From Chloroflexi bacterium bin125 (GTDB taxonomy: Bacteria; Chloroflexota; Dehalococcoidia; Bin125), in contig MPNM01000008.1 of NCBI GenBank assembly GCA_002239025.1, forward strand, positions 1-47,195: a stretch of DNA of 47,195 nt. The letters run 5' to 3'. Both the position numbers and the translations under genes were made by a program. The first letter of the stretch is position 1. Each line of letters starts with the position of its first letter. Under the pieces are notes generated by a model. It saw nothing but the letters and a program-made list of their open reading frames with translations. It ran no database searches and was not told the origin of the DNA. Shown here piece by piece: positions 1 through 47,195 of this stretch.

Positions 1-54
1 CAACGGCTCGATCCGCGCATACTGCTTGTCGCTCAGCGTCGTCTGATAGGTCAT
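1..54 (-). CDS. N-terminus of an IS5-family-like transposase (cut by window edge)
   Basis: Reading leftwards from the ATG at 54-52 gives 18 residues, MTYQTTLSDKQYARIEPL, and then the window ends. This matches the usual start of IS5-family transposases (DUF4096-type, pattern 'LTDEQWERIEPLLP'). The start codon overlaps the stop of the preceding gene as ATGA. About 70 bp upstream on the same strand lies a putative IS end next to CTAG, which is a plausible leader length for this family. The assignment rests on a short motif; the catalytic DDE residues lie outside the window. Confidence 0.55.
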   Translation of the reverse strand, partial: MTYQTTLSDKQYARIEPL

Positions 55-1061
55 CTGGTCACCTGGACCGCGCCGCCATCCGCCTCCCACTCTGGCACAT
101 CTACGCCGCAATGTGAACAGGCCCTAGCTTCATCGGCTACCCAGTCGGCCACTACGTCTTCGTATGGAACGGTCTTCAAGTTTCCGCTCTGGTAGCGCTC
201 CAACGCCGCCTCCGCGATTGCCAGGTCTTCGGCCTCTTCTTCGGGGGAGTAGTCCTCAACTCGTTCCAGGAATCCCCGCCGGCACAACCCAACTACGGCG
301 ACGGCGATAGTCACCGCATCTTGCGCTTCATCAAGGGTGTTCTCAAGGTAGTCCGACTTGTGGTGCCGCACCTGAGTGCGCCAGAGTTCGTCCAACATTG
401 CGGCCAAAGCGGTGACGGTCTCCTCGCCGCGAAACCGGGTGTCCCATTTCTCCGGCTTGTCCTCAAGAGCCCTAATGACTTTGCCAAGTGTGGGCGTCGG
501 ATGCTTGGGAATGACGATTGGCACCAGGATGCTCTCGATCGCTTTTACGGCACTATCGAAGGCTTCGACGGCGCTCGGATCGTCCCGTCGCCAGGCCGCC
601 GTGCACGCGTCCCGAAGATGTGTCGCGGTTGCATCACCCATTGCCAAAGCGATTCGCATTTCCTCTTCTTCTTCTCGCGGAAGACGCCGACGCAGGGTGC
701 TTTCCGCCCGGTCCACCAGATAAGCCGATCCGGCGTCAGAGAGAAGTTGCTCTAGCTCAGTGATTCGAACTGGCACCAGATTGCCCTCTGCAACCAGCCA
801 TTGCGCAATGTTGAGCATCATGTCGGGCTTCTCGCGCACCATCGAACTCAAAATGTCGATAGGACGGTTGCCGAGCACCAGACGCATTTGGAGACTCATC
901 CGATCGCACATTTTTGGGTTTCGTTGTAAGATGCCGGAGCACCATTCCCATAGGTGGGGCGCGAGGTGGGGCGTGACGCGTTCGTCGAGCGCGGGAATCT
1001 CGTAAGCTTCAAGGCCCTGCTGGGCGGTGAACGGCACGTACGGCTTCGGTTCCGTCGTCAT
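51..1061 (-). CDS. Abi/HEPN-like hypothetical protein, 3' end probably altered by IS insertion
   Basis: A 336-residue reading frame from the ATG at 1061 (protein start MTTEPKPYVPF); GGAAGAG lies just upstream of this ATG, whereas an in-frame ATG at 1118 has no ribosome site. It is mostly helical and acidic. The C-terminal half carries the pattern 'AVKAIESILVPIVIPK..PTLGKVI...LWRTQVRHH', resembling the abortive-infection-like C-terminal domain found in many actinobacterial and Chloroflexi hypotheticals. It includes an R-x4-H pair, the signature spacing of HEPN ribonucleases. The last ~25 residues, from ACSHCG onward, lie beyond the putative IS end at 124 and are probably read from IS DNA, so the native C-terminus may be lost. 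Function unknown; an RNase or abortive role is inference. Confidence 0.6.
   Translation of the reverse strand: MTTEPKPYVPFTAQQGLEAYEIPALDERVTPHLAPHLWEWCSGILQRNPKMCDRMSLQMRLVLGNRPIDILSSMVREKPDMMLNIAQWLVAEGNLVPVRITELEQLLSDAGSAYLVDRAESTLRRRLPREEEEEMRIALAMGDATATHLRDACTAAWRRDDPSAVEAFDSAVKAIESILVPIVIPKHPTPTLGKVIRALEDKPEKWDTRFRGEETVTALAAMLDELWRTQVRHHKSDYLENTLDEAQDAVTIAVAVVGLCRRGFLERVEDYSPEEEAEDLAIAEAALERYQSGNLKTVPYEDVVADWVADEARACSHCGVDVPEWEADGGAVQVTR
104..127 (-). mobile_element. Putative left end of an IS5-type element next to a CTAG target
   Basis: On the minus strand the sequence reads CTAG followed by GGCCTGTTCACATTGCGGC. IS5-group elements duplicate a YTAR target such as CTAG. Nearly the same 17 nt (CTAGGGC-n-TGTTCACAT) recurs at 9846-9862. 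The site lies about 70 bp before the transposase start at 54, as expected of an IS end. The other end is outside the window, so the boundary is inferred. Confidence 0.4.
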
Positions 1062-1270
1062 CTCTTCCACGCTTCTCCCTCGCCAGGTGTGCCAGCACCG
1101 AGTTGGATTGTAGCTCATGCGTCCGCACGGATGGGCTAACGATTTGCGCCGTCACAGCCGTAGGTATTCGCTCCTCTTCCTGCTCAGCCTATGCGATTGC
1201 CGTAGGCTCTTGCCCACCCTCTACACTGACTCCACGACCTCTGACCACCCTCCGAATGGAGCTGAATCCC

Positions 1271-2503
1271 ATGAAATTCCATTGGTTCAACCTGATGCCC
1301 TGGCCGCATCTGCCCGACGACTTCCGCGAGACCAACCGCTCCGTCTGGGTCGATGTCGACTCCAAGCTCTATGACCCCGTCGAGGGCCACCGCGTCTACA
1401 ACGAGTACCTCGACCAGCTTGAGTACGCCGCCTCGCTCGGCTTCGACGGCATCGGCGTCAACGAGCATCACCAGAACGCCTACGGGATGATGCCCTCGCC
1501 GCAGATCATGGCCGCGACGCTGGCTCGCCGGACGCAGGACGTGACCCTGCTGTTGCTCGGTCAGTCGATTGCGCTCTACAACCCGCCGACCCGAGTCGCC
1601 GAGGAGATGGCGATGCTCGACGTGATGTCGGGCGGTCGCCTGGTCGCCGGATTCCCGGTCGGCACGTCGATGGATGACAACTTCTGTCTCGGCTCCAACC
1701 CGGCCACGCTGCGTGACAAGTATCGCGAGAACCACGACCTGATCCGCCGCGCCTGGGAGGACCCTGAGGTCTTCTCCTGGAACGGCGAGTACAACAAGAT
1801 TCGCTACGTCAACATCTGGCCGCGCCCGATTCAGAAGCCTCCGCCCATCTGGATCCCCGGCGGCGGCTCGGTCGAGACCTGGGACTTCTGCGCCGAGATG
1901 GGCTACAACTACTCGTACCTGTCCTTCAACGGCTACGTCCGCGGCGAGGCCCTGATGCAGGGCTTCTGGAACCGACTGGGCGAGCTCGGCGTCGAGTTCA
2001 ACCCGTTCCAGGGCGCATTCGCGCAGCAGATCGTGGTCGCCGAGACCGACGATCAGGCCGAACAGATGTACACCGAGCACCTGCAGTACTTCTTCGACAA
2101 GTGCCTGCACGTCTACCCGGGTTTCGCCGACGCTCCCGGCTACCGCACCGAGAACACGATCCGCGCCGGACTCCGCGCCGGCGGTGCACAGGGTCTCGGT
2201 ATCGCCCACACGCTGACCTGGGATGACTGGGTGCGCGAGGGCTACATCGTCGCCGGTTCTCCGGACTCGGTCACCGAACAGATCGAAGCGCTGGCGACCA
2301 AGCTGCAGGTCGGCCACCTCGTCGCGCTGCTGCACTGCGGCAACATGCCCGACGACAAGGCCAGGGCCTCAACCAAGCTCTTCGCCGAGCAGGTGATGCC
2401 GCGGGTCAAGCACATCTGGGAAGACTACGAAGACCACTGGTCGCCAAAGCCCATCGGCTCGCAGCACGTCGCGACGCCCGCCCCGGTGCTCAGCGCGAAC
2501 TAA
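1271..2503 (+). CDS. Luciferase-like (LLM class) flavin-dependent monooxygenase
   Basis: A 410-residue protein of the bacterial luciferase superfamily (PF00296), which uses reduced flavin (FMNH2 or F420) to oxidise small organic substrates in the cytoplasm. Visible family signatures are the N-terminal MPWPHLPDDF strand, 'GFDGIGVNEHHQNAYGMMPSP' broken around the EHH, 'YNPPTRVAEEMAMLDVMSGGR' around the barrel, the WIPGGGS turn near residue 195, and a late 'GSPDSVTEQIEAL' segment. The ATG at 1271 was chosen because GGAG ends 9 nt upstream and its paralogue at 2749 starts at the same point; the frame is open further upstream to 1103 without a ribosome site. It shares most of its length with the next gene. 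The substrate cannot be told. Confidence 0.9.
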   Translation: MKFHWFNLMPWPHLPDDFRETNRSVWVDVDSKLYDPVEGHRVYNEYLDQLEYAASLGFDGIGVNEHHQNAYGMMPSPQIMAATLARRTQDVTLLLLGQSIALYNPPTRVAEEMAMLDVMSGGRLVAGFPVGTSMDDNFCLGSNPATLRDKYRENHDLIRRAWEDPEVFSWNGEYNKIRYVNIWPRPIQKPPPIWIPGGGSVETWDFCAEMGYNYSYLSFNGYVRGEALMQGFWNRLGELGVEFNPFQGAFAQQIVVAETDDQAEQMYTEHLQYFFDKCLHVYPGFADAPGYRTENTIRAGLRAGGAQGLGIAHTLTWDDWVREGYIVAGSPDSVTEQIEALATKLQVGHLVALLHCGNMPDDKARASTKLFAEQVMPRVKHIWEDYEDHWSPKPIGSQHVATPAPVLSAN

Positions 2504-2573
2504 CGATTCGTCTCGATACGGCGCCAATCAGCTTCCCGCTGCCTTGCAAGAGACTGATGCATGACCTCCAATT

Positions 2574-2710
2574 CTCCTCTCCCCCCCTTTGCGGGGGGAG
2601 ATGTCACGGAGTGACAGAGGGGGGTGGCTGGTGACTAGCGGATAGGGCTGCCAAACAGGGATCCCCTCTCTGCCTTCGGCATCTCCCCCGCAAGGGGGGA
2701 GAAGGGGAGT
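2574..2710. repeat. Dispersed GC-rich palindromic repeat, double copy
   Basis: Two inverted units face each other. The left unit has CCCCCC-TTGCGGGGGG with GATGTCACGGAGTGACAGAGG; the right unit has CTCTGCCTTCGGCATCTCC then CCCCGCAAGGGGGG. The units recur at 4865, 9896, 21558, 35832 and 44345. This copy lies between two monooxygenase genes of the same direction and could form a strong RNA hairpin. Confidence 0.8.
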
Positions 2711-2748
2711 AATGCATCAGCCTTACCAAGGCAGAGCAGAGGCCGACA

Positions 2749-4011
2749 GTGAAGTTCCACTGGTTTCACGGGATGCCCTGGCCGCATCTGCCGCCTGACT
2801 TCCGCGACCGATCCAACTCTGTCTGGGTCGACGTCGACTCCCGCTACTACGACCCAATCGTCGGGCACCGCCTCTACCACGAGTACCTCGACCAGATGGA
2901 ATATGCCGAGCAGGTTGGCTTCGACGGACTGATCGTCAACGAGCACCACCAGAACGCCGTCGGTCTGATGCCCTCGCCTCAACTGATGGCGGCGGCATTG
3001 GCACGACGCACAACGCGGGCGGCAATCATCATGTTGGGCACCTCGCTGCCGCTCTACAACCCGCCGACCCGGCTGGCGGAAGAGTTGGCCATGCTTGACG
3101 TTCTTTCCGGCGGACGACTTGTGGCCGGTCTGCCGGTCGGCACGACGATGGATGCCTGCTTCGCGTACGGCGCCAATCCCGCCACGATCCGCGATCGATA
3201 CCGCGAGCACCACGACCTCGTAATGCGTGCGCTCTCCGAGCCAGAGCCATTCGCCTGGAATGGCGAGTTCAGCAAGCTGCGCTACGTCAACATCTGGCCG
3301 CGACCGATCCAGCAGCCGATTCCTGTCTGGATTCCCGGAGGCGGCAGCGCCGAGACCTGGGACTTCTGCGCCGAGATGGGCTACAGCTATTCGTGTCTCT
3401 CGTTCGACGGGCGATTCCATGCCGAAGAGGTTCTGGACGCCTACTGGTCGCGACTGGCCGAATTGGCAGTGCCGTTCAATCCCTACCAGGGCGCAGTCAA
3501 CCAGACATTCGCGGTCGCTGAGACCGACGCCGAGGCACGCGAACGCTACGACCCGCATCTCCACTACAACTGGTACGTGGGCAAACACCTCGATCCACGC
3601 TGGGCAAATGCCCCGGGCTACACGAGCGAACGGACCATGCGGGAGTCGGGCGCGGCAACCCAGGCACCGCCTACGCCTGAGCCGAGCTTCGATGAACGCA
3701 TCGCGAGCGGTACGCTGATTGCCGGGTCACCGGAGTCGGTGACCGAACAGGTCGAGGATCTGGTCAAGCGATTGCGGGTCGGGCATCTGATCGGCGTCTT
3801 CCAGTTCGGGGACATGCCGACCGAACTGACCAATCGCAACACCCGGCTCTTCGCCGAACACGTGATCCCCAGGCTGCGGCATCTGTGGGGTGAATATGTT
3901 GACCATTGGTCGCCCACGCCGCTCAACAGACCAGAAGCAATCGGCCGCGACCAAACAGAATCGAAGACATCCGAACAAGCTGAAACGCTGGAACTCGCAG
4001 GAATCAACTGA
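2749..4011 (+). CDS. Luciferase-like (LLM class) flavin-dependent monooxygenase, paralogue of the preceding gene
   Basis: A 420-residue luciferase-superfamily monooxygenase, clearly a duplicate of the gene at 1271 (shared MPWPHLP, NEHHQNA, YNPPTRLAEE, LSGGRLVAG, NIWPRPIQQP, WIPGGGSAETWDFCAEMGY). It starts with GTG at 2749, AGAGG lying about 7 nt upstream; the paralogue begins at the matching residue. A Pro-rich insertion near residues 300-312 and a longer polar C-terminal tail distinguish it. Its stop overlaps the ATG of the alpha/beta hydrolase as TGATG, so the two are probably translationally coupled. The hydrolase suggests cleavage of an ester, lactone or ring-opened product made by the oxygenase (inference). 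Confidence 0.9.
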   Translation: MKFHWFHGMPWPHLPPDFRDRSNSVWVDVDSRYYDPIVGHRLYHEYLDQMEYAEQVGFDGLIVNEHHQNAVGLMPSPQLMAAALARRTTRAAIIMLGTSLPLYNPPTRLAEELAMLDVLSGGRLVAGLPVGTTMDACFAYGANPATIRDRYREHHDLVMRALSEPEPFAWNGEFSKLRYVNIWPRPIQQPIPVWIPGGGSAETWDFCAEMGYSYSCLSFDGRFHAEEVLDAYWSRLAELAVPFNPYQGAVNQTFAVAETDAEARERYDPHLHYNWYVGKHLDPRWANAPGYTSERTMRESGAATQAPPTPEPSFDERIASGTLIAGSPESVTEQVEDLVKRLRVGHLIGVFQFGDMPTELTNRNTRLFAEHVIPRLRHLWGEYVDHWSPTPLNRPEAIGRDQTESKTSEQAETLELAGIN

Positions 4012-4799
4012 TGGCTGAACTCAAGACCCTAGACCTACGCCCCGGCGGCCAGACCGCCCACGTCTGGGAAGGCGGCGACCCCGCCTCGTCGGCGCTGCTC
4101 TTCCTCCACCCGGTCACCGGCATCCCTCGCTGGGGAGACGCCCTCGAGGCGCTGGCCAAGGACTTCCATGTCATCGCGCCTTACCAACCGGGCTGGGGTC
4201 CGGCCAAGGACGACCTGCCCGGCGTCCGCGACGGACTCGACCTCGTGCTGTTCAACGTCGACCTGCTGGGCACGCTCGGCGTCGACTCGGCTCACGTGGT
4301 CGGTATCAGCATCGGCGCCTGGATTGGCGCAGAGATTGCGGCCATTCGGCCCGACGCTGTGCAGTCGCTGACGTTGGTCAACCCGCTTGGCCTGTGGTCC
4401 GAGAATCACCCCGGCGAGGACCTCTTCGCGCAGCACCCAGGTCACCCGACCGCCGTGCTCTTCAGCGACCCCGACAAGCGCGCCGAGCTACTGATGGAAG
4501 GCCGTGACGCGCTCGATGCCTACGTCGAAGAGTTGCTCGACCTGCGCGCCTCGGCCAAGTTCCTCTGGCCGATCCCCGACACCGGAGTTGGACGCCGCCT
4601 GATGCGGATCGACACCCGAACGCTCGTCGCCACCTCCGCCAACGACAACATCGTCGCGAAGGAAATGGGTGACATCTGGCGAGCCGCGATCCCCGGAGCG
4701 CAGTCAGTCGAGCTCGCAGACTCCGGCCACCTGGCAGACCTCGAAGCCCCCGAAGCCCTCTCCAACCTCGTCCGAGACTTCACACTTTCGGGAGCATGA
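4011..4799 (+). CDS. Alpha/beta hydrolase
   Basis: A 262-residue alpha/beta-hydrolase-fold enzyme. It has an oxyanion-region LHPVTG stretch near residue 33, a nucleophile elbow GISIGAW placing a serine near residue 99, and a C-terminal 'DSGHLADLEAPEAL' segment carrying the catalytic histidine. The serine nucleophile points to an esterase, lactonase or C-C hydrolase rather than a haloalkane dehalogenase. The start codon overlaps the stop of the upstream monooxygenase (TGATG), which links it to that oxidation step. No signal peptide is seen, so it is cytoplasmic. Substrate unknown. Confidence 0.88.
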   Translation: MAELKTLDLRPGGQTAHVWEGGDPASSALLFLHPVTGIPRWGDALEALAKDFHVIAPYQPGWGPAKDDLPGVRDGLDLVLFNVDLLGTLGVDSAHVVGISIGAWIGAEIAAIRPDAVQSLTLVNPLGLWSENHPGEDLFAQHPGHPTAVLFSDPDKRAELLMEGRDALDAYVEELLDLRASAKFLWPIPDTGVGRRLMRIDTRTLVATSANDNIVAKEMGDIWRAAIPGAQSVELADSGHLADLEAPEALSNLVRDFTLSGA

Positions 4800-4864
4800 C
4801 GGCCTAGGATCTGCTCCTCCTCGACGCCGTGAACCCAGATCAACCACTTCCTGTGCCCCATTCC

Positions 4865-4910
4865 GCTCTCCCCCCCTTGCGGGGGGAGATGCCGAAGGCA
4901 GAGGGGGGGC
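4865..4910. repeat. Dispersed GC-rich palindromic repeat, single copy
   Basis: CTCTCCCCCC-TTGC-GGGGGGAGATGCC followed by GAAGGCAGAGGGGG, the same unit as at 2574-2710. It lies 65 bp after the hydrolase stop and could act as a hairpin at the mRNA end. The rest of the 254-bp gap to the next gene shows nothing else recognisable. Confidence 0.75.
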
Positions 4911-5053
4911 GCTCCCCATCTCACCCTCGAGACGTTCCTGATCTTGTTGCTTTGCTCACAATGTGACGAGAGCTCGGACGGTCAATCCCATCGGTGCTGA
5001 GACACCAGGCCAGGCAAGCGGAACCAACCCCGCGGCACTAGCATCCCATCTGT

Positions 5054-7801
5054 ATGGGACGTTCATGTCGCTGCGTCGTGTTGCTGCTGGCCGTCTTGTC
5101 GTTCTTTGCGTTCAGTGCGACGGCCCTGGCCGATGATCCTGAGCCATTGACGGTCTCAGCGAGTTCCACTCGTGAGACCTGCACGATCGGTTCCGTAACC
5201 ACGCTGGACTACAACATCGTCGGAGGGGTCCCACCCTACCAAGTCACGGTCGACGGTCGGGAAATCGAGCAGCACTCCGACCCGAACTACATCCCCTGTC
5301 GGACGTCTGAGTTCTGGTGGCCGCTGGAGGAACTTGGCGGCGACGGCACGCAGCGAATCAGCGTGAGAGTGAGCGATAGCGCGGGTTCGCGAGCGTATGC
5401 CCTCGCCAAAGTTCGGCACGTGCCGCCGCTTCCGGCTCCCAGGTACGTGGAGGTGACGAGTGGAGTGGACGGACGCTCTGCGGCGCACTTGACCGTCGAC
5501 TGGAATGTCCCATACTTGCCGCCCGAGCAACGGACCGGTGAAGCTGTCATTCGCCGGCGCGTCAAAGGAAGCAATGCATGGACAGTTGAGCTCCATCAAG
5601 GAGAGCAAACTTACGGTTTCACCTACCAAACTTCCTTTCGCGTTGACTCGCCGCCTGGCGGAGAGCAGCAGGAAGTACAGGTTGCACAGATTCGCCACCC
5701 GCACGATCTTCAGGCACCGGACGCCTTGCGCTGGTCACCGACAGCATTGGTCACGACCGCAGCGCATCCGCACGAGTTGCAAGCCGAGGCGACGCACGAC
5801 GCGATCACTCTGAGTTGGGGTCCGCATGCCCCGAATCTCACCTACGTTGCTGAACTGTCGGCGGTCGAGGCGGACCCGTACCGATCTCGGAAGAGAGTTC
5901 GCGTTACGACTGGTCCGCTGTACCAGGCACGATTCGCCGACTTGCAACCTAACACGCTGTACGGAGTCGCGGTGTACCGCGATGATGGGCGTGATTGGCC
6001 GACCGTGCTCGACCAACATCGCTTCGAGATACGCACCGAACCGGCGCCCGAGGGCTGGTCGACTCCTTCGTGGATACCAACCAACATTACGGCAGCCGCG
6101 ACTGACGGTGAGTTGGAGGTGACATGGACACCGCCTTCGACCGGCGCCCGCCACGAAACAACTGTTTGCGCCTATCCGAACAACAATCCATTTGGTCAAC
6201 GATGCGAAACAGTGTATCCGGGCCAATCAAGTGCTCGCTTACGCCTTGCAACTCTAGGATTTGGCGGCACATTTCGAGTTCGTGTCGAGACCCAGACGAT
6301 CCCGGCTGGGAAGAGCCAAATTGACATACACGTACCGACTTACGACACCAACTTTCCTACTCGAGGCGAGCCGGCGTCTGCACCTCGATTGACTGACTTC
6401 TATTGGATTCCCACGCCTTGGAAGGACTTCGTCGATCCACACGTCGGGGACTGGACATTTGAATGGGATCCTGACGGCGCAGAAATCTCTGAAGTTTCCT
6501 GGCAGCACCGAGGTCAGTACGTCACTCGCGAAGCTCGTATCGGACACGTCTCAATGGAGCTGGCAGAGGGGCATGTTCCTGAAGCGGTCCGTGTAAGGCT
6601 GTTGCGAGAGGGAGTATGGACTCCTTGGTCAGCACCGGCAGAGGTGCCCCAATTCACCAGGCCTATTGGCAGACTTCGATTCGCAGAACGAGGTGATGTT
6701 CTGCAGTTTCGATGGGAGCACCCCGAAATCGATGTCGAAGTCGAAGGATATCGAATTTACGTGCGACGGAATCAGGGACCTGAAGAGGTGTTTGATGTCG
6801 GTCGTCAGACCACCGCCGAGATATCGATCAGGCCGAACGACGAGGAGTATTGGGTGAGTGTCGCTCCACTCATCGAAGGGTATGGGGAACTAGGACGGAG
6901 GCAACCCGACAGCTACAAGCTGTTACCACTTACATTCAAGATGAATGCGCGCTTTTCGCCTTGTCCAGCAGAGCAGCGGGCGCCGCTTCTAGTTCAGTGG
7001 AGCATCATTGGCGGCGCGCGTCCGTTCATCGTGTCAATGGGCGACGCGCTGGGGTTCAAGACCGAAGAACGTAGTGGCTACTTCGTCGTCGAATGTCAAA
7101 CAGAGGCAGATGGCACAATGTCAGACATCTCAGGGTGGGTCATCGATTCGACTGGGCAAACCACGGTCGAGTACGTCGAGACCTACGACTCCTGGTACGG
7201 CGGGGGGCACCAAGACGAGAGCTACCGCGAGATTAGTTTCGGCCCGCGTAGCGTTCATCGTGACCACATTCTGCTGAGTTGGAGTTGCCGCTATTGGCCC
7301 TTTACCGCTGTACTGCGTTGGCGAGAAGACAGTCAAATCGATTGGAGATATGTCCTTGAGCTTGAACAACAGCGGCACGATGACTACCTCTGTCGAGGTG
7401 CTTGGCAGGGTCTCAAGCCTCTGGGCACCTACGAGTATCAACTTGCTCGGTATGAACGGTCGGAACAGCTCAGACGACCTGAGAGGCTGCAGTGGTCGCA
7501 GGCTGAGACGGTGACGACGCCTGGTGATGCTCAAGGCCTCTCAATCGAGAGAGATGGTGAGACGATTACCGTGCAGTGGCTGCGGCAGCCTGAAGCATGG
7601 GCGTATCTTGTTGGCCTGCGCGCCGAAGGGCGCACATGGTGGAAGCGATATGACCCTAGCGGCGAAGCGAATGAAACTGTCTTCTTCTATCGAGTGCCCA
7701 CTGACTTGTCTCTAAGCGTAGAGCTCATTAGCCCTCCTCTGGAAGATGGTGAAGAAGTGAGATCGCAAGGCTACGACCCAAACATCGCTTCCGGCCACTA
7801 G
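5054..7801 (+). CDS. Large secreted protein with Ig-like and fibronectin type III-like modules
   Basis: A 915-residue exported protein. A Sec signal peptide covers residues 1-26 (hydrophobic core VVLLLAVLSFFAF, cleavage after ALA). The mature part is a string of beta-sandwich modules. An Ig-like unit near 45-120 carries VGGVPPYQVTVDG, and Fn3-like units follow with repeated 'ITLSW', 'LEVTW', 'LQFRW' strands. The C-terminal part (about 630-915) repeats the N-terminal order: an Ig-like unit with IGGARPFIVSMG, an Fn3-like unit with 'ILLSW', then 'RLQWSQAETVTTPG' matching 'ALRWSPTALVTTAA'. No transmembrane anchor, LPXTG or catalytic domain is seen. A surface adhesion or binding role is inferred. 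Base composition drops in the middle compared with its neighbours. Confidence 0.75.
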   Translation: MGRSCRCVVLLLAVLSFFAFSATALADDPEPLTVSASSTRETCTIGSVTTLDYNIVGGVPPYQVTVDGREIEQHSDPNYIPCRTSEFWWPLEELGGDGTQRISVRVSDSAGSRAYALAKVRHVPPLPAPRYVEVTSGVDGRSAAHLTVDWNVPYLPPEQRTGEAVIRRRVKGSNAWTVELHQGEQTYGFTYQTSFRVDSPPGGEQQEVQVAQIRHPHDLQAPDALRWSPTALVTTAAHPHELQAEATHDAITLSWGPHAPNLTYVAELSAVEADPYRSRKRVRVTTGPLYQARFADLQPNTLYGVAVYRDDGRDWPTVLDQHRFEIRTEPAPEGWSTPSWIPTNITAAATDGELEVTWTPPSTGARHETTVCAYPNNNPFGQRCETVYPGQSSARLRLATLGFGGTFRVRVETQTIPAGKSQIDIHVPTYDTNFPTRGEPASAPRLTDFYWIPTPWKDFVDPHVGDWTFEWDPDGAEISEVSWQHRGQYVTREARIGHVSMELAEGHVPEAVRVRLLREGVWTPWSAPAEVPQFTRPIGRLRFAERGDVLQFRWEHPEIDVEVEGYRIYVRRNQGPEEVFDVGRQTTAEISIRPNDEEYWVSVAPLIEGYGELGRRQPDSYKLLPLTFKMNARFSPCPAEQRAPLLVQWSIIGGARPFIVSMGDALGFKTEERSGYFVVECQTEADGTMSDISGWVIDSTGQTTVEYVETYDSWYGGGHQDESYREISFGPRSVHRDHILLSWSCRYWPFTAVLRWREDSQIDWRYVLELEQQRHDDYLCRGAWQGLKPLGTYEYQLARYERSEQLRRPERLQWSQAETVTTPGDAQGLSIERDGETITVQWLRQPEAWAYLVGLRAEGRTWWKRYDPSGEANETVFFYRVPTDLSLSVELISPPLEDGEEVRSQGYDPNIASGH

Positions 7802-7857
7802 CTGACGTGCGTCGGAACCTCGCGCCGATACCCTGTTTCCGAGATGGGAGCGACTTC

Positions 7858-8817
7858 ATGACCAACTTCGGACTGACTCTGACCAACCGCGGCGTTGTCA
7901 CTGGCGATTCCTCGCTTGAGGAGATGTATGACCTGACACGCCTTGTCGACGCGGATGAGCGCTGGGACTCGGTCTGGGTTGGCGATTCGATTACAGCCAA
8001 GCCTCGGCTGGATGCCCTGTCTCTGATGAGTGCGTTGGCGGCTCGCACCGAGCGCGTTCGGATTGGGCCCGGCTGTTTTGCCACGACTCCGGTGCGACCG
8101 GCGACGCTGCTCGCCTATCAGCTCGCGGCGATCGATGTGATTTCCAACGGACGGCTGACATTTGCCGCCTGCATGGGCGCTGCCGACAACTCCGAGTTCG
8201 AACACTTCTGCGTGCCCGCCGTTACCCGTTCGGGTCGGATGGAGGAGGCGATCGAGATCATCCGCCTGCTCACCTCCGAGGACAACGCGTCCTACCACGG
8301 CAAGTACAACGACTTCGACAACCTGACCATCGAGCCGCACTCGATCCAGCGGCCGATCCCGATCCTCGTCGTCTCCAATCCCAATCCCAACGATGCTCGC
8401 AACCGGGAGCGCGGTCTGAGCCGCGTGGCCCGGCTGGGCGACGGCTGGATGTCGACGACGCTGACGCCGGAACTGCTTGGCGAATACCTCGGCGACATCC
8501 GCCGCTACGCCGCCGCCGCCGGCCGTGAGCTACCCGACGACTTCGATGTCGTCGCCTTCCACTCGGTGATGATCGACCACGACCGCGACGCCGCCTTCGC
8601 TGAGGCCAAGCGCTTCCTCGACGACTACTACTTCCTTGACCACTCCGAGGCGATGGTCCGTCGCTGGTGCTCCTACGGCCCACCCGAGCAGGCCGTCGAA
8701 GACATCCAGCGCTACATCGATGCCGGCGCGACGACCGTGCTGCTCAGGATCTGCAGCGGCGATCAGACAGGGCAGTATCAGCGGATCTCGCAGGAAGTCC
8801 TGCCCGCCTTCGTCTGA
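7858..8817 (+). CDS. Luciferase-like flavin-dependent oxidoreductase (short form)
   Basis: A 319-residue luciferase-superfamily oxidoreductase, about 90 residues shorter than the genes at 1271 and 2749 and of a different subgroup. Features: FGLTLTNRGVV at the N-terminus, 'DERWDSVWVGDSITAKPRLD', 'RTERVRIGPGCFATTPVRPA', and 'DGWMSTTLTPELLGEYLGDI' in the second half. The ATG at 7858 has GGGAG 7 nt upstream; the open frame upstream of it has no ribosome site. A close paralogue follows 54 bp later, so the pair arose by tandem duplication and probably shares a transcript. Either FMN or F420 could be the cofactor. Confidence 0.9.
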   Translation: MTNFGLTLTNRGVVTGDSSLEEMYDLTRLVDADERWDSVWVGDSITAKPRLDALSLMSALAARTERVRIGPGCFATTPVRPATLLAYQLAAIDVISNGRLTFAACMGAADNSEFEHFCVPAVTRSGRMEEAIEIIRLLTSEDNASYHGKYNDFDNLTIEPHSIQRPIPILVVSNPNPNDARNRERGLSRVARLGDGWMSTTLTPELLGEYLGDIRRYAAAAGRELPDDFDVVAFHSVMIDHDRDAAFAEAKRFLDDYYFLDHSEAMVRRWCSYGPPEQAVEDIQRYIDAGATTVLLRICSGDQTGQYQRISQEVLPAFV

Positions 8818-8871
8818 ACGCACCAGCCCTTCGCAGTCACTACCCTGCTGACGCACGAACGGAGGCTCAGC

Positions 8872-9849
8872 GTGGTCAACTTTGGACTCACACTCTCGAA
8901 CCGCGGTGTCGTCACCGGCGCGTCAACGCTTGACGACATGATTGCCCTGGCCCAGCGAGCCGACTCCGATGAGCGCTGGGACAGCATCTGGGTTGGCGAC
9001 TCGATCCTGGCCAAGCCTCGGCTTGATGCACTGACGCTGATGGGCGCTCTGGCCGTGGTTACCGACCGCGTGCGGATTGGCCCTGCCTGCTTTGCCTCGA
9101 CGCCGCTGCGCGACGGCCTGCTGCTCGCCTATCAGTGGGCGTCGCTCGACTTCATGTCCAACGGCCGCACGATTTTCGCCGCCTGTATGGGGCAGGCCGC
9201 TCCAGGCGGCGGCGACATGCTGCACGAGTTCGAGGCGTTCTGCGTTGCGCCGGAGTCGCGAATGAAACGCATGGAAGAGGCAATCGAGGTCATGCGCCTG
9301 CTGACCTCGGAAGACAACGTCTCCTACCACGGCGAGTACAACGACTTCGACAACGTCACCATCGAGCCGCGTTCGGTCCAGCGTCCGGTGCCGATCTGGG
9401 TGACGTCGAATCCGCGCCCCGATCTCACCCGCAACCGCGAGGCGGGTCTGCGCCGCACAGCGAGGCTCGGGGACGGCTGGATGACGACATTCCAGCCACC
9501 GGCGATTGTGGAGGAATACCTGGCTGATATCCATCGCTACGCCGAGGAAGAGGGCCGGCAGCTCGGCGACGACTTCGAGACCTGCGTCTACTACAACATC
9601 AACGTCAATGACGATCGCCAGGCTGCCCTGGATGAGTCACGCCGCTACCTCGAGGCGTACTACACGACCACCTACACCGACGACGCCCTCAGCCTGTGGG
9701 TCGCCATGGGAACCCCCGACCAATGCATCGCCGACATCCAGAGATACGTCGACGCGGGAGCCACGACGATCACGCTGAGACTGGTCGGTTATGACCAGCA
9801 AGCCATGTACGACCGAGTCGTGAACGAGGTCCTGCCAGCGTTTGGCTAG
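8872..9849 (+). CDS. Luciferase-like flavin-dependent oxidoreductase (short form), tandem paralogue
   Basis: A 325-residue luciferase-superfamily protein, a close duplicate of the preceding gene (FGLTLSNRGVVTG, DERWDSIWVGDSILAKPRLD, VRIGPACFASTP, DGWMTTFQPPAIVEEYLADI). The GTG start at 8872 is supported by GGAGG 6 nt upstream. It differs by a short insertion around 'GQAAPGGGDMLHEFEAF' near residue 105. The TAG stop lies within CTAG, directly followed by an IS-end-like sequence, so the 3' end borders an old insertion. Probably cytoplasmic; substrate not deducible. Confidence 0.9.
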   Translation: MVNFGLTLSNRGVVTGASTLDDMIALAQRADSDERWDSIWVGDSILAKPRLDALTLMGALAVVTDRVRIGPACFASTPLRDGLLLAYQWASLDFMSNGRTIFAACMGQAAPGGGDMLHEFEAFCVAPESRMKRMEEAIEVMRLLTSEDNVSYHGEYNDFDNVTIEPRSVQRPVPIWVTSNPRPDLTRNREAGLRRTARLGDGWMTTFQPPAIVEEYLADIHRYAEEEGRQLGDDFETCVYYNINVNDDRQAALDESRRYLEAYYTTTYTDDALSLWVAMGTPDQCIADIQRYVDAGATTITLRLVGYDQQAMYDRVVNEVLPAFG

Positions 9850-9866
9850 GGCGTGTTCACATCGGC
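9846..9866 (+). mobile_element. IS-end-like remnant beside CTAG
   Basis: CTAG GGCGTGTTCACATCGGC. The first 17 nt match the putative IS5-type end at 111-127 (minus strand) with one mismatch. No transposase coding sequence follows here, so this would be a scar or a solo end. It starts exactly at the stop codon of the monooxygenase. Confidence 0.35.
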
Positions 9867-9895
9867 GCTGCGAACCCATGCAGCGCGCATACCCA

Positions 9896-9947
9896 CTCCC
9901 CGCTCCCCCTTGCAGGGGGAGCTGCCGAAGGCTGAAGGGGACCCCCC
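9896..9947. repeat. Dispersed GC-rich palindromic repeat, single copy
   Basis: CTCCCCC-TTGCA-GGGGGAGCTGCCGAAGGC followed by TGAAGGGGACCCCCC, the same unit as at 4865. It lies between the monooxygenase stop and the methyltransferase remnant. The rest of the gap from 9867 to 9985 shows nothing else recognisable. Confidence 0.7.
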
Positions 9948-9985
9948 GGCTTCCCACATAAGAACATCAGCACTACGCTATCGAC

Positions 9986-10327
9986 ATGTCAACTCTGAAC
10001 GTCGCCAGCCGAACCCTCTTTCACGGTGACAACCTGTTGTTCCTGAGGGGCATCAACTCCGGCATAATCCAACTGATCGCGACCTACCCGCCGTTCAACA
10101 AGAGTCGGGATTTCCGTGCGAGGCCGGGCTCTCTTGCCGCGGGCGCCAAGTTTGATGATTCGTTCAATGTCGGATTGGGGCACAGCACCCCGAGGTTGGA
10201 CGGTGGGATGAATCAAATCTCGAGTCAGTTGTTGCTTTGTGGGCCGTGTAATCGGATCAACTCGAATGGGCTAACGCTGAGCGGTCTACGGGCCGAGAAT
10301 CAGAGGCTTGGCCAGGTGACAGTCTAG
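9986..10327 (+). pseudogene. Remnant of a site-specific DNA methyltransferase, internally deleted, motif IV mutated
   Basis: A 113-codon open frame. Residues 8-57 look like the start of a family of site-specific DNA methyltransferases: RTLFHGDNLLFLRGINSG, then 'IATYPPFNKSRDF' and AAGAKFDDSF. The expected motif IV is DPPF; here it is YPPF, which removes the catalytic acidic residue. From about residue 75 the text jumps to 'LLLCGPCNRINSNGLTLSGLR', a zinc-ribbon/HNH-like segment that in this family lies much further on. A central deletion of roughly a hundred residues or more is therefore likely, as is loss of the C-terminal half. It is almost certainly inactive, and marks an earlier restriction-modification gene in this accessory patch. 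Confidence 0.7.
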
Positions 10328-10344
10328 GTAGGTGCGCGGGAACT

Positions 10345-10917
10345 ATGGATGACATTCCAGCCCCCGACATTCTTGGTATGTTCCGACGACACAAGTGCGC
10401 GTGTGGTGGAGAGCGCCTAGGTTGGTGGAGGAGCATGCTCGATCTGTGGGAGCGCGTAACGAGGAGGTCACCATGGATGTACAAAGTTTCCGTAACAGGA
10501 TCACCCAAGACATCGAATCGAACATTCACCTTAAGCCGAAGATGGGAACAGGATGAACATCACCCTCCGCCGAAGTGGAGGATAGAGGAGCATGGTGCGC
10601 CTACTGAGCGGACGATTTCGGAGTACTCTGTATACCGTACAGCCGCGATAGACGGAGTCAGTTACATAGGTCACCAGTGTGCATTGTGTAGTGCGTGGTC
10701 TAGAGAGAACACTGGTGATGATCGCCAAACACGGTCAAAGGAGAAAATTGCCTACGACTATCGTCGTACATTCCGGAGCGCTCGCTCGGCAGATGAGTAT
10801 GCCCGTCGTTTGCAGTACGGAGTGCCACAGAATTGGGAGTTTGTGACTGCCCTTATGGCAGCTTTAGGTGGCGCCGCCATTGCTGGTCTGATTGAGCTGC
10901 TCCGCACAGTCATCTAG
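10345..10917 (+). CDS. Hypothetical protein with Cys pairs and C-terminal membrane segment
   Basis: A 190-residue protein not recognised. It has a C-x-C near residues 18-20, a C-x2-C at 112-115 preceded by His 110, and many Arg and Trp residues, so metal binding by the four Cys is possible. A single hydrophobic stretch near the C-terminus (ALMAALGGAAIAGLIELL) would anchor it with the bulk in the cytoplasm. Base composition is less GC-rich than the flanking metabolic genes. The next small gene starts 20 bp after its stop, so the two are probably co-transcribed. The ribosome site before the ATG at 10345 is weak. Confidence 0.5.
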   Translation: MDDIPAPDILGMFRRHKCACGGERLGWWRSMLDLWERVTRRSPWMYKVSVTGSPKTSNRTFTLSRRWEQDEHHPPPKWRIEEHGAPTERTISEYSVYRTAAIDGVSYIGHQCALCSAWSRENTGDDRQTRSKEKIAYDYRRTFRSARSADEYARRLQYGVPQNWEFVTALMAALGGAAIAGLIELLRTVI

Positions 10918-10937
10918 GCGTTGAAGAAGGAGCAGTT

Positions 10938-11294
10938 ATGAGCGGAAGGCGTCCCTCGGACGATGGCTCGTCCCGTATTCTTCAGCGACGACACGAACTC
11001 GAGAGTCGATATGATCAATTGCACAGTTCGATCTTGCGAACAGCATGGGACATTCGAGAAGATCAGTACAAACGTGAACTTGACACTCCAGCGTTTCCTC
11101 CGATAAGTGAAGCCCATGCGAAAGAGCTCATCGAGTATCTGGATGTGACTGGCACAGACTGGGTCGATTTCGGAGATAATGTTCTGGAAACACTGGCATA
11201 CGCTGAAGTTGACTATTCGTTGCGCATTACAAGGGATCCAGAGAGTGACTTTGGAATCCGAGCTGATTGGCGTTTCTGGGAATGTATCGAGTGA
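10938..11294 (+). CDS. Hypothetical small soluble protein
   Basis: A 118-residue acidic, mostly helical protein with no family I recognise. AAGGAG 6 nt before the ATG at 10938 is a good ribosome site, which supports it as a real gene. The N-terminal half is charged (RRHELESRYDQLHSSI) and the C-terminal half is rich in Asp, Trp and Glu (DWVDFGDNVLETLAYAEVDY). It lies 20 bp after the Cys-pair/membrane protein and probably forms a two-gene unit with it, next to the dead methyltransferase. No signal peptide. Confidence 0.5.
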   Translation: MSGRRPSDDGSSRILQRRHELESRYDQLHSSILRTAWDIREDQYKRELDTPAFPPISEAHAKELIEYLDVTGTDWVDFGDNVLETLAYAEVDYSLRITRDPESDFGIRADWRFWECIE

Positions 11295-11396
11295 GAAGCG
11301 ACCATCTGATGCTGCAACCGTAGCGGCGGAGCGGTTAACCACCCCTGACGCAGCGAGATTTCCGCGTCGGAGCGCGGGAATGACGGAGCTGGGCGA

Positions 11397-11762
11397 TCAC
11401 AGCTGAGCTTCCTGATTTAACTTCCCCACCAGCCGCTCGACCTCACGGAGGTAGTCCTCGACGTCCTCATGATCTAGCCAGTCTTCGTAGAAATTGGTGT
11501 GAAGCGATTCTGCGAGGCTGAAGGCGACGCGAATCTCGCGGTCTTCGGTTTCGCGGACTACTAGCCGTACGGTCCTCCAGAGATCGCCGTGGCGGCCGTG
11601 CTCCAATCCTCTGGACTCGGCGATTGCCTTGATTGCCGTCGCTGCCGCGCCCCAGGCCTTTTCCGAGGCCTGCTTCAGGTCGTCTTCGTTGAAGTGGATG
11701 CGGGCCTTGCTCAAGTACTCGGCGCTCAATTCGCTGCAGTGGTTGGCTTGTGCTGTGGTCAT
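11397..11762 (-). CDS. PaREP1/HEPN-like small protein
   Basis: A 121-residue helical protein. The pattern 'YLSKARIHFNEDDLKQASEKAWGAAATAIKAIAESRG' (broken here at the Asp-Asp) resembles the PaREP1 family, a HEPN-like fold in which an N-terminal helix pair 'ASEKLWGAAAEAVKA' is typical. It lacks a clear R-x4-6-H catalytic pair, so if it is HEPN it may be a non-catalytic antitoxin-like or regulatory version. No partner nucleotidyltransferase is adjacent. It faces the two small hypotheticals convergently and is divergent from the epoxide-hydrolase gene at 11838. The family call rests on sequence pattern only. Confidence 0.6.
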   Translation of the reverse strand: MTTAQANHCSELSAEYLSKARIHFNEDDLKQASEKAWGAAATAIKAIAESRGLEHGRHGDLWRTVRLVVRETEDREIRVAFSLAESLHTNFYEDWLDHEDVEDYLREVERLVGKLNQEAQL

Positions 11763-11837
11763 GGCTTCAGCATATCTTCGGGTCCAAGCCGAATCGCGTC
11801 CGCGCTAGCCTGCGCGGGAGAGTGATTGGAGCGGCTG

Positions 11838-12875
11838 ATGGAGACACAACGCATTGACTCCAACGGGATCCGGATCAACGTCACCTCTGACGGCCCCTCG
11901 GACGGGCCTCCGGTTCTTCTAATCCATGGATTCCCTGAGACTTCCTATGAGTGGCGGAACCAGGTGCCGGCGCTGGTCGACGCCGGATACCGCGTGATTG
12001 TCCCCGACACTCGTGGCTATGGCGACTCCGACAAGCCTCCGGGGCCGGTGTCTCGACATACGCTGGCGGCTGACATGGTTGGCGTGCTCGACCACTTCGA
12101 TATCGACGAGGTGGCGCTGGTCGGGCATGACTGGGGAGGGATTATCGGCTTCAAGGTCGTGATTGACTGGCCCGAGCGGATTTCCAGCGTCGCGCTCATG
12201 GACACGCTCTGCAGCGTCTGGACGCCCGCCGCGGTTCACGGATTCTGGTTCAAGGCCCGAGCGCTGCCCGAACTCTTCTACGCCGAGTACCACGCGCAGT
12301 TCATCGAGACGATTTTCACCGGCGAGTCCAATCCTGAACTACCCGGCTGGCCATACTCGCCCTGGAGTGTCAGCGGTCGGCGACTGTCGCCGAATCGCTG
12401 GGCGACCGATGAGGATGTCGACGTCTACAAGCAGGCGTTCTCCGACCCGGACTCGCACGCCGCTGCGATCTCCTACTACCGACACGCGTTGCCATTCCAC
12501 CGGATGCACGCCGACGACAGTGTCGCCGGAGGGTATCGCTGCGAGCGGCTGACCTCGGCGCAGGTCGGCGAGGTATGGCGGCAGGGGCTGAACGACCATC
12601 CCTGGGGTCGCGAGTTCATGGAGTACGGACCGGAGGACCGGCACAAGCGCTTCGAAAAGCCGGCGCTTTGGATGTACGGCAACGCGCGGCTCGCGCCCGA
12701 CAGTCCGCCCAGCCGCGAGACGCCGTCGGGCAATCCGTTCTTCGACCAGTTCCCAATGTACTTCCCCGACCTGACCGCGGTCGGCGTGCCGGGAGCGGGT
12801 CACTTCTTCCCCGAGGAAGCGCCCGATTTCACCAACAAGACGTTGCTCGAGTTCCTCGCCGGAGGATCCGAGTGA
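11838..12875 (+). CDS. Alpha/beta hydrolase of the epoxide hydrolase / haloalkane dehalogenase type
   Basis: A 345-residue alpha/beta-fold enzyme with an aspartate nucleophile. HGFPETSYEWRNQVPAL (residues ~30-46) is the HGxP oxyanion motif, DTRGYGDSDKP follows, and GHDWGG near residue 100 supplies the Asp nucleophile typical of soluble epoxide hydrolases. A cap region covers roughly 135-260, and GAGHFFPEEAPDF near 323 carries the catalytic His. The ATG at 11838 has GGAG 6 nt upstream, whereas the in-frame TTG at 11826 has no such support. No signal peptide is seen. It would open epoxides by water addition, or dehalogenate; the two cannot be separated by eye, but HDWGG favours epoxide hydrolase. 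Confidence 0.88.
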   Translation: METQRIDSNGIRINVTSDGPSDGPPVLLIHGFPETSYEWRNQVPALVDAGYRVIVPDTRGYGDSDKPPGPVSRHTLAADMVGVLDHFDIDEVALVGHDWGGIIGFKVVIDWPERISSVALMDTLCSVWTPAAVHGFWFKARALPELFYAEYHAQFIETIFTGESNPELPGWPYSPWSVSGRRLSPNRWATDEDVDVYKQAFSDPDSHAAAISYYRHALPFHRMHADDSVAGGYRCERLTSAQVGEVWRQGLNDHPWGREFMEYGPEDRHKRFEKPALWMYGNARLAPDSPPSRETPSGNPFFDQFPMYFPDLTAVGVPGAGHFFPEEAPDFTNKTLLEFLAGGSE

Positions 12876-12885
12876 TTCCAGTCCC

Positions 12886-12983
12886 CGCTTTACGCGGGGA
12901 CCTGCTCGGTGTCCCCTCTGCGTCGGTTGAAGGCGGTATTTTGCGGTGAGGGAACGGGTCCCCGCGTAAAGCGGGGACTGAGG
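12886..12983. repeat. Inverted repeat with arms AGTCCCCGCTTTACGCGGGG
   Basis: The arm near 12890 (AGTCCCCGCTTTACGCGGGGAC) returns inverted at about 12959-12980 (GTCCCCGCGTAAAGCGGGGACT split by no gap). Each arm is itself almost palindromic, and about 47 bp separate them. It lies between the hydrolase stop and the DinB-like gene. It may be a small MITE-like insertion or a transcription terminator. Confidence 0.75.
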
Positions 12984-13030
12984 ACCTTGATGATTGAGAC
13001 CTGCTCACTGAATCGGAGTCGAGGAAGCCA

Positions 13031-13480
13031 ATGGCCACGAATGAATCCACCGAATTGGCGCTGAGACTGCTGCGCCAGCTCGCTGACACCGTCGAGCAGC
13101 TGTCCGGCTTGTCGGACGACGACCTGCCATTCCCGACCGAGCATGGCTGCGCGATGAACGGCGGCGTGCGACGGCTGCTTGTACACAACGCCGAGCATGA
13201 TCGGATGCACGCCGGCGCAGTCTCCACGGCTCGCTACACCGCGAAGCAGATGCAGGAGTCGCCGCTCTCGCATCTGACACGAGACCTGATCTTCCAGCGA
13301 GCTGAGCTGGTCGGACAGCTTCTGCACATGGACGACGCACTGCTCGACGCGAAGGCGCCGAACGACGAGTGGTCAATCCGCGAGCACGTCGAGCACGTCC
13401 TCTACTGGGAGAACAACTCAATGAATCAGGTCGCTTCCGAGATGAAGTCGCAGGCCGGGGCGGCGGCAGGAGGTTCTTGA
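13031..13480 (+). CDS. DinB-superfamily protein
   Basis: A 149-residue four-helix-bundle protein of the DinB/YfiT group (metal-dependent, often thiol-related). Evidence is the 'LLVHNAEHDRMHAG' stretch (residues 50-63) with several His residues and the 'NDEWSIREHVEHVLYWE' helix near 111, which matches the usual 'WSVREVLAHL..WE' of this family. GGAAG lies just before the ATG at 13031. Its stop overlaps the next gene's ATG (TGATG), suggesting coupling to the flavin oxidase. The Gly-Ala-rich end is unstructured. The precise reaction is unknown. Confidence 0.75.
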   Translation: MATNESTELALRLLRQLADTVEQLSGLSDDDLPFPTEHGCAMNGGVRRLLVHNAEHDRMHAGAVSTARYTAKQMQESPLSHLTRDLIFQRAELVGQLLHMDDALLDAKAPNDEWSIREHVEHVLYWENNSMNQVASEMKSQAGAAAGGS

Positions 13481-14694
13481 TGAGCACGTCCTCCAATCGA
13501 TATGACGTTGCCGTTGTTGGACTGGGCGCGATGGGATCGGCTGCTGCCTGGCATCTGGCTCGGCGTGGACAGCGGGTGATTGGCTTTGACCGATTCCATC
13601 CGCCGCACACCATGGGATCAACACACGGCGACACTCGCGGCATCCGCGAGGCCTACTACGAGGGCCCGTCCTATGTGCCGTTTGTCCGCCGCGCGTATGA
13701 GCTGTGGGACGAGCTGGCGGAGCTGGTCGGCAAGCCGCTGTTCAGGCAGACCGGTTCGCTGACGCTTGGCGTTGAAAACTCGCTGCAGATCAATGGAGTG
13801 CTCGCCAGCGCTCGCGAGCATGACATTCCAATCGACTACATGGACGGGGCCGAGCTCAAGCAGCGCTATCCCGCGATCCTCGCGACCGACGATCTGGTCG
13901 GGATTCTTGAGCGTCGCGGCGGGATGATCGACATCGAGACCGCGCTCAACGGCCAGCTCGGACAGGCGGCCAAGCATGGCGCGGAGCTGCATTTTGACGA
14001 GCCGGTCGAGCGCTGGCTGCCGTCGGACATGGACGACGTCGAGTCGCCGATCGTGATCAACACGCAGAACGGCACGTATGAAGCTGAGCGGATGGTCGTC
14101 ACTGCCGGCGCCTGGAATGCCGGACTTGTTGGTAAGCTCAATCTGCCGCTCAAGGTGACGCGGCAGGTCATGTTCTGGTTCGAGCCGCGAGCCAATCCCG
14201 AGGCGTTCGAGGTCGGCGCGCTGCCATTCTGGATGTGGGAGCGCGGGCCGCAGGACTTTGCCTACGGATTCCCCAACGTGGGCAAGGGCTTCAAACTCGG
14301 GCACCATCAGCCGTTGGATGAGGCTGACCCCAACGGCTACAACCAGCAGATGACGCCCGAGGACGAGGCGAATGTCCGCGAATGGCTGGAGCGCACCTTC
14401 CCCGATGTCGGCGGCAAGCTGCTGCGCGCCGAGACCTGCCTCTACACGAGCACGCCAGACGCGCACTTCCTGATCGACATCCATCCCAAGCGACCGAACA
14501 TCGTGCTGGCCAGTCCTTGCTCGGGTCACGGCTTCAAGTTCTCGCCGGCAATCGGCGAGGCGCTGGCCGACCTCAGCATGCATCGCGAGACCAGGCACGA
14601 CCTGGACCTGTTCCGGGTCGACCGCTTCGTCGAGCGGCTGAACGACGAAGCGGGACAGTCGGCGCAGTCAGTGCAGTCGGCAGCGGGGGACTAA
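13480..14694 (+). CDS. FAD-dependent oxidase, monomeric sarcosine oxidase / N-methyltryptophan oxidase type
   Basis: A 404-residue flavoprotein that would oxidise an N-methyl or secondary amine to imine/aldehyde with H2O2 release. The Rossmann dinucleotide motif VVGLGAMGSAAAWHLARRG starts near residue 11. 'THGDTRGIREAYYEGPSYVPF' (here split around Thr-Arg) is the diagnostic segment after it. 'ETCLYTSTPDAHFLID' near residue 325 contains the Cys that carries covalent FAD in monomeric sarcosine oxidase. The ATG at 13480 has GGAGG upstream and overlaps the DinB-like stop. Length matches the family (~390). The exact substrate is open. Confidence 0.9.
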   Translation: MSTSSNRYDVAVVGLGAMGSAAAWHLARRGQRVIGFDRFHPPHTMGSTHGDTRGIREAYYEGPSYVPFVRRAYELWDELAELVGKPLFRQTGSLTLGVENSLQINGVLASAREHDIPIDYMDGAELKQRYPAILATDDLVGILERRGGMIDIETALNGQLGQAAKHGAELHFDEPVERWLPSDMDDVESPIVINTQNGTYEAERMVVTAGAWNAGLVGKLNLPLKVTRQVMFWFEPRANPEAFEVGALPFWMWERGPQDFAYGFPNVGKGFKLGHHQPLDEADPNGYNQQMTPEDEANVREWLERTFPDVGGKLLRAETCLYTSTPDAHFLIDIHPKRPNIVLASPCSGHGFKFSPAIGEALADLSMHRETRHDLDLFRVDRFVERLNDEAGQSAQSVQSAAGD

Positions 14695-14700
14695 AGGACG

Positions 14701-15645
14701 ATGTCGCAGAGAGTCGCGATTGTCGGCGCGGGAGCGGTCGGCGGGTACTTTGGCATGCGTCTCGCCGAGGCGGGCCATGATGTCCGGTTTCTCATGCGCC
14801 GCGACTACGACGCAGTCAAGGCCGGCGGCCTGCATCTCTCGAGCCACCTTGGTGACATGACGCTCGACTCTCCGACCATCGAGCGGACACCCGAGGCGCT
14901 CGCCGCGCACGGTCCGGTCGACTGGGTGCTGGTCGGACTCAAGGCGACCGCGATTCCCGACATTCCAACACTGGTCGGACCGCTGCTGTCCGAGGGCACG
15001 CGGGTCCTCGCGATCATGAACGGACTCAGCGTCGACGAGGAGATTGCGGCCCAGCTTCCGGAGGCAACTTCGCTCTTCGGAGGACTGGGATTCATCGGCG
15101 TGATCCGTGGCGAGCCGGGCCAGATCATTCACCAGGAGTTCGGAGCGATCAACCTCGGTCACCACGGCGACGACCCAGTCGAGCTGCAACGCGGCGTCGA
15201 TCTGTTTGCGGGCAGCAAGGTCGAGATTCGACCCGAATCGAGCCTGCTCAAGGCGCGCTGGGAGAAGCTGTGCTGGAACATCCCCTTCAACGGGCTCTGC
15301 GTGATCGCGGGCGGAGTCGCGGTCGATCAGGTGATCGAAGACCCGCCGCTGTACGACGCAGCACACGAGATCATCCGCGAGGTCGTGGCCGCCGGTAACG
15401 CCGACCTGGAGGCGCACGGTGAAGCGGTCCGGATCGACGGCCCGCGGATTGCCCACTTGTTCCTCACCCAGACCCTCGGTATGGGCGCCTATCGGCCGAG
15501 CACGGTGATCGACTACAACGAAGGCCGCCCGCTCGAACTCGACGCGATCTTCCGCCAACCAGTGAGAAGGGCCAGCGAACTAAGCATGCCCTGTCCGATG
15601 ATGTCAATGGTGGCGTCCCTGGTTGGGAAGCTGGGCGAGCGGTGA
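14701..15645 (+). CDS. panE: 2-dehydropantoate 2-reductase family oxidoreductase (PanE/ApbA-like)
   Basis: A 314-residue NADPH-dependent ketoreductase of the PanE family. The motif VAIVGAGAVGGYFGMRLAEAG at residues 5-25 binds NADPH (split across the double glycine). The 'LKARWEKLCWNIPFNG' segment near residue 182 contains the lysine that in E. coli PanE (K176) is catalytic. AAAGGA precedes the ATG. It follows the flavin oxidase after 6 bp, and its stop overlaps the GTG start of the restriction-modification gene by 4 nt. Because many PanE paralogues act on other 2-oxoacids, the role in pantothenate synthesis is not certain. Confidence 0.82.
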   Translation: MSQRVAIVGAGAVGGYFGMRLAEAGHDVRFLMRRDYDAVKAGGLHLSSHLGDMTLDSPTIERTPEALAAHGPVDWVLVGLKATAIPDIPTLVGPLLSEGTRVLAIMNGLSVDEEIAAQLPEATSLFGGLGFIGVIRGEPGQIIHQEFGAINLGHHGDDPVELQRGVDLFAGSKVEIRPESSLLKARWEKLCWNIPFNGLCVIAGGVAVDQVIEDPPLYDAAHEIIREVVAAGNADLEAHGEAVRIDGPRIAHLFLTQTLGMGAYRPSTVIDYNEGRPLELDAIFRQPVRRASELSMPCPMMSMVASLVGKLGER

Positions 15646-18600
15646 CTGAACTCCGTCAGGCCGTCAAGCAGTATCTGGACGCGGTCTCAGCGGTGAACCG
15701 CGTCGGCACGCCGGAGCTTTCCCACTACACCGCCCTCGACAACCTCTTCGACGCCATTGGCGAGCAACTCACGCCCAAAGTGCGCGCCGTTGTCCAATAC
15801 AAGGAATCGAGCAGCGGACAGCCCGACCTTGGGTTCTTTACCTCAGATAACGAGCAACCCGACCGTGGCGTTGTCGAAGTCAAACCGGCCGACCATGACC
15901 TCGATGTGCTGATCGCATCCGATCAGGTTGATGACTACTGGCGGACGCACAAGCTCGTGCTGGTGACCAACCTGCGCGAGTTTGCCTTGGTTGGACAGGA
16001 CAACGACGGCGCCAAACACACGCTTGAGCGCTACAGCCTCTCCGACTCCAACGCAGCCTTCGACGAACTGCTCAAGCATCGAACTCGTGCCGCCAACCGA
16101 CACGGCGTCTCGCTGGGCGAATATCTGCAGCGCGTGATGTCGCACCGCTCGACCATCTCCGAGCCGCGCGACCTCGCACGCTTGCTGGCCTCCTATGCGC
16201 GCGACGCCCTGCAGCGAGTCGAGCATGCGGCGGAGGAAGAGGACTCGCTTGCGACGATTCGCAGCGCGATCGAGCAGGCGCTGGGCATGTCCTTCGAGGG
16301 CGAGGACGGCGGCAAGTTCTTCCGCTCAACCCTGGTGCAGACGCTGTTTTACGGCGTCTTCGCCGCCTGGGTGCTGTGGGCGCGGGCGGGCAAGCCAGGC
16401 CACTTTGGCTGGAAGGACACCGTCTACGAGCTGCGCGCGCCCGTGTTGCGGATGCTCTTCCACCAGATCACCGATCCCGGCCGGCTGGAACGACTCGATC
16501 TGAGCGAAGTGCTCGATTGGACCGAGGCTGCGCTGGAGCGCGTTGACCGCGAGGCCTTCCTCAAGCGCTTTTCGGAGGGCGAGGCGGTGCAGTATTTCTA
16601 CGAGCCGTTCCTTGAAGCGTTCGATCCCGACCTGCGCAAGGACCTTGGCGTCTGGTACACCCCGCGCGAGGTCGTCCGTTACATGGTGGCGCGGGTCGAC
16701 CGCTCGCTGCGCGACGACCTCGGCATTGCCAAGGGGCTCGCCGACGAGAACGTGTACGTGCTCGATCCCTGCTGCGGCACGGGCGCGTTCCTCGTTGAGA
16801 CGCTGCGCCGGATCGCCGAGACGGAACAGGCGTCGGGCGGCGGCGCAGCCTGGGCTGAGTCGGTCCGCCAGGCTGCTTCAACCCGCGTCTTCGGCTTTGA
16901 GATCATGCCCGCGCCGCTGGTCGTCTCGCACCTTGAGATCGGGCTGGCGCTGGAGCAGATGGGCGCGGGACTGGCGCCCGACCAGCGAGCCGGCGTCTTC
17001 CTGACCAACGCGCTGACCGGCTGGGAGCCAACGGAGCAGGCCAAGCTGCCATTCACTGAGCTTGAGGAGGAACGGAAGAGCGCCAACGAGGTTAAGCAGG
17101 AACGCAAGATTCTGGTCGTGCTCGGCAATCCGCCTTACAACGGCTTCCCCGGCGTTTCCGAGGTGGCAGAGGAGCGGAAGCTGACCGACGCCTACCGCAC
17201 AGTCAAGCAGCCTGTCACGGGCCCCGACCTGCCCAAGCCTAAGGGTCAGGGACTGAACGACCTCTACGTGCGCTTCTTCCGCATGGCCGAGCGCCGCATC
17301 GCCGAGAAGACCGGCAAGGGCATCGTCTGCTTCATCAGCAACTATTCATGGCTCGACGGCCTCTCCTTCCCCGGCATGAGACAGCGCTACCTCGACGCCT
17401 TCGACATCATCCGCATCGACAACCTCAACGGAGACAGTCGCCGAACAGGCAAGCTCACACCGGAGGGCGATCCGGATCCGAGCGTGTTCTCGACGAAGGA
17501 CGATCCGGTTGGAATCCAGGTCGGAACGGCCATTGCCACGCTGCTGCGCAAGGAAAAGCACAAGCCGCTGGAGAAGATCGACTGGAGAGAACTGTGGGGC
17601 GTCGGAAAGCTGACGAAGCTGGGCGATACAGCTGAGTCGAAGCCACATGGGCAGTATCAGTCAGTCAGGCCGATGACAGGTCTGGGTCTACCCTTCGGCC
17701 CCGTCGCAGTTAGCGAGCACTGGTTCGAATGGCCGTCGGTTGTGGAACTGTTCCCCGCTCAGTTCCCTGGCGTAAAGACGAATCGGGATCCGTTCTTGGT
17801 GGGCACTGATCTTGAGCCCCTCTCATTCCGCATTCAGCAGTACTTCGACTCCTCAGTGAGTCACGTAGAGATTGCCCGCCGATGGCCATCGGCGTTGAAA
17901 AAGACGAGTTCCATCCCGCAGGATCCACAATCAGCGCGAGAGGTCCGCCAGAAACGGGGAATGAGTGACTCCGGCCTTGTCCGACACGCCTGGCGACCAT
18001 TCGACACACGATGGCTCTATTGGGAGTCAGACATTGGTTTGCTTGCCCGTCCGAGCCCTGAGTATGCACCACATGTCTTCGCGGGGAACGTCACGATCGT
18101 GACGCAACAGAAGCCCCGACGTGAGTGGTCTCCGCCACAAGTCATATCTGTCATAGGCGGTATTGACCTGTTTGACCGCAGCGCAACTTGCATACCCCTC
18201 TACCTCCGAGACGACCAGTTCGGCGAGGAGGTCAACGGCGTCAAGCGCACCGCCAACCTGAGCGAGGTAGCGCAGTCTTACATCGAGTCCATGAACGCCG
18301 CGCCCGAGGACCTCTTCCACCATGTCCTCGCCACGCTGCACGACTCCGCCTTCCGCGAGGCCAACGCCGGCGGTCTGCGCATGGGCTGGCCTCGCATCCC
18401 CCTGCCCGACAGTGCCGACGCCCTGGCCGAGTCCGCAGCCACGGGCCGCCGCCTCGCCCGCCTGCTCGACACCGAGTCCGATGTCACCGACCTCCTCGAC
18501 ACCAGCATCGCCGTCCCCACCACCATCGACGGCCAACCGATGCAACCCAACGACTTCAACCTCACCGCCGGCTGGGGCCACTACGGAGCCAATCAAGCCG

Positions 18601-18857
18601 TCATGCCCGGCCAGGGCAAAGTCGAGCGCCGGGGCGAGATGGTGGATGTCTATCTGAACGATCGGGCCTACTGGAAGGATGTGCCGATCGAGGTGTGGGA
18701 GTATCGGTTGGGCGGGTATCAGGTGTTGAAGAAGTGGCTGTCGTATCGGGAGTCGAAGGTGCTGGGGAGGGGGTTGGCGGTGTCGGAGGTGGCCTGGTTC
18801 TCGGAGGTGGCTCGTCGGATTCAGGTGGTCCTGCAAGTCTCGGAGGTGAATGAGTGA
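15642..18857 (+). CDS. Single-chain restriction-modification enzyme (type ISP-like nuclease + N6-adenine methylase, no helicase)
   Basis: A 1071-residue protein. The N-terminus has a PD-(D/E)xK nuclease pattern: P61-D62 then E79-V80-K81. A helical linker to about residue 300 follows, then an N6-adenine DNA methyltransferase with motif I DPCCGTGAFL at 375-384 and motif IV NPPY at 496-499. The part from about 700 to 960 (KTNRDPFLVGTDLEPL, 'LVRHAWRPFDTRWLYWE', 'PRREWSPPQVISVIGG') matches the C-terminal target-recognition domain of type ISP enzymes. Known ISP enzymes such as LlaBIII are ~1600 residues with a superfamily-2 helicase between nuclease and methylase; no Walker or DEAD-type box is present here. 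The GTG start overlaps the PanE stop (GTGA), and its own stop overlaps the next start likewise. Confidence 0.85.
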   Translation: MTELRQAVKQYLDAVSAVNRVGTPELSHYTALDNLFDAIGEQLTPKVRAVVQYKESSSGQPDLGFFTSDNEQPDRGVVEVKPADHDLDVLIASDQVDDYWRTHKLVLVTNLREFALVGQDNDGAKHTLERYSLSDSNAAFDELLKHRTRAANRHGVSLGEYLQRVMSHRSTISEPRDLARLLASYARDALQRVEHAAEEEDSLATIRSAIEQALGMSFEGEDGGKFFRSTLVQTLFYGVFAAWVLWARAGKPGHFGWKDTVYELRAPVLRMLFHQITDPGRLERLDLSEVLDWTEAALERVDREAFLKRFSEGEAVQYFYEPFLEAFDPDLRKDLGVWYTPREVVRYMVARVDRSLRDDLGIAKGLADENVYVLDPCCGTGAFLVETLRRIAETEQASGGGAAWAESVRQAASTRVFGFEIMPAPLVVSHLEIGLALEQMGAGLAPDQRAGVFLTNALTGWEPTEQAKLPFTELEEERKSANEVKQERKILVVLGNPPYNGFPGVSEVAEERKLTDAYRTVKQPVTGPDLPKPKGQGLNDLYVRFFRMAERRIAEKTGKGIVCFISNYSWLDGLSFPGMRQRYLDAFDIIRIDNLNGDSRRTGKLTPEGDPDPSVFSTKDDPVGIQVGTAIATLLRKEKHKPLEKIDWRELWGVGKLTKLGDTAESKPHGQYQSVRPMTGLGLPFGPVAVSEHWFEWPSVVELFPAQFPGVKTNRDPFLVGTDLEPLSFRIQQYFDSSVSHVEIARRWPSALKKTSSIPQDPQSAREVRQKRGMSDSGLVRHAWRPFDTRWLYWESDIGLLARPSPEYAPHVFAGNVTIVTQQKPRREWSPPQVISVIGGIDLFDRSATCIPLYLRDDQFGEEVNGVKRTANLSEVAQSYIESMNAAPEDLFHHVLATLHDSAFREANAGGLRMGWPRIPLPDSADALAESAATGRRLARLLDTESDVTDLLDTSIAVPTTIDGQPMQPNDFNLTAGWGHYGANQAVMPGQGKVERRGEMVDVYLNDRAYWKDVPIEVWEYRLGGYQVLKKWLSYRESKVLGRGLAVSEVAWFSEVARRIQVVLQVSEVNE

Positions 18858-19843
18858 AGGGTTTCATGGGCTCCGGGACAATGTGGTTCTTGGTGATCGT
18901 CGCAGCTATCGTCCTTACCGGCGTTCTGCTGTCGTGGGAGTTTTGGGACGAGTTAGCCGCGACCGAGAGCGGCGAGGAGAGTCTCAGTACGACGATCCGA
19001 AACATGGTCCTAATAGTTGGAGCAGGATTGGCCCTCCTGCTCGCAGTTTGGAGGGGATGGGTCGCCGAGCAACAAGTTAGAGCGTCGCAGGAAAGCGTTG
19101 ATGCGGCACGTAACAGCGTTGATGCGGCCCAAGAGGCTCTCGCAACCCAGCGATTCCAATCGGCGGCGCAGATGCTCGGGCATGATCTGAGCGCCGTGCG
19201 TTTGGGTGCCATTCATACTCTTGCCCAAATCTCGCGAGAAAACCGCGGACGCTACTACGTGGAAACTGCTAGATTGCTCGCATCCTTTGTTCGACAGCCA
19301 CGGACCGGCGAGCAGACAGACACAACCCACGTCCCTCGCGGAAAGGGCCGCAGTGTGCGTGAGGACGTCAGCGCGGCCCTTGACTACATCGGTTCAAGGT
19401 CGCCGGAAGACATCGGCTTTGAGATGGAACAGGGCTTCACGATCGATTTGCATGGTAAGAATTTCGAACGCTGGGATCTTGGCGGACTGAACCTTGCACG
19501 CGTTTCCCTGGAAGGATCATCCTTTCACAGAGCGAACCTCAAAAGTGTAGACCTCACAGGGGCAGATATATCCGATTGTTCGTTTTGTGGAGCGTTTTTC
19601 GGAGGCGCAGTAATGAAGAGCGCGAAGCTCTCAAATGCTAACTTCACTAGGTGGTACATAGAACGCAACGGTGGGTACTCAGAATGGTCCGATATCGATA
19701 GGGGACCGGGATCAGTCGTGGGATTGGTGCAAGCCCAGCTGGATGAAGCATCTCAGGACGAGGAGAATCCGCCAAGACTCCGAGACGTGCAAGATGCTGA
19801 GACTGGCAAGCAGCTAACTTGGCATGGAATGCCGGCTAAGTAA
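18854..19843 (+). CDS. Membrane-anchored pentapeptide-repeat protein coupled to the RM enzyme
   Basis: A 329-residue protein. Two N-terminal transmembrane helices (FLVIVAAIVLTGVLLSW near 12-28; MVLIVGAGLALLLAVW near 52-67) are followed by a coiled-coil-like helix (EQQVRASQESVDAARNSVDA), a helical region with 'RLGAIHTLAQISRENRG', and a pentapeptide-repeat stretch at about 198-265 (DLGGLNLARVSLEGSSFHRA, NLKSVDLTGADISDCSF). The cytoplasmic part would be a right-handed beta helix. It starts with GTG overlapping the RM stop by 4 nt (GTGA), so it is translationally coupled to it. Similar membrane-pentapeptide proteins are widespread but uncharacterised. An accessory defence or membrane-sensing role is inference. 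Its 3' end overlaps the convergent higA copy by 30 bp. Confidence 0.75.
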   Translation: MKGFMGSGTMWFLVIVAAIVLTGVLLSWEFWDELAATESGEESLSTTIRNMVLIVGAGLALLLAVWRGWVAEQQVRASQESVDAARNSVDAAQEALATQRFQSAAQMLGHDLSAVRLGAIHTLAQISRENRGRYYVETARLLASFVRQPRTGEQTDTTHVPRGKGRSVREDVSAALDYIGSRSPEDIGFEMEQGFTIDLHGKNFERWDLGGLNLARVSLEGSSFHRANLKSVDLTGADISDCSFCGAFFGGAVMKSAKLSNANFTRWYIERNGGYSEWSDIDRGPGSVVGLVQAQLDEASQDEENPPRLRDVQDAETGKQLTWHGMPAK

Positions 19844-20149
19844 GAGTGTATGGGGTCGATACTGCCAGGCCACGCGTTCGATCCGTTTGATGTCACACGT
19901 TGCGTTGCGGGCAAGTTCCAGATCGTGTGTCGTCTGCAAGCGCAACCAGGCTTCGGCTGTCCCATCAAAGGCCTGCTGCAGGTGCACCGCGAGATCGGCG
20001 GTGATCCGCTCACGCCCGTTGCACAGGGCCGACAAGTACTCCTCGTCCACTTTGAGGTGGGCCGCGGCGGCGGCGATCGAGAGGTCGAATGGCTCGAAGC
20101 ACAGCACGAGCACCGTTTCGCCTGGACGCGACGGATTCTTCATCGGCAT
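19814..20149 (-). CDS. higA: HigA-family antitoxin, third and most diverged tandem copy
   Basis: A 111-residue HTH-XRE antitoxin of the HigA type. It begins MPMKNPSRPGETV, has an HTH around 'AAAAHLKVDEEYLSALCNGR' and the family segment ITADLAVHLQQAFDGTAEAW. It starts 2 bp after the second copy's stop. Compared with the other two copies it has diverged most (VLVLCFEPFDLS replaces the usual REDCIEALGLT), and the stop codon after IERVA is lost, adding a ~16-residue foreign tail read into the end of the convergent pentapeptide gene. It may be decaying or have a changed role. Confidence 0.75.
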   Translation of the reverse strand: MPMKNPSRPGETVLVLCFEPFDLSIAAAAAHLKVDEEYLSALCNGRERITADLAVHLQQAFDGTAEAWLRLQTTHDLELARNATCDIKRIERVAWQYRPHTLLLSRHSMPS

Positions 20150-20151
20150 GG

Positions 20152-20436
20152 TCAGGCGGCGCGTTCGATTCGCTTGATTTCGCAGGCCGTCTTCCGGGCC
20201 TGGGCGAGGTCGTAGGCGGCCTGCATGCCAAGCCAGGCGTGGGCGGTGCTGCCGAAGGCCATTTCGAACCGAATTGCCATATCGGCGGTGATTGGAGCGC
20301 GGCGCTCGCAGATTGCAGTGAGAGCGTCCTCCTCCACTTGCAGATGCGCGGCGGCTTTCCCGATGGTCAGGTTCAGTGCCTCGATGCAGTCCCGCAGGAC
20401 AATGCGACCGGGATGCGACGGGTTCTTCATCGGCAT
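20152..20436 (-). CDS. higA: HigA-family antitoxin, second tandem copy
   Basis: A 94-residue HTH-XRE antitoxin (MPMKNPSHPGRIVLRDC, HTH in 'IGKAAAHLQVEEDALTAICE', then ITADMAIRFEMAFGSTAHAW). It is about 70% identical by eye to the first copy, with the same length and the same KRIERAA ending. The start at 20436 lies 2 bp after the first copy's stop (TGA-CG-ATG), so translation is probably re-initiated. The frame is open upstream to 20523, but that part lies inside the first copy in another frame and is not real. Unit period to the neighbouring copy is 287 bp. Confidence 0.85.
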   Translation of the reverse strand: MPMKNPSHPGRIVLRDCIEALNLTIGKAAAHLQVEEDALTAICERRAPITADMAIRFEMAFGSTAHAWLGMQAAYDLAQARKTACEIKRIERAA

Positions 20437-20438
20437 CG

Positions 20439-20723
20439 TCAGGCGGCGCGTTCGATCCGCTTGATGTCGCAGGCCGTCTTTCGAGCCTTGGCGAGGTCGT
20501 AGGTGTTCTGCAGGCGGAGCCATGTGTCGGCAGTGCTTCCGAAGGCTTGTTCGAACCGGATGGCGAGGTCGGCCGTGATGGGTGCCTCACAGGCACACAC
20601 GGCCGCCAGCGCTGACTCCTCGATCTGCAGATGTGCTGCAGCCTTGGCGATGGTCAGGCCCAGGGCCTCAATGCAGTCTTCTCGAACTGTCTCACCCGGG
20701 TGGTGCGGATTACTGCGCGACAT
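20439..20723 (-). CDS. higA: HigA-family antitoxin, first copy next to the toxin
   Basis: A 94-residue XRE-type antitoxin (MSRSNPHHPGETVREDC, HTH in 'IAKAAAHLQIEESALAAVC', then ITADLAIRFEQAFGSTADTW). It would bind and neutralise the HigB toxin and repress the operon through the HTH. It starts 22 bp after the higB stop with AGGAG upstream; toxin-first order is normal for higBA. HPGE near the N-terminus and the FGST.. segment are the hallmarks of the family. It is the best-conserved of the three and is likely the functional partner. Confidence 0.88.
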   Translation of the reverse strand: MSRSNPHHPGETVREDCIEALGLTIAKAAAHLQIEESALAAVCACEAPITADLAIRFEQAFGSTADTWLRLQNTYDLAKARKTACDIKRIERAA

Positions 20724-20745
20724 CTGCAGAACTGCTCCTCGGTGG

Positions 20746-21024
20746 CTAATGGTAGTCGAGCATATCGACATCGGTCGCGTGACCAGCCTCGAAACGGAAG
20801 ATGATCCGGTGATTCCTGGACACGTCAACGGCCCAGAATCCTGACCGCTGACCCTTCAACGGATGCAACCGCCAGCCTGGCACGTCCATTGCACGTTCCT
20901 CGCTCGAGGCATCCAACTGCTCCAGGATGCGTTCGATTCGCCGTCGATGCGCAGGTGGAACAAGCCGAGGGTCGTTGCGCTTGTGCAAGAGCCGCAAACC
21001 ACGATGTCTGATGCGTTGGATCAC
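20746..21024 (-). CDS. higB: HigB/RelE-like toxin
   Basis: A 92-residue toxin of the RelE/ParE superfamily, HigB (GraT-like) branch, a ribosome-dependent mRNA endonuclease. Signature: 'RGLRLLHKRNDPRLVPPAHR' at the start, 'WRLHPLKGQRSGFWAVDVS' in the middle, NHRIIFRFE and the terminal DMLDYH. The start is a GTG at 21024 that overlaps the stop of the DNA glycosylase gene by 4 nt (GTGA). The toxin is thus read from the glycosylase transcript as well as any own promoter. Three antitoxin copies follow. No disabling change is seen. Confidence 0.88.
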   Translation of the reverse strand: MIQRIRHRGLRLLHKRNDPRLVPPAHRRRIERILEQLDASSEERAMDVPGWRLHPLKGQRSGFWAVDVSRNHRIIFRFEAGHATDVDMLDYH

Positions 21025-21551
21025 CGAGCAATCGTAGGCACGTCTCTATTCCGTGACAACGCGGAACACCACTCGTTCTTTGCGGCAAACCTTGACTCTT
21101 CGGTGTTCCAATGGAGAGGCCTCGGACTGGTGCTCGGTAGTGCGATCAAATCCGCTTCCAGACCCGGGAACGCTCGCCGGAACTCTCTCAACCTCCTGCC
21201 GTTCAGGAGGATTGGGAACGGTCCCCTGGACTCCAGTAGAACCCCGATTCCATTCGGCACGGCATCACGAATCTTGTCGTCTCCCGACCCTTCGCGACGC
21301 ACTTGCTCGTACAGATCCCAGATCGCGATGTTCCTGGCTCGAACCTGTTCGACTCGCTCCTCGTATGGCGCGGTGGTGTCTTCGACGATTCCGCAGTGTT
21401 GCAGCACTCGCCAGAACCAGTTCTGAGGGTGGTTGTAGTATTGCTGGCTCTCTAGCGACTTCACGCTGGGGAAGGAGCCGAGGATCAGAGCTCGGATTGG
21501 GCCGTCGGGCAGGATTGGAGGGAGGCCCTGGAGGAGGTCGTTGCTCGGCAT
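21021..21551 (-). CDS. DNA glycosylase of the hypoxanthine/uracil (UDG superfamily, family 6-like) type
   Basis: A 176-residue base-excision-repair glycosylase. 'LILGSFPSVKSLESQQYYNH' at residues 23-42 and PQNWFWRVL after it match the DNA-deoxyinosine glycosylase (HDG, UDG family 6) signature, with Asn in the catalytic region. 'ALPSTSPRPLHW' near residue 137 is the C-terminal DNA-intercalation motif. It would remove hypoxanthine (deaminated adenine) or uracil from DNA. The ATG at 21551 lies right beside a dispersed repeat and has no strong ribosome site. The stop overlaps the higB start, an unusual pairing of repair enzyme and toxin. Confidence 0.85.
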   Translation of the reverse strand: MPSNDLLQGLPPILPDGPIRALILGSFPSVKSLESQQYYNHPQNWFWRVLQHCGIVEDTTAPYEERVEQVRARNIAIWDLYEQVRREGSGDDKIRDAVPNGIGVLLESRGPFPILLNGRRLREFRRAFPGLEADLIALPSTSPRPLHWNTEESRFAAKNEWCSALSRNRDVPTIAR

Positions 21552-21557
21552 GGGAGG

Positions 21558-21600
21558 GACCCCCCTCTGCCTTCGGCATCTCCCCCCCGAGGGAGGAGCA
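21558..21600. repeat. Dispersed GC-rich palindromic repeat, family A
   Basis: CCCCCTCTGCCTTCGGCATC then TCCCCCCCGAGGGAGGAG, an inverted copy of the unit seen at 4865. It lies immediately upstream of the glycosylase start codon and downstream of the CoA-transferase stop, so it is within the 5' leader of the glycosylase message. Confidence 0.7.
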
Positions 21601-21682
21601 GGCCCTCACCCTAACTCTCTCCCTCGGGGAGAGGGGATCAGAAACTCCCTCTCCCCCTGGGAGAGGGCTGGGGTGAGGGTTC
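21601..21682. repeat. Dispersed palindromic repeat, family B (CCCTCACCCTAAC...GGGGTGAGGGT)
   Basis: The outer arms CCCTCACCCTAACTCTCTCC and GGGCTGGGGTGAGGG form an inverted repeat, and an inner arm set CTCTCCCCCTGGGAGAG adds a second hairpin. The same element recurs at 25822-25951 and at no other place I saw. Its end lies 3 bp from the CoA-transferase stop. Confidence 0.75.
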
Positions 21683-21685
21683 CCG

Positions 21686-22918
21686 CTACTTGGCCGGGAA
21701 GACGGGTTCGCCTCCGATGATGCCGGCGGCTTCCATTTCTTGCATGTCTCCGGCGCTGAGGCCGAGGTCGTCGCTGAGGACTTCGTTGGTGTGCTCACCG
21801 AGCAATGGAGCTCGGATGATCGGCACGTCGCTCTTCGACATCCTTGGCGCCCAACCGAGCAGGCGGATGGTGCCGTGAGCCGGGTGCTCGAGTTCGTGGA
21901 CGAAGCCTCGCTCTTCGAAGTGCGGGTTGTGGAACAGGTCGTAGGTGTCGAGCACCGCCGAGCAGGGCACGCCCGTTGCTCCGAGCTCTTCCATCACTTC
22001 CCACTTGGTCCGCGTCCTGGTCCACTTCGAGACCTCTTCGTACAGCTCCTGGCCGTTCTCATTGCGCTTCCACATGTCCTCGAAACGCGGGTCAACGAGC
22101 AGCTCGGGCCGGTCAATCGCGGCGCAGAGCGTGTCCCACATGCGGCTGGTTACGACCATGATGTAGACCCAGTCGTTGTTGCCGCCGCGCTCCTCGCTCT
22201 CGGGCGTCGACTTGCACGGGTAGAGGTTGGTCGGCGCGCCGGCGGCGTTGCCGTTGCGCGGCGCGACTTTTTCGCCCCACTGCGAGTAGGCGATGCGGGT
22301 GCGCATGAAGTAGGTCATCGCCTCCTGCATCGTGATCTCGATGAACTGACCCTCGCCGGTTCGCTGGCGCTGGACGTAGGCGGCTGTGATCGCGAGCGCC
22401 AGCTCTGTGCCGGTGCCGGAGTCGCCGACGGTGGAGCCGGGCATCATCGGCGGACCATCCTTCTCGCCGGTCACCGAGAACGCGCCGGCGGCCGCCTGCG
22501 CGACCATGTCGTAGCACTTGAAGTCCTGCCACGGACCGGAGAGACCGAAGCCCTTCAGCCGGCCGTAAATCAGCGCCGGGTTGATTTCCTTCATCACGTC
22601 ATACGTGAGGTTGAGCCGCTCCATCACGCCGGGGCCGTAGTTCTCGACGAAGACGTCGTAGTGGGGCAGCATCTCGAGCAGCAGCTCGCGACCCTTGGGG
22701 TCCTGCAGGTTGATCGTGACCGAGCGCTTGTTGGAGTTCCAGTTGATGAAATAAGGCGAGTTCAGCGTGCCTGTGCGGACGCCGCGTCCGGGGTCGCCGA
22801 CGCCGGGCTGCTCGACCTTCACGACGTCCGCTCCCAGCCAGGCGAGCGCCTGCGTGCAGGACGTGCCCGCCTCGTACTGGGTCATATCCAGGATCCGCAT
22901 TCCATCAAGAGCGGGCAT
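21686..22918 (-). CDS. CaiB/BaiF-type (family III) CoA-transferase
   Basis: A 410-residue family III CoA-transferase, which moves CoA between carboxylic acids through an aspartyl-CoA anhydride. It starts MPALDGMRILDMTQYEAGTS; the pattern 'ADVVKVEQPGVGDPGR' binds CoA, and the segment VGDSGTG places the catalytic Asp at residue 166. 'KGFGLSGPW' and 'GAFSVTGEKDGPP' are family blocks. GGAGGAGG lies just before the ATG at 22918; an in-frame ATG at 22969 has no such site. A close paralogue is at 27885-29096 across the ABC transporter genes. Likely activates an organic acid for degradation; the substrate is not deducible. Confidence 0.92.
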   Translation of the reverse strand: MPALDGMRILDMTQYEAGTSCTQALAWLGADVVKVEQPGVGDPGRGVRTGTLNSPYFINWNSNKRSVTINLQDPKGRELLLEMLPHYDVFVENYGPGVMERLNLTYDVMKEINPALIYGRLKGFGLSGPWQDFKCYDMVAQAAAGAFSVTGEKDGPPMMPGSTVGDSGTGTELALAITAAYVQRQRTGEGQFIEITMQEAMTYFMRTRIAYSQWGEKVAPRNGNAAGAPTNLYPCKSTPESEERGGNNDWVYIMVVTSRMWDTLCAAIDRPELLVDPRFEDMWKRNENGQELYEEVSKWTRTRTKWEVMEELGATGVPCSAVLDTYDLFHNPHFEERGFVHELEHPAHGTIRLLGWAPRMSKSDVPIIRAPLLGEHTNEVLSDDLGLSAGDMQEMEAAGIIGGEPVFPAK

Positions 22919-23002
22919 GGTCAAGTCCTCCTCCAGCGCGGCGCCGAGCAAGAGCCGTCGCATCCGCATTGCGATCCATGATAGGGAACGGTCAAGCCGG
23001 TC

Positions 23003-23689
23003 TCAGTCCTTGAGCCGGCGCAATTCGTCTTGCAGCGCGCGCACCTGGGCCTCCGCCGCCAAGCGGCCTTCGCGCTCGGCGTCGAAGGTGGGGATGTGCT
23101 TGTTGGTGCCGGGATCGATCCAGTGCAGGTCGCCGTGGTCCCAACGGAGGATGAGGTTGAGCACATCGCTCCGCCCTTGCACGACGTCTGGTGAGAGTTC
23201 CTCGATCTGCAGCGGCTTGTAGCGATCGCCGACTAAGCGGTCGCCGGCGAGTCGGGCGCCGTGCAACTCGCCGGTGTGGTCGAAGCGCCAGTACTCGGGG
23301 ATGCCGAACTCGGCATAGTCGCGGCGCTTGTCGATGATGTCGATCGTCGCCGTGCTGCGCGAGGCAACTTCGAGGACGAAGTCGGGCGGTTTGCCCTGGT
23401 CGGAGATGACGTAGCCGTTCTGATCGTCGTAGAGCTCAGGGTCGACATCGAAGGCGATCATCAGGTCGGGAACGCGGTAAGAGGGGTGACCGAGATAAGG
23501 AACAATCCACTTTTCGGCCTTCACCAACGTGGACTCCGGGCGGCCGAAGTGCCGGTTGAGATGCAAAGGAGAGCCGGGCTCATACACGTAGTCAAAGGAG
23601 GTCAAGTCGTCCCACTCCCGCTCAGGAGGGTCGGGCAACCGGAACGGGCGAGTAGTCCGGCTTTGGGATGAGGCATTGGCGGTTGACAT
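23003..23689 (-). CDS. Uma2-family (DUF820) PD-(D/E)xK nuclease-like protein
   Basis: A 228-residue protein of the Uma2/DUF820 family, a restriction-endonuclease-like fold abundant in Chloroflexi and cyanobacteria, biological role unknown. 'YRVPDLMIAF' supplies the Asp, 'DFVLEVASRST' the Glu, and 'KRRDYAEFGIPEYWRFD' is the characteristic segment. The last ~25 residues (EREGRLAAEAQVRALQDELR) form a coiled coil. I chose the ATG at 23689 (MSTANASS); the upstream frame to 23764 is Arg/Cys-rich and unconvincing. No strong ribosome site. It lies 84 bp upstream of the CoA-transferase on the same strand. Confidence 0.85.
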   Translation of the reverse strand: MSTANASSQSRTTRPFRLPDPPEREWDDLTSFDYVYEPGSPLHLNRHFGRPESTLVKAEKWIVPYLGHPSYRVPDLMIAFDVDPELYDDQNGYVISDQGKPPDFVLEVASRSTATIDIIDKRRDYAEFGIPEYWRFDHTGELHGARLAGDRLVGDRYKPLQIEELSPDVVQGRSDVLNLILRWDHGDLHWIDPGTNKHIPTFDAEREGRLAAEAQVRALQDELRRLKD

Positions 23690-23913
23690 GTCGTATCGGT
23701 TTCTGAGGCAATCGTAGCGGCTGCCGATAGTTGATTCGGCTGATGGCCGGGCGAATTCTTGCATCCTCGGTTCGGGCGCTGAGCGCGGGAGGGGACGTCT
23801 GTCGTTGGTTCGGGGACGCGAAGCTTGACAAATGGTGAGGGGGAGGGCGAAATTATATCACGAAACGCCGTTTGCTGCAAGGATTGGTCGACGGCACAAG
23901 ATGGAGTGCTCTC

Positions 23914-25809
23914 ATGAGCGAACGGAACTACTGGCAACGGCTGCGGCGCAACAGGATGACGCGGCGCTCGCTGTTGCGGGCCTCGGCGCGGGCCGGCGTC
24001 GGTGCGACCGGTCTGGCGCTGGTCGGCTGCGGCGGCGACGATGACGATGACCAGCAGTCGGTGGCCCAGGCTCAGCAGCAACAACAACAACAGCAACAGG
24101 CGATTCAGCAGGAACAGGCTCAGCAGCAACAGCAGCAGGCCATGCAGCAAGAGCAGGCCGAGCAGCAGGCGGAACAACAGGCCATGCAGCAAGAGCAACA
24201 GGAGCAGCAGGCCGAACAACAGGCTATGCAGCAACAGGAGCAGCAACAAGCCGCCCCTCAGCCTGCAGCGGGCGAAACCGACTTCAACGCCACCGTGCGC
24301 ATCGCCATCGACACCGCGGCGGACACCCTCGACCCCATTCGAAGCGGCGGAAAGGCCATGCTGCCCCACTTCGACACCCTGGGGCAGTTCGACCAGTTTT
24401 CAAAGGAATTCGTGCAATCCGCGGCGACCTTCGAGTGGGTCGACGACTTCACAGCGGGGATCGTCAATATGAAGCCGGGCATGAAATGGCACGACGGTAC
24501 GCCGGTGACCGCGGAGGACGCTAAGTTTACGATCGATCGGGTCAACGGGATTGCCCCATACAACGCCGACGGCACCAGCGACTCCCTCTATGGCTGGATA
24601 GTCGGCGCGATCAACGATGAAGTCACTGTGGAAGGCGATCTCACCTTCCGGCTGCCCGTGAACCGTGACGCCTCGGCGTTCGCCGTGCTCGGGACGGAAG
24701 TCCGAATGACGCCGAAGCACATCATCGAGGAGGTCGGCGACGAGGAGTTCGGCAACCTTGGGATCGGCAGCGGCCCCTTCGTGCTCGAGTCGTACAACCC
24801 GGCCGATCACGTGTTCAGTACGCGCTTCGAGGACTACCACGTGGAGGCCGGCTCGACGCACCGCATCCACAAGCCCTGGATGGCGAGGTTGGAGCAGCTC
24901 GTGCGGCCGGAGCCGGTGAGCCGCGTAGCCATGCTGGAGGCCGGCGAGGCCGACATGACGCTGTCCCTGGGCTGGGACCTGTCCCAGACATTCGAGGGCA
25001 GCGACGACTTCGACGTGCTGTTCGCCCAAGGCACCGACAACTGGAACATCGTCTTCAACACAGAACGTCCCGCCCAGGACGGCAGCTACCCGTTCCGCGA
25101 CATCCGCGTGCGCCGGGCGATCAACCACGCCGTCAACTGGGAGGCGATCATCGAGTCCCGCGGCGGCTTCGAGCGGCGCAACATGGGTATCGCGGCGACC
25201 AACATCGGCGCCCTGACGGAGGAACAGCGGGCGGATCTGGTCTACGAGTATGACCCGGAGCAGGCTCGCGCCCTGTTGGCAGAGGCCGGCTACGAGGACG
25301 GCTTCCATGTGCCCTTCTGGGGCTACGCGTCGCGCTTCGCCGGCATCGTGGAGGGTGGTCTGGCCATCGCGCAGGATCTGGCAGCGGTCGGTGTCACGAC
25401 CGATTTCCAGGCCGACGAACACGCCGTCTTCCGGCTGCGCCTGGGCGCGAAAGGCGAGGACGGCATCCACGAGGCGGCAGGATTCCACCATTACTTCTTC
25501 AACACCTACCCGGATCCGGTCAGCAACATTAACGCGTGGATCGACAAGAACGGATCGATCTCACATTCAAAAGCGGACCCGGATTCCAAGATCCAGGAGC
25601 TCGTCGAGGCGACGCGCACGGCATTCGATCCAGATGAGCGGGCGAAGGCGATCAACGCGCTCCAGGTGGCGATCTACGACGAAGCGATGTTCCTCTTCGG
25701 CATTGAGCAGGTCAACGTGGGTGTCATGCGCAAGAACATCGAGTGGATCAACTACGGCGCTCGGCAGGACGAGTTCAACTACTGGGGGATCCGCACGATG
25801 GTCACGTAG
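23914..25809 (+). CDS. ABC transporter substrate-binding lipoprotein (peptide/opine family 5) with Gln-rich linker
   Basis: A 631-residue extracytoplasmic solute-binding protein (SBP_bac_5). A Tat-like N-terminus (MTRRSLLRA, residues 15-23) ends in the lipobox LVGC with the lipid-carrying Cys at 39. An Asp run and then a Gln-rich low-complexity linker at about 47-116 follow, made of imperfect 'QQQAMQQEQ' units. The binding domain begins near 120 (FNATVRIAIDTAADTLDPI) and includes 'MKPGMKWHDGTPVTAEDAKF', a hallmark of family 5. The ATG at 23914 has GGAG 7 nt upstream. It should hand peptides or similar solutes to the two permeases downstream. Confidence 0.93.
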   Translation: MSERNYWQRLRRNRMTRRSLLRASARAGVGATGLALVGCGGDDDDDQQSVAQAQQQQQQQQQAIQQEQAQQQQQQAMQQEQAEQQAEQQAMQQEQQEQQAEQQAMQQQEQQQAAPQPAAGETDFNATVRIAIDTAADTLDPIRSGGKAMLPHFDTLGQFDQFSKEFVQSAATFEWVDDFTAGIVNMKPGMKWHDGTPVTAEDAKFTIDRVNGIAPYNADGTSDSLYGWIVGAINDEVTVEGDLTFRLPVNRDASAFAVLGTEVRMTPKHIIEEVGDEEFGNLGIGSGPFVLESYNPADHVFSTRFEDYHVEAGSTHRIHKPWMARLEQLVRPEPVSRVAMLEAGEADMTLSLGWDLSQTFEGSDDFDVLFAQGTDNWNIVFNTERPAQDGSYPFRDIRVRRAINHAVNWEAIIESRGGFERRNMGIAATNIGALTEEQRADLVYEYDPEQARALLAEAGYEDGFHVPFWGYASRFAGIVEGGLAIAQDLAAVGVTTDFQADEHAVFRLRLGAKGEDGIHEAAGFHHYFFNTYPDPVSNINAWIDKNGSISHSKADPDSKIQELVEATRTAFDPDERAKAINALQVAIYDEAMFLFGIEQVNVGVMRKNIEWINYGARQDEFNYWGIRTMVT

Positions 25810-25821
25810 GAGCCAGGAGGA

Positions 25822-25951
25822 GCCCTCACCCTAACCCTCTCCCAGAGGGAGAGGGGATCCCGAAGGGATCGCGAACGAATTCCCTCGCCATCTGAGAGAG
25901 GGCCGGTTTTGACTCCCTCTCCCCCTGGGAGAGGGCCGGGGTGAGGGTCCC
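25822..25951. repeat. Dispersed palindromic repeat, family B, long copy
   Basis: CCCTCACCCTAACCCTCTCC at the left and GGGCCGGGGTGAGGGT at the right form outer inverted arms, with inner CTCTCCCAGAGGGAGAGG and CTCTCCCCCTGGGAGAG hairpins. It matches 21601-21682 but has an extra ~45 bp in the middle. It lies between the binding-protein gene and its permeases, so it could set their expression ratio. Confidence 0.8.
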
Positions 25952-26031
25952 TTCCTGCCCCAACAGGCAGGCCTGGACATGAACGAGGTAGGCGACCCCG
26001 GTCGATTCGATGCACCGTCGAGGGCGCGTCT

Positions 26032-26970
26032 ATGACAAGCAACAACCTTTGGCAGGTGCTGGCCTCGCGCCTGCTCCAGGGTCTATTGGTTGTGTTCCTC
26101 GTCGTCACGGCTGTGTTTTTCGTCAGCCGAGTGACGCGCGACCCGATCGCCTACCTGGCCGACATCCAATCGAGCGAGGCGGAGATCGACGCCCTGCGCG
26201 AGCGGTTCGGGCTGAACGATCCGCTGTACGTGCAATATGGGAACTTTCTCTGGGACACCGTGCAGCTCGACATGGGCCGCTCACTGCACAACGGCCGCCC
26301 GGCCTTGAATGAGGTGACGTCGCGGGTCGTGAAGACGCTGCAGCTTGGCGCGGGCTCACTGCTGTTCGCCCTCGTGCTGGGCCTGTTGACGGGCGTGATT
26401 GCCTCGTTGCGCCGAGGCCGTCCGACGGATTGGCTGGCCCGGCTACTGGCCGTGATTGGTCAGGCTGTACCCGACTTCTGGTTGGGCTTGATGCTGGTCT
26501 TCCTGTTCGCCGTTGAGCCGGGCTGGCTGCCCACGGGCGGCAGCGGCAGCCTGAAGCACATGCTCATGCCCATAATCACGATGGGCACGTTCACCGCAAC
26601 CGCGCTGATGCGACTGACCCGCTCCGGCATGATCGACTCTTTGGGCTCGGACTTCGTGCGCACGGCGCGGGCCAAAGGCCTGCCCGAACGCGCGGTTGTG
26701 TATCGCCATGCCCTGCGCCACGCGCTGCTGCCGGTGGTGACGATCCTCGGCCTGCAGGCCGGCCGGTTGATGGCCGGCGCGTTGGTCGTGGAGACTGTCT
26801 TCGCCTGGCCCGGGATTGGCCGGCTGACGATTGACTCGATCGGCGGAGGCGATTTTCCTGTTACGCAGGCCGCGATCATGCTGATCGCCGTATCGATCGT
26901 GCTGGCCAACATCGTCGTTGATATGTCCTACCGGCTGATTGACCCGCGCATCCGGGCGGGAGCCGCCTGA
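26032..26970 (+). CDS. ABC transporter permease, DppB/OppB type
   Basis: A 312-residue inner-membrane permease of the peptide transporter family (DppB-like). About six transmembrane helices are visible, beginning with LLQGLLVVFLVVTAVFFVSR. The family segment 'LRERFGLNDPLYVQYGNFLW' lies in the first periplasmic loop. The EAA-type coupling motif 'DFVRTARAKGLPERAVVYRHALRHAL' (split after the first Arg) lies near residue 207. GAGG is 8 nt before the ATG. The stop overlaps the next permease's ATG (TGATG). No ATPase genes accompany it in this window. Confidence 0.93.
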   Translation: MTSNNLWQVLASRLLQGLLVVFLVVTAVFFVSRVTRDPIAYLADIQSSEAEIDALRERFGLNDPLYVQYGNFLWDTVQLDMGRSLHNGRPALNEVTSRVVKTLQLGAGSLLFALVLGLLTGVIASLRRGRPTDWLARLLAVIGQAVPDFWLGLMLVFLFAVEPGWLPTGGSGSLKHMLMPIITMGTFTATALMRLTRSGMIDSLGSDFVRTARAKGLPERAVVYRHALRHALLPVVTILGLQAGRLMAGALVVETVFAWPGIGRLTIDSIGGGDFPVTQAAIMLIAVSIVLANIVVDMSYRLIDPRIRAGAA

Positions 26971-27872
26971 TGTCGATGCAAATCGGGCCCGATGTCGCGA
27001 TCCCCGCCCTGGAGACCGAGCGCTCACGAGGCACTCGCAACTGGAAGCGCCTGGCGCTGCTCCTGCCGTCCGCGCTGGTCGTGACACTGTTCCTCGTCGC
27101 GGCGATCTTCGCCGATCTGCTCTCGCCCTATGACCCACTGGAGATCGTGCTCCCGGACCGCCTGATCCCTCCGGCCTTCAGCGGGGGCACATGGGATCAT
27201 CCTCTGGGCACCGACCAGCTCGGCCGCGACATCCTCGCCCGCACGATGCACGGCGCCCGTATCTCCCTGATGGTGGTCGTGATCGCGGTCCCCGCGGCGG
27301 CCGCCGTCGGCACGCTGGTCGGCTTACTGTCCGGCTGGCGTCTGGGCTGGACGGACAAGGTGCTAATGCGCCTAGTGGACATGCAACTGGCTTTCCCGGC
27401 GCTACTCTTCGCCGTCCTCGTGGCCGCCGTCTGGGGCCCCAGCCTGCGCAACGTGATCTTGATCATCACGCTCTGGACCTGGTCCGGCTATGCGCGCCTC
27501 GTCCGCGCCGACGTGCTCTCCCTGCGCGAGCAGGAGTACGTCCTCGCTGCGCGCTCGATCGGAGCGCCGGATCGACGCGTGCTCGCCCGCCACGTGCTGC
27601 CCAACCTGATCAATGTCGTCGTCATCCTCATGACGATGGAGGTCGCCACGGTCATCCTGTTCGAAGCCGGGCTGAGCTTCCTCAACGTAGGCGTCGAGGC
27701 CGGGTCGTCCTCCTGGGGGATCATGATCTCCGAGGGGCGCAACTTCATGCCTATCGCCTCGTGGCTGATCTGGATTCCCGGCATCGCGATCGTGCTGATC
27801 TCCCTGACCGCCATGATGATGGGCGACTGGGTGCGCGATGCCCTCGACCCGCGCCTGCGCAACCTGCGCTAG
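26970..27872 (+). CDS. ABC transporter permease, DppC/OppC type
   Basis: A 300-residue inner-membrane permease, partner of the DppB-type protein, with which it forms the translocation channel. It has the typical N-terminal OppC-like helix (LLPSALVVTLFLVAAIFADL), the family motif HPLGTDQLGRDILARTMHGA near residue 77, and a coupling loop 'EYVLAARSIGAPDRRVLARH' near 190. The ATG overlaps the upstream stop by one base. It ends 12 bp before the convergent second CoA-transferase, so the ATP-binding subunits must be encoded elsewhere or shared with another system. Confidence 0.93.
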   Translation: MSMQIGPDVAIPALETERSRGTRNWKRLALLLPSALVVTLFLVAAIFADLLSPYDPLEIVLPDRLIPPAFSGGTWDHPLGTDQLGRDILARTMHGARISLMVVVIAVPAAAAVGTLVGLLSGWRLGWTDKVLMRLVDMQLAFPALLFAVLVAAVWGPSLRNVILIITLWTWSGYARLVRADVLSLREQEYVLAARSIGAPDRRVLARHVLPNLINVVVILMTMEVATVILFEAGLSFLNVGVEAGSSSWGIMISEGRNFMPIASWLIWIPGIAIVLISLTAMMMGDWVRDALDPRLRNLR

Positions 27873-27884
27873 CCGACTGCTCAG

Positions 27885-29096
27885 CTAGCGGATACTGACG
27901 ATTCCCTCAGATTCAAGCTTGGCGAGTTCTTCGTCGCAGAGGCCGAGGTCGTCGGAGAGGACTTCCCTGGTGTGCTCGGCGAGCAGTGGGGCGGCCGTCA
28001 TTGGGACGTTGCTTTTTTCCATCTTTGGCGCCCAGCCGAGCAGACGGATGGGGCCCCACTCGGGATGGTCGATGTCCTGGATGAAGTCTCGTTCGTCGAA
28101 GTGGGGGTTGTGGAAGAGGTCGTAGGTGCTGTGCGTCGCGGAGCAGGGCACGCCGGCCTCGCCGAGGATCTGCATCGCTTCCCACTTGGTGTGCTGCACA
28201 GTCCAGGCGCGGATCTCCGCCTTGAGCGCGTCGTTGTTGTCGATCCTCGCCTGTTCGTCGCAGAAACGTGGGTCGACGACCATGTCGGGCCGGCCCATCG
28301 CGGCGCAGAAGGTGTCCCACATTCTGGTGGTCAACGCGATGACGTAGACGTAGTCGTCTGCCCCATCAGAGCCGGGCATCGGCTTGCACGGGTACAGATC
28401 GGTCGGACCATTCCAGCCGTTGCCGCGACGCTCGGCAGCGACATCGCCCCAGCTTTGCGTGCCGGCGACCGGCGTGCGCACGTAGTAGGTCATCGCCTCC
28501 TGCATCGAGATTTCGATGTGCTGACCCTCGCCGGTGCGCAGCTTCTGCACGTAAGCGGAGGTGATCGCAAAAGCGAGTTGCATACCGGTGCCGCTGTCGC
28601 CGACACAGGCGCCGGGTCGCATCGGCGGACCACCGTTCTCGCCGGTCACCGAGAATGCGCCGGCCGCGTTCTGGGCGACCGGGTCGAAGCTCTTGAAACC
28701 AGCGAACGGGCCGGAGAGTCCGAATCCCTTGAGTCGCGCGTAGATGATGCTCGGGTGCACAGCTTTGAGCGCTTCATATGTCAGGCCCAGCTTCTCCATC
28801 ACGCCGGGTCCGTAGTTCTCGACGAAGACGTCGTAGTGCGGCAGCATCTCGAAGAGGAGCGCCTTGCCGCGCTCGTCGCGCAGATTGATCGTGACAGAGC
28901 GCTTGTTGGCGTTCCAGTTGATGAAATAGTGCGAGTCGATATCGGCGCCGCTGCCGACGCCGCGTCCGGGGTCACCGACGCCAGGCTGTTCGATCTTGAC
29001 CACATCGGCGCCATGCCAGGCCAGCGCCTGGGTGCAGGAGGTCCCCGCCTCGTACTGGGTCATGTCGAGGACTCTGAGTCCGTCAAGTGCTGGCAT
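27885..29096 (-). CDS. CaiB/BaiF-type (family III) CoA-transferase, paralogue
   Basis: A 403-residue family III CoA-transferase and a close duplicate of the one at 21686 (shared start MPALDG.R.LDMTQYEAGTS, QPGVGDPGRGV, VENYGPGVME, KGFGLSGP, GAFSVTGE.GGPPM, VGDSGTG with the catalytic Asp). AAAGGAA lies about 7 nt before the ATG at 29096. It is convergent with the permease operon. The two transferases differ mainly in residues 205-250 and in the C-terminal helix, regions that in this fold contact the acid substrate, so they may act on different acids. Confidence 0.92.
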   Translation of the reverse strand: MPALDGLRVLDMTQYEAGTSCTQALAWHGADVVKIEQPGVGDPGRGVGSGADIDSHYFINWNANKRSVTINLRDERGKALLFEMLPHYDVFVENYGPGVMEKLGLTYEALKAVHPSIIYARLKGFGLSGPFAGFKSFDPVAQNAAGAFSVTGENGGPPMRPGACVGDSGTGMQLAFAITSAYVQKLRTGEGQHIEISMQEAMTYYVRTPVAGTQSWGDVAAERRGNGWNGPTDLYPCKPMPGSDGADDYVYVIALTTRMWDTFCAAMGRPDMVVDPRFCDEQARIDNNDALKAEIRAWTVQHTKWEAMQILGEAGVPCSATHSTYDLFHNPHFDERDFIQDIDHPEWGPIRLLGWAPKMEKSNVPMTAAPLLAEHTREVLSDDLGLCDEELAKLESEGIVSIR

Positions 29097-29155
29097 GGTT
29101 GGTTCCTTTCCCGGCCGGTCGTCGCGGCGTCTCTACCCAGACTACGGCCTGCGAG

Positions 29156-30460
29156 TTAATGATCGTCGTCATCGCCGTGATCATCATCGTCATCGTCGTG
29201 ACCGTCGTCACTGTCATCGTCGCCATGGTCGTCATCGTCGTAACCATGGTCGTCATCGTGGCCTTGCTCATCAGTCTGCTGTCCACTCCGATCGCGGCCG
29301 TGTCCGCCCTTGGGACCGCCGGTGTGGACGTTCGGCACGCCGTCGAAGATCATCGCGCCCTCGAAGAACCGCGCGTTGGGATGGTTGCTGTACATCAGGT
29401 GCAGCGCTGCGGCCGAGAGCAACGTCTCGAAGCGCTCCAGCGCCATCACCGTGAAGTCGATCTGATCCCGCTGGGCGAACGACAGGCGGCTCAACGGGTA
29501 CTCGCCGATCGATCCCAACGCCGGAGTGACACCGGTCTCGTCCATGGCCTCGATCGCTGCAGGCAGCAGGTCGGCTTCGAGCACGAGCAGTCCAGCGGCA
29601 TCAGGATGGTCGGTCAGTAGCGATTCGATCTGGTCGTCGGTGTGTCCTGCGGTGAGCTGGAACTGCTCCACGTGACCGCCCGTGTAGTCATCCTCGACGG
29701 CTTCACAGATGTCCTTGCGATCCTCGTACGTGTCGTGTGGGACCACGCAGAAGACCGTGCCGGAGATGCCGAGCTCGTTGAATTGCTCGGCTGCGCGTCG
29801 CCCGGCCGCGGACTCGTTCAACGAGACATGGATCAGCGAGCCGGCGCGGTCGGCGTGTTCTTCGCCTGCGCCGAAGCTGGCAATCTTGACTCCCTGTTTG
29901 GCGGCAGACTCGAGTGCGGGAATGACCGTGTCGGCATCGGCGAGCGTCGACACGATCATCTTCGCGCCGTGCTCGACGCACTCTTCGATCGCATGTACTC
30001 GATCGGCGGGATCGGTGTGGCTGGCGTAGGTCAAATCGACACCGATCAGGTCGGCTGCCCGCTGGGAATGGAAGGCGACGAATTGCCAGAACAGCTTGTC
30101 GCTGTCGCCATTGGCCACGATGCACATCATCGGTTGCGGTTGAGGTTGCGCAGCCGCGGTCTTAACGTCGAGCGCGATCGCGCTGCTGGAAAACCAGCGA
30201 TTCTCAGCGTGGTGCGGCCTGAGGAACCGGAGCTTGGGAAGAAGCCGCGTTGACCACGCTTCGTCAACGCGTTGCTGCAGGCCGAACTCGACACTGCCGT
30301 CGGCGTGCTTCTGCACGTTGATCCGTACTTCGATCTCCGATGAGCCGTGGGAGTCGGCCTCTGCCGACTGGAACCAGAGTTGGTTCACCGCGGTGGTCAC
30401 GACCACCGCAATTGCGATAGCGGCAATGACCGCCAGGCGTCCTCGGAATCGATTGAGCAT
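29156..30460 (-). CDS. Periplasmic-binding-protein-like (type 1) protein with Asp/His-rich C-terminal tail
   Basis: A 434-residue exported protein from the ATG at 30460. An N-terminal hydrophobic segment (LAVIAAIAIAVVVTTAV, residues 9-25) acts as signal or anchor, with possible cleavage after AEA. A charged region follows, then a type-1 periplasmic-binding fold from about 110 (MMCIVANGDSDKLFWQF, 'GAKMIVSTLADADTVIPALE', 'AGRRAAEQFNELG', 'GLLVLEADLLPAAIEAMDE') like sugar or nucleoside binding proteins. The last ~35 residues are almost only Asp, His and Gly, a likely divalent-metal-binding tail. No permease or ATPase is adjacent. The longer frame up to 30556 has no ribosome site. Function open: sensor, carrier or metal scavenger. 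Confidence 0.78.
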   Translation of the reverse strand: MLNRFRGRLAVIAAIAIAVVVTTAVNQLWFQSAEADSHGSSEIEVRINVQKHADGSVEFGLQQRVDEAWSTRLLPKLRFLRPHHAENRWFSSSAIALDVKTAAAQPQPQPMMCIVANGDSDKLFWQFVAFHSQRAADLIGVDLTYASHTDPADRVHAIEECVEHGAKMIVSTLADADTVIPALESAAKQGVKIASFGAGEEHADRAGSLIHVSLNESAAGRRAAEQFNELGISGTVFCVVPHDTYEDRKDICEAVEDDYTGGHVEQFQLTAGHTDDQIESLLTDHPDAAGLLVLEADLLPAAIEAMDETGVTPALGSIGEYPLSRLSFAQRDQIDFTVMALERFETLLSAAALHLMYSNHPNARFFEGAMIFDGVPNVHTGGPKGGHGRDRSGQQTDEQGHDDDHGYDDDDHGDDDSDDGHDDDDDDHGDDDDH

Positions 30461-30608
30461 GTGAATATCGCAGTCGTGATAACGAACCGGAATGAGCTGA
30501 CGACAGAATAGTGAAGATGCGAACATCCGCCATCCATGCGTCCTACAGACGCGCACCTCCTACCATGCCAAGCATGTCCACCAGAGCCCAGGGGATGGAG
30601 CAGAAATC

Positions 30609-31433
30609 ATGACCACCGCAGCAGCAGTTGGCGTCGCAACCGACGCACCGCCTGAGCCCGATAGTTACGACTGGCCGGCAATCGTTGCCGGATTGCAGCG
30701 CTACTTGCGCCTGACCGCCACGCCGGTCGGGATGAAGATGTTCGAGACGATCGAGGAAATGCAGGACGTCGAGCGCGTCCGACGTCCGCAGAACAAGTAC
30801 GCCCTCGACCAGCTCGTCGCCCAGGCGCGCTGGCTGAACTTCACCCTCGGCGTGACGATGGACGATCTGATCGGCGCACAGTGCGGCGCCCCGGTTGGTC
30901 TGCATCCCAACGAGGATGACGGCGAGTGGCGTCTGCGCACGACCATGACCAACGTCTGGTTCCAGACCGACGAAGACGCGATCATGCACCAGCAGGCGAT
31001 GGATGTGCTGCCCTATGGCCGCTACGCCGCGTTGGCCCTGTCGCCACTCGCCACCGGCCGCCTCGACCCGCCCGACGTCGTCCTGCTCTACGGCACGCCG
31101 GGACAGATGATCATCCTGATCAACGGCCTGCAGTTCTCGGGCTTCAAGAAGTTCGAGTTCGCTTCGGTTGGCGAGTCGGCATGCGCCGACAGTTGGGGTC
31201 GGGCGCTGCGCACGGGCGAGCCCTCACTCAGCATCCCCTGCTACGCCGAGCGTCGCTTTGGCGGTGTACAGGACGACGAGTTGCTGATGGCCATTCCCCC
31301 TCGATACCTGCCCAAGCTGATCGACGGACTGGACAAGCTCTCGCGCAACGGCCTGAGGTATCCGATTCCCCCGCTCGGGATCCAGGCAGATCCGTCAGAG
31401 TCACTGTCGAGGTCGTACCAGGATCGGTTCTAA
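30609..31433 (+). CDS. DUF169 family protein
   Basis: A 274-residue protein of the DUF169 family, whose function is not established. Family features: 'LTATPVGMKMFE' near residue 37, GAQCGAPVG near 92, 'FASVGESACADSW' near 185, and the Cys-containing 'IPCYAERRFGGVQDDELLMA' near 206. Three to four conserved Cys suggest metal or haem-type cofactor binding (inference). GGAG lies a few bases before the ATG. It is divergent from the Asp/His-tail protein across 148 bp, and the HigB start lies 3 bp after its stop, so the toxin pair is on the same transcript. Confidence 0.8.
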   Translation: MTTAAAVGVATDAPPEPDSYDWPAIVAGLQRYLRLTATPVGMKMFETIEEMQDVERVRRPQNKYALDQLVAQARWLNFTLGVTMDDLIGAQCGAPVGLHPNEDDGEWRLRTTMTNVWFQTDEDAIMHQQAMDVLPYGRYAALALSPLATGRLDPPDVVLLYGTPGQMIILINGLQFSGFKKFEFASVGESACADSWGRALRTGEPSLSIPCYAERRFGGVQDDELLMAIPPRYLPKLIDGLDKLSRNGLRYPIPPLGIQADPSESLSRSYQDRF

Positions 31434-31436
31434 TGG

Positions 31437-31724
31437 GTGGCAAAACTGCTGTTTCGTTCGCGGGGCTTGCGAGCGCTTCAGGAACGTGGTGATCGCAGCG
31501 GAATCGATTCCCGGTATGTCAGGCGAATCGAGTTGATTCTCGCGCGGATGGCTCAAGCCGAGCACGTATCGGAACTGGATGTGTCTGGCTATCGCCTACA
31601 CCAACTCAGAGGCGATCTGGCTGGCACTTGGTCGATTCGCGTTAGTGCCAACTGGCGGATCACATTCCGCGTTGACGGGGATACCATGTATGAAATTGAT
31701 TATGTGGACTATCACCAGCGCTAG
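31437..31724 (+). CDS. higB: HigB/RelE-like toxin, second locus
   Basis: A 95-residue RelE-superfamily toxin, a homologue of the one at 20746. It shares 'RGLRALQERGDRSGID', 'YRLHQLRGDLAGTWSIRVS', NWRITFRVD and the terminal DYVDYH. It starts with GTG at 31437, 3 bp after the DUF169 stop, which implies re-initiation by the same ribosomes. The expected ribosome-dependent mRNase residues cannot be checked by eye, but length and motifs are intact. Its antitoxin follows after 15 bp. Confidence 0.88.
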   Translation: MAKLLFRSRGLRALQERGDRSGIDSRYVRRIELILARMAQAEHVSELDVSGYRLHQLRGDLAGTWSIRVSANWRITFRVDGDTMYEIDYVDYHQR

Positions 31725-31739
31725 AGAGGGCAGTGCGCG

Positions 31740-32078
31740 ATGCCGATGAACCACCCACCGCACCCAGGCGGCATGTTCATCGAGTTCTGTTTGCCCGGAA
31801 CGGGATCGACGATCGAGTCGGCGGCTGCGCACATGGGCCTAGACCCCGGCGAATTCACCGAAGTCTGCTTCGAGCGGGCCCCGCTGACGGCGGAGATGGC
31901 CGTGCGGGTATCTAAGGCGTTCGGCAGCACGCCGGAAGCGTGGATGAGGATGCAGACGGCCTACGACATCGCCCTGGCCAAGGAAGCGTTGGGAGTGGCA
32001 GAAATCGAGCGCTTATCGGAGCTCTCCGAAGCAGAGTTGGACGCGTTTGAAGTCGAGGGCCTGCCGGAGACGGCCTAA
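31740..32078 (+). CDS. higA: HigA-family antitoxin, second locus
   Basis: A 112-residue XRE-type antitoxin. MPMNHPPHPGGMFIEFC at the start matches the family, the HTH lies in 'IESAAAHMGLDPGEFTEVCF', and the FGSTPEAWMRMQTAYD segment is conserved. The C-terminal ~25 residues are acidic (SELSEAELDAFEVEG), a longer tail than in the copies at 20152 and 20439, and probably wraps the toxin. Only one copy exists here, unlike the triplicated locus. GAGGG lies about 9 nt upstream of the ATG. It is the last gene before the 23S rRNA promoter. Confidence 0.88.
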   Translation: MPMNHPPHPGGMFIEFCLPGTGSTIESAAAHMGLDPGEFTEVCFERAPLTAEMAVRVSKAFGSTPEAWMRMQTAYDIALAKEALGVAEIERLSELSEAELDAFEVEGLPETA

Positions 32079-32139
32079 GTGGCCGATTGATCGGACGCTG
32101 GCTGTCCACCGTCGCCCCACCCCCTCTGTAAACAGCTTG

Positions 32140-32169
32140 TTGACATCCGCTCCCCGGCGTGGGTAACAT
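32140..32169 (+). promoter_or_regulatory. Sigma-70-type promoter for the 23S rRNA transcript
   Basis: TTGACA at 32140-32145, an 18-bp spacer, and TAACAT at 32164-32169. The start of transcription would be near 32176, about 370 nt before the mature 23S end. The -35 is perfect and it stands alone in a gene-free stretch, as expected for an rRNA promoter. Confidence 0.65.
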
Positions 32170-32547
32170 TGCTTCTTGCACCCCACTTTCAGCAGTCCCC
32201 CTAAATGCAGGGGGCGACCGACGGCGGGATGCGCCTTTACAAGGGACATAGTGATTGAGATGCGTCCACAGCATCCCCCCCGGGAACCGGCGACGGCGTC
32301 GGATCCCACCGACATCAGGGGGGCTGCGGGATACTCTCGCGTCAGCTGGTTGCTTGCTGCAGCCGGATGAGCGCGGGAGGTACGTGTGTGGTTCTAGATG
32401 ACATGCAAAGATGACTGCGCTGGTCCCCGAATGCCTCGGGGACGAGAACAGCGCGACGCGCTGCATGCGGTGGGAAACGTCGGCATGAGCAACCATGCCG
32501 TCGAGGAACTTCCCCTCGCGACAAGTGCATGCGCGTGGCGTAGCGCA
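32170..32547 (+). other. Structured leader before 23S rRNA, no protein gene
   Basis: About 375 nt with no convincing reading frame and no 16S sequence. Hairpins visible: CCCCCT-AAATGC-AGGGGG near 32196; GTCCCCGA-ATGC-CTCGGGGAC at 32423-32443; CGGCATG-AGCAAC-CATGCCG near 32482. The last ~20 nt (GCGTGGCGTAGCGCAGGTCA) pair with the region just after 23S to form a processing stem. Confidence 0.6.
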
Positions 32548-35537
<2,990 letters not shown>

Positions 35538-35640
35538 CCCTGCGCCACGCGCAGCACGATTTGCACCGTGTTGCCACGCGCAGCACAGTATCAAGCATGC
35601 GTCAACTACATACGTACGCATCTCTTCACTATGACCCCGT

Positions 35641-35715
<75 letters not shown>

Positions 35716-35723
35716 GTCCCATT

Positions 35724-35758
35724 ACAAACGGCCGATGCCCAGCGCATCGGCCGTTTGT
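35724..35758 (+). terminator. Hairpin terminator after tRNA-fMet
   Basis: A perfect 15-bp stem, ACAAACGGCCGATGC and GCATCGGCCGTTTGT, with loop CCAGC, 9 nt after the tRNA. The U-rich part is inside the stem rather than after it, so it may be a weak or Rho-assisted terminator. It probably ends the 23S-tRNA unit. Confidence 0.7.
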
Positions 35759-35831
35759 CGTGCGCCTGGAGTAAGCATCTGGTGCTGGCGCATGGCTTGG
35801 CCCTTCAGGGTCCCATGTGAGTCCTCCAATT

Positions 35832-35987
35832 CCCCTCTCCCCCCCTTGCGGGGGGAGATGTCACGGAGTGACAGAGGGGGGTCGGTCGGTGAGTACCAGA
35901 TAGGAGGTGTGGGCAGGACCCTCTCTGGCCCCAGGTCAAGCCCGGGGCAGGCTTTCGGCATCTCCCCCCGCAAGGGGGGGAGAGCGG
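35832..35987. repeat. Dispersed GC-rich palindromic repeat, double copy
   Basis: Left unit CTCCCCCCCTTGCGGGGGGA with GATGTCACGGAGTGACAGAGG; right unit CTTTCGGCATCTCCCCCCGC then AAGGGGGGGAGAG. This is the same arrangement as at 2574-2710, with an extra CAAGCCCGGGGCAGG insert between. It occupies much of the 300-bp gap between the terminator and the convergent ktrA gene; nothing else is recognised in that gap. Confidence 0.8.
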
Positions 35988-36054
35988 TATTGGAGGTTGT
36001 GCGTCGGCCTCATATTGGGTGACAGTAAGGGGGGTGGTAGTCGGGCCCTGGTCG

Positions 36055-36699
36055 CTAGCCCCGACCGTCCAGCGGCTCTCCCAGCTGCTCGTCGAGCGCC
36101 GAGAACACGAACCGATCGCCCACTGCCACACGCTCCGACATCACCGGATTGAGTAGTACCTCGTCATCCCTGACAAGCGCGATCAACCGGCGGGCCCCAG
36201 CTCGCTCCAATGCCCGCTCGACCGACTGGCCGACCCAGGTTGCTGGGACCGGGAACACGCCGATTCCGTAGCTCTGCGTAAGCGGCAGGAAATCGTTCGC
36301 CGCCGCGACCCGAATGATGTGCGCAAAGCGTTCGGCGCCGTCGCGCTCTGGTCGTATAACTCGCTGTGCGCCCAGCAAGCGCAAGATGCGTTCGTGCCGG
36401 TCCGTCGATGCTTTGGCATAGACCATTTGCACGTTCAACTGCTTCAGATTCATCATCGCCAGCACAGACGCCTCAAGATCGGCCGTCGCCACGACGGCGA
36501 CATCGACATCGCCCAGCGACAGCGCGCGCAGCGCGTCGATGTCGGTGATGTCTGCCATCCGCGCGTCGGTCACCTTTGGCGCCAATTCGTGGACGTTGCC
36601 TTCGTCCATGTCGATGGCCAACACGTCGTGGCCCAGATCGTCGAGTGTCTCAGCGAGATGCGATCCGAAACGACCGAGGCCTAACACAGCCACTTGCAT
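36055..36699 (-). CDS. ktrA: Potassium channel/transporter regulatory subunit KtrA (RCK, TrkA-N)
   Basis: A 214-residue cytoplasmic regulator. The Rossmann motif GLGRFGSHLAETLDDLGHDV starts near residue 6 and the acidic 'AIDMDE' ends the second strand, as in NAD/ATP-binding RCK_N domains. 'ADITDIDALRAL' and 'VVATADLEASVLAMMNLKQL' follow. The C-terminal RCK_C domain (about 140-210) has 'PATWVGQSVERALER' and 'NPVMSERVAVGDRFVFS'. It gates the KtrB channel in response to nucleotides. It lies 8 bp after ktrB on the same strand, so the two form an operon. Confidence 0.92.
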   Translation of the reverse strand: MQVAVLGLGRFGSHLAETLDDLGHDVLAIDMDEGNVHELAPKVTDARMADITDIDALRALSLGDVDVAVVATADLEASVLAMMNLKQLNVQMVYAKASTDRHERILRLLGAQRVIRPERDGAERFAHIIRVAAANDFLPLTQSYGIGVFPVPATWVGQSVERALERAGARRLIALVRDDEVLLNPVMSERVAVGDRFVFSALDEQLGEPLDGRG

Positions 36700-36707
36700 G
36701 TCCGCTC

Positions 36708-38132
36708 CTAACCGATCCGCACCGCTTCAGTTGGGAAGCGGAAGCGCTCACGTGGTCGATCGGGTATCAGGCTGGTGATCACCAGCGGTCCCAGCCGGCC
36801 AACGAACATCATCATGATCAGGATATTGGCCCCCGCCTGCGTGGCCTGCTGCGACGCGCCCTGGGTCCAACCGCAGTTGGCCAGCGCCGACATCACATCG
36901 AACGCAGCCGGCAGGATGTCGATGGTTGGATCCACTGCGATGAAGAAGAACAGACCAAAGACGTAACCACCCAGCGCGATCAGCACGAGCGCATTCGCGC
37001 GCAACACGACCGAGGCCGGGATCTCGCGGCCAAACGCCACCACTCTCGCCGATCCGATCAGCGCCGATATCACGCCAAACATCACGACCATGAACGATCC
37101 GATCTTGATCCCCGACGCCGTCGACGTCGATGCACCGCCGATGAACATCAGGATGATCATCGCCAGGGACGTGTCATCGCTGGCCTGACTCAGAGGCGAC
37201 GTTGTCATGCCCGTGGTTCGGTTGACCGACAGGAACAGCGAATTGACCAGTTTCGAACCAACGCTCTGGTCAGCGAACAGCCGCGACCAGTCCGCAATCA
37301 GGAAGAATGCCATGCCGACCACCAACAACATCCCCATGCCCGTGATCACGAGCTTGGTGTCCAGCGTCCAGCGGCGACGCGGCTGTCGCAGGTTGAAGAC
37401 GGTCAGGAACGACAACGAACCCAGGAACGCCGAGATGCCCATCACAATCATTGGCCAGGCGTCGTGGGCCTGTCCGACAAAGCTCCGGCTGCCACCCATC
37501 AAGTCGAACCCGGCATTGTTGAACGCGGAGATTGCGTGATAGCCCGCCAGCCAGACGGCGCGCAAGTGCGAGACGTCGCCGGGCTGCTCGATCATGAACC
37601 AGGGCAACAGCAAGAGGAACGTGACGAACTCGACCGCCGCGGTGTAGATCATGACCCGACGCAGCAACACTGAGGCGCCCGAACCATCCACGCCCGAGGT
37701 CATCAGCTCGAGTCCAAAGAACGCGCGACCGCGCATCCCCAGACGCTGTCCGGCCAGCACAATCAGCACGCCGGCGTAAATCGTCACGCCCAGCCCGCCG
37801 AGTTGGAATAGGGCCAGGGTGACAAACTCGCCAAAGTGGGAGAACGTCTCCTCCGTGTCGAAGCGGGTCAGCCCGGTCACGCTGACCGCCGAGACCGACG
37901 TAAACAGCGCATCGAGGAAGGGCACTGATTCGCCGCTGGCCGACGAGATCGGCAGACTCAGCAGTAGGCCTCCAAGCAGCATTAGCAGAGCAAAGAGCAC
38001 CACCACCATCCAGGCTCGTGGCGTGATCCGAATCCGCCGCTGACGACGCCCTCGGACTCGTTCAGGCTGCAACCGCACCCGTCGCAGCACCACATCACCC
38101 GGTCGCCGGCGATAACCGCGTCGCTGGCTCAT
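36708..38132 (-). CDS. ktrB: Potassium uptake transporter subunit KtrB
   Basis: A 474-residue K+ (Na+-coupled) transporter of the Trk/Ktr/HKT superfamily. It has about eight to ten transmembrane helices and four pore loops, each with the key glycine: SVSAVSVTGLTRF, AISAFNNAGFDLMGGSRSF, SVNRTTGMTTSPLS and MSALANCGWTQGAS. The N-terminus is strongly basic (about 40 residues rich in Arg). The ATG at 38132 has GGAGG 9 nt upstream; a GTG at 38138 is less well placed. It is the first gene of the ktrBA operon. The third pore loop is followed by the gate-like glycine/serine-rich GGASTSTASG. Confidence 0.93.
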   Translation of the reverse strand: MSQRRGYRRRPGDVVLRRVRLQPERVRGRRQRRIRITPRAWMVVVLFALLMLLGGLLLSLPISSASGESVPFLDALFTSVSAVSVTGLTRFDTEETFSHFGEFVTLALFQLGGLGVTIYAGVLIVLAGQRLGMRGRAFFGLELMTSGVDGSGASVLLRRVMIYTAAVEFVTFLLLLPWFMIEQPGDVSHLRAVWLAGYHAISAFNNAGFDLMGGSRSFVGQAHDAWPMIVMGISAFLGSLSFLTVFNLRQPRRRWTLDTKLVITGMGMLLVVGMAFFLIADWSRLFADQSVGSKLVNSLFLSVNRTTGMTTSPLSQASDDTSLAMIILMFIGGASTSTASGIKIGSFMVVMFGVISALIGSARVVAFGREIPASVVLRANALVLIALGGYVFGLFFFIAVDPTIDILPAAFDVMSALANCGWTQGASQQATQAGANILIMMMFVGRLGPLVITSLIPDRPRERFRFPTEAVRIG

Positions 38133-38335
38133 CCCCACAACCCTCCAAGTCCCTCCATGTCGGAGTGTATGCCTCCAGGGGACGCCGGTAATCGCGGAGT
38201 CATAAGCGACAGCAGCCTCCTCACGGTTCGGAAGTCCCTCCGCTCTGCCTCCGGTCGCTCACCGACAACACGGCGGAGCGGTGAACAGCCAGCGTCTAAG
38301 AATGCGGACAGGTGGATCCGATTAAGCTTGCAGTC

Positions 38336-38764
38336 ATGTCTCGCCGTCCGTTTCGCATCCTGGTGATTTGCACTGGCAACCGAGCCCGTTCACAAATGGC
38401 GCATGGCTGGCTAGACACCCTTGGTGCCGAACGCGTTGAGGTCCGCAGCGCTGGTACCAATCCGAAGGGCGTGCATCCTATAGCTATCCGCGTGATGTCC
38501 GAGGTCGGAATCGACATCAGTTGTCACACCTCCGACCATGTCAACCGATATCTCCAGAACGACTTCGACCTGGTACTCACGGTCTGCGACGCGGCCAGGG
38601 AATCCTGCCCCGTCTTCCCCGGGACAAAACGAACATTGCACCGCTCGTTTGAGGATCCTGACCATCCCGAGTCAAGCGAAGCCCAACTGACCGAAGGCTT
38701 CCGGCATGTACGCGATGAGATAGAGACCTATTGTCGAGAGCTGTTGTCCGAAGTGCTGGAGTAG
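38336..38764 (+). CDS. arsC: Arsenate reductase, thioredoxin-coupled (LMW-phosphatase fold)
   Basis: A 142-residue enzyme reducing arsenate to arsenite. The P-loop 'ICTGNRARSQMAHGW' carries the nucleophile Cys and the CX5R Arg. 'TVCDAARESCPVFPG' supplies the second and third redox Cys of the thioredoxin-dependent group, and 'FEDPDHPE' contains the catalytic Asp. The P-loop has Arg where Ser is common (GNRARS against GNSARS). The ATG at 38336 fits the family start; a GTG at 38312 is in frame. No arsenite pump or ArsR is adjacent. Confidence 0.88.
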   Translation: MSRRPFRILVICTGNRARSQMAHGWLDTLGAERVEVRSAGTNPKGVHPIAIRVMSEVGIDISCHTSDHVNRYLQNDFDLVLTVCDAARESCPVFPGTKRTLHRSFEDPDHPESSEAQLTEGFRHVRDEIETYCRELLSEVLE

Positions 38765-38805
38765 CCTGCTGAGAGCGTCTGGTGCGGTATCGCGGAGGTA
38801 TGACA

Positions 38806-39999
38806 ATGGCGATCGCGGCTGATATCGCGCGAGCGATGGAGGATAGTTCCTGGATTCGCCGGATGTTCGAACTGGGCATCCAATTGCGCCAGGAACGCGG
38901 CCCCGAGAACGTCTTCGATCTCTCGCTGGGCAATCCAATCACCGAGCCGCCGCCCCAATTCTTCGACGAGCTGCGAGCCTACGCCGCCCAGGACGCCGCC
39001 GGCGTCCACCGCTACATGCCCAACGCCGGATACGTCGAGACCCGACAGGCCGTAGCCGACGCCCTCTCCGACGAAACCGGACTGCACTACGGCGCCGATC
39101 ACATCGTCATGACCGTCGGAGCCGCCGCCGCCCTCAACGTCGTCATCCATTCGCTCTGCGATCGGGACGATGAGGTGGTCATTCTCACCCCGTTCTTCGC
39201 CGAGTACCTGTTCTACGCAACCAGTCACGCTGCGAAGCCAGTGGTCGTTGGGTGCGACGGCAACTTCACCCCCGACCTCGATGAGCTCGCGAGCAAACTG
39301 TCTGCGCGCACCAAGATCGTGATCGTCAACTCACCAAACAATCCATCAGGCGCGATGTATCCGGCCTCGTTCATCGAGGCGTTGGCGCAACTGCTACGCG
39401 ACAAGTCGGCCGAGTTCGGCACTGAGATCTTCCTCGTCAGTGACGAGCCATATCGCAAGATTCTCTTCGACGAACACAGCTATCCGTTCCCGCAACAGTC
39501 CTATGAGCGGACCATCACCGTCACCTCACACGCCAAAGACATCGCGCTGCCCGGCGATCGGATTGGCTATCTGGCGGTGCATCCCGACTACGCGGCCTCC
39601 GAGCATGGCGCTCAGCTCATGGACGCTCTGATCTTCTGCAATCGGGTCCTGGGCTTCGTCAATGCGCCGGCAATCATGCAGCACCTGGTCCGCAACTTGC
39701 AGACCGTGACCATCGACACGACCGACTACCAACAGAAGCGCGATTATCTCTACGACGTGCTGACCACGGCCGGCTACGAAGTGCGCAAGCCCGAGGGCGC
39801 CTTCTACATGTTCCCCCGCTCGCCGGTCGCCGACGAGATGCAGCTTGTCGCCGCGCTGCAGCGTCAGGGCGTGCTGGTCGTGCCCGGTCGAGGCTTCGGC
39901 ATGGAGGGCTACTTCCGCATCTCCTACTGCGTGGAGCAGAGTGAACTCGAAGGGGCCGCCCCAGGCTTCGCCGCCGCCATTCAGGAGTTAACCGGCTGA
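38806..39999 (+). CDS. PLP-dependent class I/II aminotransferase
   Basis: A 397-residue fold-type I aminotransferase. 'VFDLSLGNPITEPP' near residue 37, 'HRYMPNAGYVETRQAVA' near 68, 'TVGAAAALNVVIHSL' near 101, 'IVNSPNNPSGAMYP' near 168, and 'SHAKDIALPGDRIGY' near 238 with the PLP-binding Lys are all present. The Arg that binds the substrate carboxylate lies in 'YFRISYC' near the end. The ATG at 38806 has GGAGG 7 nt upstream; the ATG at 38800 is too close to it. The aspartate aminotransferase-like profile is general, so the amino acid is not named. Confidence 0.9.
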   Translation: MAIAADIARAMEDSSWIRRMFELGIQLRQERGPENVFDLSLGNPITEPPPQFFDELRAYAAQDAAGVHRYMPNAGYVETRQAVADALSDETGLHYGADHIVMTVGAAAALNVVIHSLCDRDDEVVILTPFFAEYLFYATSHAAKPVVVGCDGNFTPDLDELASKLSARTKIVIVNSPNNPSGAMYPASFIEALAQLLRDKSAEFGTEIFLVSDEPYRKILFDEHSYPFPQQSYERTITVTSHAKDIALPGDRIGYLAVHPDYAASEHGAQLMDALIFCNRVLGFVNAPAIMQHLVRNLQTVTIDTTDYQQKRDYLYDVLTTAGYEVRKPEGAFYMFPRSPVADEMQLVAALQRQGVLVVPGRGFGMEGYFRISYCVEQSELEGAAPGFAAAIQELTG

Positions 40000-40059
40000 C
40001 CGACAGCCGCAGCGGTCAGCCGCCCAAACCGAGGTCGCAGTGTAAGCTGAGATCCGGTC

Positions 40060-40135
40060 GGCCCTATCGTCTAGAGGCCTAGGACGCCAGCCTTTCAAGC
40101 TGGTAGCACGGGTTCGAATCCCGTTGGGGCCACCA
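40060..40135 (+). tRNA. tRNA-Glu (TTC)
   Basis: Acceptor stem GGCCCTA/TGGGGCC, anticodon stem CCAGC/GCTGG around loop CTTTCAA, giving anticodon TTC, T-stem ACGGG/CCCGT, and encoded CCA at 40133-40135. It lies 60 bp after the aminotransferase stop. About 960 bp after it begins the TIR-like accessory gene pair. Confidence 0.95.
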
Positions 40136-40174
40136 CTCCACTTCTCCACTACTCGATCAGATTGAAGCGGCGCC

Positions 40175-40582
40175 ATGAGTGACGATGCACCTGCCGATCA
40201 GCCCAATCAACCAGACCAGCGGCCCGGCCGGATCGGCTGGCAGGACCTGACCGTCGACAATGCGGAGGTCGTGCGCGACTTCTACTCAGAGGTCGTCGGT
40301 TGGCAGACGATGCCGCTCGACATGGGTGGCTACGACGACTACGTAATGCTCAGCCCCGACGGCCAGGCCGGCGTCGCCGGAGTCTGCCACGCACGAGGCG
40401 TCAACGCCAACATCCCACCACAATGGCTGGTCTACATCAACGTCGAGGACCTGGACGCCAGCGTCAAGAGCGTGCTGGCCCTGGGAGGCGAGATCGTGGA
40501 TGGACCTCGGGAGATGGGAGAGGGTCGGTTCGCGGTGATCCGAGACCCGGCGGGTGCGGTCTGTGGGCTGATTGAGTCGTAG
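40175..40582 (+). CDS. VOC-superfamily (glyoxalase/bleomycin-resistance-like) protein
   Basis: A 135-residue vicinal-oxygen-chelate fold protein. 'IGWQDLTVDNAEVVRDFYSE' is the first beta-alpha-beta unit, 'DDYVMLSPDGQAGVAGVCHA' the next strand pair, and 'WLVYINVEDLDASVKSVLAL' plus 'FAVIRDPAGAVCGLIES' complete the second half. Unlike many such proteins there is only one full module. Metal ligands are not obvious at all positions, so enzyme activity is uncertain. It lies 39 bp after the tRNA-Glu CCA end. The ribosome site before the ATG is weak. Confidence 0.85.
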   Translation: MSDDAPADQPNQPDQRPGRIGWQDLTVDNAEVVRDFYSEVVGWQTMPLDMGGYDDYVMLSPDGQAGVAGVCHARGVNANIPPQWLVYINVEDLDASVKSVLALGGEIVDGPREMGEGRFAVIRDPAGAVCGLIES

Positions 40583-41040
40583 GGCGCTCGTGTTGCGGAA
40601 AAAATCGGGGTCTGTGGGCGAATCTGTTGCTGAGGACTAGGTTTTGGGGCTTCAGGTATTCAAATCTGTCCGGATGCGGCTCGATTTGCCCAGGTTTCGT
40701 CAGCGTCGCTCCGGGGAGTTCTTGATTGATCCAGGAGGTCCGAAACAGGGCGGTGGGGCTGGTGAAATGCGATGTCGGCCACTCTGGATGGCGCAGCTTT
40801 TGGGACTGCATTCTGAGGGATGCACTGTGGGGTGGCCGGTATGTCGGGAGTGACGATCTGCCCCGAAAGAGTACATGTCCCACGAGGAGACGGGGTGAAG
40901 CGGCAAAACTCTGATTCGGCACCTGGCAGCCAGTCTTTGGTGGCTGTAGGTCTTGAGCGCGTGACCTGGGGGGCAAGGACGCTGGACATCGACGGCAAGG
41001 GTTCGGCATGACAGGCGGGGTGACCCTGATAGAGCTTTGA
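40583..41040. other. Gene-free stretch before the TIR-like gene
   Basis: About 460 bp with no reading frame that has both a ribosome site and protein-like composition. The frames that are open (40644-40853 forward, 40464-41129 reverse) are Arg/Pro/Ser-rich and look random. No tRNA, repeat arm or terminator was recognised. The position between tRNA-Glu and an accessory gene pair suggests it was brought in by insertion. Confidence 0.5.
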
Positions 41041-41069
41041 TAGACATGGAAATAGATGGCGGGTATATT
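41041..41069 (+). promoter_or_regulatory. Sigma-70-type promoter for the TIR-like gene
   Basis: TAGACA at 41041-41046, a 17-bp spacer, and TATATT at 41064-41069, each one base from consensus. Transcription would begin near 41077, about 18 nt before the GTG at 41095. The AAGGAGG at 41083-41089 is inside this short leader. It therefore rules out the ATG at 41056. Confidence 0.7.
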
Positions 41070-41094
41070 ATGCAGCAATGCTAAGGAGGCTGAC

Positions 41095-42204
41095 GTGGCA
41101 TTGCCGATTCGGACGACTCTCGAAGACATTGATGCTGTCTGCAGCTACTTGTCACGGAAACCTACGGGCGCCACTCTCGCTGAAGCGAGGGCGGTGGTGG
41201 ACAGAAAACACCTTGATGGTCGGAAGCTGTCTGGACTCAGGAGTTGGGGATTGATCGATTCCGACGAGGGCAAGCTCAAGATCACCGAACTTGGACGTCT
41301 TGCACTTCGCGATTCAGGAGCCTACAAAAGCGACGCTCTGCGGGAAGCAGTTCGCATCCTGACTCCGTATGCGGCAGTGGTCGAGCGAGTTGTGAACCGT
41401 CGCGAGGATTCGCTTACGGCTTCCGAGGTAGCTGCACACTGGCACGACAACTTTCGCGAGGAAGTGGCAGATTCCGAAACAACTCTGAATCTACAGGCCT
41501 TGTGTTTCTTCCAGATTGCACAGGGGGCTGACTTGGGAACTGCCGTGATCGGCCGCCGAGGGAGCGCAACACGATTTCAGTTTTCCTTGGAGGCGGCTGA
41601 AGCGTTCGTTGGCAATCTGGATTCAACAGCTGAACTCCGTTCGCCACACCGTTCCATAGAGCCCATGGTGGGTGAGGGTCTGGAGGAGCAAAAGTCGAGT
41701 GGTGCTTTAGCGGATACTGGGTCGAGAGAAACCGGATCTACGCGAGACTCTTCGCGAAGTGTCCCCGAAGGGACACGGATCTTCGTCTCCCATAGCGGTG
41801 ACGTGAAACTCTTGGAGGAATTGAAACAGATCCTTGACGATTGGCGTGTGCCTTACGTCAGTCTGGACGACACGATGGCGATAGGTATGCCGATTGCAGA
41901 GACCATCTCCGAAGAGATGCGAAGTTGTTCTGGTGCGATCATCGTTATCCCTCGCGGTTGGCAGGAGGCTGATCCTGGAGCCGAGAGTCGTTCGGTTATG
42001 GGGAGTGCAGAGACCGCGTACCTGTTGGGTGCCGCCTCGCTTCTCTATGGGCGGAAGATCGTGATCTTGAGAGACAGCGAATCGGCATTTGAACTAGGCC
42101 TTAGCGAACTCGAAGTCATAGAGTTCGACAACGATGGCATCCGGGCAGTCAAACTAGATCTCTTGGACAGAATGCTAGTCACGCAAATGGTGGCTGTGGT
42201 CTGA
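41095..42204 (+). CDS. Winged-helix plus TIR-like (nucleotide-binding) domain protein, candidate defence effector
   Basis: A 369-residue, two-part protein. Residues 1-75 (TTLEDIDAVCSYLSRKPTGA, 'LRSWGLIDSDEGKLKITELG') look like a winged helix, followed by a helical part to ~170 and a polar Ser/Thr/Glu linker to ~220. The rest (about 225-369) is a TIR-like nucleotide-binding domain: 'RIFVSHSGDVKLLEELKQIL', 'MRSCSGAIIVIPRGW', then 'GSAETAYLLGAASLLYGRKI', where the Glu matches the catalytic Glu of TIR NADases, and 'VILRDSESAFELGLSELEV'. GTG at 41095 with AAGGAGG 5 nt upstream. TIR domains of this type occur in CBASS/Pycsar and other phage defence; no cyclase is adjacent. A function in defence is inference. 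Confidence 0.75.
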   Translation: MALPIRTTLEDIDAVCSYLSRKPTGATLAEARAVVDRKHLDGRKLSGLRSWGLIDSDEGKLKITELGRLALRDSGAYKSDALREAVRILTPYAAVVERVVNRREDSLTASEVAAHWHDNFREEVADSETTLNLQALCFFQIAQGADLGTAVIGRRGSATRFQFSLEAAEAFVGNLDSTAELRSPHRSIEPMVGEGLEEQKSSGALADTGSRETGSTRDSSRSVPEGTRIFVSHSGDVKLLEELKQILDDWRVPYVSLDDTMAIGMPIAETISEEMRSCSGAIIVIPRGWQEADPGAESRSVMGSAETAYLLGAASLLYGRKIVILRDSESAFELGLSELEVIEFDNDGIRAVKLDLLDRMLVTQMVAVV

Positions 42205-42223
42205 GGGGGTAGGCGGAAGCGAC

Positions 42224-42442
42224 ATGTCTGGCACTAGACGCAGTCGCGAACAGAGCCGTCTCCAGGGATGGCACCGCGTTAGCAGGACGCTTGCGCCAGA
42301 CGTGATAGTCGTGTTGGCAGTCATTGCATATGTCCTAGTGGGACTTGATGTGCTGAACATAAACGGTCCCATTGAAGTTGGTGCGCCGTTCACGCTAGCG
42401 GCGCTCCTTTACAGACTGAGAGAGCGGAGAGTTCCCGATTGA
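42224..42442 (+). CDS. Small membrane protein paired with the TIR-like gene
   Basis: A 72-residue protein. A basic N-terminus (MSGTRRSREQSRLQGWHRVS) precedes a hydrophobic helix (DVIVVLAVIAYVLVGLDVL) and a second, weaker one (VGAPFTLAALLYRL), ending in a charged tail. It is probably a two-helix inner-membrane protein with both ends cytoplasmic. It lies 19 bp after the TIR-like gene with a purine-rich ribosome site, so it shares its transcript. No family recognised. Such a neighbour could be a membrane effector or an anchor for the TIR-like protein (inference). Confidence 0.6.
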   Translation: MSGTRRSREQSRLQGWHRVSRTLAPDVIVVLAVIAYVLVGLDVLNINGPIEVGAPFTLAALLYRLRERRVPD

Positions 42443-42507
42443 ACTGCACATCAGGATTCGTTTCAGTTTGGGAGTCGCGGGTTGCACACGAGGTTGAGCA
42501 CATTCCG

Positions 42508-42516
42508 TGCTACGAT
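42508..42516 (+). promoter_or_regulatory. Extended -10 promoter for 5S rRNA
   Basis: TG-C-TACGAT, an extended -10 with no clear -35. Transcription would begin near 42523, essentially at the mature 5S 5' end. The same TGnTACGAT occurs again before the S1-domain gene at 42723. Confidence 0.5.
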
Positions 42517-42524
42517 TTCTCTGA

Positions 42525-42641
42525 GCTGGTGATTGGAGCGCGGTGGCACCACCCGTTCCCATCCCGAACACGGAAGTGAAACGCCGCAGCGCCGACGATA
42601 CTGGGGGGGCAACCCCTTGCGGAAAATAGGCCATCGCCAGC
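42525..42641 (+). rRNA. rrf: 5S ribosomal RNA
   Basis: About 117 nt. GCTGGTGAT at the start pairs with ATCGCCAGC at the end. Loop B/C contains CACCACCCGTTCCCATCCCG and AACACGGAAGTGAAACG, the conserved 5S core. It stands about 7 kb after 23S with its own promoter and terminator, so it is transcribed separately. Confidence 0.95.
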
Positions 42642-42658
42642 TCGCTCTCTTCCTCCTT

Positions 42659-42690
42659 CCGCCCGACCTCGCGTCGGGCGGTTTTCGTTT
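42659..42690 (+). terminator. Rho-independent terminator after 5S rRNA
   Basis: CCGCCCGAC, loop CTCGC, GTCGGGCGG, then TTTTCGTTT. The 9-bp GC-rich stem and T-run make this the clearest intrinsic terminator in the window. It starts 18 nt after the 5S end. Confidence 0.9.
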
Positions 42691-42722
42691 CAGCCCACGA
42701 CGCCGATCGACCTGATTGGCTG

Positions 42723-42731
42723 TGGTACGAT
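42723..42731 (+). promoter_or_regulatory. Extended -10 promoter for the S1-domain gene
   Basis: TG-G-TACGAT, just after the 5S terminator, identical in its -10 to the 5S promoter. Transcription would start near 42738, giving a leader of about 97 nt that contains a possible 16-codon leader reading frame. Confidence 0.5.
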
Positions 42732-42760
42732 TCGGCAAACCCCAGAAAGGAGACGGGCCG

Positions 42761-42811
42761 GTGTTCAGCGCCCGCGACGCCCCCCAGATTGGGCTCGAGG
42801 CGCACCACTGA
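42761..42811 (+). CDS. Possible 16-codon leader peptide before the S1-domain gene
   Basis: GTG at 42761 with AAAGGAG ending 8 nt upstream, the best ribosome site in this leader, reads MFSARDAPQIGLEAHH and stops at 42809-42811. It is in a different frame from the S1 gene, whose start 24 nt later has no ribosome site. It may regulate S1 translation by coupling. Alternatively the ribosome site is fortuitous. Confidence 0.35.
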   Translation: MFSARDAPQIGLEAHH

Positions 42812-42834
42812 ACCCTGCCCCACCCACCAAACCG

Positions 42835-44268
42835 TTGACGACACCTAGCACAGACATCGATCTCACCACCGCCCCGGTAGCAACCCAGGAAGTACCCGAA
42901 ACGCCGGCGGCGGCCAGCACCACTCCTGCTGAACCCACCACCATGGACGAGCTCCTCGCCGAACCCGGTCGGGAGCCGCTGAACCCCAGACGCGGCGACA
43001 TTGTCGAAGGCATTGTCGTGCACTGGTCCGGTTCGGCCCTGATCGTCGATGTCGGCGCCAAATCCGAGGGCATCGTTCACTTCGAGGAGATGCGTTCGCT
43101 GACCGATACCGAGCGTGAAGCGCTCAAGACCGGCGATCCCGTTCACGTCTTCGTGACCGACTCCGAGTCGGAAGGCGGCTCGCTGGAGCTGTCGATCGAC
43201 CGGGCTCGCGGCGAACAGGGCTGGCATGAGCTGCAGCGCCGCTTCGACGAGAACGAAGTGTTCGACGCGCGCGTGACCGGCTCCAACAAGGGCGGTCTGT
43301 TGGTCAACGTCGAAGGCGTCAACGCCTTCGTCCCGCTCTCGCAGATTGTCGAGATCACCGGCGACCGCGACCAGGCGATTGCCCAACTGACCGAATACGA
43401 AGGCCGCTCGCTGCGGTTCAAGGTCATCGAAATCAACCGCCGCCGTAACCGGGTCATCCTCTCCGAGCGCGCCGCCGTCCAGGAATGGCGCGCCGAGCAG
43501 AAGGATCGCCTGCTGGAAGAACTTCAGGAAGGCGAAATCCGCTCTGGCCGGATTACGAGCATCCGATCATTCGGTGTGTTCGTCGACCTGGGCGGCGCTG
43601 ATGGCCTGGCGCACCTCTCCGAGCTGAGCTGGGAACGCGATGTCGACCCGGAGGCGATGTTCAGCATCGGCCAGACGATCGATGTCTACATCACCAAGAT
43701 CGACAAAGAGTCCAAGAAGATTGGCCTCTCGGTCCGCCGCGCCTCGCCTGAGCAATGGGACGAAGTTGTGGCCAAGTTCGAGGTTGGCGACATCGTGCCG
43801 TCGGTCGTGACCAAGCTGGTTACATTCGGCGCGTTTGCGCGACTCGAAGGTCCGGTCGAGGGTCTGGTTCACGTCTCCGAGTTGGCCGACCGGCGGATCA
43901 CGCATCCGCGCGAGGTCGTGCTGGAGAACGACATCATCCCGGCGAAGATCGTGCGTATCGAGCGCGACCGTCACCGCCTGGGACTGTCACTGCGCCAGGC
44001 GCGCACCGACGCTGAGCGATTGGGCTGGATCTTTAACCAGGACGGCGGCATCGTCCGCTTGCCGGACGAGGTCGCCGAGCGCTTCAGCATCGAGCAAGAG
44101 GCTGCGCCGATCGCACCGCCCGAGCCGGAGCCGACACCTGAGCAGCCTCGCAGCGCCGACGAAGCGCAACCCGAGGCCGCGGCTGAACCGGTTCGCGCCG
44201 TCTCGGCGATGCAGGAAGCGCTCGAGCGTGCCGGCGTCACCGAGCAGGACTTTGGCGGGAATCGCTAG
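42835..44268 (+). CDS. rpsA: S1 RNA-binding-domain protein (ribosomal protein S1-like)
   Basis: A 477-residue protein with four S1 (OB-fold) domains at about 53-122, 139-210, 233-302 and 318-388: 'RGDIVEGIVVHWSGSALIVD', 'SNKGGLLVNVEGVNAFVPLS', 'EIRSGRITSIRSFGVFVDLG', 'GDIVPSVVTKLVTFGAFARL'. An Ala/Pro/Glu-rich N-terminus and C-terminal tail flank them. Four domains are typical outside Proteobacteria, where S1 has six. It binds mRNA at the ribosome. The start is unclear: TTG at 42835 has no ribosome site and the next ATG is at 42943, before the first S1 domain. S1 genes elsewhere also lack such a site and are autoregulated. Confidence 0.88.
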   Translation: MTTPSTDIDLTTAPVATQEVPETPAAASTTPAEPTTMDELLAEPGREPLNPRRGDIVEGIVVHWSGSALIVDVGAKSEGIVHFEEMRSLTDTEREALKTGDPVHVFVTDSESEGGSLELSIDRARGEQGWHELQRRFDENEVFDARVTGSNKGGLLVNVEGVNAFVPLSQIVEITGDRDQAIAQLTEYEGRSLRFKVIEINRRRNRVILSERAAVQEWRAEQKDRLLEELQEGEIRSGRITSIRSFGVFVDLGGADGLAHLSELSWERDVDPEAMFSIGQTIDVYITKIDKESKKIGLSVRRASPEQWDEVVAKFEVGDIVPSVVTKLVTFGAFARLEGPVEGLVHVSELADRRITHPREVVLENDIIPAKIVRIERDRHRLGLSLRQARTDAERLGWIFNQDGGIVRLPDEVAERFSIEQEAAPIAPPEPEPTPEQPRSADEAQPEAAAEPVRAVSAMQEALERAGVTEQDFGGNR

Positions 44269-44344
44269 GGAGTTCCCTTCGAGGCCTGTGGGCATCGTGG
44301 ATAACAGGACAACGAGGAGAAGTTCCCTCCGACCGGCGGAGAGG

Positions 44345-44410
44345 GACCGCCTCAGCCCCGCATCAATTGCGGGGCAGGCTATCGGCAGCTCCCCCTGCAA
44401 GGGGGAGCGC
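44345..44410. repeat. Dispersed GC-rich palindromic repeat
   Basis: CAGCCCCGCATCAATTGCGG with GGCAGGCTATCGGCAGCTCC then CCCTGCAAGGGGGAG. This is the family A unit with a CCGC-hairpin extension like that in the copy at 35832. It lies 77 bp after the S1 gene stop; the remainder of the 274-bp gap to clpC shows no clear CtsR- or CIRCE-type operator. Confidence 0.7.
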
Positions 44411-44542
44411 GAACCCAAGATGTCGCGATACAACCGGTGCCCAAATGCAATGTTGGCAGGCGTTACGTAGCGTTTGCTCTGATAGGCTGACCGTATCTCG
44501 CGAGCGGCCCGGCTGGGGTCGCGTCGTGCACTGGAGACTGCC

Positions 44543-47146
44543 ATGGCAGACCGATTTGACAAGTTCACCGAACGCGCTCGCCGCGTTTTGACCCTCGCCC
44601 AGGAAGAAGCTCAGCGCTTCAACCACAACTACATCGGTACCGAGCACCTATTGCTTGGACTGGTGCGCGAGGGTGATGGCGTCGCCGCCAAGGTACTTTC
44701 CAATCTTGGTGTCGAGCTGGGCAAGGTTCGTTCTGCGGTTGAGTTCATCATCGGTCGTGGCGACCGCGCCGTGCTCGGCGAAATCGGTCTGACGCCACGC
44801 GCCAAGAAGGTGATTGAATTGGCCGTCGACGAGGCGCGCCGGCTCAATCATCACTACATCGGGACCGAGCACTTATTGCTCGGACTCGTGCGCGAGGGCG
44901 AAGGCATTGCCGCCGGCGTCCTCGAATCGCTCGGCGTCAACCTCGAGAGGGTGCGAGCCGAGACTACGCGGATCCTCTCGCAGAGCGGTCCAGCGACGGC
45001 TGGCGCCGGGGCAGGCGCGAGCAGCGGCTCGGGATCGCGCTCCGCGACTCGCACGCCGACGATCGACCAGCTCGGCTTCGACCTGACCGCCGCCGCTCGA
45101 GCAGGCACGCTCGACCCGGTGATTGGGCGCTCCAAGGAGATTCAGCGCGTCGTCCAGATTCTCTCGCGACGCACAAAGAACAATCCGGTCCTGATTGGCG
45201 AGCCGGGCGTTGGCAAGACGGCCGTCGTCGAGGGACTCGCGCAGCACATCGCGTCGGGCGACGTGCCCGAGACACTTCAGGGCAAGCGACTGTTGACGCT
45301 CGACATTGGCTCGCTGGTCGCGGGGACGAAGTACCGCGGCGAGTTTGAGGAACGACTGAAGAAGGTCGTCGAAGAGGTCAAGGGCGCGGGCAACTGCGTC
45401 CTCTTCATCGACGAGTTGCACATGCTGGTCGGCGCCGGCGCGGCTGAAGGCGCGGTTGATGCGGCCAACATTCTCAAGCCGTCGTTGGCTCGAGGCGAGC
45501 TGCAGACCATCGGCGCAACGACGCTGGACGACTACCGCAAGCACATCGAGCGCGACGCTGCGCTTGAGCGACGCTTCCAGCCGATCGTCGTGGAGGAGCC
45601 GTCGGTCGAGGAGACCGTCGAGATTCTGCGCGGCATCAAGGATCGCTACGAAGAGCATCACAAGCTCGTCATCACGGACGAGGCGCTGGTCGCCGCGGCC
45701 GAGATGTCGTCGCGCTACATCTCCGACCGCGCGCTACCCGACAAGGCGATCGACCTGATCGACGAGTCAGCATCGCGCGTGCGCATCCGCCGCTCGTACA
45801 CGCCGCCGTCGCTCAAGGAAGCGACTGTGGGGCTCGAGGGGATTCGCAAGGAGAAAGAGCAGGCGATCAACCAGCAGCAGTACGAGTACGCCGCCGACCT
45901 GCGCGACCGCGAACTCAAGCTGACGCAGCGCATCTCCGAGCTCGAAGAAGACCTTGATCAGCAGCGCGAACGCGATTCGTCGGACGTGCTGGCTGAGGAC
46001 ATCGCCGAGGTCGTCTCGATGTGGACCGGCATCCCGCTGGTGCAGATCGCGACCGAAGAATCAGAACGATTGCTGCGCATGGAGGAAGACCTCCACGAGC
46101 GCATCGTCGGCCAGGAAGAGCCGATCGTCGCACTGGCCAAGGCCGTGCGGCGCGCCCGCGCGGGCCTCAAAGACCCGCGCCGGCCCATCGGCGTGTTCAT
46201 GTTCCTCGGACCGACCGGCGTCGGCAAGACCGAGTTGGCGCGTGCCCTGGCCGACTTCATGTTCGGCTCGGACGACAACATGGTCCGACTCGACATGTCG
46301 GAGTTCATGGAGCGTCACACCGTCGCACGCCTGGTCGGTGCGCCTCCGGGCTACGTCGGCTACGACGACGGCGGTCAGTTGACCGACACCGTGCGGCGCA
46401 AGTCCTACTGTCTCATCCTGCTGGATGAGATTGAGAAGGCGCATCCTGAAGTCTTCAACATGCTGCTCCAGGTCTTCGACGACGGTCATCTAACCGACGC
46501 CAAGGGTCGGCGCGTGGACTTCCGCAACACGATCATCATCATGACCTCGAACGTCGGCTCCGACCTGATTCGGCGCGAGTCCGCAATCGGGTTCTCGACC
46601 ATCAATGATGACGAACAGTCGGAGAAGCAGCGCTACGAGAAGATGAAGGACAAGGTCCTACAGGAGATGAAGCGCGTCTTCCGCCCCGAGTTCCTCAACC
46701 GCGTCGACACGACGCTGGTCTTCCACCCGCTGAGCCGGGCCCACATCCGCAGCATCGTCGACATGATGCTGAGCGAGGTGGATTCCCGGATCAAGGAGAA
46801 GGAAGTCCTGCTCGACGTGACCGAAGCGGCGCGTGACTGGCTCGGAGAGAAGGGCTATGACCCGGTCTTCGGAGCCCGGCCGTTGCGCCGTGTGATCCAG
46901 GAGCGGCTCGAAGACTCGCTCTCCGAAGCGTTGCTGCGAGGCGACTTCCGGGCCGGCGACACGATTCGCGTTGACCTCGTCAAAGAGCTCAACGAGAACG
47001 GCGCCGAGGAAGAGATGCTGCACTACGAGCGCATCGAAGGCCTCTCGCGAGCTGAAGAGATCGCGGCCGAGGTCAAAGCTGCCGCTGTGGAAGCCTCCAG
47101 CGACGAGACAGGCGAGGAAGAGGGCGAAGCAGTCGCCACTTCCTGA
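44543..47146 (+). CDS. clpC: ATP-dependent Clp protease ATP-binding subunit ClpC
   Basis: An 867-residue AAA+ unfoldase that feeds proteins to ClpP. Two Clp N repeats occupy residues 1-150 ('[20 protein letters not shown]' and '[20 protein letters not shown]'). AAA-1 has Walker A GEPGVGKT at 219-226. A UVR motif lies near 430-465 ('[16 protein letters not shown]'), the mark of ClpC against ClpA/ClpB. AAA-2 has Walker A GPTGVGKT at 556-563 and the '[15 protein letters not shown]' pore region. The linker at 150-170 is Gly/Ser/Ala-rich and the C-terminus acidic. GGAG lies 6 nt before the ATG. Neighbouring mcsA/mcsB or ctsR genes are not in the window. Confidence 0.97.
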
Positions 47147-47177
47147 TCCTCCAACTCATCGATTAGCCGACAAAGCG

Positions 47178-47195
47178 CCCCTCAGCAATGAGGGG
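47178..47195 (+). terminator. Hairpin after clpC (window edge)
   Basis: CCCCTCA, loop GCAA, TGAGGGG: a 7-bp stem with a GNRA-type loop, 31 bp after the clpC stop. Any following T-run is outside the window. Confidence 0.6.

Follow-up and report, generated by a model that had tools for sequence, protein, structure and literature searches.

DrdV has been placed in type IIL, a group of restriction-modification (R-M) enzymes acting by multimerising on their sites (PMC11842806). The type ISP enzymes LlaBIII and LlaGI (PDB 4xqk, 5ffj) contain an SF2 helicase-translocase, in chains of about 1400-1580 residues. HEPN effectors are also linked to R-M systems: PrrC occurs with PrrI, and ApeA is embedded in R-M operons (PMC3710099, PMC3506569). 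In the part of a study of sponge symbionts drawn on here, R-M genes are described as enriched and laterally transferred between these bacteria, and no single family of enzymes with an exchangeable gene at its 3' end is described there (PMC8163846).

The window is the whole stretch of 47,195 nucleotides from contig MPNM01000008.1 of Chloroflexi bacterium bin125, a bacterium that probably lives in marine sponges. It carries an R-M enzyme gene directly followed by the gene of a membrane pentapeptide-repeat protein. To the following reading we give about an even chance: the enzyme is of type IIG, and 3' of its gene lies a recombining slot that receives second-line effectors, among them the pentapeptide protein. 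The genes of the site are the following.

14701..15645, + strand: ketopantoate-reductase-like gene (ApbA), bordering the variable chromosomal site on the left
15642..18857, + strand: type IIG/IIL (DrdV-like) R-M enzyme without helicase, with ISP-type specificity domain; 1071 aa, GTG start
18842..18847, + strand: GGAGGT, 6 nt upstream of the GTG of the pentapeptide gene and probably its ribosome-binding site
18854..19843, + strand: slot gene, 329 aa, with membrane hairpin, coiled coil, helical repeats and pentapeptide beta-helix
20746..21024, - strand: HigB-like toxin gene
21021..21551, - strand: uracil-DNA-glycosylase-superfamily gene, bordering the variable site on the right

The enzyme and pentapeptide reading frames, both with GTG starts, overlap by the four bases GTGA. 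The second gene thus begins at 18854, inside the enzyme stop codon that ends at 18857, as the initial annotation had stated. A 4-bp overlap is by itself not special at this locus, because there is another between the stop of the ketopantoate-reductase-like gene and the GTG start of the enzyme. The translational coupling of enzyme and pentapeptide protein is real, though not obligatory.

Within the enzyme gene, three motifs were located.

15825..15884, + strand: PD-(D/E)xK nuclease motif, D62 ... E79-V80-K81, invariant in homologues
16761..16784, + strand: methylase motif I, L374-DPCCGTG, conserved in homologues
17127..17138, + strand: methylase motif IV, N496-PPY, conserved in homologues

The residues D62, E79, K81, D375-P-C-C-G-T-G and N496-P-P-Y are invariant in 56/56 homologues. 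Nuclease, methylase and specificity domain are held in a single chain, and Pfam matches were obtained to N6_Mtase (1.8e-10) and to Type_ISP_C (1.2e-46, residues 702-1042). A Pfam search of the 1071-aa protein gave no helicase model at E<1, and thus no SF2 helicase-translocase between nuclease and methylase such as defines type ISP, while the ISP-type C-terminal specificity domain is present. The PADLOC type IIG model matches the enzyme at 1e-96. An ISP-like architecture without helicase, as described in the initial annotation, is therefore upheld.

Solved enzymes were ranked against the window enzyme both by sequence, where DrdV came top with 142.8 bits and the ISP enzymes scored 84-96 bits, and by predicted fold (Foldseek), where DrdV was again top with an E of 2e-31 (7lo5, 1141 columns) and the ISP enzymes reached 7e-25. 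The structure model has a pLDDT of 72, and the placement of its domains is uncertain. DrdV (PDB 7lo5, 7lvv) resembles the window enzyme in combining nuclease, N6-adenine methylase and specificity domain in one chain of about 1030-1070 aa without helicase, although the two are only about 20% identical in structural alignment. LlaBIII and LlaGI share the methylase and specificity domain families and a related architecture, but differ by their helicase-translocase and longer chains. The proposed relatedness to ISP enzymes thus stands, with DrdV rather than an ISP enzyme as the nearest relative. Judged by sequence and predicted fold, the enzyme is an ordinary one-chain type IIG/IIL R-M protein of the DrdV kind, and its cleavage would be type IIG-like, as had been suggested. 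The N-terminal Mrr-like nuclease would cut unmethylated DNA with no translocase needed, the central domain would methylate adenine and the C-terminal domain would read the site. The initial annotation had treated the absent helicase as a deficit calling for a partner; this does not hold, as DrdV, the closest solved enzyme, is naturally without one. Its expectation that no helicase gene is a constant partner agrees with neighbour clustering of the best 80 of 444 relatives, and a helicase partner encoded elsewhere was rejected on that result. We know of no overlapping accessory slot in DrdV.

The pentapeptide protein has two hydrophobic segments, at about residues 1-32 and 44-72, and shows a predicted hairpin, a long helix and pentapeptide repeats.

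18878..19051, + strand: hairpin of two predicted membrane helices (about aa 9-28 and 48-66), its loop acidic (net -6)
19436..19663, + strand: pentapeptide-repeat beta-helix, about aa 195-270, from Pfam and structure prediction

The acidic loop of the predicted hairpin suggests that both ends of the protein are cytoplasmic. Pfam (3.5e-11), AF2 and Foldseek found A(D/N)LXX repeats in tandem, folded into a right-handed beta-helix. The two membrane helices, coiled coil and pentapeptide repeats read from the sequence earlier are supported by prediction and Pfam. The protein shares its beta-helix repeat family with Alr5209, HetL, MfpA and Qnr, the match being confined to the repeat. To our knowledge, the solved members of this group are without membrane hairpin, coiled coil and helical-repeat region. 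No PADLOC model matched the protein, and among the papers found on pentapeptide proteins in R-M or defence there were incidental mentions only, none of them testing one in defence.

Loci were located by an enzyme scan and a class-wide profile search, and the alignment of the pentapeptide proteins lacks conserved stretches. A pentapeptide gene lies directly 3' of the enzyme in at least 11 distinct loci, window included, and overlaps the enzyme stop in 9/11 of them; because so many distinct loci share it, the arrangement is not due to chance. It is found behind 6/12 resolved orthologues in genus and family, behind 7/73 enzymes in a wider survey of the best 80 of 444 relatives, and behind 0 of about 16 distant homologues (~30% identity). 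Conservation of the gene beside the enzyme, which the initial annotation had expected, is contradicted by these counts, and a constant pentapeptide partner was rejected. Fourteen pentapeptide genes were found among 120 relatives, six behind an enzyme and three behind an enzyme remnant, and on the enzyme tree the presence of the gene switches at least seven times.

The position 3' of the enzyme is elsewhere taken by ApeA, DSR2-like SIR2, Abi_alpha, SLFN_AlbA_2 and other defence-type genes, and by a second type IIG enzyme. ApeA is the slot gene in L047/L097 and L117, and stands behind an enzyme remnant in L048; the DSR2 model scored 2.4e-158 among the slot genes, which fits the SIR2 protein of L167. 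Several of these occupants also overlap the enzyme stop (L117, L122, L157 and L132 by -4, L129 by -8, L167 by -11). The occupants are functionally unrelated among themselves, and in most of the wider loci (best 80 of 444 relatives) the slot holds no recognisable defence gene. As in PrrC/PrrI and ApeA loci, a putative second-line effector gene is lodged inside an R-M locus, in a slot shared with ApeA, DSR2-like and Abi_alpha genes; the window occupant differs in being a membrane pentapeptide protein and not a HEPN RNase.

The genome of the window holds two enzyme copies that are mosaics of each other, with DNA arms 93-97% identical around a specificity segment of 50-60% identity. The edges are sharp, near aa 460 and aa 850, with renewed divergence about 12 codons before the stop.

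17022..18191, + strand: variable segment covering the later half of the methylase plus the specificity region (about aa 460-850); DNA 50-60% identical to the paralogue
18192..18821, + strand: constant 3' arm, its DNA 83-100% identical to the same-genome paralogue; about aa 851-1060

The same mosaic pattern occurs in genome G001, and intact enzymes stand in tandem in L172. Remnants of the enzyme 3' end, consisting of the constant 3' arm, adjoin other, displaced slot genes. In L077, L080 and L081 an intact pentapeptide gene is accompanied by the enzyme only as a remnant, which in L081 has several stops; these genes argue against strict silencing of the effector by the enzyme. Recombination is the probable cause of both mosaics and slot exchange. 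Since this MAG holds two similar copies, part of the mosaic pattern may be an artefact of assembly, and contig C48 may have been binned wrongly.

It is possible, if somewhat unlikely, that the pair is merely co-located, an independent cargo or defence gene having inserted 3' of the enzyme at a recombination hotspot, with the overlap being due to a compact insertion that uses transcription from upstream. The pentapeptide family is widespread in genomes without this enzyme, so the two genes could be neighbours simply because both reside in a defence hotspot, and the unrelated functions of the occupants and the intact gene beside the decayed enzyme of L081 point the same way. This account is opposed by the recurrence of the tight-overlap order in nine loci although their pentapeptide proteins are only about 30-58% identical to each other, and by a class-wide co-occurrence above chance (7/16 versus 14/377 genomes, Fisher p 4e-6, without kinship correction).

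The initial annotation had proposed restriction at the site of phage DNA entry, with the pentapeptide protein anchoring the enzyme to the inner membrane. Translational overlap favours co-assembly, and the predicted hairpin and cytoplasmic beta-helix would suit an anchor, but the proposal gained no specific support and we regard it as very unlikely: the gene follows a minority of homologues, proteins of quite different families fill the slot elsewhere, and a pure tether does not predict intact pentapeptide genes beside enzyme remnants. Furthermore, identity between the window enzyme and its closest relative is 82%, and between their pentapeptide proteins 32%, unlike co-evolving interfaces. Equally improbable to us is a DNA mimic that restrains the enzyme by binding to it or that shields DNA topoisomerases. 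The beta-helices of MfpA, Qnr and AlbG do match the protein in fold, yet only in its repeat part, where its own beta-helix is short, and the slot homologues range in net charge from -14 to +13 and in pI from 5.2 to 10.0, which speaks against conserved mimicry. A DNA-mimic regulator was rejected as the main reading on this charge variation.

The two genes have more the appearance of a modular defence unit than of a membrane-tied cutter. On the slot reading, enzyme copies would recombine homologously through their conserved arms, swapping the specificity segment together with the gene behind the stop codon, and the slot gene would often be translated in step with the enzyme. We infer a defence role for the pentapeptide protein, most likely as a membrane-anchored second-line (abortive-type) effector, whose cytoplasmic helical and beta-helix part may sense or bind a partner and whose hairpin may act on the membrane. 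Rather doubtful, and offered tentatively, is the wider proposal of a modular R-M platform across ~12 phyla of sponge symbionts, where recombination would swap specificity and coupled effector at once, displaced enzyme tails would keep old effectors, much like the orphan tips of Rhs or CDI loci, and membrane-acting defence effectors would include the two-helix pentapeptide protein as a new class.

If the slot reading is true, a type IIG enzyme gene serves as docking site for interchangeable back-up defence genes, and recombination renews both specificity and effector. Genes behind this enzyme would then offer a direct route to new defence effectors, and the membrane pentapeptide proteins, an unexplained family that is common in many bacteria, would become candidate defence proteins.

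A phage or virus origin was rejected, with no relatives in viral contigs. The enzyme family recurs in about 12 phyla, its carriers apparently being mostly sponge symbionts. The HigB-like gene and tandem HigA-like genes (19814-20828) form a convergent neighbour of the slot gene that is frequent, yet not constant.

Two adjoining genes of the window are considered here.

15642-18857, +, restriction-modification enzyme, 1071 aa
18854-19843, +, pentapeptide gene, GTG start overlapping the enzyme TGA

The enzyme start overlaps the stop of an ApbA-like gene upstream, and GGAGGT lies 6 nt 5' of the pentapeptide gene GTG. The initial annotation had read this start inside the stop codon correctly, and it had placed D62, E79, K81, DPCCGTG (375-381) and NPPY (496-499) where they are found, all invariant in 56 aligned homologues. 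Its ISP-type C-terminal domain without a helicase was borne out by Pfam (Type_ISP_C at 1.2e-46 and N6_Mtase, no helicase), as were membrane helices and pentapeptide repeats in the second protein (two hydrophobic segments; repeats at 3.5e-11). An AlphaFold2 model of this protein (pLDDT 81) shows a helical hairpin whose second hydrophobic segment runs on into a long helix, as well as short helices in pairs and a beta-helix. The loop that joins the pair of hydrophobic helices is markedly acidic (net -6), so that both termini probably lie in the cytoplasm.

The best solved match to the enzyme by sequence was DrdV (7lo5/7lvv, 1.3e-40), above LlaGI and LlaBIII. The predicted structure, in which domain placement is uncertain (pLDDT 72), also gave DrdV (7lo5) as top match (2e-31), with LlaBIII second (7e-25), and the PADLOC type IIG model matched at 1e-96. 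The enzyme agrees with the type IIG/IIL definition in all features testable by sequence and predicted fold; it adds a new member to a known enzyme kind. Type ISP membership was rejected, as that definition fails without a translocase. From the absent helicase it had been proposed that cleavage is either IIG-like or partner-dependent. IIG-like cleavage is the likelier of the two; a partner is not needed to explain the absence, since DrdV is described as a type IIL enzyme, and this class restricts via multimers assembled on its sites (PMC11842806).

A search covering 120 related genomes found 14 pentapeptide genes of the window protein's family. Six of them immediately follow an enzyme gene that is full or cut off by a contig end, and three immediately follow a 3' remnant of one; one is in the same chromosomal site and four are elsewhere. 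The pentapeptide gene is next after the enzyme in 6 of 12 resolved orthologues (genus and family). The other six of the 12 are arranged differently.

Arrangement after the enzyme gene, by genome
G004, ApeA
G002, 576-aa protein
G017, 500-aa protein
G010, IS
G011, no same-strand gene of note
G014, enzyme broken

Scanning the genomes of 84,980 species gave 444 enzyme relatives. Among the best 80 of these, the pentapeptide gene is directly 3' in 7 of 73 loci with enough downstream sequence, one of them from Acidobacteriota. In all there are 11 distinct loci with this order. In nine the pentapeptide gene overlaps the stop, in most cases through a shared ATGA, GTGA or TTGA (4 bp). No pentapeptide gene was found beside distant enzyme homologues (about 30% identity). 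The suggested coupling is thus real, but not constant. At class level the two genes co-occur above chance (7/16 versus 14/377 genomes, p 4e-6, uncorrected for kinship).

The position directly 3' of the enzyme stop, here called the slot, holds other genes in further loci.

Other slot occupants, by locus
L047/L097, L117 (Nitrospira) and L048 (after a remnant), ApeA
L167, SIR2_2 protein
L129, Abi_alpha
L161, SLFN_AlbA_2
L124, AAA/NACHT-like protein
L113, second type IIG-like enzyme
L128, C5 methylase

Several of the non-pentapeptide genes overlap the stop too (-4 in L117, L122, L157 and L132, -8 in L129, -11 in L167); overlap is therefore a property of the slot and not of the pentapeptide protein. 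PADLOC gave one DSR2 match (2.4e-158) among 43 slot proteins; its tally lists no protein names, and the L167 SIR2 protein is the most natural fit. Of the 43 candidate ORFs, many have no match, and some must be noise. Proteins of about 460-500 aa that look like one family (L044 10255-11631, L052 5507-7006, L013 2630-4810) recur directly after the enzyme or its remnants. This family had no significant Pfam match and a weak HEPN_Apea hint (E 0.13), and is possibly an undescribed HEPN-like effector. In 7 of the 80 loci (L108, L109, L111, L115, L122, L127, L138) a conserved protein that resembles phage Gp37/Gp68 by eye only is encoded no more than 4 kb downstream of the enzyme.

The genomes compared are MAGs. 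The window enzyme is 82% identical to its nearest relative (G009:C39), their pentapeptide proteins only 32%. A second enzyme copy in the window's own genome lies on C48, a 9-kb contig that ends inside the enzyme gene and may be misbinned or misassembled; the DNA of this copy is 93-97% identical to that of the window's copy over about aa 150-460, 50-60% over about aa 460-850 (latter half of the methylase plus the specificity region), 83-100% over about aa 850-1060 and, beginning about 12 codons short of the stop, mostly 33-60%. The two enzyme copies of G001 show the same pattern. The sharp mosaic of the window and C48 copies resembles the outcome of gene conversion or of a switch in specificity. 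Enzyme 3' remnants stand beside other slot genes in seven loci (L013, L044, L048, L062, L077, L080, L081), a Rhodothermales genome (L172 5729-13373) carries two intact enzyme genes as a direct tandem, and the pentapeptide state changes at least seven times on the enzyme tree. The simplest reading is that copies recombine through their conserved arms, so that specificity and slot gene are both exchanged and displaced tails stay behind. The interval from the ApbA-like to a uracil-DNA-glycosylase-like gene (window 14701-21551; L043, L045, L049, L052, L077, L080) is a variable chromosomal site. It holds the enzyme gene with or without the pentapeptide gene, a broken enzyme gene, or the pentapeptide gene next to no more than an enzyme tail.

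The pentapeptide protein had been suggested to tether the enzyme at the site of phage entry. Against this stand the intact pentapeptide genes where the enzyme is gone or decayed, the varied slot contents and the mismatched divergence of the two proteins. Linked suicide or dormancy genes in R-M loci are a published idea (PMC3506569), and R-M operons have been described as harbouring HEPN proteins such as ApeA (PMC3710099). Most likely the enzyme by itself restricts unmethylated DNA. The slot gene would, in line with these reports, be a second line of defence produced in step with it, a role that position suggests for the pentapeptide protein. A strict guard of the PrrC type is argued against by intact pentapeptide genes that outlast the enzyme, which is gone in L077 and L080 and decayed, with several stops, in L081. 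That the two genes are co-located without function is a less likely but serious alternative. A 3' slot that recurs, overlaps the enzyme and is exchangeable, with a membrane pentapeptide protein as occupant and with displaced tails, is a new form of the known arrangement of R-M with a linked effector; no account of it was found in the literature searched, which took in only a part of the subscription papers.

A tree of 58 enzymes interleaves 12 phyla (20 label changes), which is consistent with lateral transfer. The best 80 of the 444 relatives form one type IIG family of 50-80% identity across about 12 bacterial phyla. Their hosts are apparently almost all sponge symbionts. Some records are sponge-derived by name (Spongia_Bin9, Candidatus Synechococcus spongiarum), and the series SB066x, COS, CAR, RHO, APA, MPN and OY282 are, judging by their names, probably of sponge origin. 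Ircinia sponges are the source of the jk18x series (PMC9531527). An earlier paper reports that R-M genes are enriched in sponge symbionts and laterally transferred among them (PMC8163846).

Two other features of the window were noted, the first converging on the pentapeptide gene.

19814-21024, -, tandem, similar HigA-like antitoxin genes with one HigB-like toxin gene

Repeated HigA-like copies also occur behind the enzyme in many relatives. The rRNA operon is split, with no 16S within the window, 23S rRNA then tRNA-Met at 32548-35537, and the 5S 7 kb off (42525-42642).

What the first reader, a model, noticed from the sequence alone, without database searches (positions are those of the whole stretch)
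41041..42442. Winged-helix/TIR-like protein plus small two-helix membrane protein: candidate stand-alone defence pair
Seen: a strong own promoter, a 369-residue protein with an N-terminal winged-helix-like part and a C-terminal TIR-like domain keeping the Glu of 'SAETAYLLGAA', then 19 bp later a 72-residue membrane protein. The pair sits between tRNA-Glu/VOC and the 5S gene in a stretch unlike its neighbours. Known: TIR-like domains of this type are effectors in CBASS, Pycsar and related phage defence, and membrane proteins are frequent second components. No cyclase or nucleotide sensor is adjacent, so a two-gene architecture of HTH-linker-TIR plus small membrane protein would be new to me.
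Basis: partly seen in the sequence, partly recalled or inferred. Interest (0 to 1): 0.75.

Follow-up and report, generated by a model that had tools for sequence, protein, structure and literature searches.

The report
TIR protein with membrane partner gene
Two adjacent bacterial genes, an immune-type TIR protein and a tiny membrane protein, travel together as a probable anti-virus module, and the TIR part seems to have lost the residue it would need to destroy NAD.

Summary
The pair is real: a 369-aa winged-helix/TIR protein (41095-42204) and a 72-aa membrane protein 19 bp downstream (42224-42442). Low-confidence models match TIR folds, TIR-STING best. The association is conserved: five genomes in two families have the small gene directly after such a TIR gene, and a profile of these five found no further copy in 393 genomes of the class. 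The small gene goes with the TIR lineage, not the sensor: partnered G009 has a different N-terminal half, while relatives sharing the query's N-terminal half (62-64% identity) with another TIR (21-23%) lack it. In the genus the site is a cargo spot: five other genomes carry methyltransferases, an OLD-type nuclease plus HNH protein, or DUF4062. One reader claim fails: the Glu of "SAETAYLLGAA" is not the catalytic one. That position is Leu310, and Leu or Gln in two more of the five pairs, although the genes stay under purifying selection. Best reading: a stand-alone defence module whose TIR domain works with, perhaps as a scaffold for, the membrane protein. Defence is inferred from context, untested. 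New variant of a known kind; I saw no such two-gene architecture in the papers listed by my searches.

The parts
41041..41069 (+). promoter-like site TAGACA-17-TATATT (weak evidence)
   Evidence: 1 found, 0.7 expected in shuffles
41083..41089 (+). ribosome-binding site AAGGAGG, 5 bases before GTG 41095
   Evidence: read from sequence
41095..42204 (+). gene 1: 369-aa winged-helix / linker / TIR protein (P0001)
41119..41583 (+). N-terminal 'type 1' sensor-like half, residues 9-163: two predicted winged helices (9-63 and about 80-163); most conserved part of the protein
   Evidence: block means of pLDDT 54-84 over residues 11-170; 93% identity G011/G001, dN/dS 0.04
41611..41766 (+). linker, residues 173-224, low confidence in the model, poorly conserved
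41767..42201 (+). TIR domain, residues 225-369
42010..42012 (+).
42022..42024 (+). Leu310, at the position of the catalytic Glu of TIR-STING
42224..42442 (+). gene 2: 72-aa membrane protein (P0002), positively charged N-terminus, one clear TM helix, a second weaker hydrophobic segment
42293..42355 (+). main transmembrane segment, about residues 24-44
   Evidence: best 19-residue window starts at residue 28; limits set by eye
40860..42524 (.). approximate extent of the variable cargo: aligned upstream sequence of sister genomes is recognisable to about 40860 (by eye), then diverges; 5S gene begins at 42525

Best explanation
A stand-alone two-gene defence module. The N-terminal tandem winged helices (a DNA-binding-type fold) sense an infection cue. 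The C-terminal TIR domain then assembles and acts through its dedicated partner, the small membrane protein encoded 19 bp downstream, which most likely executes growth arrest or death at the membrane. Because the catalytic Glu position is Leu here and in G011, and Gln in G009, the TIR domain in these proteins probably works as a scaffold or switch and not as an NADase. Shown by computation: the genes, a TIR fold match of low-confidence models, the conserved pairing, the partner going with the TIR lineage and not the sensor, the missing Glu, purifying selection, and defence-type genes at the same spot in sister genomes. Inferred: sensing, assembly, contact between the two proteins, membrane killing, phage defence. 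The figure below is for the whole statement, scaffold step included; defence in some form I put at about 0.75.
For: Pairing: homologues of the small protein lie directly after a winged-helix/TIR gene in G000, G001, G011, G009 and G110. A profile of the four genus proteins alone found the G110 one at E 4.6e-10 as the only hit among 1879 six-frame stretches of ten relatives' loci. A profile of all five (which match it by construction) found no further copy at E under 0.003 in 393 genomes of the class, and none at 0.001 in 20 of the order and 44 of G110's family. Partner goes with the TIR: G009 has a different N-terminal half (25-27% identity to the three others of its genus) with a related TIR (41-46%) and the small gene; L001-L003 have the query's N-terminal half (62-64%) on a distant TIR (21-23%) and no such gene. 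On the TIR tree the type-1 proteins as one clade are rejected (AU p 5e-60); the five with a partner as one clade are not (p 0.31). Spot: G006 methyltransferase/type IIG-like, G005 OLD-type plus HNH, G010 and G013 DNA methylase, G002 DUF4062. Fold: TIR-STING best (E 1.3e-3; E 7.9e-5; Z 10.8, rmsd 3.5, 119 aligned). Relatives match PDC-S35 (G110 1.7e-18; L003 1.7e-13). Glu position.
Against: No functional test. The models are of low confidence (pLDDT 57.8, pTM 0.37; pLDDT 59.2, pTM 0.56), and no Foldseek match of the whole model is under 0.001. Two of the five paired TIRs (G001, G110) keep the Glu, so the scaffold idea cannot hold for the whole family without added assumptions. Three unpaired relatives (G138, G167, G292) also lack it, so loss of Glu is not tied to the partner. 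The best TIR tree does not itself unite the five: G110 sits with other proteins on a weak fork (80/82), and presence of the partner needs two changes on it. A second helix, and so a pore, is not certain. The query scores under the PF10137 cut-off; its best PADLOC match is a 30-residue one to CARF3--CARF_TM (0.0011), ahead of PDC-S35 (0.0047). Four of the five pairs come from one genus. G004 and G008 show no cargo that I could recognise by eye at the 5S side.
Confidence: 0.4

Rival explanations
1. TIR NADase with a membrane tether or brake: the small protein anchors or restrains the TIR protein at the membrane, and the TIR domain still consumes NAD+ or makes a nucleotide signal, with another residue (such as Glu306, one helical turn earlier) doing the work of the missing Glu.
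For: G001 and G110 keep the canonical Glu. Query and G011, which lack it, both have Glu at the -6 position. [quoted passage not shown]
Against: SfSTING has both Asn80 and catalytic Glu84 in its NADase site (passage of PMC9402430); query and G011 have neither. G009 has Gln and His there. No structure with ligand.
Confidence: 0.25
2. The TIR protein makes a nucleotide signal that opens the membrane protein, as in Thoeris with TM-macro effectors or in Panoptes/CBASS S-2TMbeta effectors.
For: Known pattern of TIR enzyme plus membrane effector (passages of PMC11204291) and of small 2TM effectors under nucleotide control (passages of PMC12657218).
Against: The small protein is about 57-72 aa (some starts set by eye), and the query's copy has no Pfam, NCBIfam, PADLOC or PHROGs match; G009's copy has only sub-cut-off Pfam matches (DUF5336 0.0037, DUF3311 0.068). 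There is no room for a macro, SLOG, CARF or beta-barrel sensor domain. The catalytic Glu is missing in three of five pairs.
Confidence: 0.12
3. A regulator, not a defence system: the winged helices bind DNA and the degenerate TIR is a ligand or protein-binding module that controls the small membrane protein or other genes.
For: Tandem winged-helix prediction with structural matches to DNA-recognition parts of FokI, N.BspD6I and BpuJI and to transcription regulators; related N-terminal halves occur without a TIR (L087-L089); the N-terminal half is the most constrained part.
Against: The site holds other defence-type genes in sister genomes; patchy presence (9 of 197 genomes with any match, own genome and TIR-only matches included; 4 of 15 in the genus) fits a dispensable module better than housekeeping regulation.
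Confidence: 0.15
4. Decaying relic: the TIR has lost catalysis and the locus is on its way out.
For: Missing Glu and Asn at the active site; TIR domain evolves faster than the N-terminal half (dN/dS 0.25-0.38 against 0.04-0.09).
Against: Both genes intact in four genomes of the genus and in G110, purifying selection on both in the genus, pairing kept.
Confidence: 0.07

Closest known systems
CBASS Cap12 / bacterial TIR-STING (SfSTING, ElSTING)
   Same: TIR domain of the PF10137 kind; best structural match
   Different: No STING or other cyclic-nucleotide domain recognised, no CD-NTase next door, catalytic Glu replaced by Leu, a membrane partner gene present
Pycsar PycTIR
   Same: Sensor domain plus PF10137-type TIR; the TIR of relative L001 aligns with PycTIR 8jsj (E 1.2e-4)
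   Different: N-terminal half is predicted winged helices and not a cyclic-nucleotide-binding domain; no cyclase next door
Thoeris with TM-macro ThsA (passages of PMC11204291)
   Same: TIR protein paired with a membrane protein
   Different: The membrane protein here has no macro domain; the TIR is of the PF10137 kind and lacks the Glu
Panoptes / S-2TMbeta and Cap15 effectors (passages of PMC12657218)
   Same: Two-gene system whose second gene is a membrane effector with a two-pass element
   Different: No beta-barrel sensor domain in the small protein; first gene is not a cyclase
GAP1-N1 conflict systems with TIR effectors and a 2TM SLATT protein (passage of PMC7159879)
   Same: TIR domain and a two-helix membrane protein in one system
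   Different: Those are GTPase-centred systems; no SLATT match in Pfam here, no GTPase next door
PADLOC candidate PDC-S35
   Same: Relatives' TIR parts match its models (G110 1.7e-18; L003 1.7e-13 and G001 6.2e-6)
   Different: Models are 231-278 aa and the matches cover only the TIR part here; the query matches weakly (0.0047) and G011 not at 1e-3. PDCs are described as mostly unvalidated single-gene candidates (passages of PMC12988326, which does not name S35)
Type IIS restriction enzymes FokI, N.BspD6I, BpuJI (recognition domains)
   Same: Predicted N-terminal half aligns with their DNA-recognition parts (1fok Z 10.3, rmsd 5.8, 184 aligned; 2fok Z 10.1, rmsd 4.5, 176; 5liq Z 9.0; 2vla Z 8.2)
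   Different: No sequence match in the PDB search; a methyltransferase chain (3dp7) also scores Z 9.7; tandem winged helices are common; no nuclease domain

Membership tests
TIR domain fold | TIR-like alpha/beta fold | tested here: met
   Foldseek best matches TIR-STING, E 1.3e-3 for the whole model and 7.9e-5 for the domain alone; VIA Z 10.8, rmsd 3.5, 119 aligned. Models are of low confidence.
PF10137 CAP12/Pycsar TIR | score over the curated cut-off of 24.7 bits | tested here: not met
   Query 19.8 bits, 21.7 in the genome search; paired relatives G001 36.9, G009 26.3, G110 67.9 are over it, G011 had no match at 0.001. G009 scanned as a protein gave 23.4
NAD+-cleaving TIR | catalytic Glu at the Glu84 (SfSTING) / Glu86 (ElSTING) position | tested here: not met
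   Leu310 in the query; Leu in G011, Gln in G009, Glu in G001 and G110 (position fixed)
NAD+-cleaving TIR | NAD+ hydrolysis | not testable with these tools
   needs protein
CBASS | CD-NTase in the same operon | tested here: not met
   neighbours are tRNA-Glu, a glyoxalase/VOC gene, 5S and an S1-domain gene; the three SMODS hits of the genome are on contig C15, the window is on C22
Pycsar | adjacent pyrimidine cyclase and a cyclic-nucleotide-binding domain in the effector | tested here: not met
   the nearest protein genes on either side are of other families; no CNBD match by Pfam. Rest of the genome not searched for PycC
Thoeris, TM-macro type | membrane effector with a macro domain | tested here: not met
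   72 aa, no Pfam match
PADLOC PDC-S35 | match to the family's models | tested here: inconclusive
   query E 0.0047, G011 none at 1e-3, G001 6.2e-6, G009 7.5e-4, G110 1.7e-18; no curated cut-off shown
FokI-like DNA-recognition domain | shared fold of the N-terminal half | tested here: inconclusive
   VIA Z 10.3 but rmsd 5.8; no sequence match
Anti-phage defence system | conserved linkage with defence genes | tested here: inconclusive
   the same chromosomal spot carries other defence-type genes in 5 of 15 genus genomes, this kind of pair in 4, nothing recognised in 2, not readable in 4. These are alternatives at one site, not neighbours in one genome. DUF4062 (G002) had no PADLOC match; G010 and G013 are anchored at the 5S side only
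Anti-phage defence system | protection against phage | not testable with these tools
   needs an assay

The most novel reading that the evidence does not exclude
A bacterial immune module in which a TIR domain has given up enzyme chemistry and works purely as an assembling switch, as TIR scaffolds do in animal signalling, to fire a dedicated small membrane protein, while interchangeable DNA-recognition-type sensor halves are swapped onto the TIR/membrane pair.
Probability: 0.25. Interest if true: 0.8.

Novelty: new variant of a known kind. Interest (0 to 1): 0.6.

Why it matters
Bacterial TIR domains in defence are best known as enzymes (my own knowledge, in line with the passages). A conserved pair whose TIR lacks the catalytic Glu in three of five copies yet stays under selection, and whose membrane partner goes with the TIR and not the sensor, would be a direct test case for non-enzymatic TIR signalling in bacteria. 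The sensor half, if it recognises DNA, would also be an unusual trigger. The natural Glu-keeping and Glu-lacking versions make the question testable.

Tried and rejected
Mobile or phage origin: no relative of the TIR protein in plasmids or phages, none of the small protein in plasmids (phages not searched with it), and none confirmed in viral contigs by pattern scans. PHROGs gave only weak matches (0.032 for the TIR protein, 0.064 for G009's small protein). Sequence searches for solved relatives of the whole protein gave nothing, and those with the two kinds of N-terminal half gave E 0.35 or worse. CBASS in trans: the genome has three SMODS genes on contig C15, one with a patatin gene and one with a Cap17-like gene; set aside as unneeded, not excluded. 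Assembly error at Leu310: unlikely, as G011 has Leu there too. Promoter strength: no better than shuffles.

Limits. The five small proteins match profile A2 by construction, and one search scored at most 15 candidates per genome; its 15 further hits (E 0.0034 to 0.05) were not inspected. Searches scored all candidates in 20 and 44 genomes. L003's contig ends 383 bases after its TIR gene. In the survey of 29 PF10137 places 28 were read (L061 was not) and only hydrophobic ORFs starting from -40 to +250 bases were screened; four have the small gene (G000, G001, G009, G110), three others (L065, L066, L070) have longer hydrophobic ORFs unlike it. The Glu-position count covers 14 proteins, the query included: 12, G292, G489; left out were G475 (L090), a TIR fragment with the Glu, and PF10137 proteins with other N-terminal parts. 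A tally of Glu changes gave 2 as the fewest on an unrooted tree, so I claim no number of independent losses. The TIR tree has long branches (G138, G167). dS is near or above 1 in several pairs, so ratios are rough; one linker value could not be computed. The label 'defence-type' for G006 rests on PADLOC (MTase_II 8e-9), its Pfam matches being below cut-off. Confidence: drafted as 0.5, now 0.4, only so that the alternatives add up to one; in the same check I set the 'linkage' row to inconclusive.

Literature: no paper on this two-gene architecture stood in the listings; one search was a search for inactive TIRs and for guilt-by-embedding. PDC-S35 is in no held paper. The library lacks most subscription journals. 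What I saw: passages only of PMC12988326, PMC13142454, PMC11204291, PMC12421889, PMC11224242, PMC12657218, PMC9402430, PMC7159879; all others only as search listings.

Full report
What is there. The coordinates are right. Gene 1 runs from GTG 41095 to 42204 (369 aa), with AAGGAGG five bases before the start; gene 2 is 42224-42442 (72 aa), 19 bp later. The pair lies between a tRNA-Glu and glyoxalase/VOC gene and the 5S gene, beyond which is an S1-domain gene. Its GC content (0.54-0.56) is lower than that of its surroundings (0.58-0.67). Both genes are under purifying selection in G011/G001.

Anatomy. Pfam gives PF10137 at E 8e-4 (residues 228-285, below cut-off), PF09821 at 3.3e-5 (50-131, below cut-off) and TIR_2 at 0.04. 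The structure model (pLDDT 57.8) shows two winged helices (9-63 and about 80-163), a low-confidence linker and a TIR-like domain. TIR-STING is the best Foldseek match of the whole model (E 1.3e-3) and of the domain alone (7.9e-5; VIA Z 10.8, rmsd 3.5, 119 aligned). The N-terminal half aligns with the DNA-recognition part of FokI (Z 10.3, rmsd 5.8, 184 aligned); N.BspD6I and BpuJI also appear, but so does a methyltransferase at Z 9.7. This is a lead, not proof: tandem winged helices are common and sequence searches found nothing.

The Glu. In ElSTING the catalytic residue is Glu86 (PMC12421889, passage) and in SfSTING Glu84, with Asn80 also in the NADase site (PMC9402430, passage). Among 14 winged-helix/TIR proteins, the query included, the position is Glu in 8 (G001, G110, L001, L002, L003, G182, G170, G489), Leu in 3 (query, G011, G167), Gln in 2 (G009, G138) and His in 1 (G292). 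Of the five with the membrane partner, two keep it (G001, G110). The TIR domain is still constrained (dN/dS 0.26 in G011/G001) but less than the N-terminal half (0.04).

The partner. The small protein has homologues directly after the TIR gene in G001, G011, G009 and G110. A profile of the four genus proteins, G110 held out, found the G110 protein at E 4.6e-10 as the only hit at E up to 10 among 1879 stretches of ten relatives' loci; the other nine (L001, L002, L003, G182, G170, G138, G167, G292, G489) gave none. A profile of all five, which match it by construction, found no other hit better than 0.0034 in 393 genomes of the class (at most 15 candidates scored per genome). Scoring all candidates gave only the known ones: 4 of 20 in the order and 1 of 44 in the family of G110.

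Shuffling. There are two kinds of N-terminal half, distantly related over one winged-helix stretch (hhalign probability 91%, 61 columns). The query and L001-L003 share 62-64% there but only 21-23% in the TIR; G009 is the reverse (25-27% to the other three of its genus against 41-46%). The TIR tree rejects one clade of type-1 proteins (AU p 5e-60) but not one clade of the five partnered ones (p 0.31), although the best tree puts G110 elsewhere on a weak fork. The partner gene therefore goes with the TIR lineage and not with the sensor half. I take this as the best evidence that the small protein works with the TIR domain.

The spot. Among 15 genomes of the genus: this kind of pair in 4 (G000, G001, G011, G009), after the VOC gene; a 937-aa methyltransferase/type IIG-like protein in G006, an OLD-type ATPase/TOPRIM plus HNH-type protein in G005, DUF4062 plus an aspartyl-protease-like protein in G002; a DNA methylase just before the 5S in G010 and G013 (these two gave no VOC match, so the site is fixed from one side only); nothing recognised by eye in G004 and G008; not readable in G014, G012, G007 and G003 (contig ends or no anchor). 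Aligned sequence after VOC is recognisable to about 40860 and then diverges. In G110 the pair lies between PheT and MoeA genes, with no cyclase seen.

Reading. The simplest account is a stand-alone defence module: winged-helix sensor, TIR switch, membrane partner. For the query and two relatives the missing Glu makes an NADase effector unlikely, so I favour the membrane protein as executioner and the TIR as scaffold. I give 0.4 to this whole statement and about 0.75 to defence in some form. Against it: two of five pairs keep the Glu, unpaired relatives also lose it, the second helix is doubtful, the models are weak, and four of five pairs are in one genus.

Known or new. Each element has precedents: TIR-STING, PycTIR, TM-macro Thoeris, small 2TM effectors, TIR effectors with a 2TM SLATT protein in GTPase systems, and PADLOC's candidate PDC-S35. 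Defining features of CBASS, Pycsar and TM-macro Thoeris were tested and not met. I saw no description of the two-gene architecture in the listings. I rate it a new variant of a known kind.

Noticed in passing
G000 contig C15: 24379-27050, 20322-22066, 14430-15488 (locus L096): Three SMODS (CD-NTase-like) genes within about 13 kb: one after a patatin gene, one before a Cap17-like gene, one with a sub-cut-off tRNA nucleotidyltransferase match. The genome thus has CBASS-type loci apart from the window.
   Followed up: partly
window 32548-35537 and 42525-42642: The 23S gene and the 5S gene are about 7 kb apart, and no 16S gene was found in the window: split rRNA genes.
   Followed up: no
L087, L088, L089: Stand-alone proteins of about 250-280 aa with a type-2 winged-helix half and no TIR: the sensor half exists on its own.
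   Followed up: partly
L032 (G002), L029 (G014), L097 (G013): An aspartyl-protease-like ORF sits at the cargo spot in G002 (PF13975); similar-looking ORFs were read by eye in G014 and G013 but not tested.
   Followed up: partly
L016 (G110), 9084-10223: The pair in another family keeps the motif QNVIYELG with both Asn and Glu and has the strongest PDC-S35 match seen; it may be the best version for enzyme assays.
   Followed up: partly
L098 (G004) and L099 (G010), some kilobases before the 5S gene: A 307-aa ORF that looks by eye like a XerC-type tyrosine recombinase lies on the far side of the spot in both genomes; whether it has to do with the cargo is open.
   Followed up: no
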